Assembly (NCBI RefSeq): GCF_008271465.1
Contig: NZ_VMDU01000005.1
Location: 186,001-250,000, forward strand
DNA: 64,000 bases
Direction: 5' to 3'
Source of the DNA: Tabrizicola flagellatus
GTDB lineage: Bacteria > Pseudomonadota > Alphaproteobacteria > Rhodobacterales > Rhodobacteraceae
The position numbers and the translations under genes were made by a program. A model generated the notes under the pieces. It saw nothing but the letters and a program-made list of their open reading frames with translations. It was not told the origin of the DNA and ran no database searches. This document shows, piece by piece, positions 1 to 64,000 of this stretch (within the stretch, counting starts at the first letter, position 1; the number at the start of each line of letters is the position of its first letter).

Positions 1-107
1 GTGCAAGAAAGCCATAAGAGCGGCGCGCAAATGGTTGCAAGTCTTGATAAGCCTTTCATCCGGAACGCGAATGGAGTAAGTGTCACGGCAAACCGGAGAG
101 TTCCCGA

Positions 108-905
108 GTGGAGTGGATCATGAGCAGGAAATTCAAGAAGTCACTCCTGGTGGCAGCTCTTCTGCCAGTCGGCTTTGCGGCGCAGGCCCAGGATGGCGGC
201 TTCGTCCAGCTGACCTACGGCGCGCTGAACGCCAGCAACGGCTATTCCGATCGGGACTACATCGGCCTCAACTCCCGGTTCGCCGTCAGTTCCGGCCTGT
301 CCATCCTTTTCGACCTCAGCCAGCAGGACCGCGAGGAGAACGTCACCTCGGTCGGCGTTGGCGCCGAATTTGCGGCCGGTGCGGGCGCCCTGCGGTTCAT
401 GGTGGAGTCCTCGAACTCGGACCTCGGCACTGCGCCTGACTGGAAATATGCGCTGGGCTACCGCTACAACGCTGGCGCGGACCGTGGCCTGATCTATGAC
501 TTCGAGGTGAGCCGCGCAAATTACGAAGGCGACATCGACGCAACATCGCTGCGCGGCGAAATGGTCAAGTATTTCCCTGCCAACGCCAACGGGTCCTATC
601 TCGTCACTCAGCTCAGCGCGTCGGTCACCGATTCCTCGGGTGCCGCCGATCTGGGGTATGATATCGCGGGTGTTGCCACCCTGGTGACGGCAGGCGGCCT
701 GAACGTCGGGGCCGAGCTGGCCTTCGGCAAGATCGCCTACGACCTCGCGCCGCTCGCGCCGGTGAACAACGACTACACTGCCTTCAGGCCCTTCGTGTCC
801 TACCGGTTCAGCGGGAACGCGGAGGTGATCCTGCGCGGTGAGTATATCGATACCGAGCTCTACGACCTTCAAGGCGCATCCATCGGCATCAAAATCGGGC
901 TATGA
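108..905 (+). CDS. secreted outer-membrane barrel-like protein
   Basis: A 265-residue protein with a Sec signal peptide (n-region MSRKFKK, hydrophobic core LLVAALLPVGFA, cleavage after AQA). The mature part alternates polar and hydrophobic residues, is rich in Gly, Tyr and Asp, and ends in a strand closed by a hydrophobic residue (GIKIGL), as outer-membrane barrels do. GTG at 108 has a GGAGAG ribosome site at 95-100; an in-frame ATG at 120 gives a more usual n-region and is the alternative. The stop overlaps the start of the glycosyltransferase by 4 nt, so the two are co-translated. A role in export or anchoring of the polymer made by that enzyme is inferred from position only; I do not recognise the family. 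Confidence 0.7.
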   Translation: MEWIMSRKFKKSLLVAALLPVGFAAQAQDGGFVQLTYGALNASNGYSDRDYIGLNSRFAVSSGLSILFDLSQQDREENVTSVGVGAEFAAGAGALRFMVESSNSDLGTAPDWKYALGYRYNAGADRGLIYDFEVSRANYEGDIDATSLRGEMVKYFPANANGSYLVTQLSASVTDSSGAADLGYDIAGVATLVTAGGLNVGAELAFGKIAYDLAPLAPVNNDYTAFRPFVSYRFSGNAEVILRGEYIDTELYDLQGASIGIKIGL

Positions 906-2167
906 CCGGGGCGGCAATCGCCCTGATCGTTGCCTGGAATGTCTCGACAACACTGCTGGCTCTGGTCGTGCTGATCCGGCAGGTCGTCGTGACGCTGCTG
1001 TTCCATTTCGGCCCCCGCGGCACGACAAGCGAGCCGGCAGCGGATGACCCGTTGCCGCGCGTGACCGTGATTGTCCCGGCCCATAATGAGGAAAGAGTCC
1101 TTCACGGCTGTCTCGACTGTCTGACCCGGATGGACTACCCGTCCGACCGCTACGAGGTGATCGTGATCAACGACCGCTCGCGCGACGGGACCGGCGCGAT
1201 CGCTGATGACTTCGCGGCGCGGCATCCCTTCCTGCGCGTGATCCACCGCCCCGACGATGCCCCGCCCGGCAAGCCGGCGGCCCTGCTGGATGCGATCGAC
1301 AGCTCGACGTCCGAGATCCTGGTATTCTTCGACGCCGACTACCTGCCGCCACCGCAGATCATCCGGCGCCTGGTGGCCCCCTTCCGCGACCCTCTGGTTG
1401 GCGCAACGATGGGTCGCGTGGTGCCCTACAACGCCAATGCCAACATGCTGACCAAGATGCTCGACCTCGAGCGGCGCGGCGGTTACGTCGTCGATCAGGA
1501 AGTCCGGCATCGCATGGGGCTTCTGCCGCAGTTCGGCGGCACCACCGGGGCGGTGCGTCGGTCGGCGCTTGAGGCGGTGGGTGGGTGGAACACGATCTCG
1601 CTGGCCGAGGATACCGACCTGACCTATCGGCTGTTCATCGCGGGCATGCGCGTCGCCTATGTCGCCGGCGCCGAGTGCTACGAGGAAAGCCCCGAAACCT
1701 GGCAAGTCCGCTACCGGCAGGTGAAGCGTTGGGCCATCGGGCACAACGACTGCCTGCTGCGCTATTTCATTCCGACCCTGCGGGCAACGCGACAGCCTCT
1801 GATGGCTCGCCTCGATGCCGCGCTGGTGCTGCTGGTCTATACTGTTCCCAGCCTCGTCCTTCTGAACCTCATCATCGCCCTGTCGATGCCCGCGCAGGTC
1901 GGCGAGACCTGGGCCAGCCTGTCGATCCTGACCGTCTCGCTGACGCTGTTCACCGGCATCGGCAATTTCGCACCCTACTACCAGATTGCGGCCGGCTGCG
2001 TTTCAGACCAGCAGAGGCAGGCCTTCGCAGCCGTCCCGTTCCTGTTCGTGTCGTCTTTCACCAGCCTCCTGGCCTGCAATGTCGGGGTGATCCAGCTTCT
2101 GAAGGACAAGATCCGGGGCGCCACGACCCAATGGGACAAGACCCAGCGGTTCCGGGGCGCGGTTTGA
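902..2167 (+). CDS. processive family 2 glycosyltransferase, membrane-bound
   Basis: A 421-residue inner-membrane glycosyltransferase of the PgaC/cellulose-synthase-like GT2 type. An N-terminal membrane helix (about residues 4-34) is followed by the catalytic domain. That domain shows IVPAHNEE (57-64), IND at 89-91, the metal-binding DAD at 144-146, the acidic ED at 236-237 and the processivity motif QVKRW (273-277). Two or three more membrane helices follow (about 300-390). The set of motifs indicates repeated addition of a nucleotide-sugar unit to a growing polysaccharide. The start overlaps the upstream gene by 4 nt and the next gene follows after 10 nt. The polymer (poly-GlcNAc, hyaluronan-like or other) cannot be told from sequence alone. 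Confidence 0.88.
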   Translation: MTGAAIALIVAWNVSTTLLALVVLIRQVVVTLLFHFGPRGTTSEPAADDPLPRVTVIVPAHNEERVLHGCLDCLTRMDYPSDRYEVIVINDRSRDGTGAIADDFAARHPFLRVIHRPDDAPPGKPAALLDAIDSSTSEILVFFDADYLPPPQIIRRLVAPFRDPLVGATMGRVVPYNANANMLTKMLDLERRGGYVVDQEVRHRMGLLPQFGGTTGAVRRSALEAVGGWNTISLAEDTDLTYRLFIAGMRVAYVAGAECYEESPETWQVRYRQVKRWAIGHNDCLLRYFIPTLRATRQPLMARLDAALVLLVYTVPSLVLLNLIIALSMPAQVGETWASLSILTVSLTLFTGIGNFAPYYQIAAGCVSDQQRQAFAAVPFLFVSSFTSLLACNVGVIQLLKDKIRGATTQWDKTQRFRGAV

Positions 2168-2177
2168 GGACGCATCG

Positions 2178-2987
2178 GTGCTGAACATCGTCATCGTCGT
2201 CCTGGTCTACGAATGTGTGACCGCGCTCTTGTTCATCCTGTGCTGGAGGGTTGTGCGCGGCGTGGATACCCGGTTGCCGATTGCCCAGGCCGGCCCGGTG
2301 GGTGGCGACCCGGTATCGGTGCAGAACCGCACCGTTGCCGAGTGGCGCAACGCGCCGCAGCTGCCCTGGCAGATCTTGGCGATCATCCTAGGCTGCCTCG
2401 TCCTCGGCGCTGTCGCGCTGGGCGCGTCCGGCCTACTTGGAAAGCTGCGCCCGGCGCTGCTGCAGGCGGACACTGTGGCGCTAAACCTGGAAGTTGACCC
2501 GATCCTTCTGCGCCTCGTGCTGCCCGTCGGGCATTTCCTGATCCTCGGTTTCCTGTTCTTCAGAATGCGCCGATCGGTGCTCTTTCCGACCGTTCTCGTG
2601 CACCTCTTCCTCATCATCTTCTGCCTGCTGGTCACCCTGCTTGACCCGAGCCGGATCGAGACAGTGCCGCTGACCCTGGTCCCGATTTTTGCCACGAACT
2701 TCGTGCTGCTGATCCTCACGCATTGCCTGCTTACCCTGCTGTTCTGCCGCAGCGCCGCAGAGCTGGCTGCCGCCGTGGCCCTTTCGGCCATCGCCGGCGC
2801 CATCCTCGCGGTTGGTACGACAGTGATCTCGCTGGCCTCGACCCTGCTTGCGGGGCCACTCTTCTTCTTCCAGCTTTACCTGGTGTCGGCTTTCGGGATC
2901 TTCGGGCTGTATTTCTGCGGCGCGTCCATGGTCCTGACGCTTTGGATCCGGGACGAGCGCGGCGCGACTCCTATCCCGCGCGGCTGA
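2178..2987 (+). CDS. multi-pass membrane protein, possibly DUF2569-like
   Basis: A 269-residue protein with a GTG start, 10 nt after the glycosyltransferase stop. It has one N-terminal helix (about 2-24), a polar stretch, then five or six hydrophobic segments across residues 65-258. The segment FFRMRRSVLFPTVLVHLFL, followed by two more helices, resembles DUF2569 membrane domains, but this is a tentative match. Its place as third gene of the module suggests a part in synthesis, modification or export of the polysaccharide. The last 17 nt overlap the convergent glutamate-synthase-like gene. Confidence 0.65.
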   Translation: MLNIVIVVLVYECVTALLFILCWRVVRGVDTRLPIAQAGPVGGDPVSVQNRTVAEWRNAPQLPWQILAIILGCLVLGAVALGASGLLGKLRPALLQADTVALNLEVDPILLRLVLPVGHFLILGFLFFRMRRSVLFPTVLVHLFLIIFCLLVTLLDPSRIETVPLTLVPIFATNFVLLILTHCLLTLLFCRSAAELAAAVALSAIAGAILAVGTTVISLASTLLAGPLFFFQLYLVSAFGIFGLYFCGASMVLTLWIRDERGATPIPRG

Positions 2988-4593
2988 AGCTGTCGGCCCG
3001 CGACAGCGCCCAGGCCTCGGCAAAGCGCGGCGAAGAGGCAGGATCGGCCGCAAGCTGACCGGGAGCAAGCTGTTCGTACTGGTCGGCCAGCGAGATCACC
3101 CTGTCCGACGAGGCACGGCGCAGGAAGTGGTGCGGGCGCAGCTCCGAAGGGTGCGCCAGGCCGGCCGCGGCCACCAGTTCGGCCAGCGCATGCAGCGTGT
3201 TGCGGTGGAAACCTGCCACCCTTTCCGCCTTGTCCGGCACATGGATCGCGCGCTGGCGCAAGGGGTCCTGCGTGGCGACGCCGGTCGGACAGGCGCCGGT
3301 ATGGCAGCTTTGCGCCTGGATGCAGCCGACCGCGAACATGAAACCGCGGGCGGCGTTGCACCAGTCGGCCCCCAGCGCCATGACCCGAGCCATGTCGAAG
3401 GCCGAGGTGATCTTGCCCGAGGCGCCGATGCGCACCCGGTCGCGCAGGCCGATTCCGACCAGCGCGTTGTGGACGAAGGAAAGTCCGTCGCGTAGCGGCT
3501 GGCCCACATGGTCCATGAATTCCAGCGGCGCCGCGCCGGTGCCGCCCTCTTTCCCGTCCACCACGATGAAATCCGGCGTGATCCCGGTCGCCAGCATCGC
3601 CTTGCAGATGGCCATGAACTCCCACGGGTGGCCGATGCAGAGCTTGAAGCCGGCCGGCTTGCCGCCCGACAGCTCTCGCATCTGCGCGATGAATTCCAGC
3701 AGGCCGACGGGCGTCGAGAAGGCCGAATGCCGGGCGGGAGAGATGCAGTCCTGGCCCATCGGGATGCCCCGGATCGCGGCGATTTCCGGTGTGACCTTCG
3801 CGGCAGGCAGCACCCCGCCATGGCCGGGCTTGGCGCCCTGGCTGAGCTTCAGCTCCACCATCCTGATCTGCGGATCGGCCGCGACCTCGGCAAAACGCGC
3901 CGGGTCGAAGCGTCCGTCCGGCGACCGCGCGCAGAAATAGCCCGAGCCCAATTCCCACACGAGGTCGCCGCCATGTTCGCGGTGGTAGGGCGACACCCCG
4001 CCCTCGCCCGTGTCGTGGAAGAAGTCGCCCGCCTTTGCCCCCTTGTTCAGTGCTCGGATCGCATTGGCCGAAAGCGAGCCGTAGCTCATCGCCGAGATGT
4101 TCAGCAGGCTGGCGGAATAGGGCTGCGCCGTCCCGCCGCCGACCAGGGTGCGCAGCGCCTCGTGCGGCAAGGGCGTGTTGGGGACGATCGAATGGTGCAG
4201 CCATTCGTACTGCTCCTCGTACACGTCATACTGGGTGCCGAAGGGCCGCTTGTCGAGGTCGCGCTTGGCGCGCTGATAGACGATGGCGCGCTTGTCGCGC
4301 GGGAAGGGCGTGCCGTCCTTGTCGCCCTCGAAGAAATACTGCCGCATCTCGGGCCGGATCGATTCCAGCAGGAACCGGAGGTGGGCGGCAACCGGATAGT
4401 TGCGCAGCACGGCATGGCGGGTTTGGCGCAGGTCGTGCAGGCCGGTCAGGACCGAGGCCAGGCAGACCAGCGCCAGCGGCAGGAGCCACCAGGTCTGGCC
4501 CGGGAAGGCCAGCATCAGCCCGATCGCCACCGCGATCAGGATCGCGGGCCAGGTGATCAGCGCATAGCGCAGGTTGAAGATGGTGGACAGCAC
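2971..4593 (-). CDS. FMN-binding glutamate-synthase family protein
   Basis: A 540-residue protein with two N-terminal membrane helices (about 12-50) followed by the FMN and Fe-S domain of the glutamate synthase large subunit. Visible signatures are MSYGSLSANAIRALNKGA, GEGGVSPYH, the conserved KLSQGAKPGHGG loop and the Cys-rich CHTGACPTGVATQ typical of the 3Fe-4S site. It lacks the glutaminase domain of full GltB, so it is a stand-alone member of the YerD-like group. The true substrate of these proteins is not established; an electron-transfer role at the membrane is plausible. It runs convergent to the preceding gene, with a 17-nt overlap. Confidence 0.85.
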   Translation of the reverse strand: MLSTIFNLRYALITWPAILIAVAIGLMLAFPGQTWWLLPLALVCLASVLTGLHDLRQTRHAVLRNYPVAAHLRFLLESIRPEMRQYFFEGDKDGTPFPRDKRAIVYQRAKRDLDKRPFGTQYDVYEEQYEWLHHSIVPNTPLPHEALRTLVGGGTAQPYSASLLNISAMSYGSLSANAIRALNKGAKAGDFFHDTGEGGVSPYHREHGGDLVWELGSGYFCARSPDGRFDPARFAEVAADPQIRMVELKLSQGAKPGHGGVLPAAKVTPEIAAIRGIPMGQDCISPARHSAFSTPVGLLEFIAQMRELSGGKPAGFKLCIGHPWEFMAICKAMLATGITPDFIVVDGKEGGTGAAPLEFMDHVGQPLRDGLSFVHNALVGIGLRDRVRIGASGKITSAFDMARVMALGADWCNAARGFMFAVGCIQAQSCHTGACPTGVATQDPLRQRAIHVPDKAERVAGFHRNTLHALAELVAAAGLAHPSELRPHHFLRRASSDRVISLADQYEQLAPGQLAADPASSPRFAEAWALSRADSFSRAG

Positions 4594-4654
4594 CGGACCC
4601 CCGGAAAGGCTTTCTCACCATCGAAACACCAGAAGTGTGAAGGATCTGCAAACC

Positions 4655-5353
4655 TCAGAACGGGACCGGCGCCGTGAAGCTGACCCAGTCCCGGCTGGTC
4701 GGGTGATGGAGCGCCAGAGTCTCGGCATGCAGCATCAGACGGCCATATTCGGCCCGGGTTTCGGGGGCATAGATCTGGTCGCCGAGGATCGGGTGGCCCA
4801 GCGCCAGCATGTGGACGCGCAGCTGATGGCTGCGCCCGGTGTGCGGCGTCAGGCGCACGCGGGTTTCGCCGTCCGATCGGTCGATCACCTGCCAGTCGGT
4901 AACCGCTGGGCGGCCGTGGACGGGATCCACCTTCTGCCGCGGCCGGTAGTCCCAGTCGCTGCCGATGGGCAGGTTCACCGTGCCCGCGTCCGGTTCGAGA
5001 CGGCCCTTCAGCCGGGCGATGTAGGTCTTCTGCGCGCGGCGTTGTTCGAATTCCTGGCCGAGGAAGCCCTGGGCCTGCTTGGTGCGGGCGAAGATGATGA
5101 CCCCGCTGGTGTCGCAGTCAAGGCGATGCACCGTCAGCGCGTCCCAGCGCGCGGCCTGCAGACGGGTGACCAGGCAGTCCTGCCGGTCCGCCAGCTTGCC
5201 CGGCACGGTCAGGAGGCCCGCAGGCTTGTCCACCACGATGATTGCCGCGTCCTCGTGCAGGATGGACAGCGGCGTGTCCGGCGGATCGTAGTCGAAATCG
5301 GGGATGAGCGAGGGTCTATGCAATCGTATGGCCTTCGGCCAGGAGGCGGGCAT
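4655..5353 (-). CDS. RluA-family RNA pseudouridine synthase
   Basis: A 232-residue pseudouridine synthase. The catalytic loop HRLDCDTSGVIIFA carries the invariant Asp of the RluA family, and VVDKPAGLLTVPGK and RVRLTPHTGRSHQLRVHM are the other family motifs. No S4 domain is present, consistent with the RluA/RluC-like short forms that modify rRNA or tRNA; the exact target base is not predictable. The ATG at 5353 lies 38 nt inside the upstream gene. An in-frame TTG nearer the conserved domain is the alternative start. It is probably co-transcribed with the methyltransferase gene in front of it. Confidence 0.88.
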   Translation of the reverse strand: MPASWPKAIRLHRPSLIPDFDYDPPDTPLSILHEDAAIIVVDKPAGLLTVPGKLADRQDCLVTRLQAARWDALTVHRLDCDTSGVIIFARTKQAQGFLGQEFEQRRAQKTYIARLKGRLEPDAGTVNLPIGSDWDYRPRQKVDPVHGRPAVTDWQVIDRSDGETRVRLTPHTGRSHQLRVHMLALGHPILGDQIYAPETRAEYGRLMLHAETLALHHPTSRDWVSFTAPVPF

Positions 5354-6206
5354 GGAGGTGTCGGATATGGGTGGGTCCGACCTCGCAGCAGCCGCCGATC
5401 AGCGTTGCGCCCTGCGCCACCCAGCCAAGCGCGAAGTCGGCATAGCGTTCGGGCGACAGGTCGTGGCGGGCGCAATAGGCCGGGGCCTCGGTGCCGTGCG
5501 TGTGCGGGATTATCTCGGAAAAGCCGTTCGCATAGGCCCCGAAGGGCAGGCCAAGCGGCTTCAGCGCGTCGAGGGCGGCGGACATCGCCTCGGGCATCGA
5601 GCAGTTGGCAAGGACGGCATCGGCCGGTGTCTCGGCGAGGACTTCGGCCAGGGCCGCGACCGGCTCGCCAGAGCGCAACTTCGTGCCGTCGCGGTCCTGG
5701 ACGGAGACGCTCAGCCAGACCGGCCGGTCGGTCGTCCGCGCGCCTTTCAGCGCCCCGCGGGCGAGGTCGAGCGAGGAGATCGTCTCGATCAGGATCAGGT
5801 CCACATGGGCGGCGAGGATCCGGGCCTTCTCGGCGTAAAGCGCGGCTGCGACTTCCACCGGCGGTGTCAGATCGGGCCGGTAGCTTTCGCCGAGCGGCCC
5901 CATGGAGCCTGCGATCAGACCTCGCCCGGCGGCGGCACGCGCCTCGTGCGCCTCGGCCAGCGCGCGCAGATGCAGCGCATGGTAGAGCGCGTCGAGACCG
6001 TGCGGGATCAGCCGGTCGTGCAGGATGTTGTAGGTGTTGGTCGTCGCCAGGCTGGCGCCGGCGGCGAAATAGTCCTCGTGGATGGTGCGGACGAGGCCGG
6101 GGTTGTCAAGCATCACCCGCGTCGCCCAGAGCGGGCCGGGGTCGGAACCCGCGCGGGCGATCAGCTCCTGGCCCATGCCGCCGTCGAGAAGGGTGATTTC
6201 GGTCAT
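5316..6206 (-). CDS. homocysteine S-methyltransferase family protein
   Basis: A 296-residue single-domain enzyme with the zinc-binding cysteines of the family: Cys202 in the ANCSMPEAM segment and the pair Cys273-Cys274 in LIGGCCEVGPTHI. The N-terminal LLDGGMGQEL is also characteristic. The family transfers a methyl group to homocysteine from donors such as S-methylmethionine, betaine or AdoMet; the cobalamin and folate domains of MetH are absent. The donor is not predictable. The 3' end overlaps the pseudouridine synthase gene by 38 nt. Confidence 0.86.
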   Translation of the reverse strand: MTEITLLDGGMGQELIARAGSDPGPLWATRVMLDNPGLVRTIHEDYFAAGASLATTNTYNILHDRLIPHGLDALYHALHLRALAEAHEARAAAGRGLIAGSMGPLGESYRPDLTPPVEVAAALYAEKARILAAHVDLILIETISSLDLARGALKGARTTDRPVWLSVSVQDRDGTKLRSGEPVAALAEVLAETPADAVLANCSMPEAMSAALDALKPLGLPFGAYANGFSEIIPHTHGTEAPAYCARHDLSPERYADFALGWVAQGATLIGGCCEVGPTHIRHLHARLLAEGHTIA

Positions 6207-6319
6207 CTGCGCCTCGCTGCTGCCATCCGACCATCCGATGCGTGCCGGGGAAGATCAAGGCGCCGCGTTTGACTTTGCTTGCGGCCGGCGAGATGCTCGG
6301 CCGGGCAGGAGGGGACCTG

Positions 6320-6742
6320 ATGGACTATGAAACCGTTCCGCCGCCCGAATTCGGTCATGCCTTGCGCGCGATATCGGTGAACCTCCTGTGCCGGGATGTG
6401 GCCGTTGAAGTGGCCTTCCTGACGGAGGTCTTCGGCATGACGGCGCATCGGGTCAGCCGTGACTTCGCCATCCTTCTGCACGCCGGTCAGCCCTTGCAGT
6501 TGCACTCGGACGGGACCTACGCGAACCATCCCCTGCCGGCACTGCTTCCCGAGGCGGGGCCACGGGGGGCGGGCGTGGAAATCAGGCTGCATGAGGCCGA
6601 CCCCGACCGGGCCGCTGAGCGGGCCGGGGCGGCAGGCGGCGTGCTGCTGCAACCCGCCACCGACAAGACCGCGCATGGGTTGCGGGAAGCCGTCATCCTG
6701 TCGCCCTCGGGCTATGCCTTCGTGCCAAGCCGCCGCATCTAG
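6320..6742 (+). CDS. VOC-superfamily (glyoxalase-like) protein
   Basis: A 140-residue protein of the vicinal oxygen chelate fold. It opens with the AISVNLLCRDVAVEVAFLTEVFGM strand-helix typical of glyoxalase/bleomycin-resistance modules and ends in SPSGYAFVPSRRI. I chose ATG 6320 because a near-perfect AGGAGG lies at 6307-6312, seven bases away. An open frame runs back to a GTG at 6242 but its first 26 residues look non-native. It stands alone between two minus-strand genes and overlaps the downstream convergent gene by 4 nt. Substrate unknown. Confidence 0.78.
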   Translation: MDYETVPPPEFGHALRAISVNLLCRDVAVEVAFLTEVFGMTAHRVSRDFAILLHAGQPLQLHSDGTYANHPLPALLPEAGPRGAGVEIRLHEADPDRAAERAGAAGGVLLQPATDKTAHGLREAVILSPSGYAFVPSRRI

Positions 6743-7203
6743 GACGCGTCGCGGAAGACCTCGGCGAGGAGGGGAACGAGCCAGTCCTCGTCTTCCCGCG
6801 TGAAGGCCGCCGGGGTGTTGCTGTCGAGGTCGAGCACGCCAAGCAGCCGTCCCTCGCCATTCCAGACCGGCAGCACCAGTTCCGACCGCGTGGTGGAGGA
6901 ACAGGCGATGTGGCCGGGGAAGGCGTCCACGTCCGGCACGTTCTGCACCTGGCCGGAGCGGGCGGCGGCCCCGCAGACCCCGCGGGAGAACGGGATCACC
7001 AGGCAGCCGTGGCCGCCCTGGTAGGGGCCGATCTTGAGGAGTTCGGGGGCCACGACCCGGTAGAACCCGGTCCAGTCGCAGAAGGGATGCGCGTGGTGAA
7101 TCTCGCAGGCGATGGTGGCCATCAGGGCGACCGTGTCCGTCTCGCCCTGGGTCAGGGCGCGGATGCTTGCGGTGATTGCGCTGCGGTCGAACTCAGTAGC
7201 CAA
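6739..7203 (-). CDS. msrC: free methionine-(R)-sulfoxide reductase (GAF domain)
   Basis: A 154-residue single GAF-domain protein. Cysteines 67, 77 and 101 lie in the motifs GHGCLVIPF, RGVCGAA and GHIACSS. Their spacing (10 and 24 residues) equals that of Cys84, Cys94 and Cys118 of Escherichia coli fRMsr, which carry out catalysis and resolution. The protein is therefore expected to reduce free L-methionine-(R)-sulfoxide in the cytoplasm using thioredoxin. Its start overlaps the end of the gamma-glutamyltransferase gene by 11 nt, suggesting one transcript for sulfur and thiol metabolism. Confidence 0.9.
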   Translation of the reverse strand: MATEFDRSAITASIRALTQGETDTVALMATIACEIHHAHPFCDWTGFYRVVAPELLKIGPYQGGHGCLVIPFSRGVCGAAARSGQVQNVPDVDAFPGHIACSSTTRSELVLPVWNGEGRLLGVLDLDSNTPAAFTREDEDWLVPLLAEVFRDAS

Positions 7204-8770
7204 GGGCGCAACCGTCCTTCCTGGGGTCAGAGGCGCCGACCAGGATGTCGCCGTCGATGCGGATCGCCTGCGACCCGCCGAGCGGCGTGGTCGGGATCAC
7301 CACCTGGTGGCCCATGGCGGCAAGCTCGGCACGGACCGTTTCGCTGTAGCCGCGCTCCACCTCCATGCCGTCGGGGCCGGAGAAGGAGCGGGGCGCGTCC
7401 ATCGCCTCTTGCAGATCGAGGCCATAGTCCACGAGGTTCGTCACGAACCGCGCATGGCCGCAGGGCTGGTAAGCCCCGCCCATCACGCCGAAGGGCATCA
7501 GGACGCGGCCGTTCTGGCGGATCATGCCGGGGATGATCGTGTGCATCGGCCGCTTGCCGCCGGCTGCCTCGTTCGGGTGGCCTTCCTGCAAGGTGAAACC
7601 CGCGCCGCGGTTCTGGAAGTTGATCCCGAACTTCGTGGACGCAAGGCCGGATCCGAAACCCCAGAAGATCGAGTAGATCAGAGAGACGGCCATCCGGTCG
7701 CGATCGACCACGGTGATGTAGATCGTGTCGCGATGCACCGCCTCGGTCAGCGGCGCGGCAGCAGGCATGGCGCGTCCGGGGTCGATCAGCGCGGCAAGCC
7801 TGGCAGCCGTGTCGGGCGAAAGCATGTGCCGGAGACGGGTGGTATGGTCCGGGTCGGCGATGAAGCGGTTGCGGGCGTCGTAGGCAAGCTTTGTTGCCTC
7901 GGCCTCGATGTGCGCGCGCTGACTACCGAAGGGATCCATCGACTTCAGATCGAAATGGCTCAGGATATTCAGCATGAGGATCGCCGTGGCGCCCTGGCCG
8001 TTCGGCGGGTGCTCGACCAGGTCCACCCCGTGATAGCTGCCCGACACGGGCAGGGTGTAATCGCAGGCCGTTGCCGCAAGGTCGTCGAGCGTATGCGTTC
8101 CGCCCAGCGCCCGAAGCGAGGCGATCATGTCCTCGGCCACCTCGCCTTCGTAGAACCCGGCGCGGCCCTCGCGGGCGATGCGGCGCAGCACCTCGGCCTG
8201 ACCGGGGGCGCGGAAGATCTGGCCGACCCTGGGCGCTTGGCCATTCAGCGTGAAGAAATCGCGCGCGGCCCCCTTGAGGCAGGCGATGTCGTCCGCCCAG
8301 TCGAAGGCGACGCGGGGGGCAACGGGAACGCCCTCCTCGGCATAGTGGATCGCGGGGGCCAGCACCTCGGCCATCGGTTTCAGCCCGTAGTCGGCGTTCA
8401 GCCGGCAGAAGGCGTCGATGGCGCCGGGAAGCGTCACCGCCTCGATGGCCTGGATCGGCATGGCGGTCAGGCCCCTGGCGCGCAGCTCGGCGGCGTTCAG
8501 TCCCGCAGGGGACCGGCCCGAGCCGTTCAGCGCCACGATCTCTTCCGACCCGGCAGGTTTCAGCAGGACGAAGCAGTCCCCGCCGATCCCGGTCATCTGC
8601 GGCTCGGCGATCCCGAGCACCAGTGCGCCCGCGATTGCGGCGTCAACCGCGTTGCCGCCGGATTTCAGGACCTCGATCGCCACCAGCGAGGCAATCGGGT
8701 GCGAGGTCGCGCACATGCCGTTGCTCGCATAGACGGCCGAGCGGCCTGGAAGCTGCAGGTCGCGCATCAT
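7193..8770 (-). CDS. ggt: gamma-glutamyltransferase family protein
   Basis: A 525-residue Ntn-hydrolase. The presumed autoprocessing nucleophile is Thr349 in the segment RDTIYITVVDRD, which aligns without gaps with the TTHYSVVD start of the E. coli small subunit. Other family blocks are SGGNAVDAAIAGALVLGIAEP and the PPNGQGATAI segment. No signal peptide is visible, unlike periplasmic GGT, so a cytoplasmic YwrD-type enzyme acting on glutathione or other gamma-glutamyl compounds is likely. The gene overlaps msrC by 11 nt and is preceded by about 500 bases without a recognisable gene. Confidence 0.88.
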   Translation of the reverse strand: MMRDLQLPGRSAVYASNGMCATSHPIASLVAIEVLKSGGNAVDAAIAGALVLGIAEPQMTGIGGDCFVLLKPAGSEEIVALNGSGRSPAGLNAAELRARGLTAMPIQAIEAVTLPGAIDAFCRLNADYGLKPMAEVLAPAIHYAEEGVPVAPRVAFDWADDIACLKGAARDFFTLNGQAPRVGQIFRAPGQAEVLRRIAREGRAGFYEGEVAEDMIASLRALGGTHTLDDLAATACDYTLPVSGSYHGVDLVEHPPNGQGATAILMLNILSHFDLKSMDPFGSQRAHIEAEATKLAYDARNRFIADPDHTTRLRHMLSPDTAARLAALIDPGRAMPAAAPLTEAVHRDTIYITVVDRDRMAVSLIYSIFWGFGSGLASTKFGINFQNRGAGFTLQEGHPNEAAGGKRPMHTIIPGMIRQNGRVLMPFGVMGGAYQPCGHARFVTNLVDYGLDLQEAMDAPRSFSGPDGMEVERGYSETVRAELAAMGHQVVIPTTPLGGSQAIRIDGDILVGASDPRKDGCALGY

Positions 8771-9288
8771 GCAGCCTGCTCGCGGCGATGAAGATGGAAA
8801 CGGCCGTTTGCCGCGAAGAACGCCACGATGACCTCCGTCTGTCCCGATTGCCGTGCTGTCGCTGACCCGCTGGAGCAGCGGCGCCCTCGCAGGCTAGGAC
8901 GAGAGTCGCAGGAAGCCAAGAGGTCAGGGAGCCTGGTGTCCGGGGAGAGGTGGACGTCGGGGCCGGACGCCAGGGTGCGGCCTTCCCGGCCGCGGTTCGG
9001 ATGTGCCGCAAGATCGTGGCCCATCCCGCGCGCAGGAAGGACCATAGGATGGAAGATCCGATGCATTCGAGCATTCGGGCGCGGAAAGCACGGTCTCCGG
9101 CCGTGCCGATGCCCGACCTTCGCTAGCGGACGGCGGCCGGGTCTTGCCCGGTTTGCCGGATGACTGACCCGGTGACGAGCATCCATGGCAGGGTGCGATT
9201 GCGGGATGCATCCCTTCCGAAAGGACCTGGCCCAGAGGCCGGATCCTGCATTGTCGGATCCGACCCGACCTGCCGTGTGCAAACCCGA
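8771..9288 (+). other. 518-bp gap with no recognisable gene
   Basis: Several long frames are open here on both strands, as expected at this GC content, but none shows a known motif, a good ribosome site or natural-looking composition. It lies between the 5' end of ggt and the 3' end of the anti-sigma kinase gene, so it should hold the ggt promoter. A short repeat of GGATCC at 9240-9245 and 9257-9262 is the only structure noted. It may be a decayed gene. Confidence 0.4.
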
Positions 9289-9735
9289 TCAGCCAGGGAT
9301 GAGGAACACGAGGAGATTCCTGCCCTCGCTGCGGGTGTAGGAAAGATCGGCACAGAGCGATCGGATCAGATGCCAACCGAAGCCGCCTTCGGGCAGATCC
9401 TGAAGCGGCGCGCTGCTTGCGGGCAACTTCCCTTCGGGCAACCGCCCGTCCGGCATCGAGCGACCGGAATCGGCAATCTGGCAGAGAATCCCGCCCGCAT
9501 CCGGCCTGAGGGTGACTTCGACCGTTCCCCCAGCCTCGTCATAGGCATGTTCGGCCACATTGTTCAGGATCTCGGCAAGGACCAGTTCCGCCGCACCGCG
9601 CGCCTCGGCCCCCAGTCCGGACAGCGGCGGACTGGCCAGCATCCTGGACAGGGAGCGACGGATCGCCACGGGATCGGCACCGAACACCAGACGCAGTTCC
9701 GGTGTCCCGGAGGTCTGGTCAGGCACTCGCGGCAT
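9289..9735 (-). CDS. RsbW/SpoIIAB-like anti-sigma ATP-binding protein
   Basis: A 148-residue GHKL ATPase domain: N-box ELVLAEILNNVAEHAY, G1 box IADSGRSMP and G2 box GGFGWHLIRSL are all visible. Proteins of this size and order are serine kinases that hold a sigma factor and phosphorylate a STAS antagonist. The gene overlaps the upstream STAS gene by 17 nt, so the pair is a partner-switching unit. No sigma factor or PP2C phosphatase gene is adjacent, so the target must be encoded elsewhere. Confidence 0.85.
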   Translation of the reverse strand: MPRVPDQTSGTPELRLVFGADPVAIRRSLSRMLASPPLSGLGAEARGAAELVLAEILNNVAEHAYDEAGGTVEVTLRPDAGGILCQIADSGRSMPDGRLPEGKLPASSAPLQDLPEGGFGWHLIRSLCADLSYTRSEGRNLLVFLIPG

Positions 9736-10060
9736 GTGCCACGGCAGCGTCGAGGTTCGGGTGGATCGTGAAGATGCTGTCCATGCGCGTCAGCCGAAAG
9801 ACCTTTTCCACCGTCGGTGTCAGGCTGGCAAGCTCCAGGATGCGGTCGGGGCCGAGCAGCTTCTTCACCGCGACGATCGCACCCAGCCCGGAGGAATCGA
9901 GGAATTGCACCCGCGCCAGGTCCAGCACCACCCGCGCCGGGCCGTTGCGGGTGGCATCCCGCATCTTTTCCTTGAACTGGATCGCCGTGGCCGCATCGAT
10001 GCGGTCGTCGATGACGGACACGGAAATCACCTTCGGCCGGGTCTGAGTCTGAAGCTGCAT
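9719..10060 (-). CDS. STAS-domain anti-sigma factor antagonist
   Basis: A 113-residue single STAS domain. FLDSSGLGAIV (residues 53-63) contains the phosphorylatable serine (Ser57, equivalent to Ser58 of SpoIIAA). In the known systems the unphosphorylated form binds the anti-sigma kinase and frees the sigma factor. It is the first gene of a two-gene operon with the kinase immediately downstream. Confidence in the fold is high; the pathway controlled is unknown. Confidence 0.88.
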   Translation of the reverse strand: MQLQTQTRPKVISVSVIDDRIDAATAIQFKEKMRDATRNGPARVVLDLARVQFLDSSGLGAIVAVKKLLGPDRILELASLTPTVEKVFRLTRMDSIFTIHPNLDAAVAHAASA

Positions 10061-10130
10061 GGCGCACCCCTTTGCTTGCGTTTCCCGCAGGCTAGGGGCA
10101 AAGCATGAACAAGTGGTAAGCGACCGCCGG

Positions 10131-10460
10131 TCAGTTCAGCTGGAAGGTCACCGGATAACGACCATCCTGGAAATCGCCGAACAGGTCGCCGAGATCCGGG
10201 TGATCGACGGGTTCGCCGGTCTCGTCCGGGACGAGGTTCTGTTCCGAAACATAGGCCACATAATAGCTTTGGCCGTTTTCGGCGAGCAGGTGATAGAAGG
10301 GCTGATCCTTCGAAGGACGGCTGTCTTCGGGAATGTTGTCGTACCATTCCTCGGTGTTCGAGAATATCGCATCGACATCGAACACTACGCCCCGGAACGG
10401 GTGCTTCCTGTGTCGAAGCACCTGCCCGATGTGATACTTGGCATGTGTGGTCTGCATCAC
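10131..10460 (-). CDS. hspQ: heat shock protein HspQ
   Basis: A 109-residue YccV-like (hemimethylated-DNA-binding fold) protein: KYHIGQVLRHRKHPFRGVVFDVD, then WYDNIP and the conserved QPFYHLL and YYVAYVSEQNLVPD blocks. In enterobacteria HspQ is an adaptor and substrate for Lon. Two starts are possible, GTG 10460 and the adjacent ATG 10457, both behind an AAGGGG site. I could not find a clear sigma-32 promoter in the 210 bases upstream. It is a single-gene unit divergent from the next gene. Confidence 0.93.
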   Translation of the reverse strand: MMQTTHAKYHIGQVLRHRKHPFRGVVFDVDAIFSNTEEWYDNIPEDSRPSKDQPFYHLLAENGQSYYVAYVSEQNLVPDETGEPVDHPDLGDLFGDFQDGRYPVTFQLN

Positions 10461-10671
10461 CGTCAGTCCCCTTGCAAAAGTTTACGCTGTCGTGCCGGGA
10501 CTGTCCACTTTGCCGCGGAGCCTGCCGGGAAACAGTCTGTGGGCCTGACCCGTACAGTGCGGCCGCTGCCGCGTTCTCGCGGAATTCTGATGTCCGTTGC
10601 GGGTGTTGCCCATTTCATCCGCGTTCCGGATAGTCTAGACTCCGCGCAAAAGAAAAGAGCACGAGGGGCAG

Positions 10672-11253
10672 ATGAGCAGGTTTCTCCGTGCGTCGCTGGT
10701 GGTTCTGTGTCTGGCGTCCTGCGGGGGCGGCGGCAACTACTCGGCGCCGAGGCAGTTGGACGATGCGTGCGCGATCATTCGCGAACGGCCGCACTACCTG
10801 CGTGCGATGGCCGCGACCGAACGGCGCTGGGGCGTTCCCATCCATGTGCAGATGGCGACGATCCACCAGGAATCGAAATTCGTGGGCAATGCCCGCACGC
10901 CGCACACCTTCGTGCTCGGCGTGATCCCGATGGGGCGGCAGAGCACGGCATATGGCTACAGCCAGGCCCTCAACGCCACCTGGGAGGAATACCAGCGCAG
11001 CGCCGGCAACCGGCGCGCAAGGCGCGACGATATCCGCGACGCGACCGATTTCATGGGATGGTACATGGATCAGTCCGAACGCGGGCTGGGGATCTCGAAG
11101 GCCGATGCAGAGGCGCAGTATCTGGCCTACCACGAGGGCCGGACCGGCTATGCCAACCAGTCCTACCTCAACAAGCCCTGGCTGATGGAGGTGGCAAAGA
11201 AGGTCGGACAACGGTCCGAGATGTACCGCATGCAGCTGGCGACCTGCCGCTAG
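10672..11253 (+). CDS. transglycosylase-like (SLT fold) lipoprotein
   Basis: A 193-residue lipoprotein with lipobox LASC, Cys17 being the lipidated residue, followed by a Gly-rich linker. The segment VPIHVQMATIHQESKF places a Glu (Glu67) where lytic transglycosylases have their catalytic acid. GYSQALNATWEEYQ and the later YHEGRTGYANQSY fit the SLT fold. It is shorter than typical Slt or MltC domains, so muralytic activity is likely but not certain. A GACTC (GANTC) site lies 30 nt before the ATG. Confidence 0.75.
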   Translation: MSRFLRASLVVLCLASCGGGGNYSAPRQLDDACAIIRERPHYLRAMAATERRWGVPIHVQMATIHQESKFVGNARTPHTFVLGVIPMGRQSTAYGYSQALNATWEEYQRSAGNRRARRDDIRDATDFMGWYMDQSERGLGISKADAEAQYLAYHEGRTGYANQSYLNKPWLMEVAKKVGQRSEMYRMQLATCR

Positions 11254-11272
11254 GTGCGGGGCGGGTCGCCGG

Positions 11273-11872
11273 TCAGTTCTTCCGCCTCGCCGTCTCGGCG
11301 GTGATGTCGAACAGGCTTGCGCGCATCTCGCCGCCCTTCTTCATCTCGCCCAGGATCACCGTGGTCTGCTGGCCCAGGTCGTCGGTGATGACCCATTGCC
11401 GCAGTTCCACCGGGTTCGACGTGAACACAAGTTCGATCGAGCCGTATTCCGGGTGTTCGGGATCCTGCGCCCTGACCCTGGTCGAGGTGCCGTCCTCGGT
11501 ATGGCCCACGACCATCTTCGCGCGACCGAGGTCGATGTTCGCGGCGAGGATCAGGTTCAGCGGCGTGCGCTTCAGCGGGTATTGTTCCGGCGGCTGGTTC
11601 GACTTGGCGTCGAAGATCGCGACCTGCTGGCCGCCCGCGATCACCAGGCTGCGGTCGGGCGGGGCATATTCGAAGCGGACCCGACCGGGCCGCCGGATGT
11701 AGATCTTGCCGGTCGAGATCGTCCCGTCCGAGTTGATCTGGGTAAAGTCGGCCTCGACCGTAGTCAGCCCGTTCAGATACTCCGAAAGGGTGCGCAGCGG
11801 AATCTTCTCGGCCAGGGCCGGGAAGGGCAGCAGGAAGGCAAGCGGGGCCAGAAGGGCGGTGCGACGGTTCAT
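11273..11872 (-). CDS. lolA: outer-membrane lipoprotein carrier protein LolA
   Basis: A 199-residue periplasmic protein. The start is placed at ATG 11872 because it gives a signal peptide (MNRRTALLAPLAFLLPFPALA); the frame is open 62 codons further back but without signal character. LSEYLNGLTTVEADFTQ, GRVRFEYAPPD and ILGEMKKGGEM are typical of alphaproteobacterial LolA. It ferries lipoproteins from LolCDE to the outer membrane. The 3' end lies 19 nt from the end of the convergent lipoprotein gene. In many relatives ftsK is next to lolA; here ftsK is 14 kb away. Confidence 0.9.
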   Translation of the reverse strand: MNRRTALLAPLAFLLPFPALAEKIPLRTLSEYLNGLTTVEADFTQINSDGTISTGKIYIRRPGRVRFEYAPPDRSLVIAGGQQVAIFDAKSNQPPEQYPLKRTPLNLILAANIDLGRAKMVVGHTEDGTSTRVRAQDPEHPEYGSIELVFTSNPVELRQWVITDDLGQQTTVILGEMKKGGEMRASLFDITAETARRKN

Positions 11873-12019
11873 GGCGCCGATATAGCCGCGAATGGGGCAG
11901 CGTGCACCCCCCCCTCGGCGGCAACTCGCCGGCACGTGGCAGCCTGTGATCCGGCGTGAGGGGCAATCCTTCGGAAGTTTCGCGGCGGCGCGGAACAATC
12001 TTCTGCCAAACTGCGCTAT

Positions 12020-12053
12020 TGCAAAAGGAACTGCCACAAAAAATGCAAAAGGA
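12020..12053 (+). promoter_or_regulatory. two direct repeats TGCAAAAGGA upstream of dadA
   Basis: The decamer TGCAAAAGGA occurs at 12020-12029 and again at 12044-12053, 24 bases apart and in the same orientation, in an A-rich stretch 72-105 bases before dadA. Phase-spaced direct repeats suit a multimeric regulator such as an Lrp/AsnC protein, the class known to control dad genes elsewhere. The assignment is inference; no regulator gene is adjacent. Confidence 0.35.
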
Positions 12054-12124
12054 GACAAAATTCGCTAAGAAGTGCCGAAGGCTCCGCAGTATCTGTATCC
12101 GAACGGAAAGCGGCGGAGTCGGTC

Positions 12125-13429
12125 ATGAAAATCGTGGTGCTTGGCGCGGGCGTCATCGGGGTCACTTCGGCCTGGTATCTGGCCCGGGCTGGACATGAGG
12201 TGACCGTGATCGACCGCCAGCCCGCGGCGGCGCTCGAGACCTCCTTCGCCAACGCGGGCGAGATCAGCCCCGGCTATGCCTCGCCCTGGGCGGCGCCGGG
12301 CATCCCGCTCAAGGCGCTGAAGTGGATGTTCCAGGAACATGCGCCGCTGATCGTCCAGCCCCGGCCGGACTGGGCCAAGATCAGCTGGCTGGCGCGGATG
12401 CTGATGAACTGCACCACCTCGGCCTATGCGGTCAACAAGTCGCGCATGGTGCGGCTGGCCGAATACAGCCGCGACTGCCTGATCGAGTTGCGCTCCGAAA
12501 CCGGGATTTCCTATGACGAACGCACGCAGGGCACGCTGCAGCTCTTCCGCACCGAAAAGCAGGTCGCGGCTGCCGAAAAGGACATCGCGGTACTGAAGGC
12601 CGATGGCGTGCCCTTCGAGGTGCTTGACGCCGATGCCTGCGTGAAGGCCGAACCCGGCCTTGCGGCCGCGCGCGGCAAGATTGCGGGCGGCCTGCGCCTG
12701 CCGGGGGACGAGACCGGCGACTGCTTCAAGTTCACGCAGAGCCTGGCCCGGATGGCCGAGACACAGGGCGTGACCTTCCGCCATGGCGTCAGCATCGACC
12801 GGCTCGAGGCCGAGGGCGACCGCATCGTCGCCGTCCACACCTCGGAAGGCCGGGTGACGGCCGATGCCTTCGTGGTGGCGCTGGGCTCCTATTCCCCGAT
12901 GCTGGTGCGGGAATTCGGGATCAGGCTGCCGGTCTATCCGGTCAAGGGCTATTCGATCACCGTGCCGATCGTGGACGAGGCCCGCGCGCCGGTTTCCACC
13001 GTGATGGACGAGACCCACAAGATCGCGATCACCCGGCTGGGCGACCGGATCCGTGTCGGTGGCATGGCCGAGATCGCGGGCTTCGATCTGAGTCTGCGGT
13101 CGAAGCGCCAGGCAACCCTGACCCATTCGGTCGAGGACCTGTTCGGCGGCGCGGGCGACCAGAGCCGTGCCAGCTTCTGGTGCGGCCTGCGCCCGATGAC
13201 GCCCGACGGGACGCCGATCATCGGCCGCTCGCCGATGGCGAACCTGTTCCTGAACACCGGGCACGGGACGCTTGGCTGGACCATGGCGGCCGGTTCGGGC
13301 CGGGTGCTGGCCGACATCGTCTCTGGCCGCCAGGCCGAGATCGACACCGCGGGCCTCGGCTATTCCCGCTATCTGCCGGCCCCGCGCGCGGCGCGTCAGC
13401 GGCTTGGCAAGACTGCCCTTCCCGCCTGA
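12125..13429 (+). CDS. dadA: D-amino acid dehydrogenase
   Basis: A 434-residue FAD enzyme of the DadA type. The N-terminal dinucleotide fold [25 protein letters not shown] is followed by [22 protein letters not shown], the block specific to D-amino acid dehydrogenases. The C-terminal [16 protein letters not shown] and [14 protein letters not shown] bind the flavin. It oxidises D-alanine and other D-amino acids to keto acids and ammonia, passing electrons to the respiratory quinone pool from the cytoplasmic face of the inner membrane. No alanine racemase gene is adjacent, unlike the E. coli dadAX arrangement. Confidence 0.94.
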
Positions 13430-13576
13430 CCTGCCCTCCGGCCGTCAGGCCTTTCTGGCACCGATCAGCCACAGCGGGCCGCAGAATATGCCCGCGGTCG
13501 CGCTCGACACGCTGGATTGCCGCCCCGTTTCCCTGCAAAGTGGCAGGATCGGGGGGAATGGACGGGGAAGGCGAGG

Positions 13577-14401
13577 GTGGAAGCGTCTCGGAACGGACTG
13601 ACCGACTACGGCCTGTTTCTGGCCGTGCTCGGCATCGTCTGGTTCCATACCCAGGCTCCCGGCTACCGCGTCGCCTACATCGCCCTGCCGTTCTTCCTGG
13701 TCCTGTTGTCGGTGCCGTCCAGTTCCAGCCTGGGCACACAGGCAAAGAGGCTGCTGGTCCCGTTCCTGACCTGGTCACTCGTCTTTGCCATGCTGAACAC
13801 CGCGCTTTCGCTCAAGAACAACGATCCGCCCTTCGACTGGTGGCGCTGGCACATGGTTCTGTCGGGCACCTGGGTTCATCTCTGGTTCCTGCCCTTCGCC
13901 TTCGTTGCGACGACGTTATCGCCTTGGCTTCGCCACCCGCTGGCCTCGCTGGGGGCGGCGATCCTGTTCGCCACGCTGGTCGTGCTGAACGGCTCGCCCG
14001 AGTCGAGGCCTTTCGGGCTGTGGGCCTTCGGGGTGATCCCGGTTCTGACGAGCATCGCTTTCTTCTCCTGGGGCTGGCGCCTGGCTGTGACGACGCTGGG
14101 GCTCAGCATGCTGATCCTGTTCCTCGGCGCCCCGTCGCCGGACAACATCGTCATTCTGGTCGGCACCGGCCTTGCGTTGCTGTTGCTGTCCCATCACCTG
14201 CCGGCAACCGCCGTGTCCGACTGGTGCGCGCGCCTGTCGCTCTGGATCTACCTTTCGCATCCCCTGGTCATCATCGTCGGTCAGTCCCTGCGGATCACCT
14301 ACATCGAGCTTGGCCTCTTTTCGCTGGCCTTCAGCGTCATCTTCGCCCAGGTGATCGAGACCCTCGTCCAGGCGTCTCGCAAGGGCCGGCTGGAGTTCTA
14401 G
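13577..14401 (+). CDS. acyltransferase-3-like multi-pass membrane protein
   Basis: A 274-residue membrane protein with about eight hydrophobic helices. The segment SGTWVHLWFLPFAF and the final LSLWIYLSHPLVIIVGQSL are typical of the acyltransferase-3 family that acetylates or succinylates exported glycans and lipids. The catalytic His expected early in the family may be that in WFHTQAPGY. I place the start at GTG 13577 behind GGGGAAGG; a TTG at 13517 would add 20 residues that look non-native. It follows dadA after about 150 bases with no obvious functional link. Confidence 0.72.
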   Translation: MEASRNGLTDYGLFLAVLGIVWFHTQAPGYRVAYIALPFFLVLLSVPSSSSLGTQAKRLLVPFLTWSLVFAMLNTALSLKNNDPPFDWWRWHMVLSGTWVHLWFLPFAFVATTLSPWLRHPLASLGAAILFATLVVLNGSPESRPFGLWAFGVIPVLTSIAFFSWGWRLAVTTLGLSMLILFLGAPSPDNIVILVGTGLALLLLSHHLPATAVSDWCARLSLWIYLSHPLVIIVGQSLRITYIELGLFSLAFSVIFAQVIETLVQASRKGRLEF

Positions 14402-14426
14402 GTCCAGTCCTTAGCCGGCCGATCGG

Positions 14427-16193
14427 TCAGTGGTTGTGGCGCGGCAAGCGGCTGGCGACCCTGTGCAAGCCCTTTGCCGAGACCAGTCCGGCCCCCTCGG
14501 ACAGCGGGCGGACCTCGCGCCGGTAGATGCGCTGCCAGGGCGTCTCGCTCTCGCGCAGGGCGGGCGCGCCTTCGGCCTTGCGGCGGGCGATCTCTGCCTC
14601 GTCCACCAGCGCGTCGCAGCGCCCGGCGGCCAGGTCGATGCGGAGGATGTCGCCGGTCCGCAGCCATGCAAGCCCGCCCCCGACCGCGCTTTCGGGCGAG
14701 GCATGGACGATCGAGGGGCTGGCCGAAGTGCCCGACTGCCGCCCGTCGCCGATGGTGGGCAGGCTGGTGATGCCGCGCCGGATCAGCGCGTCCGGGGGCT
14801 GCATGTTCACCACCTCGGCCGAGCCGGGCCAGCCGACCGGCCCCGCGCCGCGGATCACCAGGATGCAGGTCTCGTCGATCTCCAGCGCGGGGTCGTTTAT
14901 CCGCGCATGGTAGTCCTCGGCCCCGTCGAAGACCACGGCGCGGCCCTCGAACCGGCCCTCCTGCCCGGGGGTGGACAGGTAACGCGCGCGGAACTCGTCC
15001 GAAATGACGCTGGTCTTCATGATGGCGAAGTCGAACAGGTTGCCGCGCAGCACCTGGAATCCTGCGCGGTCCTTCAGCGGCTGCGCCCAGGAGCGGATCA
15101 CCTCGCGGTCCGTGGCCGCACAGCCTTCCAGGTTCCGGGCGACCGTCTGGCCGGTGACGGTGAGGCAGTCGCCGTCCAGCCGCCCGGCGGCCAGCAGTTC
15201 GTGCATCACCGCAGGCACCCCGCCCGCCCGGTGGAACCTTTCGCCCAGGAAGCGCCCGGCCGGCTGCACATCGGCCAGAAGCGGGACGTCATGACCATGG
15301 ACCTGCCAGTCCTCGGGGTGCAGCTCCGCTCCGGCCGCCTCGGCGATGGCCGCCAGATGCGGCTGGGCGTTGGTGGACCCACCCAGGGCAGAGTTCACCC
15401 GGATCGCGTTCAGGAAAGCGGCGCGGGTCAGGATCGCCGAGGGCCGCAGGTCCTCATGCACGATCTCCACCGCGCGGCGGCCGGTGCGATAGGCCATCTG
15501 CCCACGCTCGCGGTAGGCCGCCGGGATCGCGGCGCAGCCGGTCAGCGACATGCCCAGCGCCTCGGCCATCGCGTTCATGGTCGAGGCCGTGCCCATCGTG
15601 TTGCAGTGCCCGACCGAGGGCGCGCTGTCGAGGGCGGCTTGCAGGAACTCCTCGCGCGTGATCTCTCCGGCCGCGTATTTCTGCCGGCATTGCCAGATCA
15701 CCGTCCCCGACCCCGCCAGTTCCCCGCGCGAATGGCTGTCGAGCATCGGGCCGCCCGACAGCACGATGGCCGGCAGGTCCACCGTCGCGGCCGCCATCAG
15801 CGCGGCAGGGGTGGTCTTGTCGCAGCCCGTGGTCAGGACCACGCCGTCAAGCGGATAGCCGTACAGGATCTCCACCAGCCCCAGATAGGCCAGGTTCCGG
15901 TCCAGCGCGGCGGTCGGACGGCGGCAGTTCTCGAAGATCGGGTGCATGGGAAACTCGATCGGGATGCCGCCCGCATCGCGGATGCCGTCCTTCACCCGCG
16001 CCGCCAGATCCAGATGGTGCCGGTTGCAGGGCGACAGGTCGCTGCCCGACTGGGCGATGCCGATGATCGGGCGGCCCGTCCGCAGTTCCTCGGGCGTCAG
16101 GCCGTAGTTCATGAACCGCTCGAGATAGAGCGCGGCCATGTCGATGTGGTCGGGGTTGTCGAACCAGTCCTGGCTGCGCAACCGGCGGGTCAC
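14427..16193 (-). CDS. IlvD/Edd-family dehydratase, probable pentonate dehydratase
   Basis: A 588-residue Fe-S dehydratase. The three cluster-binding cysteines typical of sugar-acid members are present: Cys56 ([10 protein letters not shown]), Cys124 ([10 protein letters not shown]) and Cys197 ([11 protein letters not shown]). The SPCNRHH form is that of D-xylonate and L-arabinonate dehydratases rather than of IlvD. It should convert a pentonate to 2-keto-3-deoxy-pentonate in the cytoplasm. It overlaps the FAH-family gene by 4 nt and is the last gene of the seven-gene operon. Whether xylonate, arabinonate or another acid is preferred cannot be read from sequence. Confidence 0.85.
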
Positions 16194-17350
16194 AGCACGC
16201 CCCGCCGGGCCAGGTTCTCCATCAGCGCACGGGTGCCGAAGGTCCAGGGCGCGATTTCGTCGCAGGGACGCACCGTATTGACCAGCTTGCCCAGGGGGGC
16301 AGAGCCGATGGTCACCCGGTCACCGGCATGGTGGGTAAAGCCCTGACCCGGCGCATCGCGGTCCTTGGTCGGCGCGAACATCGTGCCGAGATAAAGGACG
16401 AAACCGTCGGGATACTGATGGCTGCGGTTCAGCGTCTGGGCCGCGATCTCCTCGGGCGGGCGCGAGATCTGGCCCATGTCGGAATGGTCCTGAAGCAGGA
16501 ACCCGTCCTCGCCCCGGATCTCCAGATCGACGCGCAGGGTCCTGACCGTCTCCAGCGTGAAGCGGTCGTCGAACAGGCGGAAGAACGGCCCGATGGCGGC
16601 CGATGCGTTGTTGTCCTTGGCCTTGCCGAGGAGAAGGGCCGACCGTCCCTCGACATCGCGCAGGTTCACGTCGTTGCCCAGCGTGGCACCGCAGATGCGG
16701 CCCCGGCTGTTGACCGCCAGCACCACCTCCGGCTCCGGGTTGTTCCACGAGGATTTCGGATGGACGCCGATCTCGGCCCCGCAGCCGACGGCGGCCATCG
16801 GCGGGGCCTTGGTGAAGACCTCGGCATCCGGGCCGATGCCGACCTCCAGATATTGCGACCACATGCCCGCCGCTTGCAGCCTCGCCTTCACCGCCGCCGC
16901 GGCCTCGGACCCGGGCTGCACCCCGCGCAAGCTGCCGCCCAGGATGCCCGCGAGTTCGTTCCGGATCGCCTCGGCCCGGGCCGGGTCGCCCTTGGCGCGT
17001 TCCTCGATCACCCGCTCGATCATCGACCCCGCAAAGGTCACCCCCGCCGCCTTGATCGCCTGCAGGTCGCAAGGCGCCAGAAGCCGCCCATGTCGCCCGG
17101 TGCCGTCGCCCAGGTTCAGAAAGGCGTCCAGCGGGCCGATGTGCGGATGGTCCGCCGCCAGCGCCGCGGCCAGGTCGTCGCGCTCCAGCAGGCCCGACAG
17201 GGTGGGCGATAGCGCGGTCAGGTCGTGAAGCTCGCCCTCACGGCAGAGGACCGGGCAGGGCCCGCCCGCCGCGTCGGACCAGACCCGGCCAACCAGCAGG
17301 GCCTCGGGGTCCTCAGGCAGGATGTCGGCGGCGGAAAGGTGCAGCGGCAT
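16190..17350 (-). CDS. fumarylacetoacetase-family enzyme, XylX-like
   Basis: A 386-residue FAH-fold protein of the length of Caulobacter XylX (2-keto-3-deoxy-xylonate dehydratase). HPKSSWNNPEPEVVLAVNSRGRI carries the metal-binding Glu residues, followed by TLGNDVNLRDVEGRSALLLGKAK and the substrate-pocket HSDMGQISR. Next to a pentonate dehydratase, the expected reaction is dehydration of 2-keto-3-deoxy-pentonate to alpha-ketoglutarate semialdehyde, the Weimberg route. It overlaps the dehydratase gene by 4 nt and starts 12 nt after the permease gene. The semialdehyde dehydrogenase needed next is not in the window. Confidence 0.82.
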   Translation of the reverse strand: MPLHLSAADILPEDPEALLVGRVWSDAAGGPCPVLCREGELHDLTALSPTLSGLLERDDLAAALAADHPHIGPLDAFLNLGDGTGRHGRLLAPCDLQAIKAAGVTFAGSMIERVIEERAKGDPARAEAIRNELAGILGGSLRGVQPGSEAAAAVKARLQAAGMWSQYLEVGIGPDAEVFTKAPPMAAVGCGAEIGVHPKSSWNNPEPEVVLAVNSRGRICGATLGNDVNLRDVEGRSALLLGKAKDNNASAAIGPFFRLFDDRFTLETVRTLRVDLEIRGEDGFLLQDHSDMGQISRPPEEIAAQTLNRSHQYPDGFVLYLGTMFAPTKDRDAPGQGFTHHAGDRVTIGSAPLGKLVNTVRPCDEIAPWTFGTRALMENLARRGVL

Positions 17351-17362
17351 GGTATCTCCCAG

Positions 17363-18301
17363 TCATCCGGTTTCGCGTTGGCCCCGGCCATAGATCAGCA
17401 GCATGGCGATGATGACCACGCCATAGATGATCTGCCGCAGCGCCTCGGGCATCTGCATGATCGACAGGACGGAGTTCAAGAGCACGATCAGGATCACCCC
17501 GATCAGCGTGCCGGCATAGCGCCCGGACCCGCCCAGCACATTGGTCCCGCCCAGTACCACGGCGGCGATGGCGGGCAGGAGGTAGGCGTTGCCCATCCCC
17601 TGATAGGCCTTGGCGGAATAGCCCGCCAGCAGCACCCCCGCCAGCGCCGCACACAGCGACGAGGCGACGAAGGCTCCGATGATGACCGGCCGGATGCGGA
17701 TGCCCGACAGGTAGGCCGCCCGCTCGCGCGTGCCGATGGCGTAAAGCGCCCGGCCGAAGGTGGTCCGGGCCAGCAGGAAGGCGATCAGGATCGACACGCC
17801 GGCCCAGGCATACAGCGCCAGCGGGATGCCGAGGAAACGGCCCTTGGCCAGCGTCAACATCAGCGGTGTCGCCTGATCCTGCGGGGCGAAGCCCCCGGTC
17901 TGCGCGACCGTGACGCCGCGCAGCACGGTGTCCATCCCCAGGGTGAAGATCATCGAGGGCACGCGCAGCACCGCCGTCCCCGCCCCATTGACCAGCCCGA
18001 CCGCCAGCCCGAAGGCCAGCGCCGCCGGAATGGCCCAGGGCCCGCCGACCGCCGTCGCGATCATCGCCGCCCCGGTCAGCGTGGCCGGGATCGACAGGTC
18101 GATGTGGCCGGTCAGGATCACCAGCATCAGCCCCGCCGCGCAGATGCCCAGGAACGACCCGATCTGCAGCTGTTGCAAGAGGTAGGTCGGCTGCAACAAC
18201 GGCATCGTGCCCGAGGTGCTCAGCATGTAGCCCGTGCCGATCAGAAGGATCACCAGCGTGAACCCGGCAGCGATGACCAGCGGCTTGTCCTCGGTCTTCA
18301 T
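17363..18301 (-). CDS. sugar ABC transporter permease (second)
   Basis: A 312-residue permease of the RbsC/XylH type with eight to ten membrane helices. Typical blocks are LMLVILTGHIDLSIPATLTGAAM, TLGMDTVLRGV and LPAIAAVVLGGTNVLGGSGR (EAA-like coupling region). ATG 18301 is chosen because it overlaps the upstream permease gene by 4 nt; the frame is open further back but only as a shadow of that gene. It presumably forms a heterodimeric channel with the neighbouring permease. Confidence 0.9.
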   Translation of the reverse strand: MKTEDKPLVIAAGFTLVILLIGTGYMLSTSGTMPLLQPTYLLQQLQIGSFLGICAAGLMLVILTGHIDLSIPATLTGAAMIATAVGGPWAIPAALAFGLAVGLVNGAGTAVLRVPSMIFTLGMDTVLRGVTVAQTGGFAPQDQATPLMLTLAKGRFLGIPLALYAWAGVSILIAFLLARTTFGRALYAIGTRERAAYLSGIRIRPVIIGAFVASSLCAALAGVLLAGYSAKAYQGMGNAYLLPAIAAVVLGGTNVLGGSGRYAGTLIGVILIVLLNSVLSIMQMPEALRQIIYGVVIIAMLLIYGRGQRETG

Positions 18302-19332
18302 CGGAACAGCTCCAGCCGGTTCTTCACCGCGAAGGTCCGCCAGGCCCCGGCGCTGACGGCAAGCAGCAGCACCAGCCCCTCGATCAGCGGCTGCAACAGC
18401 GGCTCGATATCCAGGATGCGGAAATAGAACGAGATCACCCGCAGGATCAGCGCCCCGATGATGGAGGCAATGGCCCCCCCGATCCCGCCCGCCAGCGCCG
18501 TCCCGCCCAGCACCACGGCGGCGATGGAGTTCAGCGTATAGGCCCCCGCCTGCACCGTGTCGGCATTGCCGGTCGAGGTCTGCAAGGCGAGGTAAAGCCC
18601 CGCGCAGGCCGAAAAGAACCCGGCCAGCGTGAAGGCAGCGAGTTTCGCCCGGTTGATCGGCAGGCCCGAGACATAGGCCGCCCCCTCGGCCGACCCGATG
18701 GCATAGACCGTGCGGCCGGTGACCGTGCGCTTGAAGGGCAGCCAGACCAGCAGGGCCACGCCGAACAGCAGGACCAGCGGCATCGGGATATCGGCGAAGG
18801 GCCGGATCCACCAGGCCTCGCCGCCGCCCGCGATCCCGTAGGTATCGGCCAGGTCCCAGACCGTGTTGGTCATCGCCCAGCTGAGGTCGCCATCCACATT
18901 CCCCCCCGGCTGCGGCCGCAGAATGAGTGCAAGACCGATGGCGATGGCCCCCGTCGCCAGCGTTGCGATGATCGGTTGCAGGCGGCCATGGACTACGATC
19001 AGCCCGTTCATCAGGCCAAAGGCGGTGCCCGTGGCCAGCACGGCAAGGATGCCCATCGAAATCTCCAGCCCCGATCCGGTCAGGAGGTAGGACGCCACGC
19101 AGGCCGACAGCGTCATCACCGCGCCGACCGACAGGTCGAGGCCGCGCATCAGCACCGGCACGGTCTGGGCCATGGCGACGAAGGCGATGGCCACGGCCTC
19201 GTTGGCGTTCTGCACGAAGACCGCGCTGGAAAAGCCGCGCGGATGCAGAAGGTTGTAGGTGACGAACAGCGCCGCGAACAGCGCCAGCGCCCCGGCGAAG
19301 GCCCGGTTCTGCGCGATCAGCCGGCCCATCAT
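18298..19332 (-). CDS. sugar ABC transporter permease (first)
   Basis: A 344-residue branched-chain/ribose-type permease. MAQTVPVLMRGLDLSVGAVMTLSACV and NSIAAVVLGGTALAGGIGGA are the family hallmarks. It overlaps both neighbours by 4 nt (ATPase upstream, second permease downstream), which implies tight translational coupling and equal stoichiometry. Together with the binding protein and ATPase it imports the sugar or sugar acid processed by the two downstream enzymes. Confidence 0.9.
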   Translation of the reverse strand: MMGRLIAQNRAFAGALALFAALFVTYNLLHPRGFSSAVFVQNANEAVAIAFVAMAQTVPVLMRGLDLSVGAVMTLSACVASYLLTGSGLEISMGILAVLATGTAFGLMNGLIVVHGRLQPIIATLATGAIAIGLALILRPQPGGNVDGDLSWAMTNTVWDLADTYGIAGGGEAWWIRPFADIPMPLVLLFGVALLVWLPFKRTVTGRTVYAIGSAEGAAYVSGLPINRAKLAAFTLAGFFSACAGLYLALQTSTGNADTVQAGAYTLNSIAAVVLGGTALAGGIGGAIASIIGALILRVISFYFRILDIEPLLQPLIEGLVLLLAVSAGAWRTFAVKNRLELFR

Positions 19333-20837
19333 GCCGCCGTCCCGATGTTCAGCGAGGCGCCGACGATGGCCTCTTCGCTGATCGCATCGCCTTCCAGCTC
19401 CCGCACCACCCGGCCGTCATAGAGGACCAGCACCCGATCCGCGCAGCCGATCAGCTCGGCATAGTCCGAGGAATAGAACAGGATCGATTTCCCCCCGTCG
19501 GCCAGGTCGCGCATCATGCGGAAGATCTCCTGCTTGGTGCCCACGTCGATGCCCCGCGTCGGATCGTTCATCAGGATGATGTCGGGGTCGGTCATCAGCC
19601 ACTTGGCGATGACCACCTTCTGCTGGTTCCCGCCCGACAGCGTGCGCACCGGGTCGGACGGGTGACCCAACTTGATCTGCAACCGGGCGATCCCGTCCTT
19701 GACCGCCGCCTCCAGCCGCGCGGGGTCGATCACGCCTGACCGCCCGATCCGGTCGAAGGCGGCCGTCACCAGGTTGTCGGCGATGGACAGGGGCAGCATG
19801 AGCCCTTCGGTCTTGCGGTCCTCGGGGATCAGCGCCACGCGGGGCTCGCCCGACTTGGCCGCAATGGGAGATGACGGCAGGCGGCGCCCGCCCAGGTCCA
19901 CCCGGCCGCGCACGCCCTTCAACACGCCGAACAGCGCCAAGAGCAGCTCCTTCTGCCCCTGACCGTCAAGACCGCCGACGCCGAGGATCTCGCCCTTGCC
20001 CAGGGTCAGCGAGACGCCCTTCAGCGCGTCTTCCCACTCCATCCCCTCCACCTTCAGCACCGGCGGCCGCGCGGTGGGCGCGGGTTTGGGCGGATACTTC
20101 GCCGTCACTTCCCGCCCGATCATCAGGCGCACGATCTCGGCATCCGTGCGTTCGCCCTTGGCGAAGGTCTCGATATGGCGGCCGTTGCGGAAGACCGACA
20201 GCCGGTCGCACAGGGCCTCGACCTCGTTCATGCGGTGGCTGATGAACAGCACCGTCACCCCCTCGGCCTTCAGCCGGCCCAGAAGGTCATAGACCGTCTG
20301 CACATCCTCGGCGGTCAGGGCCGAGGTCGCCTCGTCCAGGATCAGCACCCGGGGATCGCGCCCCAGCGCCTTGGCGATTTCCACCATCTGCCGGCGCGAC
20401 AGCGACAGGTCGCGGACCATCATCCGCGGGTCCAGATCCTCGCACCGCACCCTGGCCAGCAGCTCCTCGGCCCGCCGCAGCTGCGCCTTGCGGTCGATCA
20501 GCCCCATCCGGCGCGGCGGTGCGGCGATGCTGATGTTGTCGGCCACCGACAGGTCCGGGATCAGCGACAGTTCCTGGAACATGCAGACCACGCCCTCTGC
20601 CGTCGCCGCCGAGGGTGAGGCAAAGCGCACCGGCTGCCCGTCAAGCCGCATCTCGCCCGCATCGGGCTGGACGACGCCCGAGATGATCTTGATCAGCGTC
20701 GATTTCCCGGCGCCGTTCTCGCCCAGGATCCCATGGACCGACCCGCGATGCGCGGCGAAGTCCACGCCCTCCAGGGCGCGGATCCCGGCATAGGATTTCG
20801 TGATACCGCGCAGGGCGATGATCGGAGCATCGGTCAT
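19329..20837 (-). CDS. sugar ABC transporter ATPase with two nucleotide-binding domains
   Basis: A 502-residue RbsA/XylG-type ATPase with two ABC domains. Domain 1 has Walker A GENGAGKST (39-47), an off-consensus signature LSLSRRQ (144-150), Walker B VLILDEA and the H-loop FISHR. Domain 2 has the usual degenerate Walker A (GLDGQGQKE) and a consensus signature LSGGNQQ. Its Walker B reads IILMNDP (420-426), with Asn424 and Asp425 where Asp-Glu is expected. Domain 2 is probably non-catalytic and domain 1 does the hydrolysis. ATG 20837 is preferred over an upstream frame extension. It lies 60 nt after the binding-protein gene. Confidence 0.9.
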   Translation of the reverse strand: MTDAPIIALRGITKSYAGIRALEGVDFAAHRGSVHGILGENGAGKSTLIKIISGVVQPDAGEMRLDGQPVRFASPSAATAEGVVCMFQELSLIPDLSVADNISIAAPPRRMGLIDRKAQLRRAEELLARVRCEDLDPRMMVRDLSLSRRQMVEIAKALGRDPRVLILDEATSALTAEDVQTVYDLLGRLKAEGVTVLFISHRMNEVEALCDRLSVFRNGRHIETFAKGERTDAEIVRLMIGREVTAKYPPKPAPTARPPVLKVEGMEWEDALKGVSLTLGKGEILGVGGLDGQGQKELLLALFGVLKGVRGRVDLGGRRLPSSPIAAKSGEPRVALIPEDRKTEGLMLPLSIADNLVTAAFDRIGRSGVIDPARLEAAVKDGIARLQIKLGHPSDPVRTLSGGNQQKVVIAKWLMTDPDIILMNDPTRGIDVGTKQEIFRMMRDLADGGKSILFYSSDYAELIGCADRVLVLYDGRVVRELEGDAISEEAIVGASLNIGTAA

Positions 20838-20897
20838 GGTTCGTCCCGGCAGAAAGGGGCGGCCCTCAGCAGGGAGCACCGGGGACCGCCCGCACCT

Positions 20898-22028
20898 TCA
20901 GTTCACGTCGCTTTCGTCCTTGGCCATGATGGCCGGGCCCGAGATGTTCACGCCGCAGGGCGGGAACTCGTTGACCGTGAAGAAGTTGTCCGGCAGGTCG
21001 GACCAGAAGTTCTTGCCGTCCTCCAGGGTGGTGTAGTCGGCCACCGGCAGCGGGACCGAGATCAGCTGCGGCATCGGGTTGCCCTCCAGCGCCGAGATGG
21101 CGGCCTTCATGGCGATGGCAACCAGGCCGGGCGACTGGCCGATGGAAATGCCCTTGAGCCCCGCGTCACGGTATTCGGCGATGGCCTTGCGGAACCCGTT
21201 CTCGGATTCGCCCGCGATCGGCACCCAGGGGTGCCCGGCATCCTTCAGCGCCTGCACCACCCCGTTCGAGCCGCCCTGCGCCACCACGGCCACGAACTGG
21301 CCATGCACGGCGATGGCGTCGGCCACCACCTTCTGCGTGGTCCCGTCATCCCAGTTGCCGACGACCGAGATCATCTCCCAGTTGCCGCCGTCCGCGGCAA
21401 AGACCTCGTTGATCCCCTGCGAACGGTCGCGGTCCACCGAGTTGCCGGGCAGGCCGCGAACCTCCAGCACCTTGCCGCCGGTGACACCGGCCGCCTTCAG
21501 CTCCTTCAGGACGAATTCGGCCCAGGTCCGGCCCATGGCCAGCTGGTCCTCGTTCACCTGCATCACGGCGTCGGTGTCCAGGACGTTGTCGAAGGGCACC
21601 AGCACCACGTTGTTCTTGTCGGCCAGCCGGATCACCCGGTCGAACCCGTCGGGCGCCACGGCGATCGTGACGATGGCGTCATAGCCCTGGTTGATGAAAT
21701 CCTCGATGGCCCCCAGCTGTGCGGGCGCATCGGTGCCGGTCGAGACCACCTTGAACTCGGCGATCTTGTCCTTGATGGCCGGATCCTCGGCATAGGCCTT
21801 GGCGGTCTTGATCATCTGGATCCGCCAGGTGTTGCCGACAAAACCGTTGACGATGGCGATCTTGTAGGGGCCTTCCTTGGCGGGCCATTGCATGTACTTC
21901 GTGTCCGCCGACCAGGGCGCGAAGCATTCCGGCTCGGCACCGGGGCCCGAGACGATCTCGGGTCCTGCCCAGGCGGCAGTAGACAGCAGCGATGTCAGCA
22001 AGGCGACGGCTGCAAGCTTGTGTTTCAT
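20898..22028 (-). CDS. periplasmic sugar-binding protein of the ABC importer
   Basis: A 376-residue type I periplasmic binding protein. ATG 22028 follows a GGGAGGA site and starts a clean signal peptide (MKHKLAAVALLTSLLSTAAWA). YKIAIVNGFVGNTWRIQMIKT and AIEDFINQGYDAIVTIAVAP match the sugar-binding group 4 family. PECFAPWSADTKYMQWPAKEG is an N-terminal extension with a Cys that pairs plausibly with the Cys near the end (EFPPCGVN). The ligand is inferred to be a pentose or pentonate from the neighbouring enzymes. Confidence 0.88.
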   Translation of the reverse strand: MKHKLAAVALLTSLLSTAAWAGPEIVSGPGAEPECFAPWSADTKYMQWPAKEGPYKIAIVNGFVGNTWRIQMIKTAKAYAEDPAIKDKIAEFKVVSTGTDAPAQLGAIEDFINQGYDAIVTIAVAPDGFDRVIRLADKNNVVLVPFDNVLDTDAVMQVNEDQLAMGRTWAEFVLKELKAAGVTGGKVLEVRGLPGNSVDRDRSQGINEVFAADGGNWEMISVVGNWDDGTTQKVVADAIAVHGQFVAVVAQGGSNGVVQALKDAGHPWVPIAGESENGFRKAIAEYRDAGLKGISIGQSPGLVAIAMKAAISALEGNPMPQLISVPLPVADYTTLEDGKNFWSDLPDNFFTVNEFPPCGVNISGPAIMAKDESDVN

Positions 22029-22064
22029 GATGTCCTCCCAGATCATTGCGTGTCAGTGACTTTG

Positions 22065-22104
22065 GGGCTTCGCCCTTCTGGTGTTGCCTGGCCCGGCTTC
22101 GGGC
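22065..22104 (-). promoter_or_regulatory. intergenic hairpins between regulator and binding-protein genes
   Basis: Two small inverted repeats lie in the 88-base gap: GGGC/GCCC with a 3-base loop (22065-22075) and GCCCG/CGGGC with a 4-base loop (22091-22104). No U-tract follows, so they are not simple terminators. In binding-protein operons such hairpins often stabilise the downstream message or partly end the upstream one, which would make the binding protein more abundant than its regulator. That role is inference. Confidence 0.35.
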
Positions 22105-22116
22105 ATCCCGGTTTGG

Positions 22117-22842
22117 TTACCCGTCCTCGAAGGTCCAAAGGCCGGCCCGCAGATGCGTGCGCATCAGGTATTGGAAGGCCAGCGCGTCGCGCCGTTCGGC
22201 CGCGTCAAGGATCGCCTCGTGTTCGCGGAAGGTCTCGCCCTCGATCGTGCGCCGGGTCTTGCCGCGCTGCATGATCCGCAGGATCACCGGGGTCATGATC
22301 CGGTAGATGTCGAGGATCGACTTGTTGCCGATGATCGACACCAGCCTGGTGTGAAAGCGCAGGTCGTGCTCGGATGCCTCGATCACGCTTTTCGCCCGCA
22401 CCATCTCGCGGTTGATCTCGCGCAGATCCGACAGGTCGGATGGCTGGATAGCCGCGAATATCTGGGTGACCGATCCGGTCTCGATCAGCTCGCGGAAGCC
22501 CTGGATGTCGTCGAAGGTCTGGCGCGAGATCTCCGTCACGTTGAACGAGAACAGGTCGAAGGCCCGGTTCATCCGCTGATCGACGATGGTCGCGCCCACC
22601 TTGGGCCGCACCTCGACCACGCCGAAGGCCTTCAGCATCCGCATCGCCTCGCGCACCGTGTTGCGGCTGGAGGCGAAGCGTTCGCAAAGCTCGCGTTCCG
22701 TGGGCAGCTTGTCGCCGACCTTCAGGCCGCCCTCGACGATCATCTGCCGGATCTGCGCCAGCACCGCATCGACCGCCGACCCGCTGGCCCGGGCAATCTC
22801 GTCGGCGGCACCGGGGAAGGAGGTCTCGCGATCCGGGATCAT
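22117..22842 (-). CDS. FadR/GntR-family (FCD) transcriptional regulator
   Basis: A 241-residue regulator. The winged helix-turn-helix spans about residues 25-90 (GGLKVGDKLPTERELCERF, then SSRNTVREAMRMLKAFGVVEVR). A C-terminal all-helical FCD domain has metal- and ligand-binding residues in SEHDLRFHTRLV and FREHEAIL. Regulators of this type usually respond to sugar acids or keto acids. It is the first gene of the operon and so likely represses itself together with the transporter and dehydratases; a promoter with an overlapping candidate operator lies just upstream. Confidence 0.9.
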   Translation of the reverse strand: MIPDRETSFPGAADEIARASGSAVDAVLAQIRQMIVEGGLKVGDKLPTERELCERFASSRNTVREAMRMLKAFGVVEVRPKVGATIVDQRMNRAFDLFSFNVTEISRQTFDDIQGFRELIETGSVTQIFAAIQPSDLSDLREINREMVRAKSVIEASEHDLRFHTRLVSIIGNKSILDIYRIMTPVILRIMQRGKTRRTIEGETFREHEAILDAAERRDALAFQYLMRTHLRAGLWTFEDG

Positions 22843-22853
22843 GGGAACGACTC

Positions 22854-22869
22854 ATTTGTTGGTCCAGAT
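22854..22869. promoter_or_regulatory. candidate GntR operator
   Basis: The sequence ATTTGTTGGTCCAGAT contains the near-palindrome TGGTCCA, close to the TGGTC-type half sites bound by FadR-subfamily regulators. It begins 11 bases before the regulator's start codon and touches the candidate -10 box. A bound repressor would therefore block the promoter. The symmetry outside the core is weak, so this is a prediction only. Confidence 0.35.
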
Positions 22870-22904
22870 TTCATCCTTTTGGGCAAATAGAGTCAATCTG
22901 AATC
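22868..22904 (-). promoter_or_regulatory. candidate promoter of the pentonate operon, with GANTC sites
   Basis: On the minus strand, TTGACT (22896-22891) is separated by 17 bases from TGAAAT (22873-22868), a fair sigma-70 pair. The -35 box is part of a GANTC site (22890-22894). A second GANTC lies at 22900-22904 and a third at 22849-22853. Methylation of these adenines by CcrM, encoded at the end of this window, could affect promoter use. Promoter and effect are both inferred. Confidence 0.45.
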
Positions 22905-23127
22905 CTGTGAGCAGCCCAAAGCATCACACTTGGCAGGACAAATAGGTGCGGCCCCGGCCAGCACCTTGTGCCGGAAAAGGCAATATCCCGGAACTCCGAC
23001 GCCAGGTTGTCCGTCTGTCGGGCAAGCCACCGGTGATCTTGCCAGGCCCCTGCGGCCCGAAGCACCCCATGGGTCTCGCCGGGCCGGCGTCCCGGCCGCG
23101 GTCAGAATGTTGCACCCTGCCCGAAGG
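22905..23127 (+). other. intergenic stretch without a gene
   Basis: This is part of a 336-base gap between the operon's regulator and the kinase gene. Apart from the promoter/operator to its left and the terminator to its right, I see no coding signal. Open frames in it lack ribosome sites and known motifs. Confidence 0.5.
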
Positions 23128-23155
23128 AAAACCGGCGCCGCCTGGGCAGCGCCGG
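23128..23155 (-). terminator. probable intrinsic terminator of the kinase gene
   Basis: Read on the minus strand, a 7-bp stem CCGGCGC/GCGCCGG with a 10-base loop is followed by TTTT, about 24 bases after the kinase stop codon. The U-tract is short, so termination may be partial. Confidence 0.55.
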
Positions 23156-23178
23156 CAAGGTGGGGAGAGGAAGGTCGT

Positions 23179-24657
23179 CTAAAGCCGGATGGCCTGGGCG
23201 ACGCGGCGCACCTGCATGCGGGCGAGGGCCGGATTGGCCTCTTCCCGGTCAAGGGTCACGCAGACATGCACATGCGGCGACTTGTCCAGCGGGCGCACGA
23301 GGTGCAGCTTGTCCATGCGCGTGATCTGGATGTCCTCGACGGCGTCGCCCGGCTCAATCGCCTGCAGTGCCTGCAGGTTGGCCCGGGCAACCGCCACCAG
23401 GGCAAGCGCTGCGGCGTCCGACTCTGCGGTCCCGCCTTCGCTGGTCATCACCGATCCCGTCAGCCCGTCGATCAGCCAGCCGCCACGGAAGCCGCTGATC
23501 CGACGCAGACCGGACAGATCGACAGCGGCGACCCGCGTCGTCGGGCGCCGCTGTCGCAACGGAATCGGCGCGCGCAGCGGGATGGGTTCGGCGGCAACCG
23601 GAACAGCCGCGGCGGGCGCCACCGGCGAGATCGCGGGAGCCCGAGCGGCTACCGCACCGGGCGCAGGAACGGGCGCAGGAATGGGCGCAGGCACCACCCG
23701 GCGCACCAGCACCACCTTGCGGTCGGCCCTGGTCTCGGGCTGGGGCATGGCCTTCAGCCAGTCGGCGGCCGACTGGAAGCGCGCCGCCGGCATCACCGCC
23801 ATCGCCTTGTCGATTGCCTCCAGGAAACCTGCCGGATAACCCGCGACGTTGCCGGCCAGCGGCTTGCAGGGATCGCCCCGCTTTTCCGCCAGCGCCGAAA
23901 GCCTGGCCTGGCAGTTCACCGGGGCCACGCCGGAAACGGCGTGATACAGCGATGCCGCCAGCGCGTAGATGTCGCTCCACGGCCCGCTGTTGCCGCCCGC
24001 AGTATACAGCTCATGCGGCGAATAGCCGTCCTTGACCACGCTCAGGCCCGAGTATTTCGGCATCGCACCCGCCGCCGTGCGCCGCGAGGCGCCGAAGTCG
24101 ATCAGCACCGGCTCTCCCGCCGGGGTGACGAAGATGTTGTCCGGCGCGATGTCGCAATGCAGCAGCTGGTTGTCGTGGATATAGGCCACGGCCGCGACCA
24201 GCTTTCCCGCCATCCGCACGATCGTCGCCGGCGTCAGGTCGGCGCGCCTTTCCTCGATGATCTCCAGAAGGTCATGACCCTGGATGTAGTCCAGCACCAT
24301 GTAGGCGGTGTCGTTCTCCTCGAAAACCTGGTGCACGCCGACGATGTTGGGGTGCCGCAACCGGGCCAGGCTCTGCGCCTCATGCAGGAAGCTGCGCACC
24401 AGTTTCGACAGATGCTCGCGCGAGCCCATCGACCGCGCCCGGACGCGGGTCTGCGCCCGGCGGCAGAAGGTCGAGGAAAAGCATTCCTTGATCACCACCT
24501 CGCGGCCCAGGCTGTCCTGGGCCAGGTAGGTGATGCCGAACCCGCCCGAGTTGATGAAGCGGGTGATCCGGTAGGCGCCATGGAACAAGGTCGTGCCGGG
24601 CAGAAGCTCGTCGCCCAGATCGGTCCGTGCAAGGAGGTCGGAAGTATCGAGTGCCAT
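23179..24657 (-). CDS. Ser/Thr protein kinase with C-terminal roadblock-like domain
   Basis: A 492-residue Hanks-type kinase without a membrane helix. The Gly-rich loop is SGGFGITY, with Lys57 in VVIKECF, Glu93 in the C-helix, catalytic Asp169 in HCDIAPDN (HRD reads HCD and the usual Lys is Ala) and metal-binding Asp187 in DFGA. An Ala/Pro linker spans about 325-372. The last 100 residues (GGWLIDGLTGSVMTSEGG and onward) look like a roadblock/LC7-type alpha-beta domain, a tentative call. Active-site residues needed for phosphotransfer are present. A similar kinase type occurs near type VI secretion genes elsewhere, but none is seen here. Confidence 0.82.
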   Translation of the reverse strand: MALDTSDLLARTDLGDELLPGTTLFHGAYRITRFINSGGFGITYLAQDSLGREVVIKECFSSTFCRRAQTRVRARSMGSREHLSKLVRSFLHEAQSLARLRHPNIVGVHQVFEENDTAYMVLDYIQGHDLLEIIEERRADLTPATIVRMAGKLVAAVAYIHDNQLLHCDIAPDNIFVTPAGEPVLIDFGASRRTAAGAMPKYSGLSVVKDGYSPHELYTAGGNSGPWSDIYALAASLYHAVSGVAPVNCQARLSALAEKRGDPCKPLAGNVAGYPAGFLEAIDKAMAVMPAARFQSAADWLKAMPQPETRADRKVVLVRRVVPAPIPAPVPAPGAVAARAPAISPVAPAAAVPVAAEPIPLRAPIPLRQRRPTTRVAAVDLSGLRRISGFRGGWLIDGLTGSVMTSEGGTAESDAAALALVAVARANLQALQAIEPGDAVEDIQITRMDKLHLVRPLDKSPHVHVCVTLDREEANPALARMQVRRVAQAIRL

Positions 24658-24744
24658 GATGCGAAGCCAAGCCCCTTCCCCAAAAGACGCTTCAGGCGAT
24701 GCCAGGCCAGTGCAGCGATTCTCTGGCGAGACGTCTGCCTCAGT

Positions 24745-24804
24745 TACAACCAGAAGTTGTGTCCCGATTCGGGCGCGATTGAGGCTGCTTTATGGCGAAA
24801 TCGC
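24745..24804. promoter_or_regulatory. two inverted repeats upstream of the kinase gene
   Basis: ACAAC-CAGAA-GTTGT (24745-24759) and GGCGA-AA-TCGCC (24793-24804) are perfect inverted repeats within 150 bases upstream of the kinase start. They are candidate operator sites. No regulator is linked and chance cannot be excluded. Confidence 0.3.
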
Positions 24805-24912
24805 CGCAATGCTTAAGATCCCGGCCGGGGCGGTCCGGATTCGACACTTCGCGCCGCAGTCCGAAGCAGATTGCCGACCGTTTCCCCGACCGCTTGATCC
24901 GATGTCTGCGAC

Positions 24913-25542
24913 CTAGGAGGGAATTATGAATGCCTCCTCGTCCAAAGACACATGAAGCCAGCCGATCCCGCGCGCGAGAGCATGGTCGCGGCACGCCGCC
25001 ACAGAGGCTGCCCGCATTCGTTCCTGCGGCAGAGGTGCCACATCGACGACAAGCATCACCCCGCAAAGCGCATCGCGCGGTCGGCCGGTCTCGGTCAGCT
25101 GTGCATCAAGCTTGTCGATGTCCCGGACGATCTCCCCGTGACCAAGCCTGCCATTCGCGCGTTCCGATGCCTTGATCTCGATCGCCATCGCCACGGTTCC
25201 GAGAGTTCTGGCGTGGTTTCTGCGCCGCCAGTCTCTCTCAACCTCCGGACGAAACAGCACGACATCAGGGATCGGCTCAAAGCCGCCCCGAAAGGATTCG
25301 TGCTTGCGAAGGTCCATCGCCTTGAACAACGGGGTGACGGGGGACGGTATCCACTGCTTCACGTTCATGCCGATCTGCCTGCGCGGAACGCCCGCAAGTC
25401 GAAGGCAATGATAGACGACTGCCTGATAGTGCAACTCTCCCCCGAGCACCGCGCGGCATTCGTCGACGATCAAGGGCCAGGCAAGACGCAGAGCCTTCGC
25501 GGCGTCAGAGGCGGTTGCGAGGGCAAGCCCCCCTTCGCTCAC
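24913..25542 (-). CDS. unrecognised PD-(D/E)XK nuclease-like protein
   Basis: A 209-residue protein of unknown family. GTG 25542 is preceded by GGAGGA and overlaps the ftsK stop by 4 nt. The core reads [10 protein letters not shown] (Asp93) and, after 28 residues, [10 protein letters not shown] (Glu122, Lys124), the spacing and hydrophobic setting of a PD-(D/E)XK active site. An upstream helix with Glu28 and a following helix DIDKLDAQL fit the fold, and [10 protein letters not shown] would be the next core strand. No HNH, helicase or methylase partner is adjacent. Nuclease activity is inferred; a non-catalytic member of the fold is possible. The coupling suggests co-production with FtsK. Confidence 0.65.
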
Positions 25543-28511
25543 CGTTCCTCCACCAGGATCTCGCGCTTGCCGACGTGGTTCGCACGGGTGACGATGCCCT
25601 GCTCCTCCATCTGCTCGACCAGACGCGCGGCCTTGTTGTAGCCGATGCCCAGTTTCCGCTGGATGTAGCTGGTGGAACACTTCCGGTCCCGCGCCACGAT
25701 CGCCACGGCCTGATCGTACAGCGCATCGTCCGAAGCCTCGCCCGAGCCGAGGCCCAGCACCATGTCGATGTCGCTTGCCACCTCGTCCTCCGGCCCCTCG
25801 ACCACGCCCGACATGTAGACCGGCGGGCCGAAGCTCTTCAGGTGGTTGACGATCTCTTCCACTTCCTCGTCCGAAACGAACGGCCCGTGGATCCGGGTGA
25901 TCTTCGCGCCGTTGCCCATGTAGAGCATGTCGCCCGCGCCCAGCAGCTGCTCGGCCCCCTGTTCGCCCAGGATCGTGCGGCTGTCGATCTTCGAGGTGAC
26001 CTGGAAGGAAATCCGCGTCGGGAAGTTGGCCTTGATCGTGCCGGTGATGACATCGACCGAAGGCCGCTGCGTCGCCATGATCAGGTGAATGCCCGACGCC
26101 CGCGCCATCTGGGCAAGGCGCTGGATGCAGGCCTCGATCTCCTTGCCCGCCACCATCATCAGGTCGGCCATCTCGTCCACGATGACGACGATGTAGGGGA
26201 AGGGCTGCGGCGCGAATTCTTCGGTCTCGAACACCGGATCGCCGGTTTCCTCGTCGAACCCGGTCTGGATCGTGCGCTTGAACATCTCGCCCTTGGCCAG
26301 CGCCTCGCGGACGCGCCCGTTGTAGCCCTCGATGTTGCGCACGCCCATCTTGGACATCTTGCGATAGCGTTCCTCCATCTCGCCCACGACCCATTTCAGG
26401 GCGACGACCGCCTTCTTCGGGTCGGTCACGACGGGGGACAGAAGATGCGGAATGCCGTCATAGACCGACAGTTCGAGCATCTTCGGGTCGATCATGATCA
26501 GCCGGCACTCCTCGGGCGTCAGCTTGTAGAGGAGGCTCAGGATCATCGTGTTGATCGCAACCGACTTGCCCGACCCCGTGGTCCCGGCGATCAGGAGGTG
26601 GGGCATCTTCGCCAGGTTCGCCACCACGGGCTCGCCGCCGATGTCCTTGCCGAGCGCCAGCGGTAGCCGCATCTGGCTGTCGCCGAAGTCGCGCGCCGAC
26701 AGGATCTCGCGCAGCACCACCTTCTCGCGGTGGGCGTTCGGCAGTTCGATGCCGATCACACTGCGCCCCGGCACGGTCGAGACACGGGCCGAAAGCGCCG
26801 ACATCGACCGGGCGATGTCGTCGGCCAGACCGATCACGCGGCTGGCCTTCAGGCCCGGCGCCGGTTCCAGCTCGTACATGGTGACCACCGGGCCGGGACG
26901 GACGGCGACGATCTCGCCCTTCACGCCGTAGTCGTCCAGCACCGATTCCAGCATCCGCGCGTTCTCTTCCAGCGCCTCGTCCGACAGCTGGTTGCGCTGG
27001 ATCGTCACCGGCGCGGCCAACAGGCTCAGCGGCGGCAGTTCATAGGTCTGTGCATGGTCGTCGAAACGCAGGGCCGGCTGACTTTCCGCCATCGCCTGGC
27101 GCGAGGGTGCAGGCTTCTTCACCGAGTGCTGCACCACGGCCTTGCGATCCGGCGCAAATCCCGTCGGGCGGGCAGGCGGCAGCTCATCCTCCGGATCGTC
27201 CAGCCGATAGCCGGCGCTCTCGTCCCGGTCCGCCGAGGCTGCGCCCTCGTTCAGGGTCAGCGGCTCCTCGTCTTCGGCCTCTGGCTCCCAGGCCCGCGGG
27301 GCGCTCACCGGCGGGACCGACCGGGGCAGGGGCCGCGTGTCGGCCATCAGCACGGCCGGCCCCTTCGGCCGCATCACCGGCGGCTCGACCCGCGCGGCGG
27401 TGGGCAGCGGCGGCGGCGCCACCGGGAAATCGGGCGTGCGCAGCACGCGGTTGCGGATCACGTCGGAAATCCGCGCCTTGATCCGGTCCTCGCTGGGCAT
27501 CGAGGGATCCCAGGAAGGCTCGTATTCGACCAGTTCCGGCTCGGGCTCCGGCTGGTGCTTGCGGCGCAGGCGGTCCAGCAGGCCAAGCTTCTCCTTCGCG
27601 GGTGCCATTTCCGCCTCGGGTGCCGGATGCCGGGTCTCGCCGCGCAGCGCGGCCGGCATCGCCCGGCCCTGACTGGCCCGCAGCGGCTCGGGCTTCATCG
27701 TCGCGGCCGCGCCCCCCGTTACCGGCGGCACCACCCGGCGTGACACCGGGGCGTCGCGGCCCATGGCGACTGGCGGTTCAAAGTTCCGCGCAGCGGTCAC
27801 ATTCGCCGACCGTGCGCGGGCCCGATCCTGCAGGGCGGCCGCGCCGGTCAGGGCGCCGCGCGCCCCCGCCCCCAGCGCCTGCCGCAGCGCCGAATAGCCC
27901 AGGATCGACCCCAGAAGCAGGAACCGCCGGATCGCGCGCAGCTCTTCCATGTCGAAGCCGGTCACGAACAGCATCATCGCGACCAGCCCGGCAAAGGTGA
28001 TCAGCGACAGAAGCTTCAGCCCGAAGCCTGCCGTCCCCGGGATGATCCCCAGAAGCGACCCTGTCACCGTGTCGCCGAACAGCCCCCCCAGGCCGAAGGT
28101 ATGCGCCCAGCCATCCCCCGGCACCAGGGTCGCGCAGTGGACGGCCGCGAAGGCCACCGCGATCACCGCAAAGGCCACCCGTCCGATGGCCCTTTCGCCC
28201 CCGCGATGGATCATGAAGCGCACGCCCCAGGCGCCGAAGATCAGCGGGATCGTCCATGCGCCCTTGCCGATCAGGATGATCAGCGTCGAGGACAGCGCCG
28301 CCCCGAAGCGCCCGAAGATGTTCCGCGCGGGTTCCTCGGTCGCGACCATCCAGCCCGGATCCTCTGGCGAATAGCTCCACAGCATCAGCGAGAAGGCCAG
28401 CCCGACCAGCACCAGGACCAGCCCCAGAAGCTCGCGCCCCCGGCGTTCCAGCATTGCCTGCGTGCCCTGGTCCAGAAGCGGATCGCGCTGCCGTGCCTGA
28501 TAGGATGCCAT
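25539..28511 (-). CDS. ftsK: DNA translocase FtsK
   Basis: A 990-residue division and chromosome-segregation motor. Four N-terminal membrane helices (about 28-170) are followed by a long Pro- and Arg-rich linker. The RecA-like motor has Walker [13 protein letters not shown] (near residue 640) and Walker [15 protein letters not shown]. The C-terminal winged-helix gamma domain ([25 protein letters not shown]) reads KOPS-like polarity sequences. ATG 28511 has a GAGGGA site and begins [11 protein letters not shown]; the frame extends upstream only as a shadow of the aminotransferase gene, which ends 11 nt before. The stop overlaps the nuclease-like gene. Confidence 0.95.
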
Positions 28512-28522
28512 TCGTCCCTCAC

Positions 28523-29701
28523 TCACCCATAGATGCAGTCGCGAAGCCTGGTCAGCCCGCGCTGCGTTTCTTCTTGCGGGGCCACCAGGGCCACCCGGAT
28601 ATATCCGCGGCCGGGGTTCTCGCCCCCGACCTCGCGCGACAGGTAGCCGCCGGGCAGCACCCGCACCCCCGTCTCGCGCCAAAGCTTCAGGGCTGCCGCC
28701 TCACCATCCTCGACGGGCAGCCACAGGAAGAACCCGCCCCCCGGCGCTCGATAGCCCTGCACTCCGGCGAAAATCACATCCGCATCGCGGAACTTCGCCT
28801 GATACAGCGCGCGCGAGGCATCTACATGCGCCTCGTCCGCCCAGGCTGCCTCGGCCACCCGCTGCAAGGGCAGGGGCAGGGGGGCACCGGCGAAGGCACG
28901 CAGCTTGCGGATGCGCCCCATGCTTTCCGGCCCCGCGGCCACGAAGCCCGACCGCAGCCCCGGCAGGTTCGACCGCTTGGACAGCGAATGGAACACCACG
29001 ACGCGCTCGGGATCGGCTCCTTGCGCCTCGGCCACCTGCAACAGGCCGGGCGGCGGCGCCTCGCGCCAGATCTCGGAATAGCACTCGTCGGCCAGCACCT
29101 TGAAATCATGCCGCTCGGCCAGCGCCAGGAGGTCCGCCAGATATTCCTTAGAGGCCACCGCGCCCTGCGGGTTGGCGGGCGAACAGATATAGGCCAGTGC
29201 CACCCGGTCCAGCACGTCCTTGGGCAGGCTGCCGTAATCGGGCAGGAACCCGGTCGCGGCGGTGGCGGGGACATAGACGGGTTCCGCCCCCACGGTCAGC
29301 GCGGCCACGGCATAGACCTGGTAGAACGGGTTCGGCATCAGGACGACCGGGGTCTTCCCGGCCTTGGTCTCGGGGCAGAGCGCGATGCAGGCGTTGAACA
29401 GCCCCTCGCGCGTCCCGTTCAGCGCCATCAGCCGGTCCTCGGCCACCGTCACGCCATAGCGCCGCGCAATCCAGCCCGAGATCGCCGCCAGCAGCTCGGG
29501 CGTCCCGTCGTTCGGCGGATAGACGCCAAAGCCCGAAAGGTTCGCGGCAAGGATCGGCCCCACGAAATCGGGCATGGCATGACGCGGCTCGCCGATGGTC
29601 ATGGTAATTGGTTCGCCGCCGGGGGCGTGCGCGTCCAGAAGCTTCCGCAGACGCGGAAACGCATAATCCGGCAGGTTCGAAAACCGCTCAGGAAACGCCA
29701 T
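28523..29701 (-). CDS. class I/II aminotransferase, DapC-like
   Basis: A 392-residue PLP enzyme of fold type I. The Schiff-base lysine is Lys242 in [26 protein letters not shown] and ADECYSEIW carry the conserved Asn, Asp and Tyr, and VALVA ends in the carboxylate-binding region. The [13 protein letters not shown] form is that of N-succinyl-diaminopimelate aminotransferases, which would fit with dapB, dapD and dapE in this window. General aminotransferase activity is certain; the succinyl-DAP role is likely. It lies 11 nt upstream of ftsK and is probably co-transcribed with it. Confidence 0.82.
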
Positions 29702-29820
29702 TGCTGCCTCAATCGCGGGGTCTATGCGCCCCGTTTTCCGGCACGATAGCGGCCCTCGCGCGTGAGGTCCACAAAAAACCCTTCACGCTGAGAGGCTTGG
29801 GGCGCGACCTGTTGCAATTT

Positions 29821-29843
29821 CGTAGGGTGCGCTACAGCGCACC
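29821..29843. repeat. dispersed palindromic repeat, family A copy 1
   Basis: A 23-base unit, cGTAGGGTGCGCT...AGCGCACC, folds into an 8-bp stem (GGTGCGCT/AGCGCACC). An identical 23-base copy lies at 47760-47782. It sits 25 bases downstream of the DUF1244 gene stop (minus strand) and could act as a weak terminator or mRNA-end stabiliser. Confidence 0.75.
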
Positions 29844-29868
29844 ATCCGCCGGTGCGCGGTCGCGCGCC

Positions 29869-30189
29869 CTAGACCTGCTTCGGCCCGACATTCTCGGCGA
29901 AAGCCTTGTCGAAGGCCGCCTTCTTCGCGTCATCCGCCTCGGTCTGGTGCAGGGCCACCCAGTCGGCATAGGGCATGCCATAGACGATCTCGCGCGCCTC
30001 GTCCTTGCTCAGGGGTATCCCCCGCTCGGCGGCGGCTTCCTGGTACCAGCGGCTCAGGCAATTCCGGCAGAAGCCGCCAAGATTCATCAGGTCGATGTTC
30101 TGCACATCCGGCCGCTTGACCATCAGGTGATGCACCAGCGCCCGGAAGGCCGCCGCCTCCAGCTCGGTCCGCGTCGCGTCGTTCATCAT
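29869..30189 (-). CDS. DUF1244 family protein
   Basis: A 106-residue conserved alphaproteobacterial protein. Its core MNLGGFCRNCLSRWYQEAA with two Cys three residues apart, followed by YGMPYADW, is diagnostic for DUF1244 (SMc04008-like). Structures of the family are small helical bundles; function is unknown. It overlaps the N-formylglutamate amidohydrolase gene by 4 nt, a neighbourhood that suggests a shared transcript but no proven link. Confidence 0.88.
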   Translation of the reverse strand: MMNDATRTELEAAAFRALVHHLMVKRPDVQNIDLMNLGGFCRNCLSRWYQEAAAERGIPLSKDEAREIVYGMPYADWVALHQTEADDAKKAAFDKAFAENVGPKQV

Positions 30190-30914
30190 ATCGTCTCCAG
30201 CACTTGGCTCAGGATGCCTGCCAGCCGCCCGGCCCAGTGCGCCTGCTCGGCGGGCGTGGCGATCAGATCGTTCCGCACCTCTATAAGTGTGTTGTGCCTC
30301 CCGGTCCGCAAGGCATGCCGATCGATCGCATCGCCCGGCAGATGGCCCGAATAGGGTTCGTTGTCGCCTATGCAGAGGTCCGTCTCCGCCCGCAACCGCG
30401 CGATCAGCGGTTTCGAGAACCGCTCATCCAGGTGGCTGTACAGCACTCCCACATGCCAGGGTCGCGGCGCGCGGCCGCGCAGGCAGGGGGTGAAGGAATG
30501 GATCGCCAGGATCACCCGGTCCGGCCGCAGCGCCGCCAGCCGGGCATAGGCGGCGTGATAGGGGCGATAGAGCCGGTCCAGCCGCGCCTCGATCCCCTCC
30601 GCCCCGATGTGCCGGTTGGCCGGGATGATCGTCCCGTCGTAAAGCTGCATCACCAGTGTCGGGTCGTCCTCGCCCCGGTTCGGGTCGATCACCAGGCGGC
30701 TGAAGTCCGACAGGATCACCGGGCTGTCCAGCAGCCGCCCAAGCTCGCAGGCCACCCCCGCCGCACCCACGTCCCAGGCGATGTGGCGGGCCATGTCCTC
30801 GGCCGGGATGCCCAGGTCGCCGCCGTTCACCCACTCCGGCACCCGGTTCGACGCATGGTCGCAGGTCACCAGCCAGCGCCCCTTGCGATCCTCGCCCTCG
30901 ATCCTGAACGCCAC
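30186..30914 (-). CDS. N-formylglutamate amidohydrolase family protein
   Basis: A 242-residue zinc amidohydrolase. LVTCDHASNRVPEW, DVGAAGVACELGRLLDSPVILSDFSRLVIDPNR, LAIHSFTP and the late IEVRNDLI are the family blocks containing the metal and substrate ligands. The family releases glutamate from N-formylglutamate at the end of histidine breakdown, or acts on related acyl amino acids. No hut genes lie nearby, so the substrate is uncertain. It is first in a two-gene unit with the DUF1244 gene. Confidence 0.85.
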   Translation of the reverse strand: MAFRIEGEDRKGRWLVTCDHASNRVPEWVNGGDLGIPAEDMARHIAWDVGAAGVACELGRLLDSPVILSDFSRLVIDPNRGEDDPTLVMQLYDGTIIPANRHIGAEGIEARLDRLYRPYHAAYARLAALRPDRVILAIHSFTPCLRGRAPRPWHVGVLYSHLDERFSKPLIARLRAETDLCIGDNEPYSGHLPGDAIDRHALRTGRHNTLIEVRNDLIATPAEQAHWAGRLAGILSQVLETI

Positions 30915-30995
30915 GCTTCACCCCCGCCGTCCCGACCCGCTTCTACCCGCAACCGCCCGCCGATGCCAGCGACCGGCGCGCCTCGCGCCGCCGCC

Positions 30996-31024
30996 CCCAA
31001 AATTCTTCGCCGAAGAATTTTGGG
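30996..31024. repeat. dispersed palindrome, family C copy 1
   Basis: CCCAAAATTCTTC and its reverse complement flank a 3-base centre, giving a 13-bp stem. A related palindrome (same ATTCTTCG core) lies at 59865-59893. It stands between divergent genes, 82 bases from one start codon and 95 bases before pyk, so it is not at a 3' end. It may affect transcription of either gene or be a mobile palindromic element. Confidence 0.7.
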
Positions 31025-31119
31025 CCCCGCCCGGCGGAAGCGGGCGTTGCGGGATGGACCGACTTGGTCCATAAGGCACGCGGCCCACATCAACGGAACC
31101 TATGAGCAGGAGGATGGCG

Positions 31120-32565
31120 ATGCGCCGCCACCGCAACGTGAAGATTGTGGCCACGCTTGGCCCGGCGTCCAGCAGCTACGAGATGATCCGCGCGCTCTTC
31201 GAGGCCGGGGCCGACGTGTTCCGCCTGAACATGAGCCACGGCTCCCACGACGACATCCGCAAGCGCCACGAGATCATCCGCCAGGTCGAAAAGGATCTCG
31301 GTCGCCCGATCGGCATCCTCGCCGACCTGCAGGGCCCCAAACTCCGCGTCGGCGTCTTCGCCAACGGCGCCGAGGACCTGGTCGAAGGCGCCGCCTTCCG
31401 CATGGATCTCTCCACCGCCCCCGGCGATGCCAGGCGCGTGAACCTGCCGCATCCCGAGATCTTTGCGGCGCTGGAACCCGGCACTTCGCTTCTGGTCAAT
31501 GACGGCAAGATCCGCCTGCGCGTCAACGCCTGCGGCAAGGACTTCGCCGATTGCACCGTGGAAGTCGGCGGCACGATCTCGAACCGCAAGGGCGTGAACG
31601 TGCCCGACGTGGTTCTGCCGCTTGCCGCGCTGTCGGAGAAGGACCGCACCGACCTCGAATTCGTATGCGAACTGGGCGTGGACTGGCTGGCCCTGTCCTT
31701 CGTGCAGCGCCCCGAGGACGTGATCGAGGCCCGCACCCTGGCCAAGGGCCGCGCCGCGATACTCTCCAAGATCGAGAAGCCGGCGGCCGTGAAGGCCTAT
31801 GACGCCATCCTCCAGGTCTCGGACGGGATCATGGTGGCGCGCGGCGACCTTGGCGTCGAACTGCCCGTGACCTCGGTGCCCCCGATCCAGAAGCGTCTGG
31901 TGCGCGGCGCCCGCGCGGCGGCCAAACCGGTGATCGTGGCCACCCAGATGCTCGAATCGATGATCGAATCGCCCGTGCCCACCCGGGCCGAGGTCTCGGA
32001 CGTGGCGACCGCGATCTACGAAGGCGCCGATGCGGTGATGCTGTCGGCCGAATCCGCGGCCGGCAAGTATCCGGTCGAGGCGGTGACCACGATGAACAAC
32101 GTGGCGATGAGCGTCGAGAAGGATCCGACCTATCTGTCCATCATCGAGGCCAGCCGCGTCGTCCGCCGCGAATCGGTCGCCGACGGCATCGTCGCCGCCG
32201 CGCGCGAGATCGCCGAGGCCACGAACATCAAGGCGATCTGCTGCTTCAGCCAGTCGGGCACCACGGCCGCGCTGGTGGCGCGCGAACGCCCGCATGTGGC
32301 GATCCTGGCGCTCACCCCGCTCATGTCCACCGCGCGGCGGCTGGCGCTGACCTGGGGCACGCATTGCGTCATCACCCCGCCGCAGGAACGCTTCAAGGGC
32401 GCGGTACTCGCGGCCGTGGGCGCGGCGCGGTCGGATGGTTTTGCCACCGAAGAAGACCAGATCGTCGTCACTGCGGGCGTGCCGTTCAACGTCAAGGGCA
32501 CGACGAACATCCTGCGCGTGGCGCCCTGCGACGAACGCTTGATCTCGCGCGTGGACCCCGAGTAG
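31120..32565 (+). CDS. pyk: pyruvate kinase
   Basis: A 481-residue glycolytic enzyme. MRRHRNVKIVATLGPASS opens the barrel. FRLNMSHG, GRPIGILADLQGPKLRVG, SKIEKPAAV with the catalytic Lys, MVARGDLGVELP for the metal and ATQMLESM are all present. The C-terminal allosteric domain follows. ATG 31120 is preferred because AGGAGG at 31108-31113 is six bases upstream; in-frame ATGs at 31102 and 31114 precede or abut that site. It converts phosphoenolpyruvate and ADP to pyruvate and ATP in the cytoplasm. Confidence 0.95.
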   Translation: MRRHRNVKIVATLGPASSSYEMIRALFEAGADVFRLNMSHGSHDDIRKRHEIIRQVEKDLGRPIGILADLQGPKLRVGVFANGAEDLVEGAAFRMDLSTAPGDARRVNLPHPEIFAALEPGTSLLVNDGKIRLRVNACGKDFADCTVEVGGTISNRKGVNVPDVVLPLAALSEKDRTDLEFVCELGVDWLALSFVQRPEDVIEARTLAKGRAAILSKIEKPAAVKAYDAILQVSDGIMVARGDLGVELPVTSVPPIQKRLVRGARAAAKPVIVATQMLESMIESPVPTRAEVSDVATAIYEGADAVMLSAESAAGKYPVEAVTTMNNVAMSVEKDPTYLSIIEASRVVRRESVADGIVAAAREIAEATNIKAICCFSQSGTTAALVARERPHVAILALTPLMSTARRLALTWGTHCVITPPQERFKGAVLAAVGAARSDGFATEEDQIVVTAGVPFNVKGTTNILRVAPCDERLISRVDPE

Positions 32566-32598
32566 GCTCTGCCCGCGCGGGGTCACGGGCGAGGCGCC

Positions 32599-32823
32599 AT
32601 GGACACGGATCTGCTGCTGACGGTCGGCATCGTGCTGACGGTGCTCTCGGTGCCATCCCTGTTGTCGGCCTGGGTCGAGAACAGGGCCCCCCGCACGGGC
32701 GCCATCATGGCGGTGACGGCGCTCGGCATGATCTCGGCGGCGTTGATCTACAGCCCCGGCGGATATGCCTTCGAGCAGGTGCCCGGGGTCGTTCTCAAGA
32801 CGGTGATGCGCCTGTTCGATTGA
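32599..32823 (+). CDS. small two-helix membrane protein
   Basis: A 74-residue protein with two predicted membrane helices (about 5-25 and 34-54), an Arg-containing loop [10 protein letters not shown] and a short basic tail. It begins 33 bases after the pyk stop and precedes the ribosomal protein genes. I do not recognise a family; similar small proteins of unknown function are often found beside rpmI in related bacteria. The ATG has a GGGCGAGG-like site upstream. Confidence 0.65.
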
Positions 32824-32932
32824 CGCAATCCGCTTGCACCTTTTCCCGGCTGCCCCTATAGGGGCGGCTTCGATACCCGCACGGCCGGCCAAGGTGGCAT
32901 GCCGAGTCGTGCCTGAAACCACGGAGATGGAA

Positions 32933-33133
32933 ATGCCCAAGATGAAGACCAAGTCGGCGGCGAAGAAGCGCTTCAGCTTCACGGCCACCGGTCGGGTGAA
33001 GGCCGGCGTCGCCGGCAAGCGCCACGGCATGATCAAGCGCACCCCGAAATTCGTCCGCGACGCGACCGGCACCATGCTGCTCTGCGACAGCGATGCGAAG
33101 ATCGTCAAGAAATACATGCCCTACGACCGGTAA
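32933..33133 (+). CDS. rpmI: 50S ribosomal protein L35
   Basis: A 66-residue basic protein: [20 protein letters not shown], then [13 protein letters not shown], matching bacterial L35 over its whole length. ATG 32933 follows an ACGGAGATGG site; the frame is open upstream but without similarity. It pairs with rplT 12 nt downstream, the normal arrangement, though infC, which often precedes rpmI, is not here. Confidence 0.97.
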
Positions 33134-33145
33134 GGAGAGCCCCAG

Positions 33146-33508
33146 ATGTCCCGCGTCAAGTCCGGCAAGGTCACGCACGCCCGCCACCGCAAGGTTATCG
33201 CGCAGGCGAAAGGCTACTATGCCGCCCGTTCCACGAATTTCCGCACCGCGACACAGGCCGTCGACAAGGCCAACCAGTATGCGACCCGCGACCGCAAGGT
33301 CCGCAAGCGCCAGTTCCGCGCGCTGTGGATCCAGCGGATCAACGCTGCCGTCCGCCTGTTCGACTCCGAGATGACCTATTCGCGCCTTATCAACGGCCTG
33401 AACAAGGCCGGGATCGAGGTTGACCGCAAGGTCCTCGCCGACCTCGCCGTGCACGAGCCCGAGGCGTTCAACGCCATCGCCGGGCAAGCGAAGGCCGCTC
33501 TGGCCTGA
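33146..33508 (+). CDS. rplT: 50S ribosomal protein L20
   Basis: A 120-residue L20: [36 protein letters not shown] and [12 protein letters not shown] are the conserved regions. L20 is needed early in large-subunit assembly and in some bacteria represses its own operon by binding the message. A GGAGAG site precedes the ATG. An intrinsic terminator follows 26 bases after the stop. Confidence 0.97.
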
Positions 33509-33518
33509 TCGGTCAGGT

Positions 33519-34295
33519 TCAAGGATAAGGAAAGGCCCTGCGGCGACGCGGGGCTTTTTTGTTTTGGCCGTCGAGGCGCCGCTCAAGCTCGGCATAGGGG
33601 CAGACATCCGCCTCGAACGGCACATTCCGCCGCCGGAACTGCTTCCCCTCGACCACCTCCGGCGCGCTGATCCGGTCCATCCGGAAATGCCGGAAATCGG
33701 CCCGCGACGGGTCCCAGGCCACCAGGTACCACAAGGGCGGCAGGATCAGGATAGCCTGTGGCTCGACCTCGCGCCGCGTCTCCGCCCCCTTGGCATCGCG
33801 GTAGCGAAAGCGCAGGGATAGTTGCCGCAGGAATGCCGTCTCGAAACAAGGGAGCAGCGCCTCCTCCATCCGCCCCGTGTCGGACAGGTCCTGCAGCGGC
33901 GACAGAATGCCCACATGCAGGCAGGCCAAGAGCCGCCGCAGGTCGCGCAGCTTGTCCGGGGGCAGCGTCCGCTCGACCTTCGCCAGACCCGCATCCGCCA
34001 GATCGGCAAAGGGCAGCGCCCGCGCCGCCCGCATCGTGGCGACGCTGATCACCAGCGCGAACAGTTCGGCGACCGAGACCCGCGCCGTCCCCTGCATCGT
34101 CCCAGAGTCAAGCAGCACGCCCCCACCACGCCCGCAGTCGGTCTGGATGACATAGCCCTGCTCGCGTAACGCCCCGATGTCGCGCAGCACCGTCCGGCGC
34201 GAGACATTCACCAGCCCCGCCAATTCACCCACCGTCACGCTGCCGTTGCGGCGCAACAGACGCAGAAGGGACTCCTGTCTCAGGCGGCTGCTCAT
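33519..34295 (-). CDS. HTH/WYL-domain transcriptional regulator (YafY type)
   Basis: A 258-residue regulator. The N-terminal DeoR-like helix-turn-helix RQESLLRLLRRNGSVTVGELAGLVNVSRRTVLRDI spans residues 6-40. A WYL domain follows, here with PPLWYLVAWDPSRADFRHFRMDRI, the segment thought to bind nucleic acid or small ligands. It is divergent from the RidA-like gene with 85 bases between starts, so it may regulate that gene. Its last 14 codons overlap the rplT terminator. Confidence 0.85.
   Translation of the reverse strand: MSSRLRQESLLRLLRRNGSVTVGELAGLVNVSRRTVLRDIGALREQGYVIQTDCGRGGGVLLDSGTMQGTARVSVAELFALVISVATMRAARALPFADLADAGLAKVERTLPPDKLRDLRRLLACLHVGILSPLQDLSDTGRMEEALLPCFETAFLRQLSLRFRYRDAKGAETRREVEPQAILILPPLWYLVAWDPSRADFRHFRMDRISAPEVVEGKQFRRRNVPFEADVCPYAELERRLDGQNKKAPRRRRAFPYP
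33535..33560 (+). terminator. intrinsic terminator of the rpmI-rplT operon
   Basis: GCCCTGCG-GCGA-CGCGGGGC forms an 8-bp stem with one G-T pair, followed directly by TTTTTT (33555-33560). It lies inside the last codons of the convergent WYL regulator gene, so one stretch of DNA serves as terminator and coding sequence. Confidence 0.88.
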
Positions 34296-34380
34296 GCCGG
34301 GGGTATAGCATGAATGGTGCCAGAATCTGTCACCGTTTCATCCTAGCCGGTTCCGACTGACCCACAGAAGGACACCGACC

Positions 34381-34782
34381 ATGACCCAGCCCCAGATCGT
34401 CAACCCGCCCCACCTGCCCGACCCGCGCCCGAACGGCTACAGCACTGCTGTCATCACCCCTGCTTCCGGGCGCCTTGCCTTCATCTCGGGCCAGGGCGGA
34501 CAGGACCCCACCGGCGCGCTCTCCCCCGATTTCGCTACCCAGGTCCGGCAGGCCTATGCCAACATTTCCACGGTGATCGAGGCGCTCGGCGGCCGGCCCG
34601 ACCAGGTGGTGAAACTGACGGCCTATGTCGTCGACCACAATATGGCCAAGCTTGGCCCTCTGACCGAAGCCGTGATCCGGATGTTCGGGGGCCGCCTGCC
34701 CGCGCAAACCCTGGTCCCGGTCCCGAAACTCGCCATCGACCCCATGCTGTTCGAGATCGAGGCGGTGCTTACCCTCGACTGA
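34381..34782 (+). CDS. RidA-family protein lacking the catalytic arginine
   Basis: A 133-residue chorismate-mutase-like fold protein of the YjgF/RidA family: FISGQGGQDPTG, QVRQAYANISTVIEALGG and VKLTAYVVD are clear. The family's imine/enamine-deaminating members have Arg105 in a P-A-R motif before the last strand. Here the equivalent stretch is LPAQTLVPVPKL, with Gln in place of Arg. It therefore belongs to one of the Rid subgroups of unknown or different activity. It stands alone, divergent from a WYL regulator. Confidence 0.85.
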   Translation: MTQPQIVNPPHLPDPRPNGYSTAVITPASGRLAFISGQGGQDPTGALSPDFATQVRQAYANISTVIEALGGRPDQVVKLTAYVVDHNMAKLGPLTEAVIRMFGGRLPAQTLVPVPKLAIDPMLFEIEAVLTLD

Positions 34783-34827
34783 CCGTGCCAAACCTTGTGG
34801 CCGGGGCGGCAGGCCCTGGCCGCAGGC

Positions 34828-35730
34828 CTACCGGACAAACACCCTGCTCGGGTGCAACTCGCCCCCCCGATAGTGCCCCACAGCGACCGCCAGGCCGTTC
34901 AGAGAGGCCCAGCCCTCGGTCCCCCAGTCGGCGTGCCCGATCACCTGCCCCGGATTGCCGTTCCGCAGCCGCACCGCGCCCTCCGGGGTCGCCCGGAACT
35001 CCGGCAGGTCCTGCAACCCCAACTCCAGCGGCAACAGCCGGGCGTCCAGCGCATCGGTCTTGGCCTCGGCGTCGATCACCTCCAGCGAGACGCCCTGACC
35101 TGCTTCGAACGGCCCCGACCACTCCCGCCGCAGCCATTCGACATGCCCGAGGCACCCCAGCACCTGCCCAAGATCGCGCGCGATCGACCGCACATAGCCG
35201 CCCTTGCCGCAGACCATCTCCAGATCGACATGGTCCGCGTCGGGGCGGCCCAGCATGACCAGCCGCTCCACCCAGAGGGGCCGGGCGGCAAGGTCCATCA
35301 CCTCACCCTCGCGCGCCAGGTCATAGGCCCGCTCGCCATCCACCTTCACCGCCGAATACTGCGGCGGAACCTGGAGGATCTCCCCCCGGAACGCCCCCAG
35401 CGCCGCCTCGATCTGCGCGTCCGTCGGCCGCAGTGTCGAGGTCGCGATCACGCGACCCGAGGCATCGTCCGTCTCCGTCGCCGCGCCCAGCACCACCCGG
35501 AACCGGTAGCACTTCAGCGCATCGGTGATGTAGGGGATCGTCTTGGTCGCCTCCCCCAGCGCCACGGCCAGCACGCCCGTCGCATCCGGGTCCAGAGTCC
35601 CGGCATGGCCCGCCTTCTGCGCCGACAACGCCCATTTGACCTTGTTGACCACGGCGGTCGAGGTCACGCCCGCCGGCTTGTCCACGACCAGCCAGCCGCT
35701 GATCTCCCGCCCCTTGCGCGTGCGGCCCAT
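34828..35730 (-). CDS. truB: tRNA pseudouridine-55 synthase
   Basis: A 300-residue Tru[14 protein letters not shown] opens the catalytic domain and the invariant Asp47 sits in [35 protein letters not shown] and [12 protein letters not shown] are also family-specific. It makes pseudouridine at position 55 of tRNA. It is the last gene of the rbfA-glycosidase-truB unit, starting 3 nt after its neighbour's stop. Confidence 0.95.
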
Positions 35731-35733
35731 CGC

Positions 35734-36456
35734 TCAGCCCTTCGCGACCACGGTGCCGACGATCGGTCCCATCGGGAACCCGCCGTCATGCCGCCCCAGC
35801 GAGGGGGCATAGAGCCGCGAGATGTTGCCGTCGAAATACAGCGCATCCGGCAGGCCCAGCCCGTCGCGGAAGAACCGCGCGAAGGTGTGGAAGTTCACCG
35901 CCTCGTTCGAGATCACGAACACCGCCCGGCTGCCGTCCTCGCTGACGCCCACGCCGTTGCGTACATAGCGGCTGTCACTGCCGGGTAGCAGTTTCGGATG
36001 CAGCTTGCCCTTGATCACCAGCATCGGCCCCGATTGCGTGGCGTGGCGACACGCAGTCTTAGCCTTCTTGAAGGCGCGGCTCTCGATCACCCGGAAGGTC
36101 TCGCCGATGCAGAACACACCGTTCGGCAGAAGGCCGAAGTTTCCCGGCCCGTCGCTGGTCACGATGGCCGAGCGTTCCACCCCGTCCTCGACATAGAGAC
36201 CCACCGGCGACAGGTCGCGGTGGTACATCCCGGCGTTCATCGCGAAGCCCAGCGCCTTGCCCTCGGCCGCCAGCGCCAGATCGACGTTGCGGAAACTGCC
36301 GTAGGCGCCGTCCGGCCCGGAATGGAACAGCCGCAGGTCCTCGTCCGCTCCGACCTCGCAGACCGTGTAGGAGGCGCCCTCGAAGCTGGTGTCCCGGCAA
36401 TCTGCCGCCTCTGCCGCCACCGGGGCCAGCAGAAGGGCCAGGGCAAGCCACTTCAT
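35734..36456 (-). CDS. secreted phosphodiester glycosidase (NAGPA-like) family protein
   Basis: A 240-residue periplasmic protein. ATG 36456 overlaps the rbfA stop by 4 nt and begins a signal peptide ([18 protein letters not shown]). The family motifs are [22 protein letters not shown] and LYFDGNIS, as in the catalytic domain of the mammalian uncovering enzyme and bacterial DUF2233 proteins. Bacterial substrates are unknown but are thought to be sugar phosphodiesters of the envelope. Its place between two RNA-related genes is odd. Confidence 0.83.
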
Positions 36457-36863
36457 TCCGTGTCGTCCGTCGCGCCGAGGTCGCGCTGCACCGCCGGGTC
36501 GGCGAACAGCCGCCGCGTCTCGTCCAGCCGGTCGAAGGTCTCGTCGGGCCGGAACCGCAGGTCGGGCGCGTATTTCAGCGTCAGTTCTCCGGCCACCCGG
36601 TGCCGAAGCTCGGCCTTGTTGCGCGCCAGCGCCGCGATCGCCGCCTCGACCGGCACCGACCCCATCAGCGGCATGACATAGACCGTCGCCACCTTCAGGT
36701 CGGGCGAGCACGACACCTCGCCCACCGTGATCGACATGGCATTCAGTTCGGGGTCGTGGATCTCGGCCCGGTTCAGCACATCCGACAGTGTGCGGCGGAT
36801 CAGTTCCCCCACCCGAAGCTGACGTTGCGACGGGCCGGACCCGGTATCATGGCGCTTGGACAT
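36453..36863 (-). CDS. rbfA: 30S ribosome-binding factor RbfA
   Basis: A 136-residue KH-type assembly factor: [20 protein letters not shown], then [23 protein letters not shown] and the C-terminal [18 protein letters not shown]. It binds immature 30S subunits and helps process 16S rRNA at low temperature. I place the start at ATG 36863; in-frame ATGs lie 4 and 17 codons further up. It is divergent from dapB with about 100 bases between. Confidence 0.92.
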
Positions 36864-36960
36864 GCGCGTCCACATAGGCCCTTTCGGCCCGGCCCGCAAC
36901 GCCGGGCTTCTCACGCTCGCGCGAACCCGCTAGGGAAGGGCGAGCGGCAAGGGGGGCGAC

Positions 36961-37770
36961 ATGAGCGATGGTCCGGGACTTGTGGTCACAGGCGCCTCGG
37001 GGCGCATGGGCCAGACGCTGATCCGCCTGGTGCAGGGCACCGACAAGCTGCGTCTCGTCGGTTGCGTCGAACGCGCCGGCCACCCCTGGATCGGCCGCGA
37101 CGTGGGCGAGGCGATGGGCGGCGCACCTCTCGGGGTGAAGGTCACCGACGACGCGCTCGAGGCCTTTGCCAAGGCCCAGGCGGTGATCGACTTCACCGCC
37201 CCCGCCGCCACGGTGGAATTCGCAGCCCTCGCGGCCCAGGCCCGCGCCGTCCATGTCATCGGCACCACCGGCCTCGAACCGCAGCACCTCGCCCGGATCG
37301 AGGCCGCCGCCCGCCACGCCGTCATCATCCGTGCCGGCAACATGTCGCTTGGCGTCAACCTGCTCGTGCGCCTGACCCGGAAGGTCGCCGCCGCCCTCGA
37401 CGCCGACTGGGACATCGAGATCGTCGAGGCCCACCACCGCATGAAGGTCGATGCCCCCTCGGGCACCGCGCTCATGCTCGGCCAGGCCGCCGCCGAAGGC
37501 CGCGGCGTCAGCCTCGACGACGCCCGCGTCTCCGGCCGCGACGGCATCACCGGGGCGCGGACAAGGGGCAGCATCGGCTTCTCGGCCATCCGCGGCGGCG
37601 ACATCGTCGGCGAACACGACGTGATCTTCGCCGGCGAGGGCGAACGGGTGATCCTGCGCCACGTCGCCACCGACCGGGCGATCTTCGCGCGGGGTGCCCT
37701 GCGTGCCGCGCTCTGGGGTCAGGGCCAGAAGCCCGGGCAATACGACATGATGGATGTGCTGGGCATCTGA
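36961..37770 (+). CDS. dapB: 4-hydroxy-tetrahydrodipicolinate reductase
   Basis: A 269-residue DapB. The N-terminal NAD(P)-binding [26 protein letters not shown], the catalytic [16 protein letters not shown] with its His and Lys, and [19 protein letters not shown] are all present. It reduces HTPA to tetrahydrodipicolinate for lysine and peptidoglycan DAP. It has no operon partner other than the small secreted protein downstream; dapD and dapE are 8-9 kb away. Confidence 0.96.
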
Positions 37771-37830
37771 CGGGTGATCCGATCCGGCGTCGGGCGCGTA
37801 ATCCGCCCGACGATGTCATCGGGGGATGTC

Positions 37831-38193
37831 ATGCTGCGTCTGGCCGCCGTTCTTTTCATGCTCTCCGTCCCGGTCCCGGCCGCTGCCAACGGGTTCGAGC
37901 CGGTCAAGGACAAGGACCGCTTCCTGAGCCTGGTCAAGGACCGCACGCTGCGCATCGGTCTTTACGACCTGTCGATCAGCGTCCTGCCCGACGGCCGCAT
38001 CGATGGCACGGCGCTGGGCTGGAAGATCACCGGCAACTGGTCGTGGAAGGACGGCTACTTCTGCCGCGAGATGGACTGGAGCGGCACGCCCATCCGCTAC
38101 AACTGCCAGCTGGTCGAGGCGCAGGGGGCCGACAGGCTCCGCTTCACCGTCGATCAGGGCAAGGGTGACAGCGCCACCTTCCGCCTGCGCTAG
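37831..38193 (+). CDS. small secreted protein of unknown function
   Basis: A 120-residue protein with a signal peptide (MLRLAAVLFMLSVPVPAAA) starting at ATG 37831; an open frame from 37774 would bury it behind 19 extra residues. The mature part is about 100 residues with two Cys (YFCREM and YNCQLV) likely to form a disulfide, and alternating strands suggesting a small beta fold. WKITGNWSWKDGYFCREM is its most distinctive stretch. I do not recognise the family. It follows dapB by 60 bases. Confidence 0.65.
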   Translation: MLRLAAVLFMLSVPVPAAANGFEPVKDKDRFLSLVKDRTLRIGLYDLSISVLPDGRIDGTALGWKITGNWSWKDGYFCREMDWSGTPIRYNCQLVEAQGADRLRFTVDQGKGDSATFRLR

Positions 38194-38218
38194 GGACGGG
38201 CGCAAACGCGGTTCCCGC

Positions 38219-38404
38219 TCAGAAATCGACCGCGATGCCCTTCTTCTCCCAGTCGCCATAGCGCACCGGCTCGGGCCCGTCCCTACCGCCCAGTTCCTTC
38301 GGCAGCGGGGCCTGCGCCGCTGCAGCCTTCCGGCGTGCCTCGGCTTCGGCCAGCGCCCGCCTTGCGGCGGGCGGCAGATCGTCGTTCCTGTCCGACCCTT
38401 CCAT
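38219..38404 (-). CDS. DUF1674 (SDHAF4-like) protein
   Basis: A 61-residue protein, MEGSDRNDDLPPAARRALA at the start and PEPVRYGDWEKKGIAVDF at the end. The C-terminal GPEPVRYGDWEKKG block is diagnostic of DUF1674, the bacterial counterpart of succinate dehydrogenase assembly factor 4. It probably helps flavinylated SdhA join the complex. It is divergent from the RsmB-like gene with 70 bases between the starts. Confidence 0.82.
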   Translation of the reverse strand: MEGSDRNDDLPPAARRALAEAEARRKAAAAQAPLPKELGGRDGPEPVRYGDWEKKGIAVDF

Positions 38405-38474
38405 CCTTGGACCCTTCCTTGTCTGGCCTCCCTTCGTGATATAACCCGCATCCCGAGCCAGCAAGGGGACGGTC

Positions 38475-39707
38475 ATGGCCGAAGGCATCGCGGCGCGCGC
38501 CACCGCAGTCGCAATTCTCGACGGCGTGCTCGGCGAGGGCCGGATGCTGTCGGACTTCTCGGGCGACCAGCTCGCCCCCGCCGACCGCGCCCGGGCGCTG
38601 CGCCTCGCCGAAACCACGCTGCGCCACCTGGAAGGCGCCGACAGGCTTCTGGACCGGCACCTGCGCAAGGCCCCGACCCTGACCGTGCGCAACATCCTGC
38701 GCCTCGCCGTCGCCGAGCGTTCCCAGGGCGCCCCGGCCCATGGCGTCGTCAATGCCGCGGTCGAGATCGCGCGGCGGGGCGGAAGGCGCACCGCGCATCT
38801 GGCCGGCCTCGTCAATGCCGTGCTGCGGGCGCTGCCCGATCCCGTCGTCCTTCCGGTCCAGAAACTGCCGCGCTGGCTCCGCCAACCCCTCGTCCACACT
38901 TACGGGCGCGACACCGTCGCCGCCATCGAGGCCGTCCACGCGCAGGAACCGCCGCTCGACCTTACGCTTCGTGCGGGCTTTCCCCACCCCGACGGCGAGC
39001 CTCTGCCAACCGGCAGCCTGCGCCTGCGCGCGCCGGGCCAGCTCTCCACCCTGCCGGGCTATGCGGAAGGCGGCTGGTGGGTGCAGGACGTCGCCGCCGC
39101 CCTCCCCGCGAAACTCCTGCAACCCCGGCCCGGCGAACGCATCCTCGACCTCTGCGCCGCGCCGGGCGGCAAGACGCTGCAACTCGCTGCCGAAGGGGCC
39201 GAAGTCGTTGCGCTCGACATCTCTGCCCCGCGGATGGCCCGCGTGCAGGCCAATCTCGCCCGCACCGGCCTCGCCGCCACCCTCGTCACCGCGGACGCGC
39301 TCCACTGGCAACCCGAGGCCCCTTTCGACGCCATCCTCCTCGACGCCCCCTGCTCGGCCACCGGCACGATCCGTCGCCACCCGGACCTGCCCTTCGTCAA
39401 GGACGGCTCCGAGCTTCCTTCCCTCACCGCCCTGCAAGCCCGGCTCCTCGATCGCGCCCTTGGCTGGCTGACTCCCGGCGGGCGGCTGGTGTTCTCCACC
39501 TGCTCGCTCTTGCCCGAGGAAGGCGAGGCCCAACTGACCGCCGCCCTCTCCCGCCAACCGGACCTCGCCGTGGAACGCCCCGCGCTCGACGGACTCGACC
39601 CGGCCTGGTGGACCCCGGAAGGCGGCCTTCGTCTCCGCCCGGACCTCTGGGCGGATCAAGGGGGAATGGACGGTTTCTTCATGGTCCGCCTGCGCAGGCC
39701 CGCCTGA
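38475..39707 (+). CDS. RsmB/NOP-family RNA (cytosine-5) methyltransferase
   Basis: A 410-residue enzyme. An N-terminal NusB-like helical domain (about 1-135) is followed by the AdoMet-binding domain with LDLCAAPGGKTLQLA (225-239). The two catalytic cysteines are Cys293 in DAPCSATG and Cys343 in FSTCSLLPEEG. This is the RsmB layout, which in E. coli methylates C967 of 16S rRNA. Target assignment is by homology of layout only. A family B repeat follows 9 bases after the stop. Confidence 0.9.
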   Translation: MAEGIAARATAVAILDGVLGEGRMLSDFSGDQLAPADRARALRLAETTLRHLEGADRLLDRHLRKAPTLTVRNILRLAVAERSQGAPAHGVVNAAVEIARRGGRRTAHLAGLVNAVLRALPDPVVLPVQKLPRWLRQPLVHTYGRDTVAAIEAVHAQEPPLDLTLRAGFPHPDGEPLPTGSLRLRAPGQLSTLPGYAEGGWWVQDVAAALPAKLLQPRPGERILDLCAAPGGKTLQLAAEGAEVVALDISAPRMARVQANLARTGLAATLVTADALHWQPEAPFDAILLDAPCSATGTIRRHPDLPFVKDGSELPSLTALQARLLDRALGWLTPGGRLVFSTCSLLPEEGEAQLTAALSRQPDLAVERPALDGLDPAWWTPEGGLRLRPDLWADQGGMDGFFMVRLRRPA

Positions 39708-39716
39708 CCATCACAT

Positions 39717-39763
39717 TTGCCCTTTTCCAAATACTCTCGGGGGTTTGGGGGTGGAAAACCCCC
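39717..39763 (+). repeat. dispersed intergenic repeat, family B copy 1
   Basis: Begins TTGCCCTTTTCCAAATACTC, then GGGGGTTT, a spacer and AAACCCCC (8-bp stem, 39739-39763). Copies 2 and 3 lie at 41203 and 43536 in the same orientation. It lies between the convergent RsmB-like and transglycosylase genes and may act as a terminator-like structure. Confidence 0.8.
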
Positions 39764-39941
39764 AACTCCGCGCCGACCCGAACAGGTCGGGGAAACCGCC
39801 GGCCACGCGGTCGCCGTGGTCCTCCGGCAGGCATGGAAACAGGCCGCCGACCGGGGCCGCGCCAGTGGTTAAGAAATCCCTGACGTCCACGATCAAGATA
39901 CTGAAAAGACTGGATGAACCGGAAATGTCCACCGTGGACAG

Positions 39942-41162
39942 CTACCGCAGCGCCTCCAGCACCTCCAGGCTCGGATACCCGTCCGGCACCATGCCGCGCG
40001 CCTTCTGGAAGGCCTTGACGGCTGCCACCGTCTTCGGCCCCATCCGCCCGTCCACGCCCCCCGGATCGAACCCGGCGCGGCCCAGCCGGTCCTGCAACTC
40101 CATCCGCTCCTCCAGCGTCAGCGCCCGCAACTCGCGCGGCCAGCCTGACTGGATCGCAGGCCTCCCGGCCAACCGGTCCGACAGCGACCCGATCGCAACC
40201 ACATAGGCATCCGCCGTGTTGTAGTGCTCGATCACCTGGAAGTTCGGCCAGATCAGGAAGGCCGCCCCCCGGTGCCCGCCCGGCAACAGGATCGACCCCG
40301 GCCCGTGATCCGGCAGGTCCGCTCCGAAGACCGTCCGGACCCCCATCGCCTGCCACTCGGCCACCGGCTTCACCACCCGCTCGGTGGTCTGGTCATGGTC
40401 GAACCCCTCCGGCAGGCGCACCTCGATCCCCCAGGGCTGCCCCTTCGTCCAGCCCCAGTGCCGCAGGTAGTTCGCCGTGGACGCCAGCGCGTCCGTCGGG
40501 TCATCGCCCCAGAGGTTCCGCTTTCCGTCCCCGTCGAAATCGACCGCGAACCTCTCCCAGCTCGACGGCATGAACTGCGTGTGACCCGACGCCCCCGCCC
40601 ATGACCCGGTGAACCGCTCGACATGCCCACCCGCGACGATCTTCAACGCCGCGATCAGCTCCGCCTCGAAGAAGGCCCCGCGCCGCCCCTCGTAGGCCAG
40701 CGTCGCCAGCGACCCCAGCACCGGCAGATCGCCCCGATAGGTGCCATAGGCGCTCTCCAACCCCCAGACCGCCGCGACGACTTCCTTCTCGACCCCGAAC
40801 TCCGCCTCGATCCGCTCCAGCAGGGCCCGGTTCTTCTCGATGGCCTTCAACCCCAGTGCCACCCGGTCCTCGGAGACGGCGGTATCCAGGTAATCCCAGA
40901 TCGTCTTGGCGAACTCGTTCTGGTTCCGGTCCCGCTCCACCACCTTCGGGTTGAACTCCACGCCGCGCATCGCCGCATCGAAGGTCGCCGCCGGGACGCC
41001 TGCCTCCAGCGCCCGGGGCCGGAAGTCCCGCACCCAGGCATCAAGCCCCGCCTGAGACCCCATCACATCCTCCACCCCCGCCACCGGATCGGGCAGGATC
41101 GTCTGGGCCTGTGCCACACCAAGCGCCATGAACACGCCGATCAACCCCGCAACTGCCCGCAT
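39942..41162 (-). CDS. MltB-like lytic murein transglycosylase
   Basis: A 406-residue periplasmic protein. A signal peptide (MRAVAGLIGVFMALGVAQA) is followed by an SLT_2 domain with catalytic Glu136 in AAVWGLESAYGTY and the motif GASGHTQFMPSSW. The last 60 residues are a peptidoglycan-binding domain (LQDRLGRAGFDPGGVDGRMGP). It cuts glycan strands to form 1,6-anhydromuropeptides. It has no lipobox, so it is soluble, unlike E. coli MltB. A family B repeat separates it from the rnr gene on the same strand. Confidence 0.92.
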   Translation of the reverse strand: MRAVAGLIGVFMALGVAQAQTILPDPVAGVEDVMGSQAGLDAWVRDFRPRALEAGVPAATFDAAMRGVEFNPKVVERDRNQNEFAKTIWDYLDTAVSEDRVALGLKAIEKNRALLERIEAEFGVEKEVVAAVWGLESAYGTYRGDLPVLGSLATLAYEGRRGAFFEAELIAALKIVAGGHVERFTGSWAGASGHTQFMPSSWERFAVDFDGDGKRNLWGDDPTDALASTANYLRHWGWTKGQPWGIEVRLPEGFDHDQTTERVVKPVAEWQAMGVRTVFGADLPDHGPGSILLPGGHRGAAFLIWPNFQVIEHYNTADAYVVAIGSLSDRLAGRPAIQSGWPRELRALTLEERMELQDRLGRAGFDPGGVDGRMGPKTVAAVKAFQKARGMVPDGYPSLEVLEALR

Positions 41163-41202
41163 CCTGCCTCACCAAACCGCAAGCATTTGACTCAAATTGT
41201 GC

Positions 41203-41252
41203 TTGCCCTTTCAGAAATACTCCACGGGGGTGCGGGGGTGTGAAATCCCCGC
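41203..41252 (+). repeat. dispersed intergenic repeat, family B copy 2
   Basis: Starts TTGCCCTTTCAGAAATACTC and continues with a run of Gs, then GCGGGG...CCCCGC as stem. It fills the 94-base gap between mltB-like start (41162) and rnr stop (41257). It is more diverged in its second half (TGTGAAAT for TGGAAAA) than copies 1 and 3. Confidence 0.78.
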
Positions 41253-41256
41253 TCTT

Positions 41257-43488
41257 TCATCGCCGCTTCCGCACCACCCGCCGCTTCGCTGCCGCCTGCG
41301 CGGGCTTCCGGGGGTGATACTTCCCCCCCGCCCGCCGCGGCGGGCGAACCGTGGCCCCTTCCACCGACAAGAGGTCCAGGATCAACCCGCCCGTCACCGG
41401 CACCGCCTCGGCCAGCCGCACCATGACCTTCTGCCCGATCCCCAGCGTGAGGCCCGTCTCCGACCCCATCAGCGTCTGGCTGCCTTCGTCATAGTGGAAA
41501 TACTCCCGTCCCAGCGCCCGCACCGGGATCAACCCGTCCGCCCCCGTTTCGTCCAGCCGCACGAAGACCCCGAACCGCTGCACGCCCGAGATGCGCCCGG
41601 CGAACTCCGCCCCCACCCGGTCCGCCAGATAGGCCGCGAGATAGCGGTCGTTGGTGTCCCGCTCCGCCGCCATGCTGCGCCGCTCGGCCTCGGAGATGAG
41701 TTTGCCCGTCTCCTCCAGGTTCTCCTCGTCCCACGCGCTCAACCCATCCTTGCCCCAGCCATGCGCCGAGATCAGCGCGCGGTGCACGATCAGGTCCGAA
41801 TAGCGCCGGATCGGGCTGGTGAAATGCGCATAGTTCCGCAGCGCGAGCCCGAAATGCCCGTAATTCTCCGGGTGGTAATAGGCCTGCGTCATCGACCGCA
41901 GGGTGGACAGGTTGATCAGCTCGTCGAACTCCGTCCCCTCGGCCTGCGCCAGAAGCCGGTTGAGATGCTTCGTCTGCAGGACCTGCCCCTTGGCCAGCGT
42001 CATCCCCGCGCCTTCCGCCACCTCGCGCAGGCCTTCCAGCTTCAGCGGCGAGGGTTCCTCGTGCACCCGGAACAGCAAGGGCCGCTTCAACCGGATCAGC
42101 TCCTCCGCCGCCGCGACATTGGCGAGGATCATGAACTCCTCGATCAGCTTGTGCGCCTCCAGCCGCTCCTTGAACGCCACACTGGTGACGCGGCCCTCGG
42201 CATCCAGCTCGATCTTCCGCTCCGGCAGTTCCAGGTCCAGCGGCTGCCGCACCTCGCGCGCCTGCTTCAGCGCGGCATAAGCGGCATAGAGGGGCTTCAG
42301 CACCGGCTCGACCAGCGGCGCGGTCTTCTCATCCGGCGCCCCATCCACCGCCGCCTGCACCTGCGCATAATGCAGGGAAGCCACCGACCGCATCATCCCC
42401 CGCGTGAAGCGATGGCTCCGCTTGTGCCCCCCGGCGTCGATCACCATCCGCACCGCAATGCAGGCGCGGTCCACACCCTCGTGCAGCGAACAGAGGTCGC
42501 CCGACAGGATGTCCGGCAGCATCGGCACCACCCGGTCGGGGAAATAGGTGGAGTTGCCCCGCTTCCGCGCCTCGCGGTCCAGCGCCGAACCGGGCGTGAC
42601 GTAATGCGCCACGTCGGCGATCGCGACCCAGATGACGAAGCCGCCGATATTGCCGGGGTCCTTGTCCGCCTCCGCATAGACCGCGTCGTCACGGTCCCGC
42701 GCATCGATCGGGTCGATGGTCACCAGGGGCAGGTCGCGCAGGTCCTCGCGGCCCTTCATCCCCACCGGCTCGGCCCGGTCGGCCTCGGCGATCACCGCAT
42801 CGGGGAAGACATCCGGGATGCCATGCTGATGGATCGCGATCAGGCTCGCCGCCCGCGGCCCCGCCGGATCGCCCAGCCGCGCCACGACCTGCGCCGCGGG
42901 CAGCCCCAGCCGCCGGCCGCCCACCGCCTCGGCCTCGACCAGTTCCCCGTCCTTCGCGCCCATCGTCATGTCCGCCGGGACGCGCCACTCCTTGTCGTCG
43001 CCCTTCTCGATCGGCACGATCCGCCCGCCCTGGCTTCCCTGCCGGAACACCCCCAGCACCTTCCTCGGGTTCGAGCCCAGCCGCCGGATCAACCGGGCCT
43101 CGTAGGCGTGGTCGTCCAGGTCCACCTTCGCCAGCCGCGCCAGGATCCGGTCGCCCGCGCCAAGGGCCGGATCGCCCTTCTTCGGGATCACCAGGATGCG
43201 GGGGCTGTCGTCCACGCCCTCTTCCAGCGGCTTCGCGTAAAGGTCGCCCTGAGCATCCGGCGCCAGCACCTGCAGCACCGCCACCGGCGGCAATACCCCC
43301 GGCTCGCGGAACCGCCGCGCGCTCTTCTCGACCACGCCCTCCGCCTCCAGCTCGCGCAGAAGACGCTTCAACTCGATGCGTCCATCGCCCTTGATCCCGA
43401 AGGCCCTGGCAATGTCGCGCTTGGCCGAAAGGCCGGGATTATCCGAAATCCACTGCCGGATCTCGTCCTTGGAGGGCAAAGTCTTCAT
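41257..43488 (-). CDS. rnr: ribonuclease R
   Basis: A 743-residue 3'-5' exoribonuclease. An N-terminal helix-turn-helix (SDNPGLSAKRDIARAFGIKG) is followed by cold-shock folds and the RNB domain. The latter has the catalytic aspartates in TIDPIDARDRDDAVYAE and the later HFTSPIRRYSDLIVHR. A C-terminal S1 domain (GRISGVQRFGVFVRLDETGADGLIP) and a Lys/Arg-rich tail complete the protein. It degrades structured RNA. Family B repeats flank the gene on both sides. Confidence 0.94.
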   Translation of the reverse strand: MKTLPSKDEIRQWISDNPGLSAKRDIARAFGIKGDGRIELKRLLRELEAEGVVEKSARRFREPGVLPPVAVLQVLAPDAQGDLYAKPLEEGVDDSPRILVIPKKGDPALGAGDRILARLAKVDLDDHAYEARLIRRLGSNPRKVLGVFRQGSQGGRIVPIEKGDDKEWRVPADMTMGAKDGELVEAEAVGGRRLGLPAAQVVARLGDPAGPRAASLIAIHQHGIPDVFPDAVIAEADRAEPVGMKGREDLRDLPLVTIDPIDARDRDDAVYAEADKDPGNIGGFVIWVAIADVAHYVTPGSALDREARKRGNSTYFPDRVVPMLPDILSGDLCSLHEGVDRACIAVRMVIDAGGHKRSHRFTRGMMRSVASLHYAQVQAAVDGAPDEKTAPLVEPVLKPLYAAYAALKQAREVRQPLDLELPERKIELDAEGRVTSVAFKERLEAHKLIEEFMILANVAAAEELIRLKRPLLFRVHEEPSPLKLEGLREVAEGAGMTLAKGQVLQTKHLNRLLAQAEGTEFDELINLSTLRSMTQAYYHPENYGHFGLALRNYAHFTSPIRRYSDLIVHRALISAHGWGKDGLSAWDEENLEETGKLISEAERRSMAAERDTNDRYLAAYLADRVGAEFAGRISGVQRFGVFVRLDETGADGLIPVRALGREYFHYDEGSQTLMGSETGLTLGIGQKVMVRLAEAVPVTGGLILDLLSVEGATVRPPRRAGGKYHPRKPAQAAAKRRVVRKRR

Positions 43489-43535
43489 GCCCCAGACCTA
43501 GCACGCCACCCTGCCCAAGACTATCCCGCTTCCCC

Positions 43536-43586
43536 TTGCCCTTTCCAGAAATACTCTCCGGGGGTCCGGGGGTGGAAAACCCCCGG
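43536..43586 (+). repeat. dispersed intergenic repeat, family B copy 3
   Basis: TTGCCCTTTCCAGAAATACT, then CCGGGGGT with a short spacer and ACCCCCGG as an 8-bp stem. It is very close to copy 1. It is located 48 bases upstream of the rnr start and 79 bases downstream of the GNAT gene stop. GC-rich sequence of unknown nature follows to 43660. Confidence 0.8.
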
Positions 43587-43664
43587 CGCCCGAGGAGGAG
43601 GGCGCAGGCCCGACGACGAGAGGAAAGGCGCGCGCCGCAAGGCGCACCGCACGGTGACCGCCGG

Positions 43665-44099
43665 TCAGAGGGCGCGGCGCATGTGGCGGTGCGGGATGCC
43701 CGCGTCCAGGAATTCCTCGCCCTCGATCACGAACCCCAGCTTCTCGTAGAAGCCGGTTGCGTGCGACTGCGCGCCCAGACGGGCTTCCGTCACTCCCGGC
43801 TGATCGCGCAGCACCTCCAGCGCCGCCCCGATCAGCGCGGCGCCAAGCCCCAGGCCCCGCATCTCGGGCAGGACGCAGACCCGGCCGATCTTGCCCTCGG
43901 CCCCCTTCACCAGGATCCGCGCCGTCCCGGCCGGGCAGTCCCCGTCCCAGGCCAGAAGATGGATCGCGCGGTCATCCATCCCGTCCAGCTCGTCCGCCTC
44001 GCTGACGCCCTGCTCGTCGATGAACACCACCCGGCGCAGCGCCTGGCAGGTCGGGATGTCCCGTGTGATCTCGATCCTGAAACTGCCGGTCGCGGTCAT
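43665..44099 (-). CDS. GNAT-family N-acetyltransferase, ElaA-like
   Basis: A 144-residue acetyltransferase. The acetyl-CoA loop is [18 protein letters not shown], with the RGLGLG pyrophosphate-binding turn; [25 protein letters not shown] is typical of the ElaA subgroup. The N-terminal [23 protein letters not shown] also fits this subgroup. The start overlaps the dapE stop by 4 nt, so it is translated with dapE. The acceptor is unknown. Confidence 0.86.
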
Positions 44100-45247
44100 G
44101 CGAAGTAATCCCGCAGGATGCGCCCATAGATCGCCTTCAGCTGGTGGATATGCGCGATCTCCACCCGCTCGTCCACCTGGTGCATGGTCTTGCCGACCAG
44201 GCCGAACTCGATCACCGGGCAATGGTCCTTGACGAAGCGCGCATCCGACGTGCCGCCAGATGTCGAGGCCACCGGCTTCCGCCCGGTCTCGGCCTCGACC
44301 GCGCGCGCCACCAGCGCCGACAGTTCGCCCGGCGGAGTCAGGAAGGCCTCGCCCGAAACGCCGATCTTCAGCCCGATCTCGCAGCCCGTCGCCTCGGCCA
44401 CCGCCTCGGCCTCGTGCCGCAGCCAGGCCGACAGCGTGTCGCCGGAATGGGTGTCGTTGAACCGGATGTTGACCGTGGCCGTCGCCTGCGCCGGGATCAC
44501 GTTTCCGGCCGGATTGCCGCAGTCGATGGTGGTGATCGCCAGCGTCGAGGGGTCGAAATGCTGCGTGCCCCGGTCCAGCGGTTCGGCGTCGAGCTTCGCC
44601 AGCAGTTTCACCAGCGCCGACAGCGGGTTCTTCGCCCGGTGCGGATAGGCGGAATGGCCCTGCACCCCGGTGACGGTGATCTTCGCCGTCAGGCTGCCGC
44701 GCCGGCCGATCTTCATCATCTCGCCCATCTGGTTGGGACAGGTCGGCTCGCCCACCAGGCAATGCGTCATCCGCTCGCCGTTGAAGGCCATCCAGTCCAG
44801 GATCGCCACCGTCCCGTCCTTGCCCTCGCCCTCCTCGTCGCCGGTGATCGCCAGGATCACCGCGCCGTCGGGGGGCGTCTCGCGCACGAAATCCACCGCC
44901 GCCGCGACGAAAGCCGCCACGCCCGACTTCATGTCGCAGGCGCCCCGGCCGTACATCACCCCGTCCTTGACCTCGGCCCCGAACGGATCATGCGTCCAGG
45001 CCGCCGCATCCCCCACCGGCACCACATCGGTATGCCCGTTGAACCCGAAGGCCCGGTTCGCGCCCGGCTTGCCCCAGCGCGCGTAGAGGTTGGCGATACC
45101 CCCCCGGTCCACCCGCGTGCAGCTGAACCCCGCCGCGCCCAGCACCTCGGCCAGAAGCCCGATGGCCCCGCCGTCCTCGGGGGTCACCGAAGGACAGCGG
45201 ATCAGCCTTGCGGTCAGGTCCACGGGGTCGAGAGGTACGAAAGTCAT
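44096..45247 (-). CDS. dapE: succinyl-diaminopimelate desuccinylase
   Basis: A 383-residue M20 metallopeptidase-like enzyme. Zinc ligands and catalytic residues are visible: His72 and Asp74 in FNGHTDVVP, bridging Asp105 in [10 protein letters not shown], general base Glu138 and ligand Glu139 in TGDEEGEG. The family block [20 protein letters not shown] is also present. It removes succinate from N-succinyl-LL-DAP. The start at ATG 45247 ([11 protein letters not shown]) matches the family N-terminus; ATG 45280 is 11 codons upstream. Confidence 0.95.
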
Positions 45248-45329
45248 GGTCAGGTCCACTGGCGCGGGATCGGAAGGCATCCCTATCCGCTTGCCCCCGG
45301 TCCTGCAACCGCAAGGCGACGCCCCGGCC

Positions 45330-45674
45330 TCAGTCGAAGAACGGCGTGACCTCGGCCACGATGACCGAGTTCTCCTTCAGCGCGCGCTCCATCAGGAAGC
45401 GCTCCTCGTCGTCGATCTCGTCCCCGGCCTTCGTCCGCTCGTCGAGGCTGCCCAGCCCCTGCACCTCCAGGGGCGCCATGTCGGCCTCCTTCAGGATCGC
45501 CACCGTCTCGCGCACCGCCTCGGCCTCGTCCACGCCGCTTGCATAGCACAGAAGCGCCGCCCCCGTGGCGCGCGGAGGCAGCCCGTCGCCCTCCTTGCGC
45601 CCGACCTGGACGATCAGCGAATAGACCTGCTGCGGGCGCTTCGCCTTGCCGGCGTCTTCGGGTGCATCGCTCAT
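45330..45674 (-). CDS. conserved small protein of unknown function
   Basis: A 114-residue acidic cytoplasmic protein: [20 protein letters not shown], then [38 protein letters not shown] and a C-terminal [11 protein letters not shown]. It has an alpha-beta ferredoxin-like pattern without recognisable catalytic motifs. It overlaps the secreted-protein gene upstream by 4 nt, forming part of the dapD-dapE stretch. I do not recognise the family. Confidence 0.65.
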
Positions 45675-46018
45675 TCGCAGCGCTCCAGCAGGCTGACATA
45701 GCCGTCCTCGACCATCGCCAATCCCTTCGGCACCCGCATCAGCATCATCCGGTAGCTGTAGCTCTCGCCCTCGCCGTCGCACTCGGCATCATACAGCACC
45801 GCCGACATCCCCCGCACCTCGACCGGGTTCGTCAGCCGGCACAGGCTCTCGACCCCGTGGAACTGACCGTCCCGGATCATCAGGGCACCCCCATCCGAAC
45901 CCACGGTCCGGCAGTCCCAACTGTCCGCGCCATCGGGCCGGTACACCCCGTCGAACGGCCCGGCCGCCACCGCACCCGCCGACACCGCCAGAAGAAACAC
46001 CGCCACGATCCCGCGCAT
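45671..46018 (-). CDS. small secreted protein with four cysteines
   Basis: A 115-residue protein with a signal peptide (MRGIVAVFLLAVSAGAVAA). The mature protein begins GPFDGVYRPDGADSWDC and has four Cys that could form two disulfides. Its 96 mature residues are predicted mostly beta. It starts 2 nt after the dapD stop and overlaps the next gene by 4 nt, so it is in the dapD transcript. Function unknown. Confidence 0.65.
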   Translation of the reverse strand: MRGIVAVFLLAVSAGAVAAGPFDGVYRPDGADSWDCRTVGSDGGALMIRDGQFHGVESLCRLTNPVEVRGMSAVLYDAECDGEGESYSYRMMLMRVPKGLAMVEDGYVSLLERCE

Positions 46019-46020
46019 CC

Positions 46021-46845
46021 TCAGTCCCTCAGAAGTTCGTTGATGCTGGTCTTGGCGCGCGTCTGCGCATCGACCTTCTTCACGATCACCGCGCAGTAGA
46101 GGTTCACGCCCCCCTTCGACGGCATCGACCCGGCAACGACCACCGACCCCGCCGGCACCTCGCCATACATGACCTCGCCGGTCTCGCGGTCCACGATCTT
46201 CGTCGATTTCCCGATGAACACGCCCATCCCCAGGACCGACCCCTCGCGGACGATGCAGCCCTCCACCACCTCGGACCGCGCGCCGATGAAGCAGTTGTCC
46301 TCGATGATCGTCGGGCCCGCCTGCATCGGCTCCAGCACCCCGCCGATGCCGACCCCGCCCGACAGGTGCACGTTCTTGCCGATCTGGGCGCAGCTGCCGA
46401 CCGTTGCCCAGGTATCGACCATGGTGCCCTCATCGACATAGGCGCCCAGGTTGACGAAGCAGGGCATCAGCACCGCACCCTTGCCGATGAAGGCCGACCG
46501 GCGCACCACGCAGTTCGGCACGGCACGGAACCCCGCCGCGCGCCATTCGCTGTCGCCCCAGCCGGCGAATTTCGAGTCCACCTTGTCCCACCAGGACCCG
46601 CCCTGCGGCCCGCCCGACTGCTGCGCCATGTCGCGCAGCCGGAAGCCCAGCAGCACCGCCTTTTTCGCCCACTGGTTCACATGCCAGTCCTGCCCGCGCT
46701 TCTCGGCCACGCGCAGCGTGCCGGCGTCCAGCGCGGCCAGCGTCGCCTCGATGGCATTGCGCATCTCGCCCCGCGTGGCCGGGCTGATGGTCTCCCGTGC
46801 CTCCCAGGCGGCTTCGATGGCGGCTTCAAGCTCGGCATGGGTCAT
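46021..46845 (-). CDS. dapD: tetrahydrodipicolinate N-succinyltransferase
   Basis: A 274-residue DapD: an N-terminal helical part ([20 protein letters not shown]), then a left-handed beta-helix of hexapeptide repeats ([59 protein letters not shown]). It succinylates tetrahydrodipicolinate with succinyl-CoA, the first committed step of the succinylase branch. It is divergent from the LOG-family gene with 80 bases between starts. Confidence 0.96.
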
Positions 46846-46925
46846 GCGAAATTCCCTTTTCGGTTGGTCACGGGCCAGCCGACCCTATAAGCCTTGCACC
46901 AGTGCCACGCAATCCGAGCGAGTTG

Positions 46926-47747
46926 ATGACCGAAGACCACCGCAGCCACCCCTTCCGCGATTCGATCGAGGACGCCGCCGCCGTCCACCGCATCCCCGAG
47001 ACGGCCCAGACCCGCGCGCCGGCCTATCGGCTCGCCTTCCTCGACCGCGACTTCATGCTGCGCGACGAACTGCGCCCGGTGCGGCTTCAGCTGGAGCTTC
47101 TGAAGCCGCAGATGGTCATGGACGAACGCGGGATCGAATCGACCGTGGTCATGTTCGGCGGCGCCCGCATCCCGGCCCCCGAGCACCGCGACCGGGCGGC
47201 GACCCCGGTCCTGGCGAGCCTGTCGCATTACTACGACGAGGCGCGCCGCTTTGCCCGGCTGATGACGGAGCGCAGTCTTGCCAGCTATGGCCGCGAATGG
47301 GTGATCTGCACCGGCGGCGGCCCCGGCGTGATGGAGGCCGGCAACCGCGGCGCGGACGAGGCCGGGGGCCAGTCGATCGGCCTGAACATCGTCCTGCCGC
47401 ACGAACAGGCCCCGAACGGTTTCGTGACGCCCGACCTGTCGTTCAACTTCCACTACTTCGCCATCCGCAAGATGCATTTCCTGATGCGGGCGAAGGCCGT
47501 CGTGGTCTTTCCCGGCGGCTTCGGCACGATGGACGAGATGTTCGAAAGCCTGACCCTGATCCAGACCGGCCGGATGAAGTCGGTCCCCTTCCTCCTGTTC
47601 GGCCGCGACTGGTGGGAGCGCGTGGTGAACTGGCAGCAGCTTGCCGATGCCGGCGTCATCAGCCCCGAGGACCTGTCGCTTTTCGCCATGGTCGAGACGG
47701 CGGAAGAGGCGGTCGCGGTGATCGACGGCTGGGAGGTGCCGACCTGA
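46926..47747 (+). CDS. LOG-family nucleotide phosphoribohydrolase-like protein
   Basis: A 273-residue protein of the TIGR00730/LOG (lysine decarboxylase-like) family. ICTGGGPGVMEAGNRGA and VVVFPGGFGTMDEMFE (the PGGxGTxxE motif) are the nucleotide-binding signatures. It is longer than plant LOG because of an extra N-terminal helical region (about 1-75). Bacterial members cleave nucleoside monophosphates to base and ribose phosphate. ATG 46926 is the first start consistent with the domain. It ends 23 bases before the convergent ribonuclease gene. Confidence 0.86.
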   Translation: MTEDHRSHPFRDSIEDAAAVHRIPETAQTRAPAYRLAFLDRDFMLRDELRPVRLQLELLKPQMVMDERGIESTVVMFGGARIPAPEHRDRAATPVLASLSHYYDEARRFARLMTERSLASYGREWVICTGGGPGVMEAGNRGADEAGGQSIGLNIVLPHEQAPNGFVTPDLSFNFHYFAIRKMHFLMRAKAVVVFPGGFGTMDEMFESLTLIQTGRMKSVPFLLFGRDWWERVVNWQQLADAGVISPEDLSLFAMVETAEEAVAVIDGWEVPT

Positions 47748-47759
47748 CCCCGTTACCAG

Positions 47760-47782
47760 CGTAGGGTGCGCTACAGCGCACC
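47760..47782. repeat. dispersed palindromic repeat, family A copy 2
   Basis: Identical over 23 bases to 29821-29843. It lies between two convergent genes and contains the stop codon of the minus-strand NYN ribonuclease gene (CTA at 47771-47773, read TAG). The hairpin could end transcripts from both directions. Confidence 0.78.
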
Positions 47783-48298
47783 GACCCCGGCCAGCCCCTG
47801 CAACCAGACCTTCCCTTCGCGGACCCCGCCCCGGATCAGGAACCCCGGCTCCCGCACCTCGGGGTGGGCCTCGGCCCAATCTCGGAACCGGTCGTTGGTC
47901 ACGATCCTGGCCTCGAACTCGCGCGCCGTCTGCAACAGGAACGGGTCGGCCTGCGTGCCCTTCGGCACCACCAGGACCTGCCGCTCCTCCAGATCCAGAA
48001 GGCGTGCGAACTCGCCGTCATGCAGGTAGCGGCCGAACAGCTTCCAGCCCGCGTTGGCATCGAAGACGACGCCCGGCACGAAGCCCTGGCCGGCCACCGC
48101 GCGCACCACCTCCTGCACCACCCCAAGGTCGGGTGCGTTCTCGCGCCAATGCATGACGTTCGACCCGTCGATCAGGACCCAGGCTTCCGGCCCGACTTGC
48201 GACCGCTCGCCCTTGGGGCGTCGCAGCCACAGGACCAGAAACGTTGCCGCAAGGGCCGCAGCAAGAAGGGCGAGGTAGAGGATCGTGTCGTCTGTCAA
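47771..48298 (-). CDS. membrane-anchored NYN/PIN-type ribonuclease
   Basis: A 175-residue protein with one N-terminal membrane helix (about 6-24) and a cytoplasmic nuclease domain like that of Zc3h12a. Acidic residues expected at the active site are Asp44 (VLIDGSNVMHW), Asp80 (VVFDAN), Asp118 (QADPFLLQTA) and Asp136 (VTNDRFRDW). No antitoxin gene is adjacent, so this is unlikely to be a VapC toxin. The final codons and the stop are provided by a palindromic repeat. RNA cleavage at the membrane is inferred from the fold. Confidence 0.78.
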   Translation of the reverse strand: MTDDTILYLALLAAALAATFLVLWLRRPKGERSQVGPEAWVLIDGSNVMHWRENAPDLGVVQEVVRAVAGQGFVPGVVFDANAGWKLFGRYLHDGEFARLLDLEERQVLVVPKGTQADPFLLQTAREFEARIVTNDRFRDWAEAHPEVREPGFLIRGGVREGKVWLQGLAGVGAL

Positions 48299-48495
48299 TC
48301 TTCCAGGGTCCGCAACGCGCTGATTGGCAAAGTCTAGCCGCGCGCGATGTCGTCTGCCAAGCGGCGCACAGCCGATTCGCCCGGCATGGTAAATCCCGCA
48401 TCTGCCCGCTTCGCGTCGGGACGAAAAGCCGACGCATGCCAGACGGATGCCAGACCGTCAACCTGTTCGAAATGGCCTGATTTAACACAGCGTTC

Positions 48496-49707
48496 TCAAA
48501 GGCTTGACCGGATCAGGGTCTCCCTTTCCCATCCATCCGCGAATTCGACCCTCTCGCAGCCCGCGAAAGCCGCCAGCCGGTCCAGCTCTGCCTCCAGCTT
48601 CGCCCGGCGGCCCTTGGTCAGCTTTACCCCGGCCTCGGGCCAGAAGGCCTTGACCCGCAGGCTGCCCACATCGCGGAAGGCCTTCATGTCGATCCGCCCG
48701 ATCAGCCGGTCGCCCTCCAGGACCGGAAAGACATAATAGCCATAGACCCGCTTCGGCTCGGGCACGAAGACCTCGATCCGGTAGTGGAAGCCGAACAGGA
48801 ACTCGGCCCGGTCGCGGTCGCGCAAGGCCGGGTCGAAGGGCGACAGGATGCGCAGGCGGGGGGTGGGTTCTGGCGGGGTCTCCTCCAGAATCTCCGGGAA
48901 AATGAAGACCTTGCGCCGCTGACCCTCGGCGCCTTCGACCTCGGCCGCAATGATCTCGCCCTGGCCGAGCGCCGTGCGGCACCAGTCCTTTGCGGCCTCC
49001 GGCCCGACCGCGTTCCAGTAGGCCGCGATCTCTCCGCTTGTGCCGAAGCCCAGATGCCGCAGCGCCGAGCGGCAGGCCCAGTCCGTCACCGTCTCGGCGG
49101 GGACGGGGGCGCGATGCGGCTCGGGGATCACCCGTTCGGTCAGGTCGTAGATCTTGGCGAAGCCATCGCGCCGGGTGATCGCCAGCTTGCCCGTCCGCCA
49201 CAGCCATTCCAGCGCGGTCTTCGAGGGATGCCAGTCCCACCAGCCACCCTTGCCGCGTTCCTCCCCCTCGCCGACATCGGCGGTGCCGACCGGCCCATCT
49301 CTGGCTATCCGATTGAGAATGCTGTCGAATTGCGCCTCATACCCCTCGCGGAACCACCGCTTCCAGTTCGCCTCCAGCCGCACCGCATCGCGCCGGAAGC
49401 GATGCTGCCAGACCCCGTGCAAGGCCACCGGCAGGATCGAGGCGTCATGCGTCCAGTGCTCCCAGAGGGCCCGGTCCCGTTCCAGCAGACGCTTCAGCGC
49501 CGCGGGGCGATAGGACTGCCGGCGCGACCACAGGATCATGTCATGGGCGCGCGCGACGGTGTTGATGCTGTCCACCTGGACGAACCCGATCCGCGCGATC
49601 AGGTCGTGCAGCGCCTGACCCGAGGCTGGACCCCGGGGCGGCTCGGCAAGCGCATGACGGTGCAGGAACAGGCGGCGGGCGCGGGGGTTCGGGATCAGCG
49701 GAGTCAT
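48496..49707 (-). CDS. YcaQ/AlkZ-like DNA glycosylase (winged-helix) family protein
   Basis: A 403-residue HTH_42 protein. The N-terminal block FVQVDSINTVARAHDMILWSR contains the QxD catalytic motif (Gln44, Asp46) of the YcaQ subgroup. WEHWTHDASILP and the later LSPFDPALRDRDRAEFLFGF and GRIDMKAFRD are also typical. YcaQ unhooks interstrand crosslinks and removes N7-alkylguanine. ATG 49707 is preferred over an upstream start at 49728. A 197-base gap with no gene separates it from the ribonuclease gene. Confidence 0.87.
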   Translation of the reverse strand: MTPLIPNPRARRLFLHRHALAEPPRGPASGQALHDLIARIGFVQVDSINTVARAHDMILWSRRQSYRPAALKRLLERDRALWEHWTHDASILPVALHGVWQHRFRRDAVRLEANWKRWFREGYEAQFDSILNRIARDGPVGTADVGEGEERGKGGWWDWHPSKTALEWLWRTGKLAITRRDGFAKIYDLTERVIPEPHRAPVPAETVTDWACRSALRHLGFGTSGEIAAYWNAVGPEAAKDWCRTALGQGEIIAAEVEGAEGQRRKVFIFPEILEETPPEPTPRLRILSPFDPALRDRDRAEFLFGFHYRIEVFVPEPKRVYGYYVFPVLEGDRLIGRIDMKAFRDVGSLRVKAFWPEAGVKLTKGRRAKLEAELDRLAAFAGCERVEFADGWERETLIRSSL

Positions 49708-49778
49708 TCCCAAGGCGTAACATTGCAAACTGTTTCGGCAAATGCGCGAATCGTGACCTTCCGGAACGGCTCAGCCGA

Positions 49779-49806
49779 TTGCATCGCGTCGATCCTTGCC
49801 TACTAT
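49779..49806 (+). promoter_or_regulatory. candidate promoter of the antiporter gene
   Basis: TTGCAT (49779-49784), a 16-base spacer and TACTAT (49801-49806) form a plausible sigma-70 promoter 87 bases before the antiporter start. A short inverted repeat CCTGT/ACAGG follows at 49807-49825 and would fall at or near the start of the transcript. Confidence 0.4.
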
Positions 49807-49892
49807 CCTGTTGTCTCCTGACAGGATTTCCCGACTGGCGACTGGCCGGACCCCGTGGCTCGGGGCTGCCGGCCGGAAAGGATGCAGAAGGT

Positions 49893-51272
49893 TTGCCGCA
49901 CGAAACGCCCCTGATCACCATGCTTGTCGCCGGCTTCGGGCTGGCCTTCCTGTTTGGCCTGATGGCCCAGCGGCTGAAGCTGCCGCTGATCGCGGGCTAC
50001 CTGCTTGCGGGAGTGGTGATCGGCCCCTTCACCCCCGGCTTCGTCGCCGATACCGACCTTGCGGGCGAGTTGGCCGAGCTTGGCGTCATTCTCTTGATGT
50101 TCGGGGTCGGCCTGCATTTCTCGCCCCGCGACCTGATGGCGGTGAAGGGCATCGCGCTGCCCGGCGCGCTGGGCCAGATCGCGGTGGCGACGCTCGCCGG
50201 TACCGGGGTCGGCTGGGCGATGGGGTGGAGCCTCGGGGCCGGGCTGATCTTCGGCATCGCGCTGTCGGTCGCCTCGACCGTCGTCCTGCTGCGCGCGTTG
50301 CAGGACCGCGAACTGATCCAGACCGACAAGGGCCGCGTCGCCGTGGGCTGGCTGATCGTCGAGGATCTGGTGATGGTGCTGGCGCTGGTGCTGATCCCGC
50401 CGCTGGCGGGCCTCCTGGGCGGGACGGCGATGCCGGTCAGCGAGGATGCCGAGATCGTCGCCGAAGTCACCCAGAACATCGGTATCGGCCCGATCGCGGC
50501 TACAGTACTGATAACATTGGTGAAAGCGGCGGCCTTTGTGGCCCTCATGCTGGTGATCGGCCGCCGGGTCATCCCCTGGATCCTGCATTTCGTGGCCCAT
50601 ACCCTGTCGCGCGAACTGTTCCGGCTGGCGGTCCTCGCCATCGCGCTGGGCGTGGCCTACGGCGCGACGCATTTCTTCGGCGTCTCCTTCGCGCTGGGGG
50701 CTTTCTTCGCCGGGATGGTGATGTCCTCCTCGACCCTGTCGCAGCAGGCCATGCGGGAAACCCTGCCGCTGCGCGATGCCTTCGCGGTGCTGTTCTTCGT
50801 CTCGGTGGGCATGCTGTTCAACCCGGCGATCCTGATGTCGAAACCCCTGGCGCTGCTGGCCACGGTGACGATCATCGTCGGCGTCAAGGCGGCGGCCGGG
50901 TTCTATCTGGTCCGGCTTCTGGGCGAGGGCCGCGACATGGCGCTGACCATCGCGGCAAGTCTCGCCCAGATCGGCGAATTCTCGTTCATCCTGATCACCA
51001 TGGGCGCGAAATTGGACATCGTCCCGCCCGAGGCGCGCGACCTTGTGGTGGCGGGCGCGATCCTGTCGATCCTGGCCAACCCGCTGTTGTTCCACCTGCT
51101 CGACCGGCGCGAGGCGCGCAAGGCGGCGGCTCCTCGTTCGCCTTCGGCTCCTCCTCGCGAGGCGGCGGCGAGGAGTGCCGAAGGCATCGACGAGCCTTCG
51201 GCGGAACCTACACCGGACGCCCCGTCAGAAGGCGCGGAAGCTCGCCCGTCAGCCCCGCCGCTTGCCGGATGA
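49893..51272 (+). CDS. KefB/YbaL-type cation:proton antiporter with repeat-derived tail
   Basis: A 459-residue membrane protein of the CPA2 family with about 12 helices. Landmarks are LKLPLIAGYLLAGVVIGPFTPG, LGVILLMFGVGLHFS, GIALSVASTVVLLRALQDRELI and LAQIGEFSFILI. TTG 49893 gives the family start MPHETPLITMLVAG. No TrkA-N (RCK) domain follows; instead the last 47 residues are a low-complexity Ala/Pro/Glu tail encoded partly by a dispersed repeat. The gene overlaps the convergent UbiH-type gene by 65 bases. It probably exchanges K+ or Na+ for protons. Confidence 0.85.
   Translation: MPHETPLITMLVAGFGLAFLFGLMAQRLKLPLIAGYLLAGVVIGPFTPGFVADTDLAGELAELGVILLMFGVGLHFSPRDLMAVKGIALPGALGQIAVATLAGTGVGWAMGWSLGAGLIFGIALSVASTVVLLRALQDRELIQTDKGRVAVGWLIVEDLVMVLALVLIPPLAGLLGGTAMPVSEDAEIVAEVTQNIGIGPIAATVLITLVKAAAFVALMLVIGRRVIPWILHFVAHTLSRELFRLAVLAIALGVAYGATHFFGVSFALGAFFAGMVMSSSTLSQQAMRETLPLRDAFAVLFFVSVGMLFNPAILMSKPLALLATVTIIVGVKAAAGFYLVRLLGEGRDMALTIAASLAQIGEFSFILITMGAKLDIVPPEARDLVVAGAILSILANPLLFHLLDRREARKAAAPRSPSAPPREAAARSAEGIDEPSAEPTPDAPSEGAEARPSAPPLAG
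51167..51196 (-). repeat. dispersed repeat, family D copy 1 (inside a gene)
   Basis: On the minus strand it begins GGCTCGTCGATGCC and ends CACTCCTCGCC, with a TTCGG centre. A near-identical copy in opposite orientation is at 53849-53880. This copy lies in the antiporter's 3' coding region and encodes part of its unusual tail. Confidence 0.7.
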
Positions 51273-52437
51273 AGCCGCGGCGCAGGCCGGGCAGGGCGCC
51301 TATCACCCCCATCCCGAGGTCGCGCGCCAGGCGCAACAGCGGATTGTCGCTGGAAAACAGCCGGTTGACCCCGTCCATGCCCAGGGCCAGCGCCGTCGCG
51401 TCGAACCGGCGCCAGCGCTGGTATTCCTCCAGCGCGGCGGGGCTGCCCGGGTCCTCGCCCCGGCGGCGGGCGAGGATAAGCACCTCGGCCAGCGCCGCCA
51501 CGTCGCGCAGGCCGAGGTTCAGCCCCTGCCCGGCGATCGGATGCACCCCATGTGCCGCATCGCCGACCAGCGCCACGCGGGGGGCAATGAAGTGTTCGGC
51601 CAGGGACAGCGACAGGGGATAGGTGAAGCGGTCCCCGGCCAGCGCGATCTGCCCCAGGAAATCGCCGAAGCGGGGGCGCAACGCCTCGAGATAGGCGTCA
51701 TCCGGCAGGGCCTGGATCGCGGCGGCGGTGGCGTCGGTCTCGCTCCAGACGATGCTGGAGTGGTGGCCGCCCTTCAGGGGCAGGATCGCCAGCGGACCCG
51801 AGGGCATGAAGAACTGATGCGCGATGCCCTGGTGGTCGCCTTCGTGCCGGATCGCGGTGACAAGCGCGGTCTGGCCATAGCCCCAGCCAACCCGGCGGAT
51901 CCCCGCGCGGGCGGCCACGCCCGAGCCGCGCCCGTCGCAGCCGACCAGCAGTCCCCCCGTCAGCCGGCGCCCCGAGGCGAGCGTCACCGTCACCCCCGCC
52001 GGCCCGGCCTCTTGCGCGACGACGCTTTCGCCCGAGAGTAGCGTCACCCCCGGCGCGGCCTGCATCGCGGCAAGGAAGGCCGCGTAGAGGTGGCGGTCCT
52101 CCAGCATGTGGCCCATCGGGCCTTCCTCGATCTCGGCAGCGTCGAACTGCAGGAAAAAGGGCGCCGCCCCCTCGCCCGGGCGGCCGTCGGAGGCCTTGAT
52201 CTGCAGGATCGGCTGCGCCCGGTCGGCGACCGCAGGCCAGATGCCGATGGCGGTGAGCAGGCGGACCGAGGCGATGGCCAGCGCATAGGCGCGCCCGTCG
52301 AACCCCGCCTCGGCCCGGGCCGGCGCGGGGCGGGCGTCGATCACCGTCACCCGGAAGCCGCCCTGTGCCAGCGCCAGGGCCAGCGCGGTGCCGTTCAGCC
52401 CTCCGCCCGCGATCAGGATGTCGGCGTCCCGTTCCAT
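51208..52437 (-). CDS. UbiH/UbiF/Coq6-family FAD-dependent ubiquinone hydroxylase
   Basis: A 409-residue flavin monooxygenase. The N-terminal ILIAGGGLNGTALALALAQGG binds FAD, and ALVGDAAHGVHPIAGQGLNLGLRDV is the DAAH/GQGxN signature of the UbiH group. These enzymes add one of the ring hydroxyls in ubiquinone synthesis; which position is not predictable, since alphaproteobacterial versions can be broad. Its 3' end overlaps the antiporter gene on the other strand by 65 bases. Confidence 0.9.
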   Translation of the reverse strand: MERDADILIAGGGLNGTALALALAQGGFRVTVIDARPAPARAEAGFDGRAYALAIASVRLLTAIGIWPAVADRAQPILQIKASDGRPGEGAAPFFLQFDAAEIEEGPMGHMLEDRHLYAAFLAAMQAAPGVTLLSGESVVAQEAGPAGVTVTLASGRRLTGGLLVGCDGRGSGVAARAGIRRVGWGYGQTALVTAIRHEGDHQGIAHQFFMPSGPLAILPLKGGHHSSIVWSETDATAAAIQALPDDAYLEALRPRFGDFLGQIALAGDRFTYPLSLSLAEHFIAPRVALVGDAAHGVHPIAGQGLNLGLRDVAALAEVLILARRRGEDPGSPAALEEYQRWRRFDATALALGMDGVNRLFSSDNPLLRLARDLGMGVIGALPGLRRGFIRQAAGLTGELPRLLTGRPV

Positions 52438-52515
52438 GCCCCCCTACATACCCCGCGCCGACGGATTGTCCATGCGTCGCCAAGCCGCTACGGTCGCCGG
52501 AAAACGGGGGATGCC

Positions 52516-53844
52516 ATGACCGGAACCTGGGCGCACATGACCGCAGCCGAACTCGGGCGCGAGATCGACGCGGGTCGCATCCATCCGGTCGAGCTGACCG
52601 AAGCCTTCCTGCACGAGATCGACACGCATCCCCTCGCCGCCCGGATCTATGCCCGTGCCACGCCGGCCCGGGCGCGGGGCGAGGCGATGGCCGCCGCCGC
52701 CCGCGCCAAGGCGGGCCTGCGCCGGGGGCCGCTCGACGGGGTGCCGCTCAGCTGGAAGGACAATTTCGACACGGCGGGCGTGGCGACCGAGGCGGGGTCG
52801 GCGCTCTTGAAGGGCCGGGTGCCCGAGCGGGATGCGGCGGTGCTGGCGACAGTGACTCTGAACGGGCTGGTGTGCCTCGGCAAGACGCACATGTCGGAAC
52901 TGGCCTTTTCCGGGCTGGGCCTGAACCCGGTAACGGCGACGCCGCCCTGCCTGAACGACGACCGCGCGGTGCCTGGGGGGTCGTCCTCGGGCGCGGCGGC
53001 CTCGGTGGCCTTCGGGCTGGCGCCGGCGGCCATCGGGTCGGACACCGGCGGTTCGGTGCGGATCCCGGCGGCCTGGAACGACCTGGTGGGGCTGAAGACC
53101 GCGCTCGGCAGCCTGCCGACCGAAGGGGTGGTGCCGCTCTGCGAACGCTTCGACACGATCGGGCCGCTGGCCCATTCGGTCTAGGACTGCGCCCTCCTGC
53201 TCGAGGCCATGGGCGGGGCGCGGACCGACCTGGGTGGTGCGACGCTGGCCGGAATGCGGCTGGCGGTGCTGGAGACCGTCGCGCTGGACGACATGCGCGC
53301 GCGGCCGGCGCAGGGTTTCGAGGATGCGGTGGCGCGGCTGGCGCGGGCCGGGGCGCGGATCGAGCGATTCGCCCTGGCCGAAGTGGCCGAGGCGATGGGT
53401 CTGGCCGGGGTTCTGTTCACCCCCGAAGCCTATGCCATCTGGCGCGAGACGATCGAGCGCGCGCCCGAGAAGATGTTTCCGCGCATCCTCGAACGTTTCC
53501 GCTCGGGTGCCGGGGTTCCGGCCACGGACTACATCGCTGCCTGGCGCCGGCTGGAGGAGATCCGGTGGGTCTGGTCCGACCGGGTGGCCGAGTTCGATGC
53601 GGTGCTCTTGCCCTCTTCGCCGATCCTGCCGCCGGATGCGAACCGGCTGATGACCGACGACGCCTATTATGTGACCGAGAACCTCTTGGCGCTGCGCAAC
53701 ACCCGGATCGGCAACCTGATGGGAGGCTGCGCGCTGAGCCTGCCGACCTCTCAGCCCTCTTGCGGTATCGGCCTCATGGCCGGGCCGGGGCAGGAGGCGC
53801 GGCTGTTGCGGCTGGGTGCTGCGGCGGAACGGGCGCTCTTGTAG
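52516..53844 (+). pseudogene. amidase gene interrupted by an in-frame amber codon
   Basis: A 443-codon frame for an amidase-signature enzyme, broken only by TAG at codon 223 (53182-53184). All catalytic residues precede it: Lys81 in SWKDNFDT, cis-Ser in PGGSSSG (154-159) and nucleophile Ser180 in GSDTGGSVRIPA. The reading resumes in the same frame as DCALLLEAMGG. The family consensus is SVEDCALL, so one G-to-T change (GAG to TAG) explains the break. The 220-residue downstream part shows no decay (LPSSPILPPDANRLM, NLMGGCALSLP). The lesion is recent, a sequencing error, or read through. Start ATG 52516. Confidence 0.85.
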
Positions 53845-53848
53845 GGGC

Positions 53849-53880
53849 GGCTCGTCGAAGCCCTTCGGGCACTCCTCGCC
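53849..53880 (+). repeat. dispersed repeat, family D copy 2
   Basis: GGCTCGTCGAAGCC, then CTTCGGG and CACTCCTCGCC. It differs from copy 1 by one substitution and two single-base indels in the TTCGG hairpin. It starts 4 bases after the amidase frame ends and precedes the convergent rlmH gene stop at 53925. Confidence 0.72.
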
Positions 53881-53924
53881 TGCGCCCGGCCGAGGAGCGA
53901 CCGGATGAAGCGAGGAGGCTGCCG

Positions 53925-54395
53925 TCAGACCCGGTGATAGGGCGAACCCGCAAGGATGGTCGCGGCGCGGTAGAGCTGTTCGGCCAGCATGACCCGGACC
54001 AGCATGTGCGGCCAGACCATGCGGCCGAAGCTGAGCACCAGGTCGGCCCGGGCGCGCAGTGCCGGGTCCACCCCGTCCGCCCCGCCGATCACGAAGGCCG
54101 CATCCTGTCGCCCCCCGTCGCGCCAGCCGGCAAGCTGCGCGGCGAACTCGGGGCTGGTGAGGAGCTTGCCCCGTTCGTCCAGCACGCAGAGCGCCGCACC
54201 CTCGGGAATCGCGCGCGCGAGCAGCGCGCCCTCGGCCGCCATGCCGCCGCCCTTGCGGTCCTCGACCTCGTGCTCGGCCACCGGGCCGAGGCCGAGGGGC
54301 CGCCCGCTGCGGTCGAGCCTTTGCAGGTAGTCGTCCACCAGATCGCGCTCTGCCCCCGCCCGCAGGCGGCCGACGGCGCAGAGGTGCAGCCGCAT
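53925..54395 (-). CDS. rlmH: 23S rRNA pseudouridine-1915 N3-methyltransferase
   Basis: A 156-residue SPOUT methyltransferase: MRLHLCAVGRLRAGAERDLV at the start and AAFVIGGADGVDPALRARADL, then GRMVWPHMLVRVMLAEQLYRA and the terminal PYH. The knot region binding AdoMet is complete. It methylates the pseudouridine at 1915 on assembled ribosomes. ATG 54395 shares one base with the rsfS stop (TGATG), the usual rsfS-rlmH coupling. Confidence 0.95.
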   Translation of the reverse strand: MRLHLCAVGRLRAGAERDLVDDYLQRLDRSGRPLGLGPVAEHEVEDRKGGGMAAEGALLARAIPEGAALCVLDERGKLLTSPEFAAQLAGWRDGGRQDAAFVIGGADGVDPALRARADLVLSFGRMVWPHMLVRVMLAEQLYRAATILAGSPYHRV

Positions 54396-54820
54396 CAGGC
54401 CTTGGCCGCGCGGGCCGCGCCCGCCCCCATGGGCAGCCACATCTTTTCCAGCTGGTAGAAGTCGCGCACTTCCGGGCGGAAGACATGGACGATCACGTCG
54501 CCCGCGTCGATCAGCACCCAGTCGCCGGTTTCCTTCCCCTCCATGCGGACGGAAATCCGCATCTCCTGCTTCAGCCGGTCGGCAAGCTTTTCCGAGATCG
54601 AGGCGACCTGGCGCGACGACCGGCCCGAGCAGATCACCATGTAGTCGGCCACGTCCGACCGGCCGCGCAGGTCGATCTGCACGATGTCCTCGGCCTTGTC
54701 GTCATCGACGGATTTCAGCACCAGGGCCAGGACATCCTCGGACGCATGGTCCTGCTGGGCATCGGCGGGTTTCAGACGCGGACCGACCGGCAGGCCGGTG
54801 GCGGGATCAGAATGCGACAG
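54395..54820 (-). CDS. rsfS: ribosomal silencing factor RsfS, probable CUG start
   Basis: A RsfS/Iojap protein: LALVLKSVDDDKAEDIVQIDLRG cut by this reading into helix 1, then DYMVICSGRSSRQVASI and WVLIDAGDVIVHVF. No ATG, GTG or TTG lies in a sensible place. CTG at 54820 has GGAGGA (54833-54828) seven bases upstream and gives a 141-residue protein with a 30-residue polar lead. The first GTG (54721) would cut into helix 1. A distant start at 55141 would add a non-native stretch. RsfS blocks subunit joining by binding L14. Confidence 0.85.
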   Translation of the reverse strand: MSHSDPATGLPVGPRLKPADAQQDHASEDVLALVLKSVDDDKAEDIVQIDLRGRSDVADYMVICSGRSSRQVASISEKLADRLKQEMRISVRMEGKETGDWVLIDAGDVIVHVFRPEVRDFYQLEKMWLPMGAGAARAAKA

Positions 54821-54927
54821 GACCGGGTCCTCCAGAGACAGGCGCGGCCGATGGCCCCCGCGCCGGGGCTTCGGAAAAGAGTAGCATCCGGGACGCGCAA
54901 TCTCAACCGAAGGCGGGCGCCTACGCG

Positions 54928-55497
54928 CTATTCGGCGGCTTGGCAAGGCTTGATCGCGCGCAGGACCTCGGGACCGAGCAGGTCGGACAGCCGCCCGTCG
55001 GCGACCAGCGGCAGGAAGGGGCCATCCGCCGCCACCCGGAGCAGGACCGAGCCCCGGGCCTCTGGCGCGGGTCCATCGCCGATCGCGCAGCCGCCGATCC
55101 CGAGGCCGAGCTGCCCCCGCGCCGCCCCTTCGCGCTTCCACCCCGCGATTTCCGCCTGAAAGGCGCGCATCCGGGCGACCTCGGCCTCGGCGATGGCAAA
55201 GCCGCGGGCGGTGGCGCCAGCCGGCAGGGCGACGCCGGGCGGAGCGGGGCGGTCCGCAAGGCGGAAGCTGCCCGAGAGCCGATCTTTCCCCCGGGAGGCG
55301 GAGAGATCCAGCCGGGCGCTGCCGGGCGTGACTGCAAGGCCGGGCGGCAGGATCACGACCAGTTCCAGCGCGGCCGGATCGGCCGTCAGCGGGTCGAACG
55401 CGGCAAGGCGCGCCGCCGTGGAGGGAACGACCGAGGCACAGGCGGAGAGCGCAAGAAGGCCAAGGAAGGCGCGCAGGGCAGAGAGCATGAGAGTCAC
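54928..55497 (-). CDS. putative lipoprotein of unknown function
   Basis: A 189-residue protein with a lipobox LSAC near residue 20 (LLALSACASVVPS). The mature part has a central stretch LELVVILPPGLAVTPGSARLDLSASR and two further Cys (GGCAIGD and KPCQAAE) that may be disulfide-bonded. No known domain is recognised. It is divergent from the DUF2975 gene; its start codon lies next to that gene's -35 box and contains a GANTC site at 55491-55495. Confidence 0.65.
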   Translation of the reverse strand: MTLMLSALRAFLGLLALSACASVVPSTAARLAAFDPLTADPAALELVVILPPGLAVTPGSARLDLSASRGKDRLSGSFRLADRPAPPGVALPAGATARGFAIAEAEVARMRAFQAEIAGWKREGAARGQLGLGIGGCAIGDGPAPEARGSVLLRVAADGPFLPLVADGRLSDLLGPEVLRAIKPCQAAE

Positions 55498-55499
55498 CT

Positions 55500-55532
55500 T
55501 TGACAGCCAGATTTTACTATTTTACGATAAAA
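55500..55532 (+). promoter_or_regulatory. promoter with overlapping operator for the DUF2975-XRE pair
   Basis: TTGACA (55500-55505), a 17-base spacer and TACGAT (55523-55528) make a good sigma-70 promoter. The -10 box sits in the perfect palindrome TTTTA-CGA-TAAAA (55520-55532), AT-rich against a GC-rich background. An XRE repressor from the downstream gene would be well placed to shut the promoter. Sequence features are direct; the regulator is inferred. Confidence 0.6.
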
Positions 55533-55556
55533 CATCGTCGCAAAGGGAGAATGTCA

Positions 55557-56087
55557 ATGGAGGAAATCGCGCGTCTGCGGAAACTGTCGGGCATCCTGTA
55601 TGGGGTCGCGCTGGCCCTGTCGGCGATTCTGCCGGTCGTGGTGCTGATCTATGCTGGCAAGGGGGTGACGGACCCGTCCTCGCTGTTGGCCCAGGCGCCC
55701 CTTGTGCCGGCGGGGACGCCGGTCAGCCAGGTTCAGGCCGGGCTGGTCGGGGCGCTGGGCATCCTCTCGGTCCTGCCGATGGTCGCAGCCTTGCGCGGGA
55801 TGGCGCGGCTGTTCGGCCGCTATGCCGAGGGCACCGTGCTGGAGGCCGGCAATGCCGAGACGATCCTGCGGATCGGCCGCGCGCTGGTCCTGGTGGCGCT
55901 GTTCACCATCCTGGTGCCCACGGCGCAGACCCTGATCCTCAGCTGGGCCGCGCCGGACAAGGTGCTCGCGATCGGGCTTGACGGCGGCACGCTGGGCTTC
56001 CTGATGGCGGCCGGGCTGTTGACCGTGATCGGCTGGGCAATGCGCGAGGCGGCGCGGGTCAAGGCCGAGAACGAGGGCTTCGTCTGA
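55557..56087 (+). CDS. DUF2975 membrane protein
   Basis: A 176-residue protein with four membrane helices (about 12-34, 63-84, 104-128, 146-166). ALRGMARLFGRYAEGTVLEAGNAETILRIGRAL is the signature loop of DUF2975. ATG 55557 is seven bases after AAGGGAGA; ATG 55551 is too close. The gene shares one base with the XRE-family gene (TGATG). DUF2975 genes are regularly followed by a small XRE gene, but their role is not known. Confidence 0.85.
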   Translation: MEEIARLRKLSGILYGVALALSAILPVVVLIYAGKGVTDPSSLLAQAPLVPAGTPVSQVQAGLVGALGILSVLPMVAALRGMARLFGRYAEGTVLEAGNAETILRIGRALVLVALFTILVPTAQTLILSWAAPDKVLAIGLDGGTLGFLMAAGLLTVIGWAMREAARVKAENEGFV

Positions 56088-56317
56088 TGCCTCCCCGCAG
56101 CATGCAGATCGTCGTCCGTCTGGACGTGATGCTGGCCCGGCGCAAGATGCGCTCGCGCGAGCTGGCCGAGAGGATCGGGATCACCGAGCAGAACCTGTCG
56201 CTGCTGAAATCGGGCAAGGTCAAGGGCATCCGCTTCGAGACGCTTGCCGCGATCTGCGCCGCGCTGGACTGCCAGCCCGGCGACATCCTGGAAGCGGTGC
56301 CAGCGGGCGAGGCCTGA
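56087..56317 (+). CDS. XRE-family (YozG-like) helix-turn-helix regulator
   Basis: A 76-residue single-domain DNA-binding protein: QIVVRLDVMLARRKMRSRELAERIGITEQNLSLLKSGKVKGIRFETLAAICAALDCQPGDIL, in which the helix-turn-helix is ELAERIGITEQNLSLLKSGK. It is translated with the DUF2975 protein. Autoregulation through the palindrome at 55520-55532 is likely but untested. Confidence 0.9.
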   Translation: MPPRSMQIVVRLDVMLARRKMRSRELAERIGITEQNLSLLKSGKVKGIRFETLAAICAALDCQPGDILEAVPAGEA

Positions 56318-56326
56318 GCCTGGCTG

Positions 56327-57463
56327 TCAGCCCTTCTTGCCCAGCACCTCGGCCTGGTGCTGGCCCAGACGCGGCGCGGGGCGGTCCAGCGCCAGTTCGG
56401 CCGCCGAGAAGGTCATCGGGCTGCGCACGCCCGGCACGCCCTCTGGCGCGATCCGCATGCCCCGCGCTATGACCTGCGGATCGGCAAAGACCTCGGCCAT
56501 GTCGTTGATCGGCCCGGCGGGGACGCCCTCGGCCTCGCAGGCGGCCAGAAGGTCGGCCTTGGCGAACCGGCGCGTGGCGGCGGTCAGCCTTTCCGTCAGC
56601 GCGGCGCGGTTGGTCACGCGGTCGGCGTTGGTCAGGAAGGCGGGATCGGTCGCAAGCTCCGGCAGCCCGAGGATCGCGCAGAGCCGCTGATACTGCGCGT
56701 CGTTGCCGGTGGCGAGGATGATCCAGCCGTCCTTGCAGTCGAACACCGCGTAAGGCGCGAGGTTCGGATGCGCGTTGCCCATCAGACCCGGCGGCTTGCC
56801 CGAGGCGAGGTAGTTCATCGCCTGGTTCGCCATGATCGAGGTCGCCACGTCCAGCAGCGCCATGTCGATGTGCTGGCCCTCGCCCGTCCGTCCACGCTGG
56901 ATCAAGGCGGCAAGGATCGCGGTCGCGGCATAGACCCCGGTGAACACGTCCGTCACCGCCACGCCCACCTTCTGTGGCTGGCCGTCGGCGGGGCCGGTCA
57001 CGCTCATCAACCCGGACATGCCCTGGATGATGAAGTCATAGCCCGCACGATGCGCGTAGGGGCCGGTCTGGCCGAAGCCGGTGATCGAACAGTAGATCAG
57101 CCGCGGGTTCACCTTGCGCAGGCTGTCGTAGTCCAGCCCGTATTTCGCCAGGCCCCCGACCTTGAAGTTCTCGATCACCACATCGGCGTCAGCGACCAGG
57201 CGGCGCACGGTCTCCTGCCCTTCGGGTGTGCGGAAATCGCAGGTGATGCCGCGCTTGCCGCGGTTCGCGGCGTGGAAATAGGCGGCGGAGCGTTCCCCTT
57301 CCACCTCGAGGAACGGAGGCCCCCAGCGCCGGGTGTCGTCGCCCTCGGGCGCCTCGACCTTGATGACTTCGGCCCCGAGGTCGGCCAGCGTCTGGCCTGC
57401 CCAGGGCCCGGCCAGGATCCGCGCCAGTTCGATGACACGGATCCCTTGCAGAGGTGTGGTCAT
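56327..57463 (-). CDS. CaiB/BaiF family CoA-transferase
   Basis: A 378-residue class III CoA-transferase. The N-terminal GIRVIELARILAGPWAGQTLADLGAEVIKVE and RGKRGITCDF are family hallmarks. The catalytic Asp is expected at Asp172 in VAVTDVFTGVYAA. It moves CoA between carboxylic acids; substrate not predictable. It overlaps the DsbA gene by 4 nt. The start at ATG 57463 follows the family length; the frame is open upstream only as a shadow of dsbA. Confidence 0.88.
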   Translation of the reverse strand: MTTPLQGIRVIELARILAGPWAGQTLADLGAEVIKVEAPEGDDTRRWGPPFLEVEGERSAAYFHAANRGKRGITCDFRTPEGQETVRRLVADADVVIENFKVGGLAKYGLDYDSLRKVNPRLIYCSITGFGQTGPYAHRAGYDFIIQGMSGLMSVTGPADGQPQKVGVAVTDVFTGVYAATAILAALIQRGRTGEGQHIDMALLDVATSIMANQAMNYLASGKPPGLMGNAHPNLAPYAVFDCKDGWIILATGNDAQYQRLCAILGLPELATDPAFLTNADRVTNRAALTERLTAATRRFAKADLLAACEAEGVPAGPINDMAEVFADPQVIARGMRIAPEGVPGVRSPMTFSAAELALDRPAPRLGQHQAEVLGKKG

Positions 57464-58092
57464 TCCTTGGCCAGCTCGGCGTCGATGATCGCCTTGAGGT
57501 CGGCGTAGGTCATGTTGGAATGCTTGGTGCCGTTGATGAACAGCGTGGGCGTGCCTTGCACCCCGTCGGCCTCGAAATTGGTCTGGAACTGCTTGATCAG
57601 CGCCTCGGCATGGGGCGCGTCGTTCAGGCAGGCGTCCATCGCGGCATCCTCCAGCCCCGCCGCGCGGCCGATGGTCTTGAGCTGTTCGACCACGGCCTGC
57701 GGGCTTTCTGCGGCCGCCCATTCCTTCTGCTTGGAAAACAGCATGTCCTGGATGCCGAAATAGCGCATCTCGCCGCCGCAGCGAGCGATCAGAGCCGCCC
57801 AGAGGCCATAGCGGTCGAAATAGACCTCGCGCAGGGTGAAATGCACCTTGCCGGTGTCGATGTAGTCCTTCTTCAGCTGGGTGAAGACGTTGTCGTGGAA
57901 ATCCGCGCAATGCGGGCAGGTGAAGCTGGCATATTCGACGATCTTGACCTTGGCGTCGGGCGATCCCAGCGAATAGTCGCTGACTGCGGGGGCGGCGGCC
58001 TCGGTGGTGGTTTCCTGGGCCAGCGCCGGGGTCATGGCCGCGGTGGCGGCAGCGGCAAGGGCGATCATGGCCCGGCGGTTAAGTTTCATCAT
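57460..58092 (-). CDS. DsbA-family thioredoxin-fold protein, periplasmic
   Basis: A 210-residue protein with a signal peptide (MMKLNRRAMIALAAAATAAMTPALA). The redox motif is CPHC (Cys59-Cys62 in YASFTCPHCADFH), and the cis-Pro loop is VQGTPTLFING. Its size is that of the DsbA/BdbD type, which forms disulfides in the periplasm, or of an alphaproteobacterial reductase-like variant. It follows the DciA gene by 15 bases and overlaps the CaiB gene by 4 nt. Confidence 0.9.
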   Translation of the reverse strand: MMKLNRRAMIALAAAATAAMTPALAQETTTEAAAPAVSDYSLGSPDAKVKIVEYASFTCPHCADFHDNVFTQLKKDYIDTGKVHFTLREVYFDRYGLWAALIARCGGEMRYFGIQDMLFSKQKEWAAAESPQAVVEQLKTIGRAAGLEDAAMDACLNDAPHAEALIKQFQTNFEADGVQGTPTLFINGTKHSNMTYADLKAIIDAELAKE

Positions 58093-58107
58093 CGGTCGGC
58101 GTCCTTT

Positions 58108-58644
58108 TCAGCCCGAAGTTCTGGGTCGGGGGCGAGTTAAGATGTTTTGCGCCAGCTGTTCAAGCGCGCTGCGCAAGCCCGGATCGGAGACACCTTCGGC
58201 CACGATAGCGGCCCTTGCGGCCACGGCCGGATCGGCGGGCTTCGCTGCCTTGGGCGCAGGGGTGAATTCGGCCTGACCCTCGGCAAAGCCGGTGGCGGCG
58301 GTCTGGGTCAGGTGGATGTGCTGGATGGCGGCATAGCCATAGACGGCATTCACCCGTTCCTTCAACTGCGGCAGCGCCATCTGCACCATCGGCGCCTCGC
58401 TGGCCTTGACCAGAAGGGTCAGCGTCGCCCCGAACCCGCCCTTGCCATAGCCGATCTTCACCGGCCGGGTCCGGCGCGCCATGTCCTCGCCCGCGACCTC
58501 GGCCCAGTGGGTCAGCAGACGCGCGACGGCAAAGCCGCGCGACTCTCCGGCCACGCGCAGCGCGTCCTTCATCAGTCCGAAGGCAGGCTCGAACCCGCGC
58601 ATCCGGTGCTCGGCACTGGGTGAGGGGAGGGGCTGGCGGCTCAT
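58108..58644 (-). CDS. DUF721/DciA-like protein
   Basis: A 178-residue protein with the DUF721 domain in residues 10-110: LLTHWAEVAGEDMARRTRPVKI, then LTLLVKASEAPMVQMALPQLKERVNAVYGYAAI. DciA loads the replicative helicase in bacteria without DnaC; alphaproteobacterial versions carry a C-terminal extension like this one. It is divergent from mutY, with 165 bases between, a common arrangement in the order. Confidence 0.82.
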   Translation of the reverse strand: MSRQPLPSPSAEHRMRGFEPAFGLMKDALRVAGESRGFAVARLLTHWAEVAGEDMARRTRPVKIGYGKGGFGATLTLLVKASEAPMVQMALPQLKERVNAVYGYAAIQHIHLTQTAATGFAEGQAEFTPAPKAAKPADPAVAARAAIVAEGVSDPGLRSALEQLAQNILTRPRPRTSG

Positions 58645-58809
58645 CTGCTCCTGTCCTTTGCGCCCATTCTACCTGATGCGCGGCCCCTCGCCAGAGGCAA
58701 GGCTGAAACAGGAATAAACATTGCGTCAGCGGATGGTTACCCGGTGCCCGGACGCCCGGCGCGGCCGCGCCCTCTGGCCGCCGGCGTCGCGTCCGCTATC
58801 TTCGCCCCG

Positions 58810-59853
58810 ATGCAGGCCCCCGAATCCCTTTCCGCCCGGCTCCTGTCCTGGTACGACCGCTTCGCCCGCGCGATGCCCTGGCGGGTCCCGCCACAGGACC
58901 GTGCAGCGGGCATCCGCCCCGACCCCTACCGCGTCTGGCTGTCCGAGGTCATGCTGCAGCAGACCACCGTCGCGGCGGTGAAGGATTACTTCCACCGCTT
59001 CACCGCGCGCTGGCCCACGGTAAACGACCTTGCCGCCGCCGAGGATGCGCAGGTGATGGGCGAATGGGCGGGACTGGGCTACTACGCCCGCGCCCGCAAT
59101 CTGCTCAGATGCGCCCGGGCGGTCGCCTCGGACCATGGTGGCCGGTTCCCCGCGACCCGCGACGCCCTTCTGGCACTGCCCGGGATCGGGCCCTACACGG
59201 CCTCCGCCATCGCGGCCATCGCCTTCGACGAACCCGCGACCGTGGTCGATGGCAACGTCGAGCGCGTGATCGCGCGCCTTCACCTGGTCGAGACCCCGCT
59301 TCCCGCCGCCAAGCCGGAACTCACGGCGCTAGCCGCCCGGCTGACCCCGACCTCCCGCCCCGGCGACTATGCCCAGGCCATCATGGACCTCGGCGCCACC
59401 ATCTGCACCCCCCGCTCTCCGGCCTGCGGGATCTGTCCGTGGTCGGATGCCTGCCGCGCACGGGCAAGGGGCGTCCAGGCCGAGCTTCCCCGCAAGACCC
59501 CGAAGCCCGACAAGCCCATCCGGCGCGGCACGCTCTGGCTTGGTCACGGGGACGGCGCCATCCTCCTGGAACGCCGCCCGGAGAAGGGCCTCCTCGGCGG
59601 GATGCTGGGTTTTCCCGGGGACGGCTGGGACGGGCAGGGGGGGCCGGCACCGGCCGTCGCCGACTGGCAGGATATCGGCGAGGTGCGCCACACCTTCACC
59701 CATTTCCACCTGATCCTGTCGGTCCGGGTCGCCCGGCTGGACGGCCCCCCGGACCGGGGCGAGATGATCCCGCACCACCAGTTCCGCCCTGCCGACCTGC
59801 CCACGGTCATGCGCAAGGCCTGGGATCTCGCCCGGGGTCAGCTTTCAGGATGA
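58810..59853 (+). CDS. mutY: A/G-specific adenine DNA glycosylase
   Basis: A 347-residue MutY. Catalytic Glu46 lies in WLSEVMLQQT, the helix-hairpin-helix is LPGIGPYTASAIA and the essential Asp is Asp147 in VVDGNV. The 4Fe-4S loop has Cys199, Cys206, Cys209 and Cys215 (C-x6-C-x2-C-x5-C). The C-terminal NUDIX-like domain (from about 235) recognises 8-oxoG. It removes adenine opposite 8-oxoguanine. ATG 58810 is chosen; the frame extends 22 codons upstream without similarity. Confidence 0.95.
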   Translation: MQAPESLSARLLSWYDRFARAMPWRVPPQDRAAGIRPDPYRVWLSEVMLQQTTVAAVKDYFHRFTARWPTVNDLAAAEDAQVMGEWAGLGYYARARNLLRCARAVASDHGGRFPATRDALLALPGIGPYTASAIAAIAFDEPATVVDGNVERVIARLHLVETPLPAAKPELTALAARLTPTSRPGDYAQAIMDLGATICTPRSPACGICPWSDACRARARGVQAELPRKTPKPDKPIRRGTLWLGHGDGAILLERRPEKGLLGGMLGFPGDGWDGQGGPAPAVADWQDIGEVRHTFTHFHLILSVRVARLDGPPDRGEMIPHHQFRPADLPTVMRKAWDLARGQLSG

Positions 59854-59864
59854 TCCGGAACAAA

Positions 59865-59893
59865 GCCAAGATTCTTCGACGAAAAATCTTGGC
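59865..59893. repeat. dispersed palindrome, family C copy 2
   Basis: GCCAAGATTCTTCG with a 1-2 base centre and GAAAAATCTTGGC, a 13- to 14-bp stem with one mismatch. The core ATTCTTCG is shared with the palindrome at 30996-31024. It lies 12 bases after mutY and 54 bases before alkB, a place where it could act as a terminator between them. Confidence 0.7.
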
Positions 59894-59946
59894 CACCCGC
59901 CCGTTGGCGACTTTGATGCCGGTCGAGCTTGATCTAGACTGCCGGC

Positions 59947-61062
59947 ATGAGCCCTTTGCCCGCCGTCCTGCCGTTCTGGCTGTCCCTTGCCCTGCCGCCG
60001 CTCGCGGTCATCGGGCTCTGGTTCGGCGGCTGGACCATCGCGCTCCTGCCTCTCTCGACCTGGTGGCTTTTCACCCTGCTGGATGCAATCACCGGCCACA
60101 ACACAGCCAATCCCGATCCGCAGACGCCAGAGGCGCAGCTGGGCGCCTACCGGATGGTCACGCTGGTCTGGTTCCCGATCCAGCTTGCGCTGCTGGTGGC
60201 CATGCTCTGGTTCGTCCCGCGCGCCGACCACCTGGACGCCGGCGAGAAGCTGGCGCTGTTCTTCGGCATGGGGGTCGTCTCGGGCACCATCGGCATCAAC
60301 TATGCGCATGAGCTGATGCACCAGAGGTCGCGGCTGGAGCGCTGGCTTGCCGACCTGCTCCTCGCCTCGGTGCTGTATTCGCATTTCCGGTCGGAACATC
60401 TGCGCGTCCACCACATCCATGTCGGCACTCCACGCGATCCGGTGACCGCGCGCTACAACGAGGGCTTCCATCGCTATTTCCCCCGCGTGCTGCGGCAATG
60501 CCCGCCTTCGGCCTGGCGGGCCGAGGTGGTGATGCTGGCCCGGCGCGGCCTGCCCTGGTGGCACCGGACAAACCCGTTCTGGCGCTATGCCGCCTTGCAG
60601 GCAGGGTTTCTCGCGCTTGCACTGGGGCTGGGCGGCTGGGAGGGGTTGGGGCTGTTCCTGGTCCAGGCCGTCACCGCGATCTGGCAGCTGGAGCTGGTGA
60701 ACTACATCGAACACTACGGCCTGACGCGCCGCCATCTCGGCGGGGGACGCTATGAACATGTCCTGCCGCGCCACAGCTGGAACGCGGACCAGCGCGCCTC
60801 GAACTGGCTGCTGATCAATCTCCAGCGCCATTCCGACCATCACTACAAACCCGATAGGCGCTTTCCGGTCCTGCAGACCTACCCGCCGGAAGAGGCGCCG
60901 CAGCTGCCCTTCGGCTATCCGCTGATGACCATGGCAGCGATGGTCCCGCCCTTGTGGAAGCGGATCATGAACCCCCGCGTCCGCGCCTGGCGGCGTCGGC
61001 ATTACCCCGACATCGGCGATTGGCACCCCTACAACAAGGCGCTGAACCCGGTCGCAGGCTGA
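59947..61062 (+). CDS. alkB: alkane 1-monooxygenase (AlkB-type)
   Basis: A 371-residue di-iron membrane hydroxylase. Six helices surround the His boxes HELMH (121-125), HLRVHH (151-156) and LQRHSDHH (292-299), with NYIEHYGL (252-259) as the additional AlkB-specific motif. It oxidises the terminal carbon of medium-chain alkanes or related chains, using rubredoxin as electron donor. No rubredoxin gene or regulator is adjacent. An alternative substrate such as a fatty-acid or terpene chain is possible. Confidence 0.9.
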   Translation: MSPLPAVLPFWLSLALPPLAVIGLWFGGWTIALLPLSTWWLFTLLDAITGHNTANPDPQTPEAQLGAYRMVTLVWFPIQLALLVAMLWFVPRADHLDAGEKLALFFGMGVVSGTIGINYAHELMHQRSRLERWLADLLLASVLYSHFRSEHLRVHHIHVGTPRDPVTARYNEGFHRYFPRVLRQCPPSAWRAEVVMLARRGLPWWHRTNPFWRYAALQAGFLALALGLGGWEGLGLFLVQAVTAIWQLELVNYIEHYGLTRRHLGGGRYEHVLPRHSWNADQRASNWLLINLQRHSDHHYKPDRRFPVLQTYPPEEAPQLPFGYPLMTMAAMVPPLWKRIMNPRVRAWRRRHYPDIGDWHPYNKALNPVAG

Positions 61063-61068
61063 GCGGGC

Positions 61069-62613
61069 TCAGCAGACGACCTCGATCAGCCGCGGGCCGC
61101 GCTGGGCCATTGCCTCGGCAAAGGCGGTGTTGAAGCCGGCCATGTCGGCGACACGCACTCCCGCCACGCCATGCCCCTGCGCCAGCGCCACCCAGTCCAG
61201 CGCCGGCCCCTCGACATCGAACATGCGTTGCGCGTTGCGACCGACCTCGTTCACCCCCATCGCCGCCAGCTCGTCGCGCAGGATCTGGTAGCCGCGGTTG
61301 GCGAAGATCACCACGGTCACGTCCAGCCCCTCGCGCGCCATGGTCCACAGCGACTGCAGCGTGTACATCCCCGACCCGTCGCCCTCCAGCACCACGACCT
61401 TGCGGTCCGGGCAGGCCACCGCCGCGCCCACGGCATTGGGCAGGCCAAAGCCGATCGAGCCGCCGGTGATCGTCAGCGCATCATGCCCCCGCGCCCGCTT
61501 CAGCCCCGGCGCAAGGAAGTAGGAGGCCGAGATCCCCTCGTCCACCACCACCGCGTCCTCGGGCATAAGCGCGGCGATCGCCTCGCCGACCTTGGTAACG
61601 GTCAGCTCGCCCTCGGGCAGGGCGGGCAGGTCGAGGGACACGAAATCCTCCGACCCAAGCGCGGCCTCGCCCAGTTCGGCGGCCAGCGCCTGAAGGGTCC
61701 AGGCGATGTCCATGTCGCGGCTGCACAGGTCGATCAGCCGGGTGTCGGGGTCGTCCGGGGTGGAGGGAAGCCCGGGATAGGCGAAGAAGCCCGCCGGACG
61801 GGTCGTGCCGCAGAGGACCAGCGCCGGGGCGCCCTGCAAGAGCTTCAGGTTCTCTTCGATCCGGTAGGCCATGCGCTCGATCCTCACCGCGCCCGCCCCA
61901 CGGCGGAAACGGCTGACGAAGAAGGGCTGCATCAGCCGCGCCCCCGCCGCCTTGGTCAGCCGTTTCGCCAGCAGGCCAAGGTCAGTGAACAGCACCGGCC
62001 CATCGACCAGGAGCACCGCCCCCGGCTGGCGCAGCGCCCTGGCGGCGGCCTTCACCTCGGCCTCGGAGGGCCGGCGCAGCGCTGGCGGAGGGGCGGCGAC
62101 CGCGTGGCCCGTGGCCGGCTCCCAGGCGGTGTTTGCCGGCAGGATCAGCGTGGCGATCTGCCCACCCTTCGCCCGTGCGGCCTGCACCGCCTCGGCAGCG
62201 TCCTGCGCAACCTTGCCTGCCTCGGAACAGACGCGCGTCCAGTGCGACACGGCCTGCGACACGCCCACCGTGTCGCCCTTCAGCGGCGCCTCGAAGCGCA
62301 GATGATAGTCGGCATGGTCGCCCATGATGTTCAGGACACCCGACTGCGCCTTTCGGGCATTGTGCAGGTTGGCGAAGGCGTTGCCGAAGCCGGGCGCCAG
62401 ATGCAGAAGCGTCGCTGCCACCTCTCCCGCCATTCGGTAGTAGCCGTCCGCCGCGCCGGACACTCCGCCCTCGAACAGGCAGAGGATGCAGCGCATCTCG
62501 GGGTGGCGGTCCAGCGCCGCGACGAAATGCATCTCGGACGTTCCGGGATTGGCAAAGCAGACCCTGACACCCGAGGCCAGCAGCGTCTCGACCAGGGCAT
62601 TCGCACCGTTCAT
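61069..62613 (-). CDS. TPP-dependent acetolactate-synthase-like enzyme
   Basis: A 514-residue thiamine diphosphate enzyme. The N-terminal CFANPGTSEMHFVAALD and LFEGGVSGAADGYYRMAG contain activating Glu48. The cofactor motif GDGSGMYTLQSLWTMAREGLDVTVVIFANR is complete. The FAD-binding middle domain is weak. Similar proteins are annotated as acetolactate synthase large subunit, but the N-terminal PGTSEMH form resembles benzoylformate or oxo-acid decarboxylases. No ilvN is adjacent, so a decarboxylase is more likely than a branched-chain synthase. It overlaps the DUF2062 gene by 4 nt. Confidence 0.8.
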   Translation of the reverse strand: MNGANALVETLLASGVRVCFANPGTSEMHFVAALDRHPEMRCILCLFEGGVSGAADGYYRMAGEVAATLLHLAPGFGNAFANLHNARKAQSGVLNIMGDHADYHLRFEAPLKGDTVGVSQAVSHWTRVCSEAGKVAQDAAEAVQAARAKGGQIATLILPANTAWEPATGHAVAAPPPALRRPSEAEVKAAARALRQPGAVLLVDGPVLFTDLGLLAKRLTKAAGARLMQPFFVSRFRRGAGAVRIERMAYRIEENLKLLQGAPALVLCGTTRPAGFFAYPGLPSTPDDPDTRLIDLCSRDMDIAWTLQALAAELGEAALGSEDFVSLDLPALPEGELTVTKVGEAIAALMPEDAVVVDEGISASYFLAPGLKRARGHDALTITGGSIGFGLPNAVGAAVACPDRKVVVLEGDGSGMYTLQSLWTMAREGLDVTVVIFANRGYQILRDELAAMGVNEVGRNAQRMFDVEGPALDWVALAQGHGVAGVRVADMAGFNTAFAEAMAQRGPRLIEVVC

Positions 62614-63260
62614 TTCCCGTTCCCTTCATCTGTCGCCTCGGCCTTCGCCGACAGCTTCTGTGCCCGCGCCTCGCGCCTGGCAGCCCGCAGTTTCTGATAG
62701 CCGTTCAGGGCCGGCAGGCTGAGCCAGTACGACGCGATCGCCGCGACCAGGCCGGGGCCCATGCCACCGACCAGATAGGGCAGGAACACGCCGCGGAAGA
62801 ACCGCTCCAGCCGGTCCCAGCGCATCTCCTCTGCGGTGAAGATCGCACGGACATTCCGGTAGATCTCGTCGCCCGCCTGTCCGAAGGCCGTCATGACCTG
62901 CGACATGGGAACCCCATCGGCCCTGGTGCCCAGGATCGTCTGGCCGAGGTCGATCGACAGCATCGCGATGAACGGGAAGGTCAGGGGGTTGCCTGCCGCG
63001 GTGCCGATCAGCGAGGCGATGATGTTGCCGCGGATGATCCAGGCCAGGAACACCGCCAGGAAGAAATGCAGCCCGAACAGCGGCGTGAAGGAGGCGAAGA
63101 CCCCGCAGGCGATCCCCCGCGCGATCCGGTGCGGTGCGTCGGGGATGCGGCTGGCGCGATGGCGCAGATAGCGGAACGCCCGGCCCCAGCCACCTCGCGG
63201 CAGCACCAGGGCGCGCAGCTTTTGCCAGAGGCTGAGTGGCTTGCGTCGGCGAAAGACCAT
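62610..63260 (-). CDS. DUF2062 membrane protein
   Basis: A 216-residue protein with a basic N-terminus (MVFRRRKPLSLWQKLRALV) and two to three membrane helices. SPAGSSP-like sequence is absent, but ARGIACGVFASFTPLFGLHFFLAVFLAWIIRGNIIASLIGTAAGNPLT is the DUF2062 core. A last helix lies near 165-182, then a Lys/Arg/Ala tail. Function unknown; the TPP enzyme gene follows with a 4-nt overlap. There are about 150 bases to the ccrM stop, containing a terminator. Confidence 0.82.
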   Translation of the reverse strand: MVFRRRKPLSLWQKLRALVLPRGGWGRAFRYLRHRASRIPDAPHRIARGIACGVFASFTPLFGLHFFLAVFLAWIIRGNIIASLIGTAAGNPLTFPFIAMLSIDLGQTILGTRADGVPMSQVMTAFGQAGDEIYRNVRAIFTAEEMRWDRLERFFRGVFLPYLVGGMGPGLVAAIASYWLSLPALNGYQKLRAARREARAQKLSAKAEATDEGNGK

Positions 63261-63337
63261 CCGTGTTCCATCCCGATATCAGAACCGGGATAGGAAACCT
63301 GGGGGCCGGGATCAACCAACTCGAGGCCAAGGAACGG

Positions 63338-63367
63338 AAAAAACCCCGCCAGGACATCCCGGCGGGG
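63338..63367 (-). terminator. intrinsic terminator of ccrM
   Basis: On the minus strand CCCCGCC (63367-63361), a 10-base loop and GGCGGGG (63350-63344) are followed by TTTTTT (63343-63338). This is a strong terminator 48 bases downstream of the ccrM stop codon. Confidence 0.9.
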
Positions 63368-63373
63368 TGAAGG

Positions 63374-63398
63374 TGTCCCCCAGGCGGACCGGGGGACA
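63374..63398. repeat. hairpin between ccrM stop and its terminator
   Basis: TGTCCCCC, a 9-base loop and GGGGGACA form a perfect 8-bp stem, with no U-tract on either strand. It may protect the ccrM mRNA 3' end or contribute to termination together with the adjacent terminator. Confidence 0.55.
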
Positions 63399-63414
63399 GG
63401 CGTGTTCCGAAATC

Positions 63415-64000
<586 letters not shown>

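Follow-up and report, generated by a model that had tools for sequence, protein, structure and literature searches.

In-frame stop codons in genes that appear to be under constraint have already been described in bacteria and, in the portion of PMC7918605 drawn on here, such stops tended toward short evolutionary persistence, while the large-scale part of that work considered only stops common to two or more species, to avoid artefacts. The in-frame TAG that we report from Tabrizicola flagellatus resembles the stops described in that portion in that the part of the gene downstream of it looks constrained, but differs in that theirs occur in at least two species and this one occurs in one genome only. 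The other closely comparable system is the nonsense pseudogene with a single stop, with which the T. flagellatus gene shares its one stop, its intact frame, and orthologues without a stop in its relatives. Set against that system, nothing in the T. flagellatus amidase is unusual, and the base is read from the assembly sequence. A single-genome stop in an amidase is thus an ordinary, already-known kind of finding, and a literature search on Tabrizicola amidase pseudogenes found no paper.

The window analysed here, a stretch of 64,000 nucleotides, covers positions 186001-250000 of contig C5 within a genome of 3.6 Mb. Reading the DNA directly places the TAG at 53182-53184 in frame with an ATG at 52516, and 219 sense codons follow it before a second TAG (53842-53844) ends the gene (Table 1). 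The G+C content at codon positions 1, 2, and 3 is 0.716, 0.579, and 0.905 before the stop and 0.726, 0.532, and 0.867 after it, i.e., coding composition persists beyond the stop. The gene carries this single lesion without a frameshift or further stop, the pattern of a recent nonsense pseudogene, and the DNA, together with the undamaged run to the normal end, bears out an earlier sequence-only reading that had singled out codon 223 as TAG in an otherwise intact amidase frame.

Table 1. Features of the amidase locus, in window coordinates.
Feature	Position	Strand	Basis
Ubiquinone biosynthesis hydroxylase (UbiH/UbiF/VisC/COQ6 family), divergent neighbour, open	51208..52437	-	
Amidase-signature gene (PF01425), 442 codons and a TAG terminator, with a stop at codon 223	52516..53844	+	ORF and profile match
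N-terminal half, 222 residues, with presumed catalytic K81, S156, and S180	52516..53181	+	ORF; residue roles from the family
In-frame TAG, codon 223, private to the T. flagellatus genome	53182..53184	+	Sequence and orthologue comparison
C-terminal half, 219 residues, in an unbroken frame and no more decayed than the N-terminal half	53185..53841	+	Codon comparison, trees
ATG, codon 232, potential restart in principle	53209..53211	+	Met in only 3 of 28 genus sequences
Normal gene terminator, also TAG	53842..53844	+	TAG in 25 of 29 genus orthologue loci
23S rRNA methyltransferase RlmH, convergent neighbour, open	53925..54440	-	

The amidase lies between genes for UbiH and RlmH, with rsfS next after rlmH. 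An ubiH gene without a stop adjoins the amidase in 26 of the 26 genus loci tested, so the genus amidases are orthologues in place. Elsewhere in the window, two adjacent stretches at 17366-19293 (- strand) match one open reading frame (ORF) of the relative G004 at about 29% identity, which suggests, from sequence similarity, a tandem pair of related genes.

With the stop read as X, the full frame matches the PF01425 Amidase profile in one stretch over residues 26-431 (244 bits against a cut-off of 27, E 4.3e-72), and the closest PDB sequence is 2dc0, a 'probable amidase' (E 9.6e-38). The best NCBIfam match is NF005460 (PRK07056, amidase; residues 9-441), at 368.3 bits against a cut-off of 447, and because this score lies below the cut-off the precise amidase subfamily or substrate cannot be named. 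In further likeness to the family, the protein has K81, S156, and S180, which we take to be the Lys - cis-Ser - Ser triad in the glycine/serine-rich region of the amidase signature family and which are identical in 28 of 28 genus sequences. All three precede codon 223, in agreement with the earlier claim that the whole set lies upstream of the stop. Where the T. flagellatus copy departs from the family is that it stops at codon 223 and only its first half would be made, a 222-residue fragment that presumably has no activity. Two residues past the presumed catalytic Lys81 and close to the active site, residue 83 (52762-52764) is Asn here and Leu in all 27 other genus sequences, a private change before the stop. 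Five other PF01425 matches are present in the T. flagellatus genome. One (L006, G000:C24:106-255) is a fragment of 50 positions from another PF01425 amidase, and as it sits close to where a contig starts, that amidase gene may be cut by the assembly.

The amidase gene was found in 32 of 32 genus genomes searched, T. flagellatus included, and an internal stop was present in T. flagellatus alone, being absent from all 31 other genus genomes, a few of which hold only part of the amidase, at contig ends; in G007 the gene is in two pieces on two contigs. At the family level, 187 of 198 genomes (own genome included) gave an amidase match at E<=1e-60, and among the matches listed no other amidase with a stop was seen. 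The codon-223 site itself was compared in 108 distinct orthologues (the best-scoring 137 loci minus 29 duplicates, a set in which distant orthologues are under-represented), and encodes Glu in 106 of them (84 GAG, 22 GAA); of the other two, one has Thr and one Ala, and none of the 108 has a stop. Judged from these sequences, the site prefers Glu but tolerates change. Within the genus, 23 of 27 sequences have GAG and four have GAA. These counts agree with the earlier proposals that the consensus at this site is Glu and that its usual codon is a single base away from TAG. In length, 26 of the 27 aligned genus orthologues are within one residue of the T. flagellatus amidase, while that of L036 shows a 31-column gap in the alignment; named relatives in the search results include Tabrizicola soli, T. 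aquatica, and T. thermarum.

Decay behind the stop was assessed by codon comparison among 28 genus sequences, T. flagellatus included (2 of 29 genus loci were dropped for coverage), and by trees of 27 sequences, from which the gapped L036 was left out. The ratio of non-synonymous difference after the stop to that before it was 1.75, the third lowest of 28. Private changes at otherwise invariant sites numbered 2 of 145 before the stop and 2 of 75 after it, which is within the spread of the other 27 sequences (0-2 before, 0-6 after). On a fixed amidase tree (FastTree), the ratio of C-terminal to N-terminal terminal branches was 1.6, the fourth lowest of 27, and on the UbiH tree this ratio ranked 20th of 27 from the top. 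By these comparisons, the C-terminal half is not decaying relative to the N-terminal half. An old pseudogene is rejected on this ground, and the further frameshifts in relatives by which the earlier reading would have recognised one were not seen, nor was any internal stop in the 31 other genus genomes. Since a short time without selection would leave no mark in them, the decay tests indicate that the stop is young or unreal, and not which of the two.

The absolute distances point in the opposite direction. Among 27 sequences, the terminal branch of T. flagellatus was the longest in the N-terminal half and the third longest in the C-terminal half, and its mean distance ranked 2nd for the N-terminal half, 5th for the C-terminal half, and 11th for UbiH. 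Scaled to UbiH, the N- and C-terminal halves ranked 6th and 13th of 27 on the amidase tree and 4th and 9th on the UbiH tree. Set beside L008, to which it is closest by UbiH, T. flagellatus departs from the consensus of the remaining sequences 9 times against 3 in the C-terminal half, 6 against 5 in the N-terminal half, and 11 against 2 in UbiH. The T. flagellatus lineage thus appears somewhat divergent, both in the amidase and in the adjoining UbiH, and the C-terminal half is not singled out; the divergence of the amidase could mean a weak constraint that predates the stop, or a generally divergent lineage. As a separate observation, the nearest relative across 51208-53844 differs by gene, being L008 by UbiH and L009 and L010 by the amidase, a disagreement for which recombination or uneven rates are possible sources.

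We consider it probable, from the sequence comparisons, that the stop arose by a recent nonsense mutation and that the amidase gene it hit, although conserved, is probably dispensable. A single-base nonsense mutation would have switched off an amidase-signature gene in one strain or species: translation would end after residue 222, and the fragment would keep the presumed Lys-Ser-Ser residues without half of the protein and would probably be inactive and degraded. Three parts of this reading are inferred: the base is taken to be real, the fragment to be dead, and loss of the gene to be tolerated. On the last part, the wide retention of the gene (187 of 198 family genomes) argues for some cost of loss and counts against dispensability, and redundancy through a duplicate gene is rejected, as the T. 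flagellatus genome has no second amidase match at 1e-60. A stop that occurs in one genome only, and behind which the gene has not decayed, is either very young or absent from the cell's DNA, and to favour the mutation over a base error is a judgement. The three options of the sequence-only reading fared unevenly: a recent loss and a sequencing error both fit what was found, and reading TAG through is disfavoured.

A base error in the public assembly, with the cell's own amidase intact, is the less likely of the two options that fit, yet it is a possibility of some weight. Such an error would produce a singleton stop one base from the usual genus codon, with a half behind the stop that has not decayed relative to the half before it, and all of this is observed. 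Against it, the sequence does not look error-rich: wherever ORFs of relatives aligned to the window at >=70% identity, the amidase stop was the only one found in the middle of a gene. The assembly, of 42 contigs, is rated at 100% completeness and 0.07% contamination. Neither assembly quality nor the absence of other stops bears on a single base, however. As background, ORFs of relatives were aligned to the window (>=70% identity over >=60% of the relative's ORF), giving 90 alignments. A window stop falls within 15 of them: five, each from a different relative, involve the amidase, and in the remaining 10 the stops fall at 2-21% of the alignment, upstream of the window ORF start. One of the amidase alignments, that of a long G003 ORF, contains another stop, which lies at 32% and before the amidase start. 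A looser comparison gave more window stops (e.g., 34852-36165), which we read as ORFs antisense to genes.

Read-through, in which UAG would be read as an amino acid by a suppressor tRNA, by recoding, or by leaky termination to give a full-length amidase, is very improbable. The frame and its constraint are intact after the stop, and bacterial genes that are interrupted by stops yet evolve under purifying selection have been described (PMC7918605, in the portion drawn on here); that portion, however, concerns stops common to at least two species, and here the stop occurs in 0 of the 108 distinct orthologues from the best-scoring loci. TAG is also, as far as can be tested, an ordinary stop in T. 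flagellatus. First, the genome encodes release factor 1 (prfA; 484.9 bits against a cut-off of 423.25, without an internal stop). Second, an RF00005 search gave 41 tRNAs, for which ARAGORN gave 39 distinct sequences, and among these 39 no anticodon CUA, UCA, or UUA was found, in a list that is incomplete, Ile(GAT) and Ala(TGC) being missing from it. ARAGORN also places a tRNA-Tyr(GTA) in T. flagellatus (G000:C4:27786, L217) and in G004 (G004:C1:3427462, L220), and this tRNA likewise does not carry CUA; the RF00005 search lists nothing at either position and so misses tRNA-Tyr. A CUA tRNA pattern whose form fits 39 of the 39 tRNAs had one match in the genome, a tRNA-Arg(TCT) read out of register. 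Third, the PylS model reached only 32.8 bits against a cut-off of 178.15, and 13 of 14 control genomes also match it, only one of them over the cut-off. Within the 64-kb window, no Rfam family was found at gathering score and no tRNA was found.

Local usage of TAG points the same way. The amidase itself terminates at a TAG, as do 25 of 29 genus loci, and were TAG decoded as sense the gene would extend 30 codons beyond that terminator. A simple coding-composition caller gave 62 window ORFs, ending in TGA (43), TAG (17, the amidase C-terminal half counted among them), or TAA (2). Thirteen of the 17 TAG-ended ORFs could be aligned to relatives: for nine, one or more relatives terminate with TGA or TAA no more than two residues away, and for the remaining four, the amidase included, the relatives have TAG too. 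Recoding of TAG is therefore rejected on release factor 1, the tRNA set, PylS, the TAG-ended neighbours, and the amidase's own terminator, and the option of the sequence-only reading that the cell reads TAG through is disfavoured on much the same points. There is equally little reason to expect that UAG read-through at codon 223 yields some full-length amidase and that the stop serves as a strain-specific throttle on its expression. The least likely account of all, a split pair in which the stop closes the N-terminal half, translation begins anew from the ATG at 53209, and the halves assemble into an enzyme, has in its favour that this ATG, 24 bases past the stop, opens a 211-codon frame to the normal end, but the restart is unsupported by conservation, since just three of the 28 genus sequences, T. 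flagellatus among them, have Met at codon 232 (Leu in 23, Ile in 2), which is thus not a kept start, and an internal stop occurs in 0 of the 31 other genus genomes.

Together, these comparisons carry a caution for reading bacterial genomes, in that a lone in-frame TAG should not count as a sign of recoding, the same genome here using TAG as an everyday stop. If the stop is real, the recent nonsense mutation that we favour would offer a snapshot of a gene just inactivated in T. flagellatus and otherwise kept across the genus.
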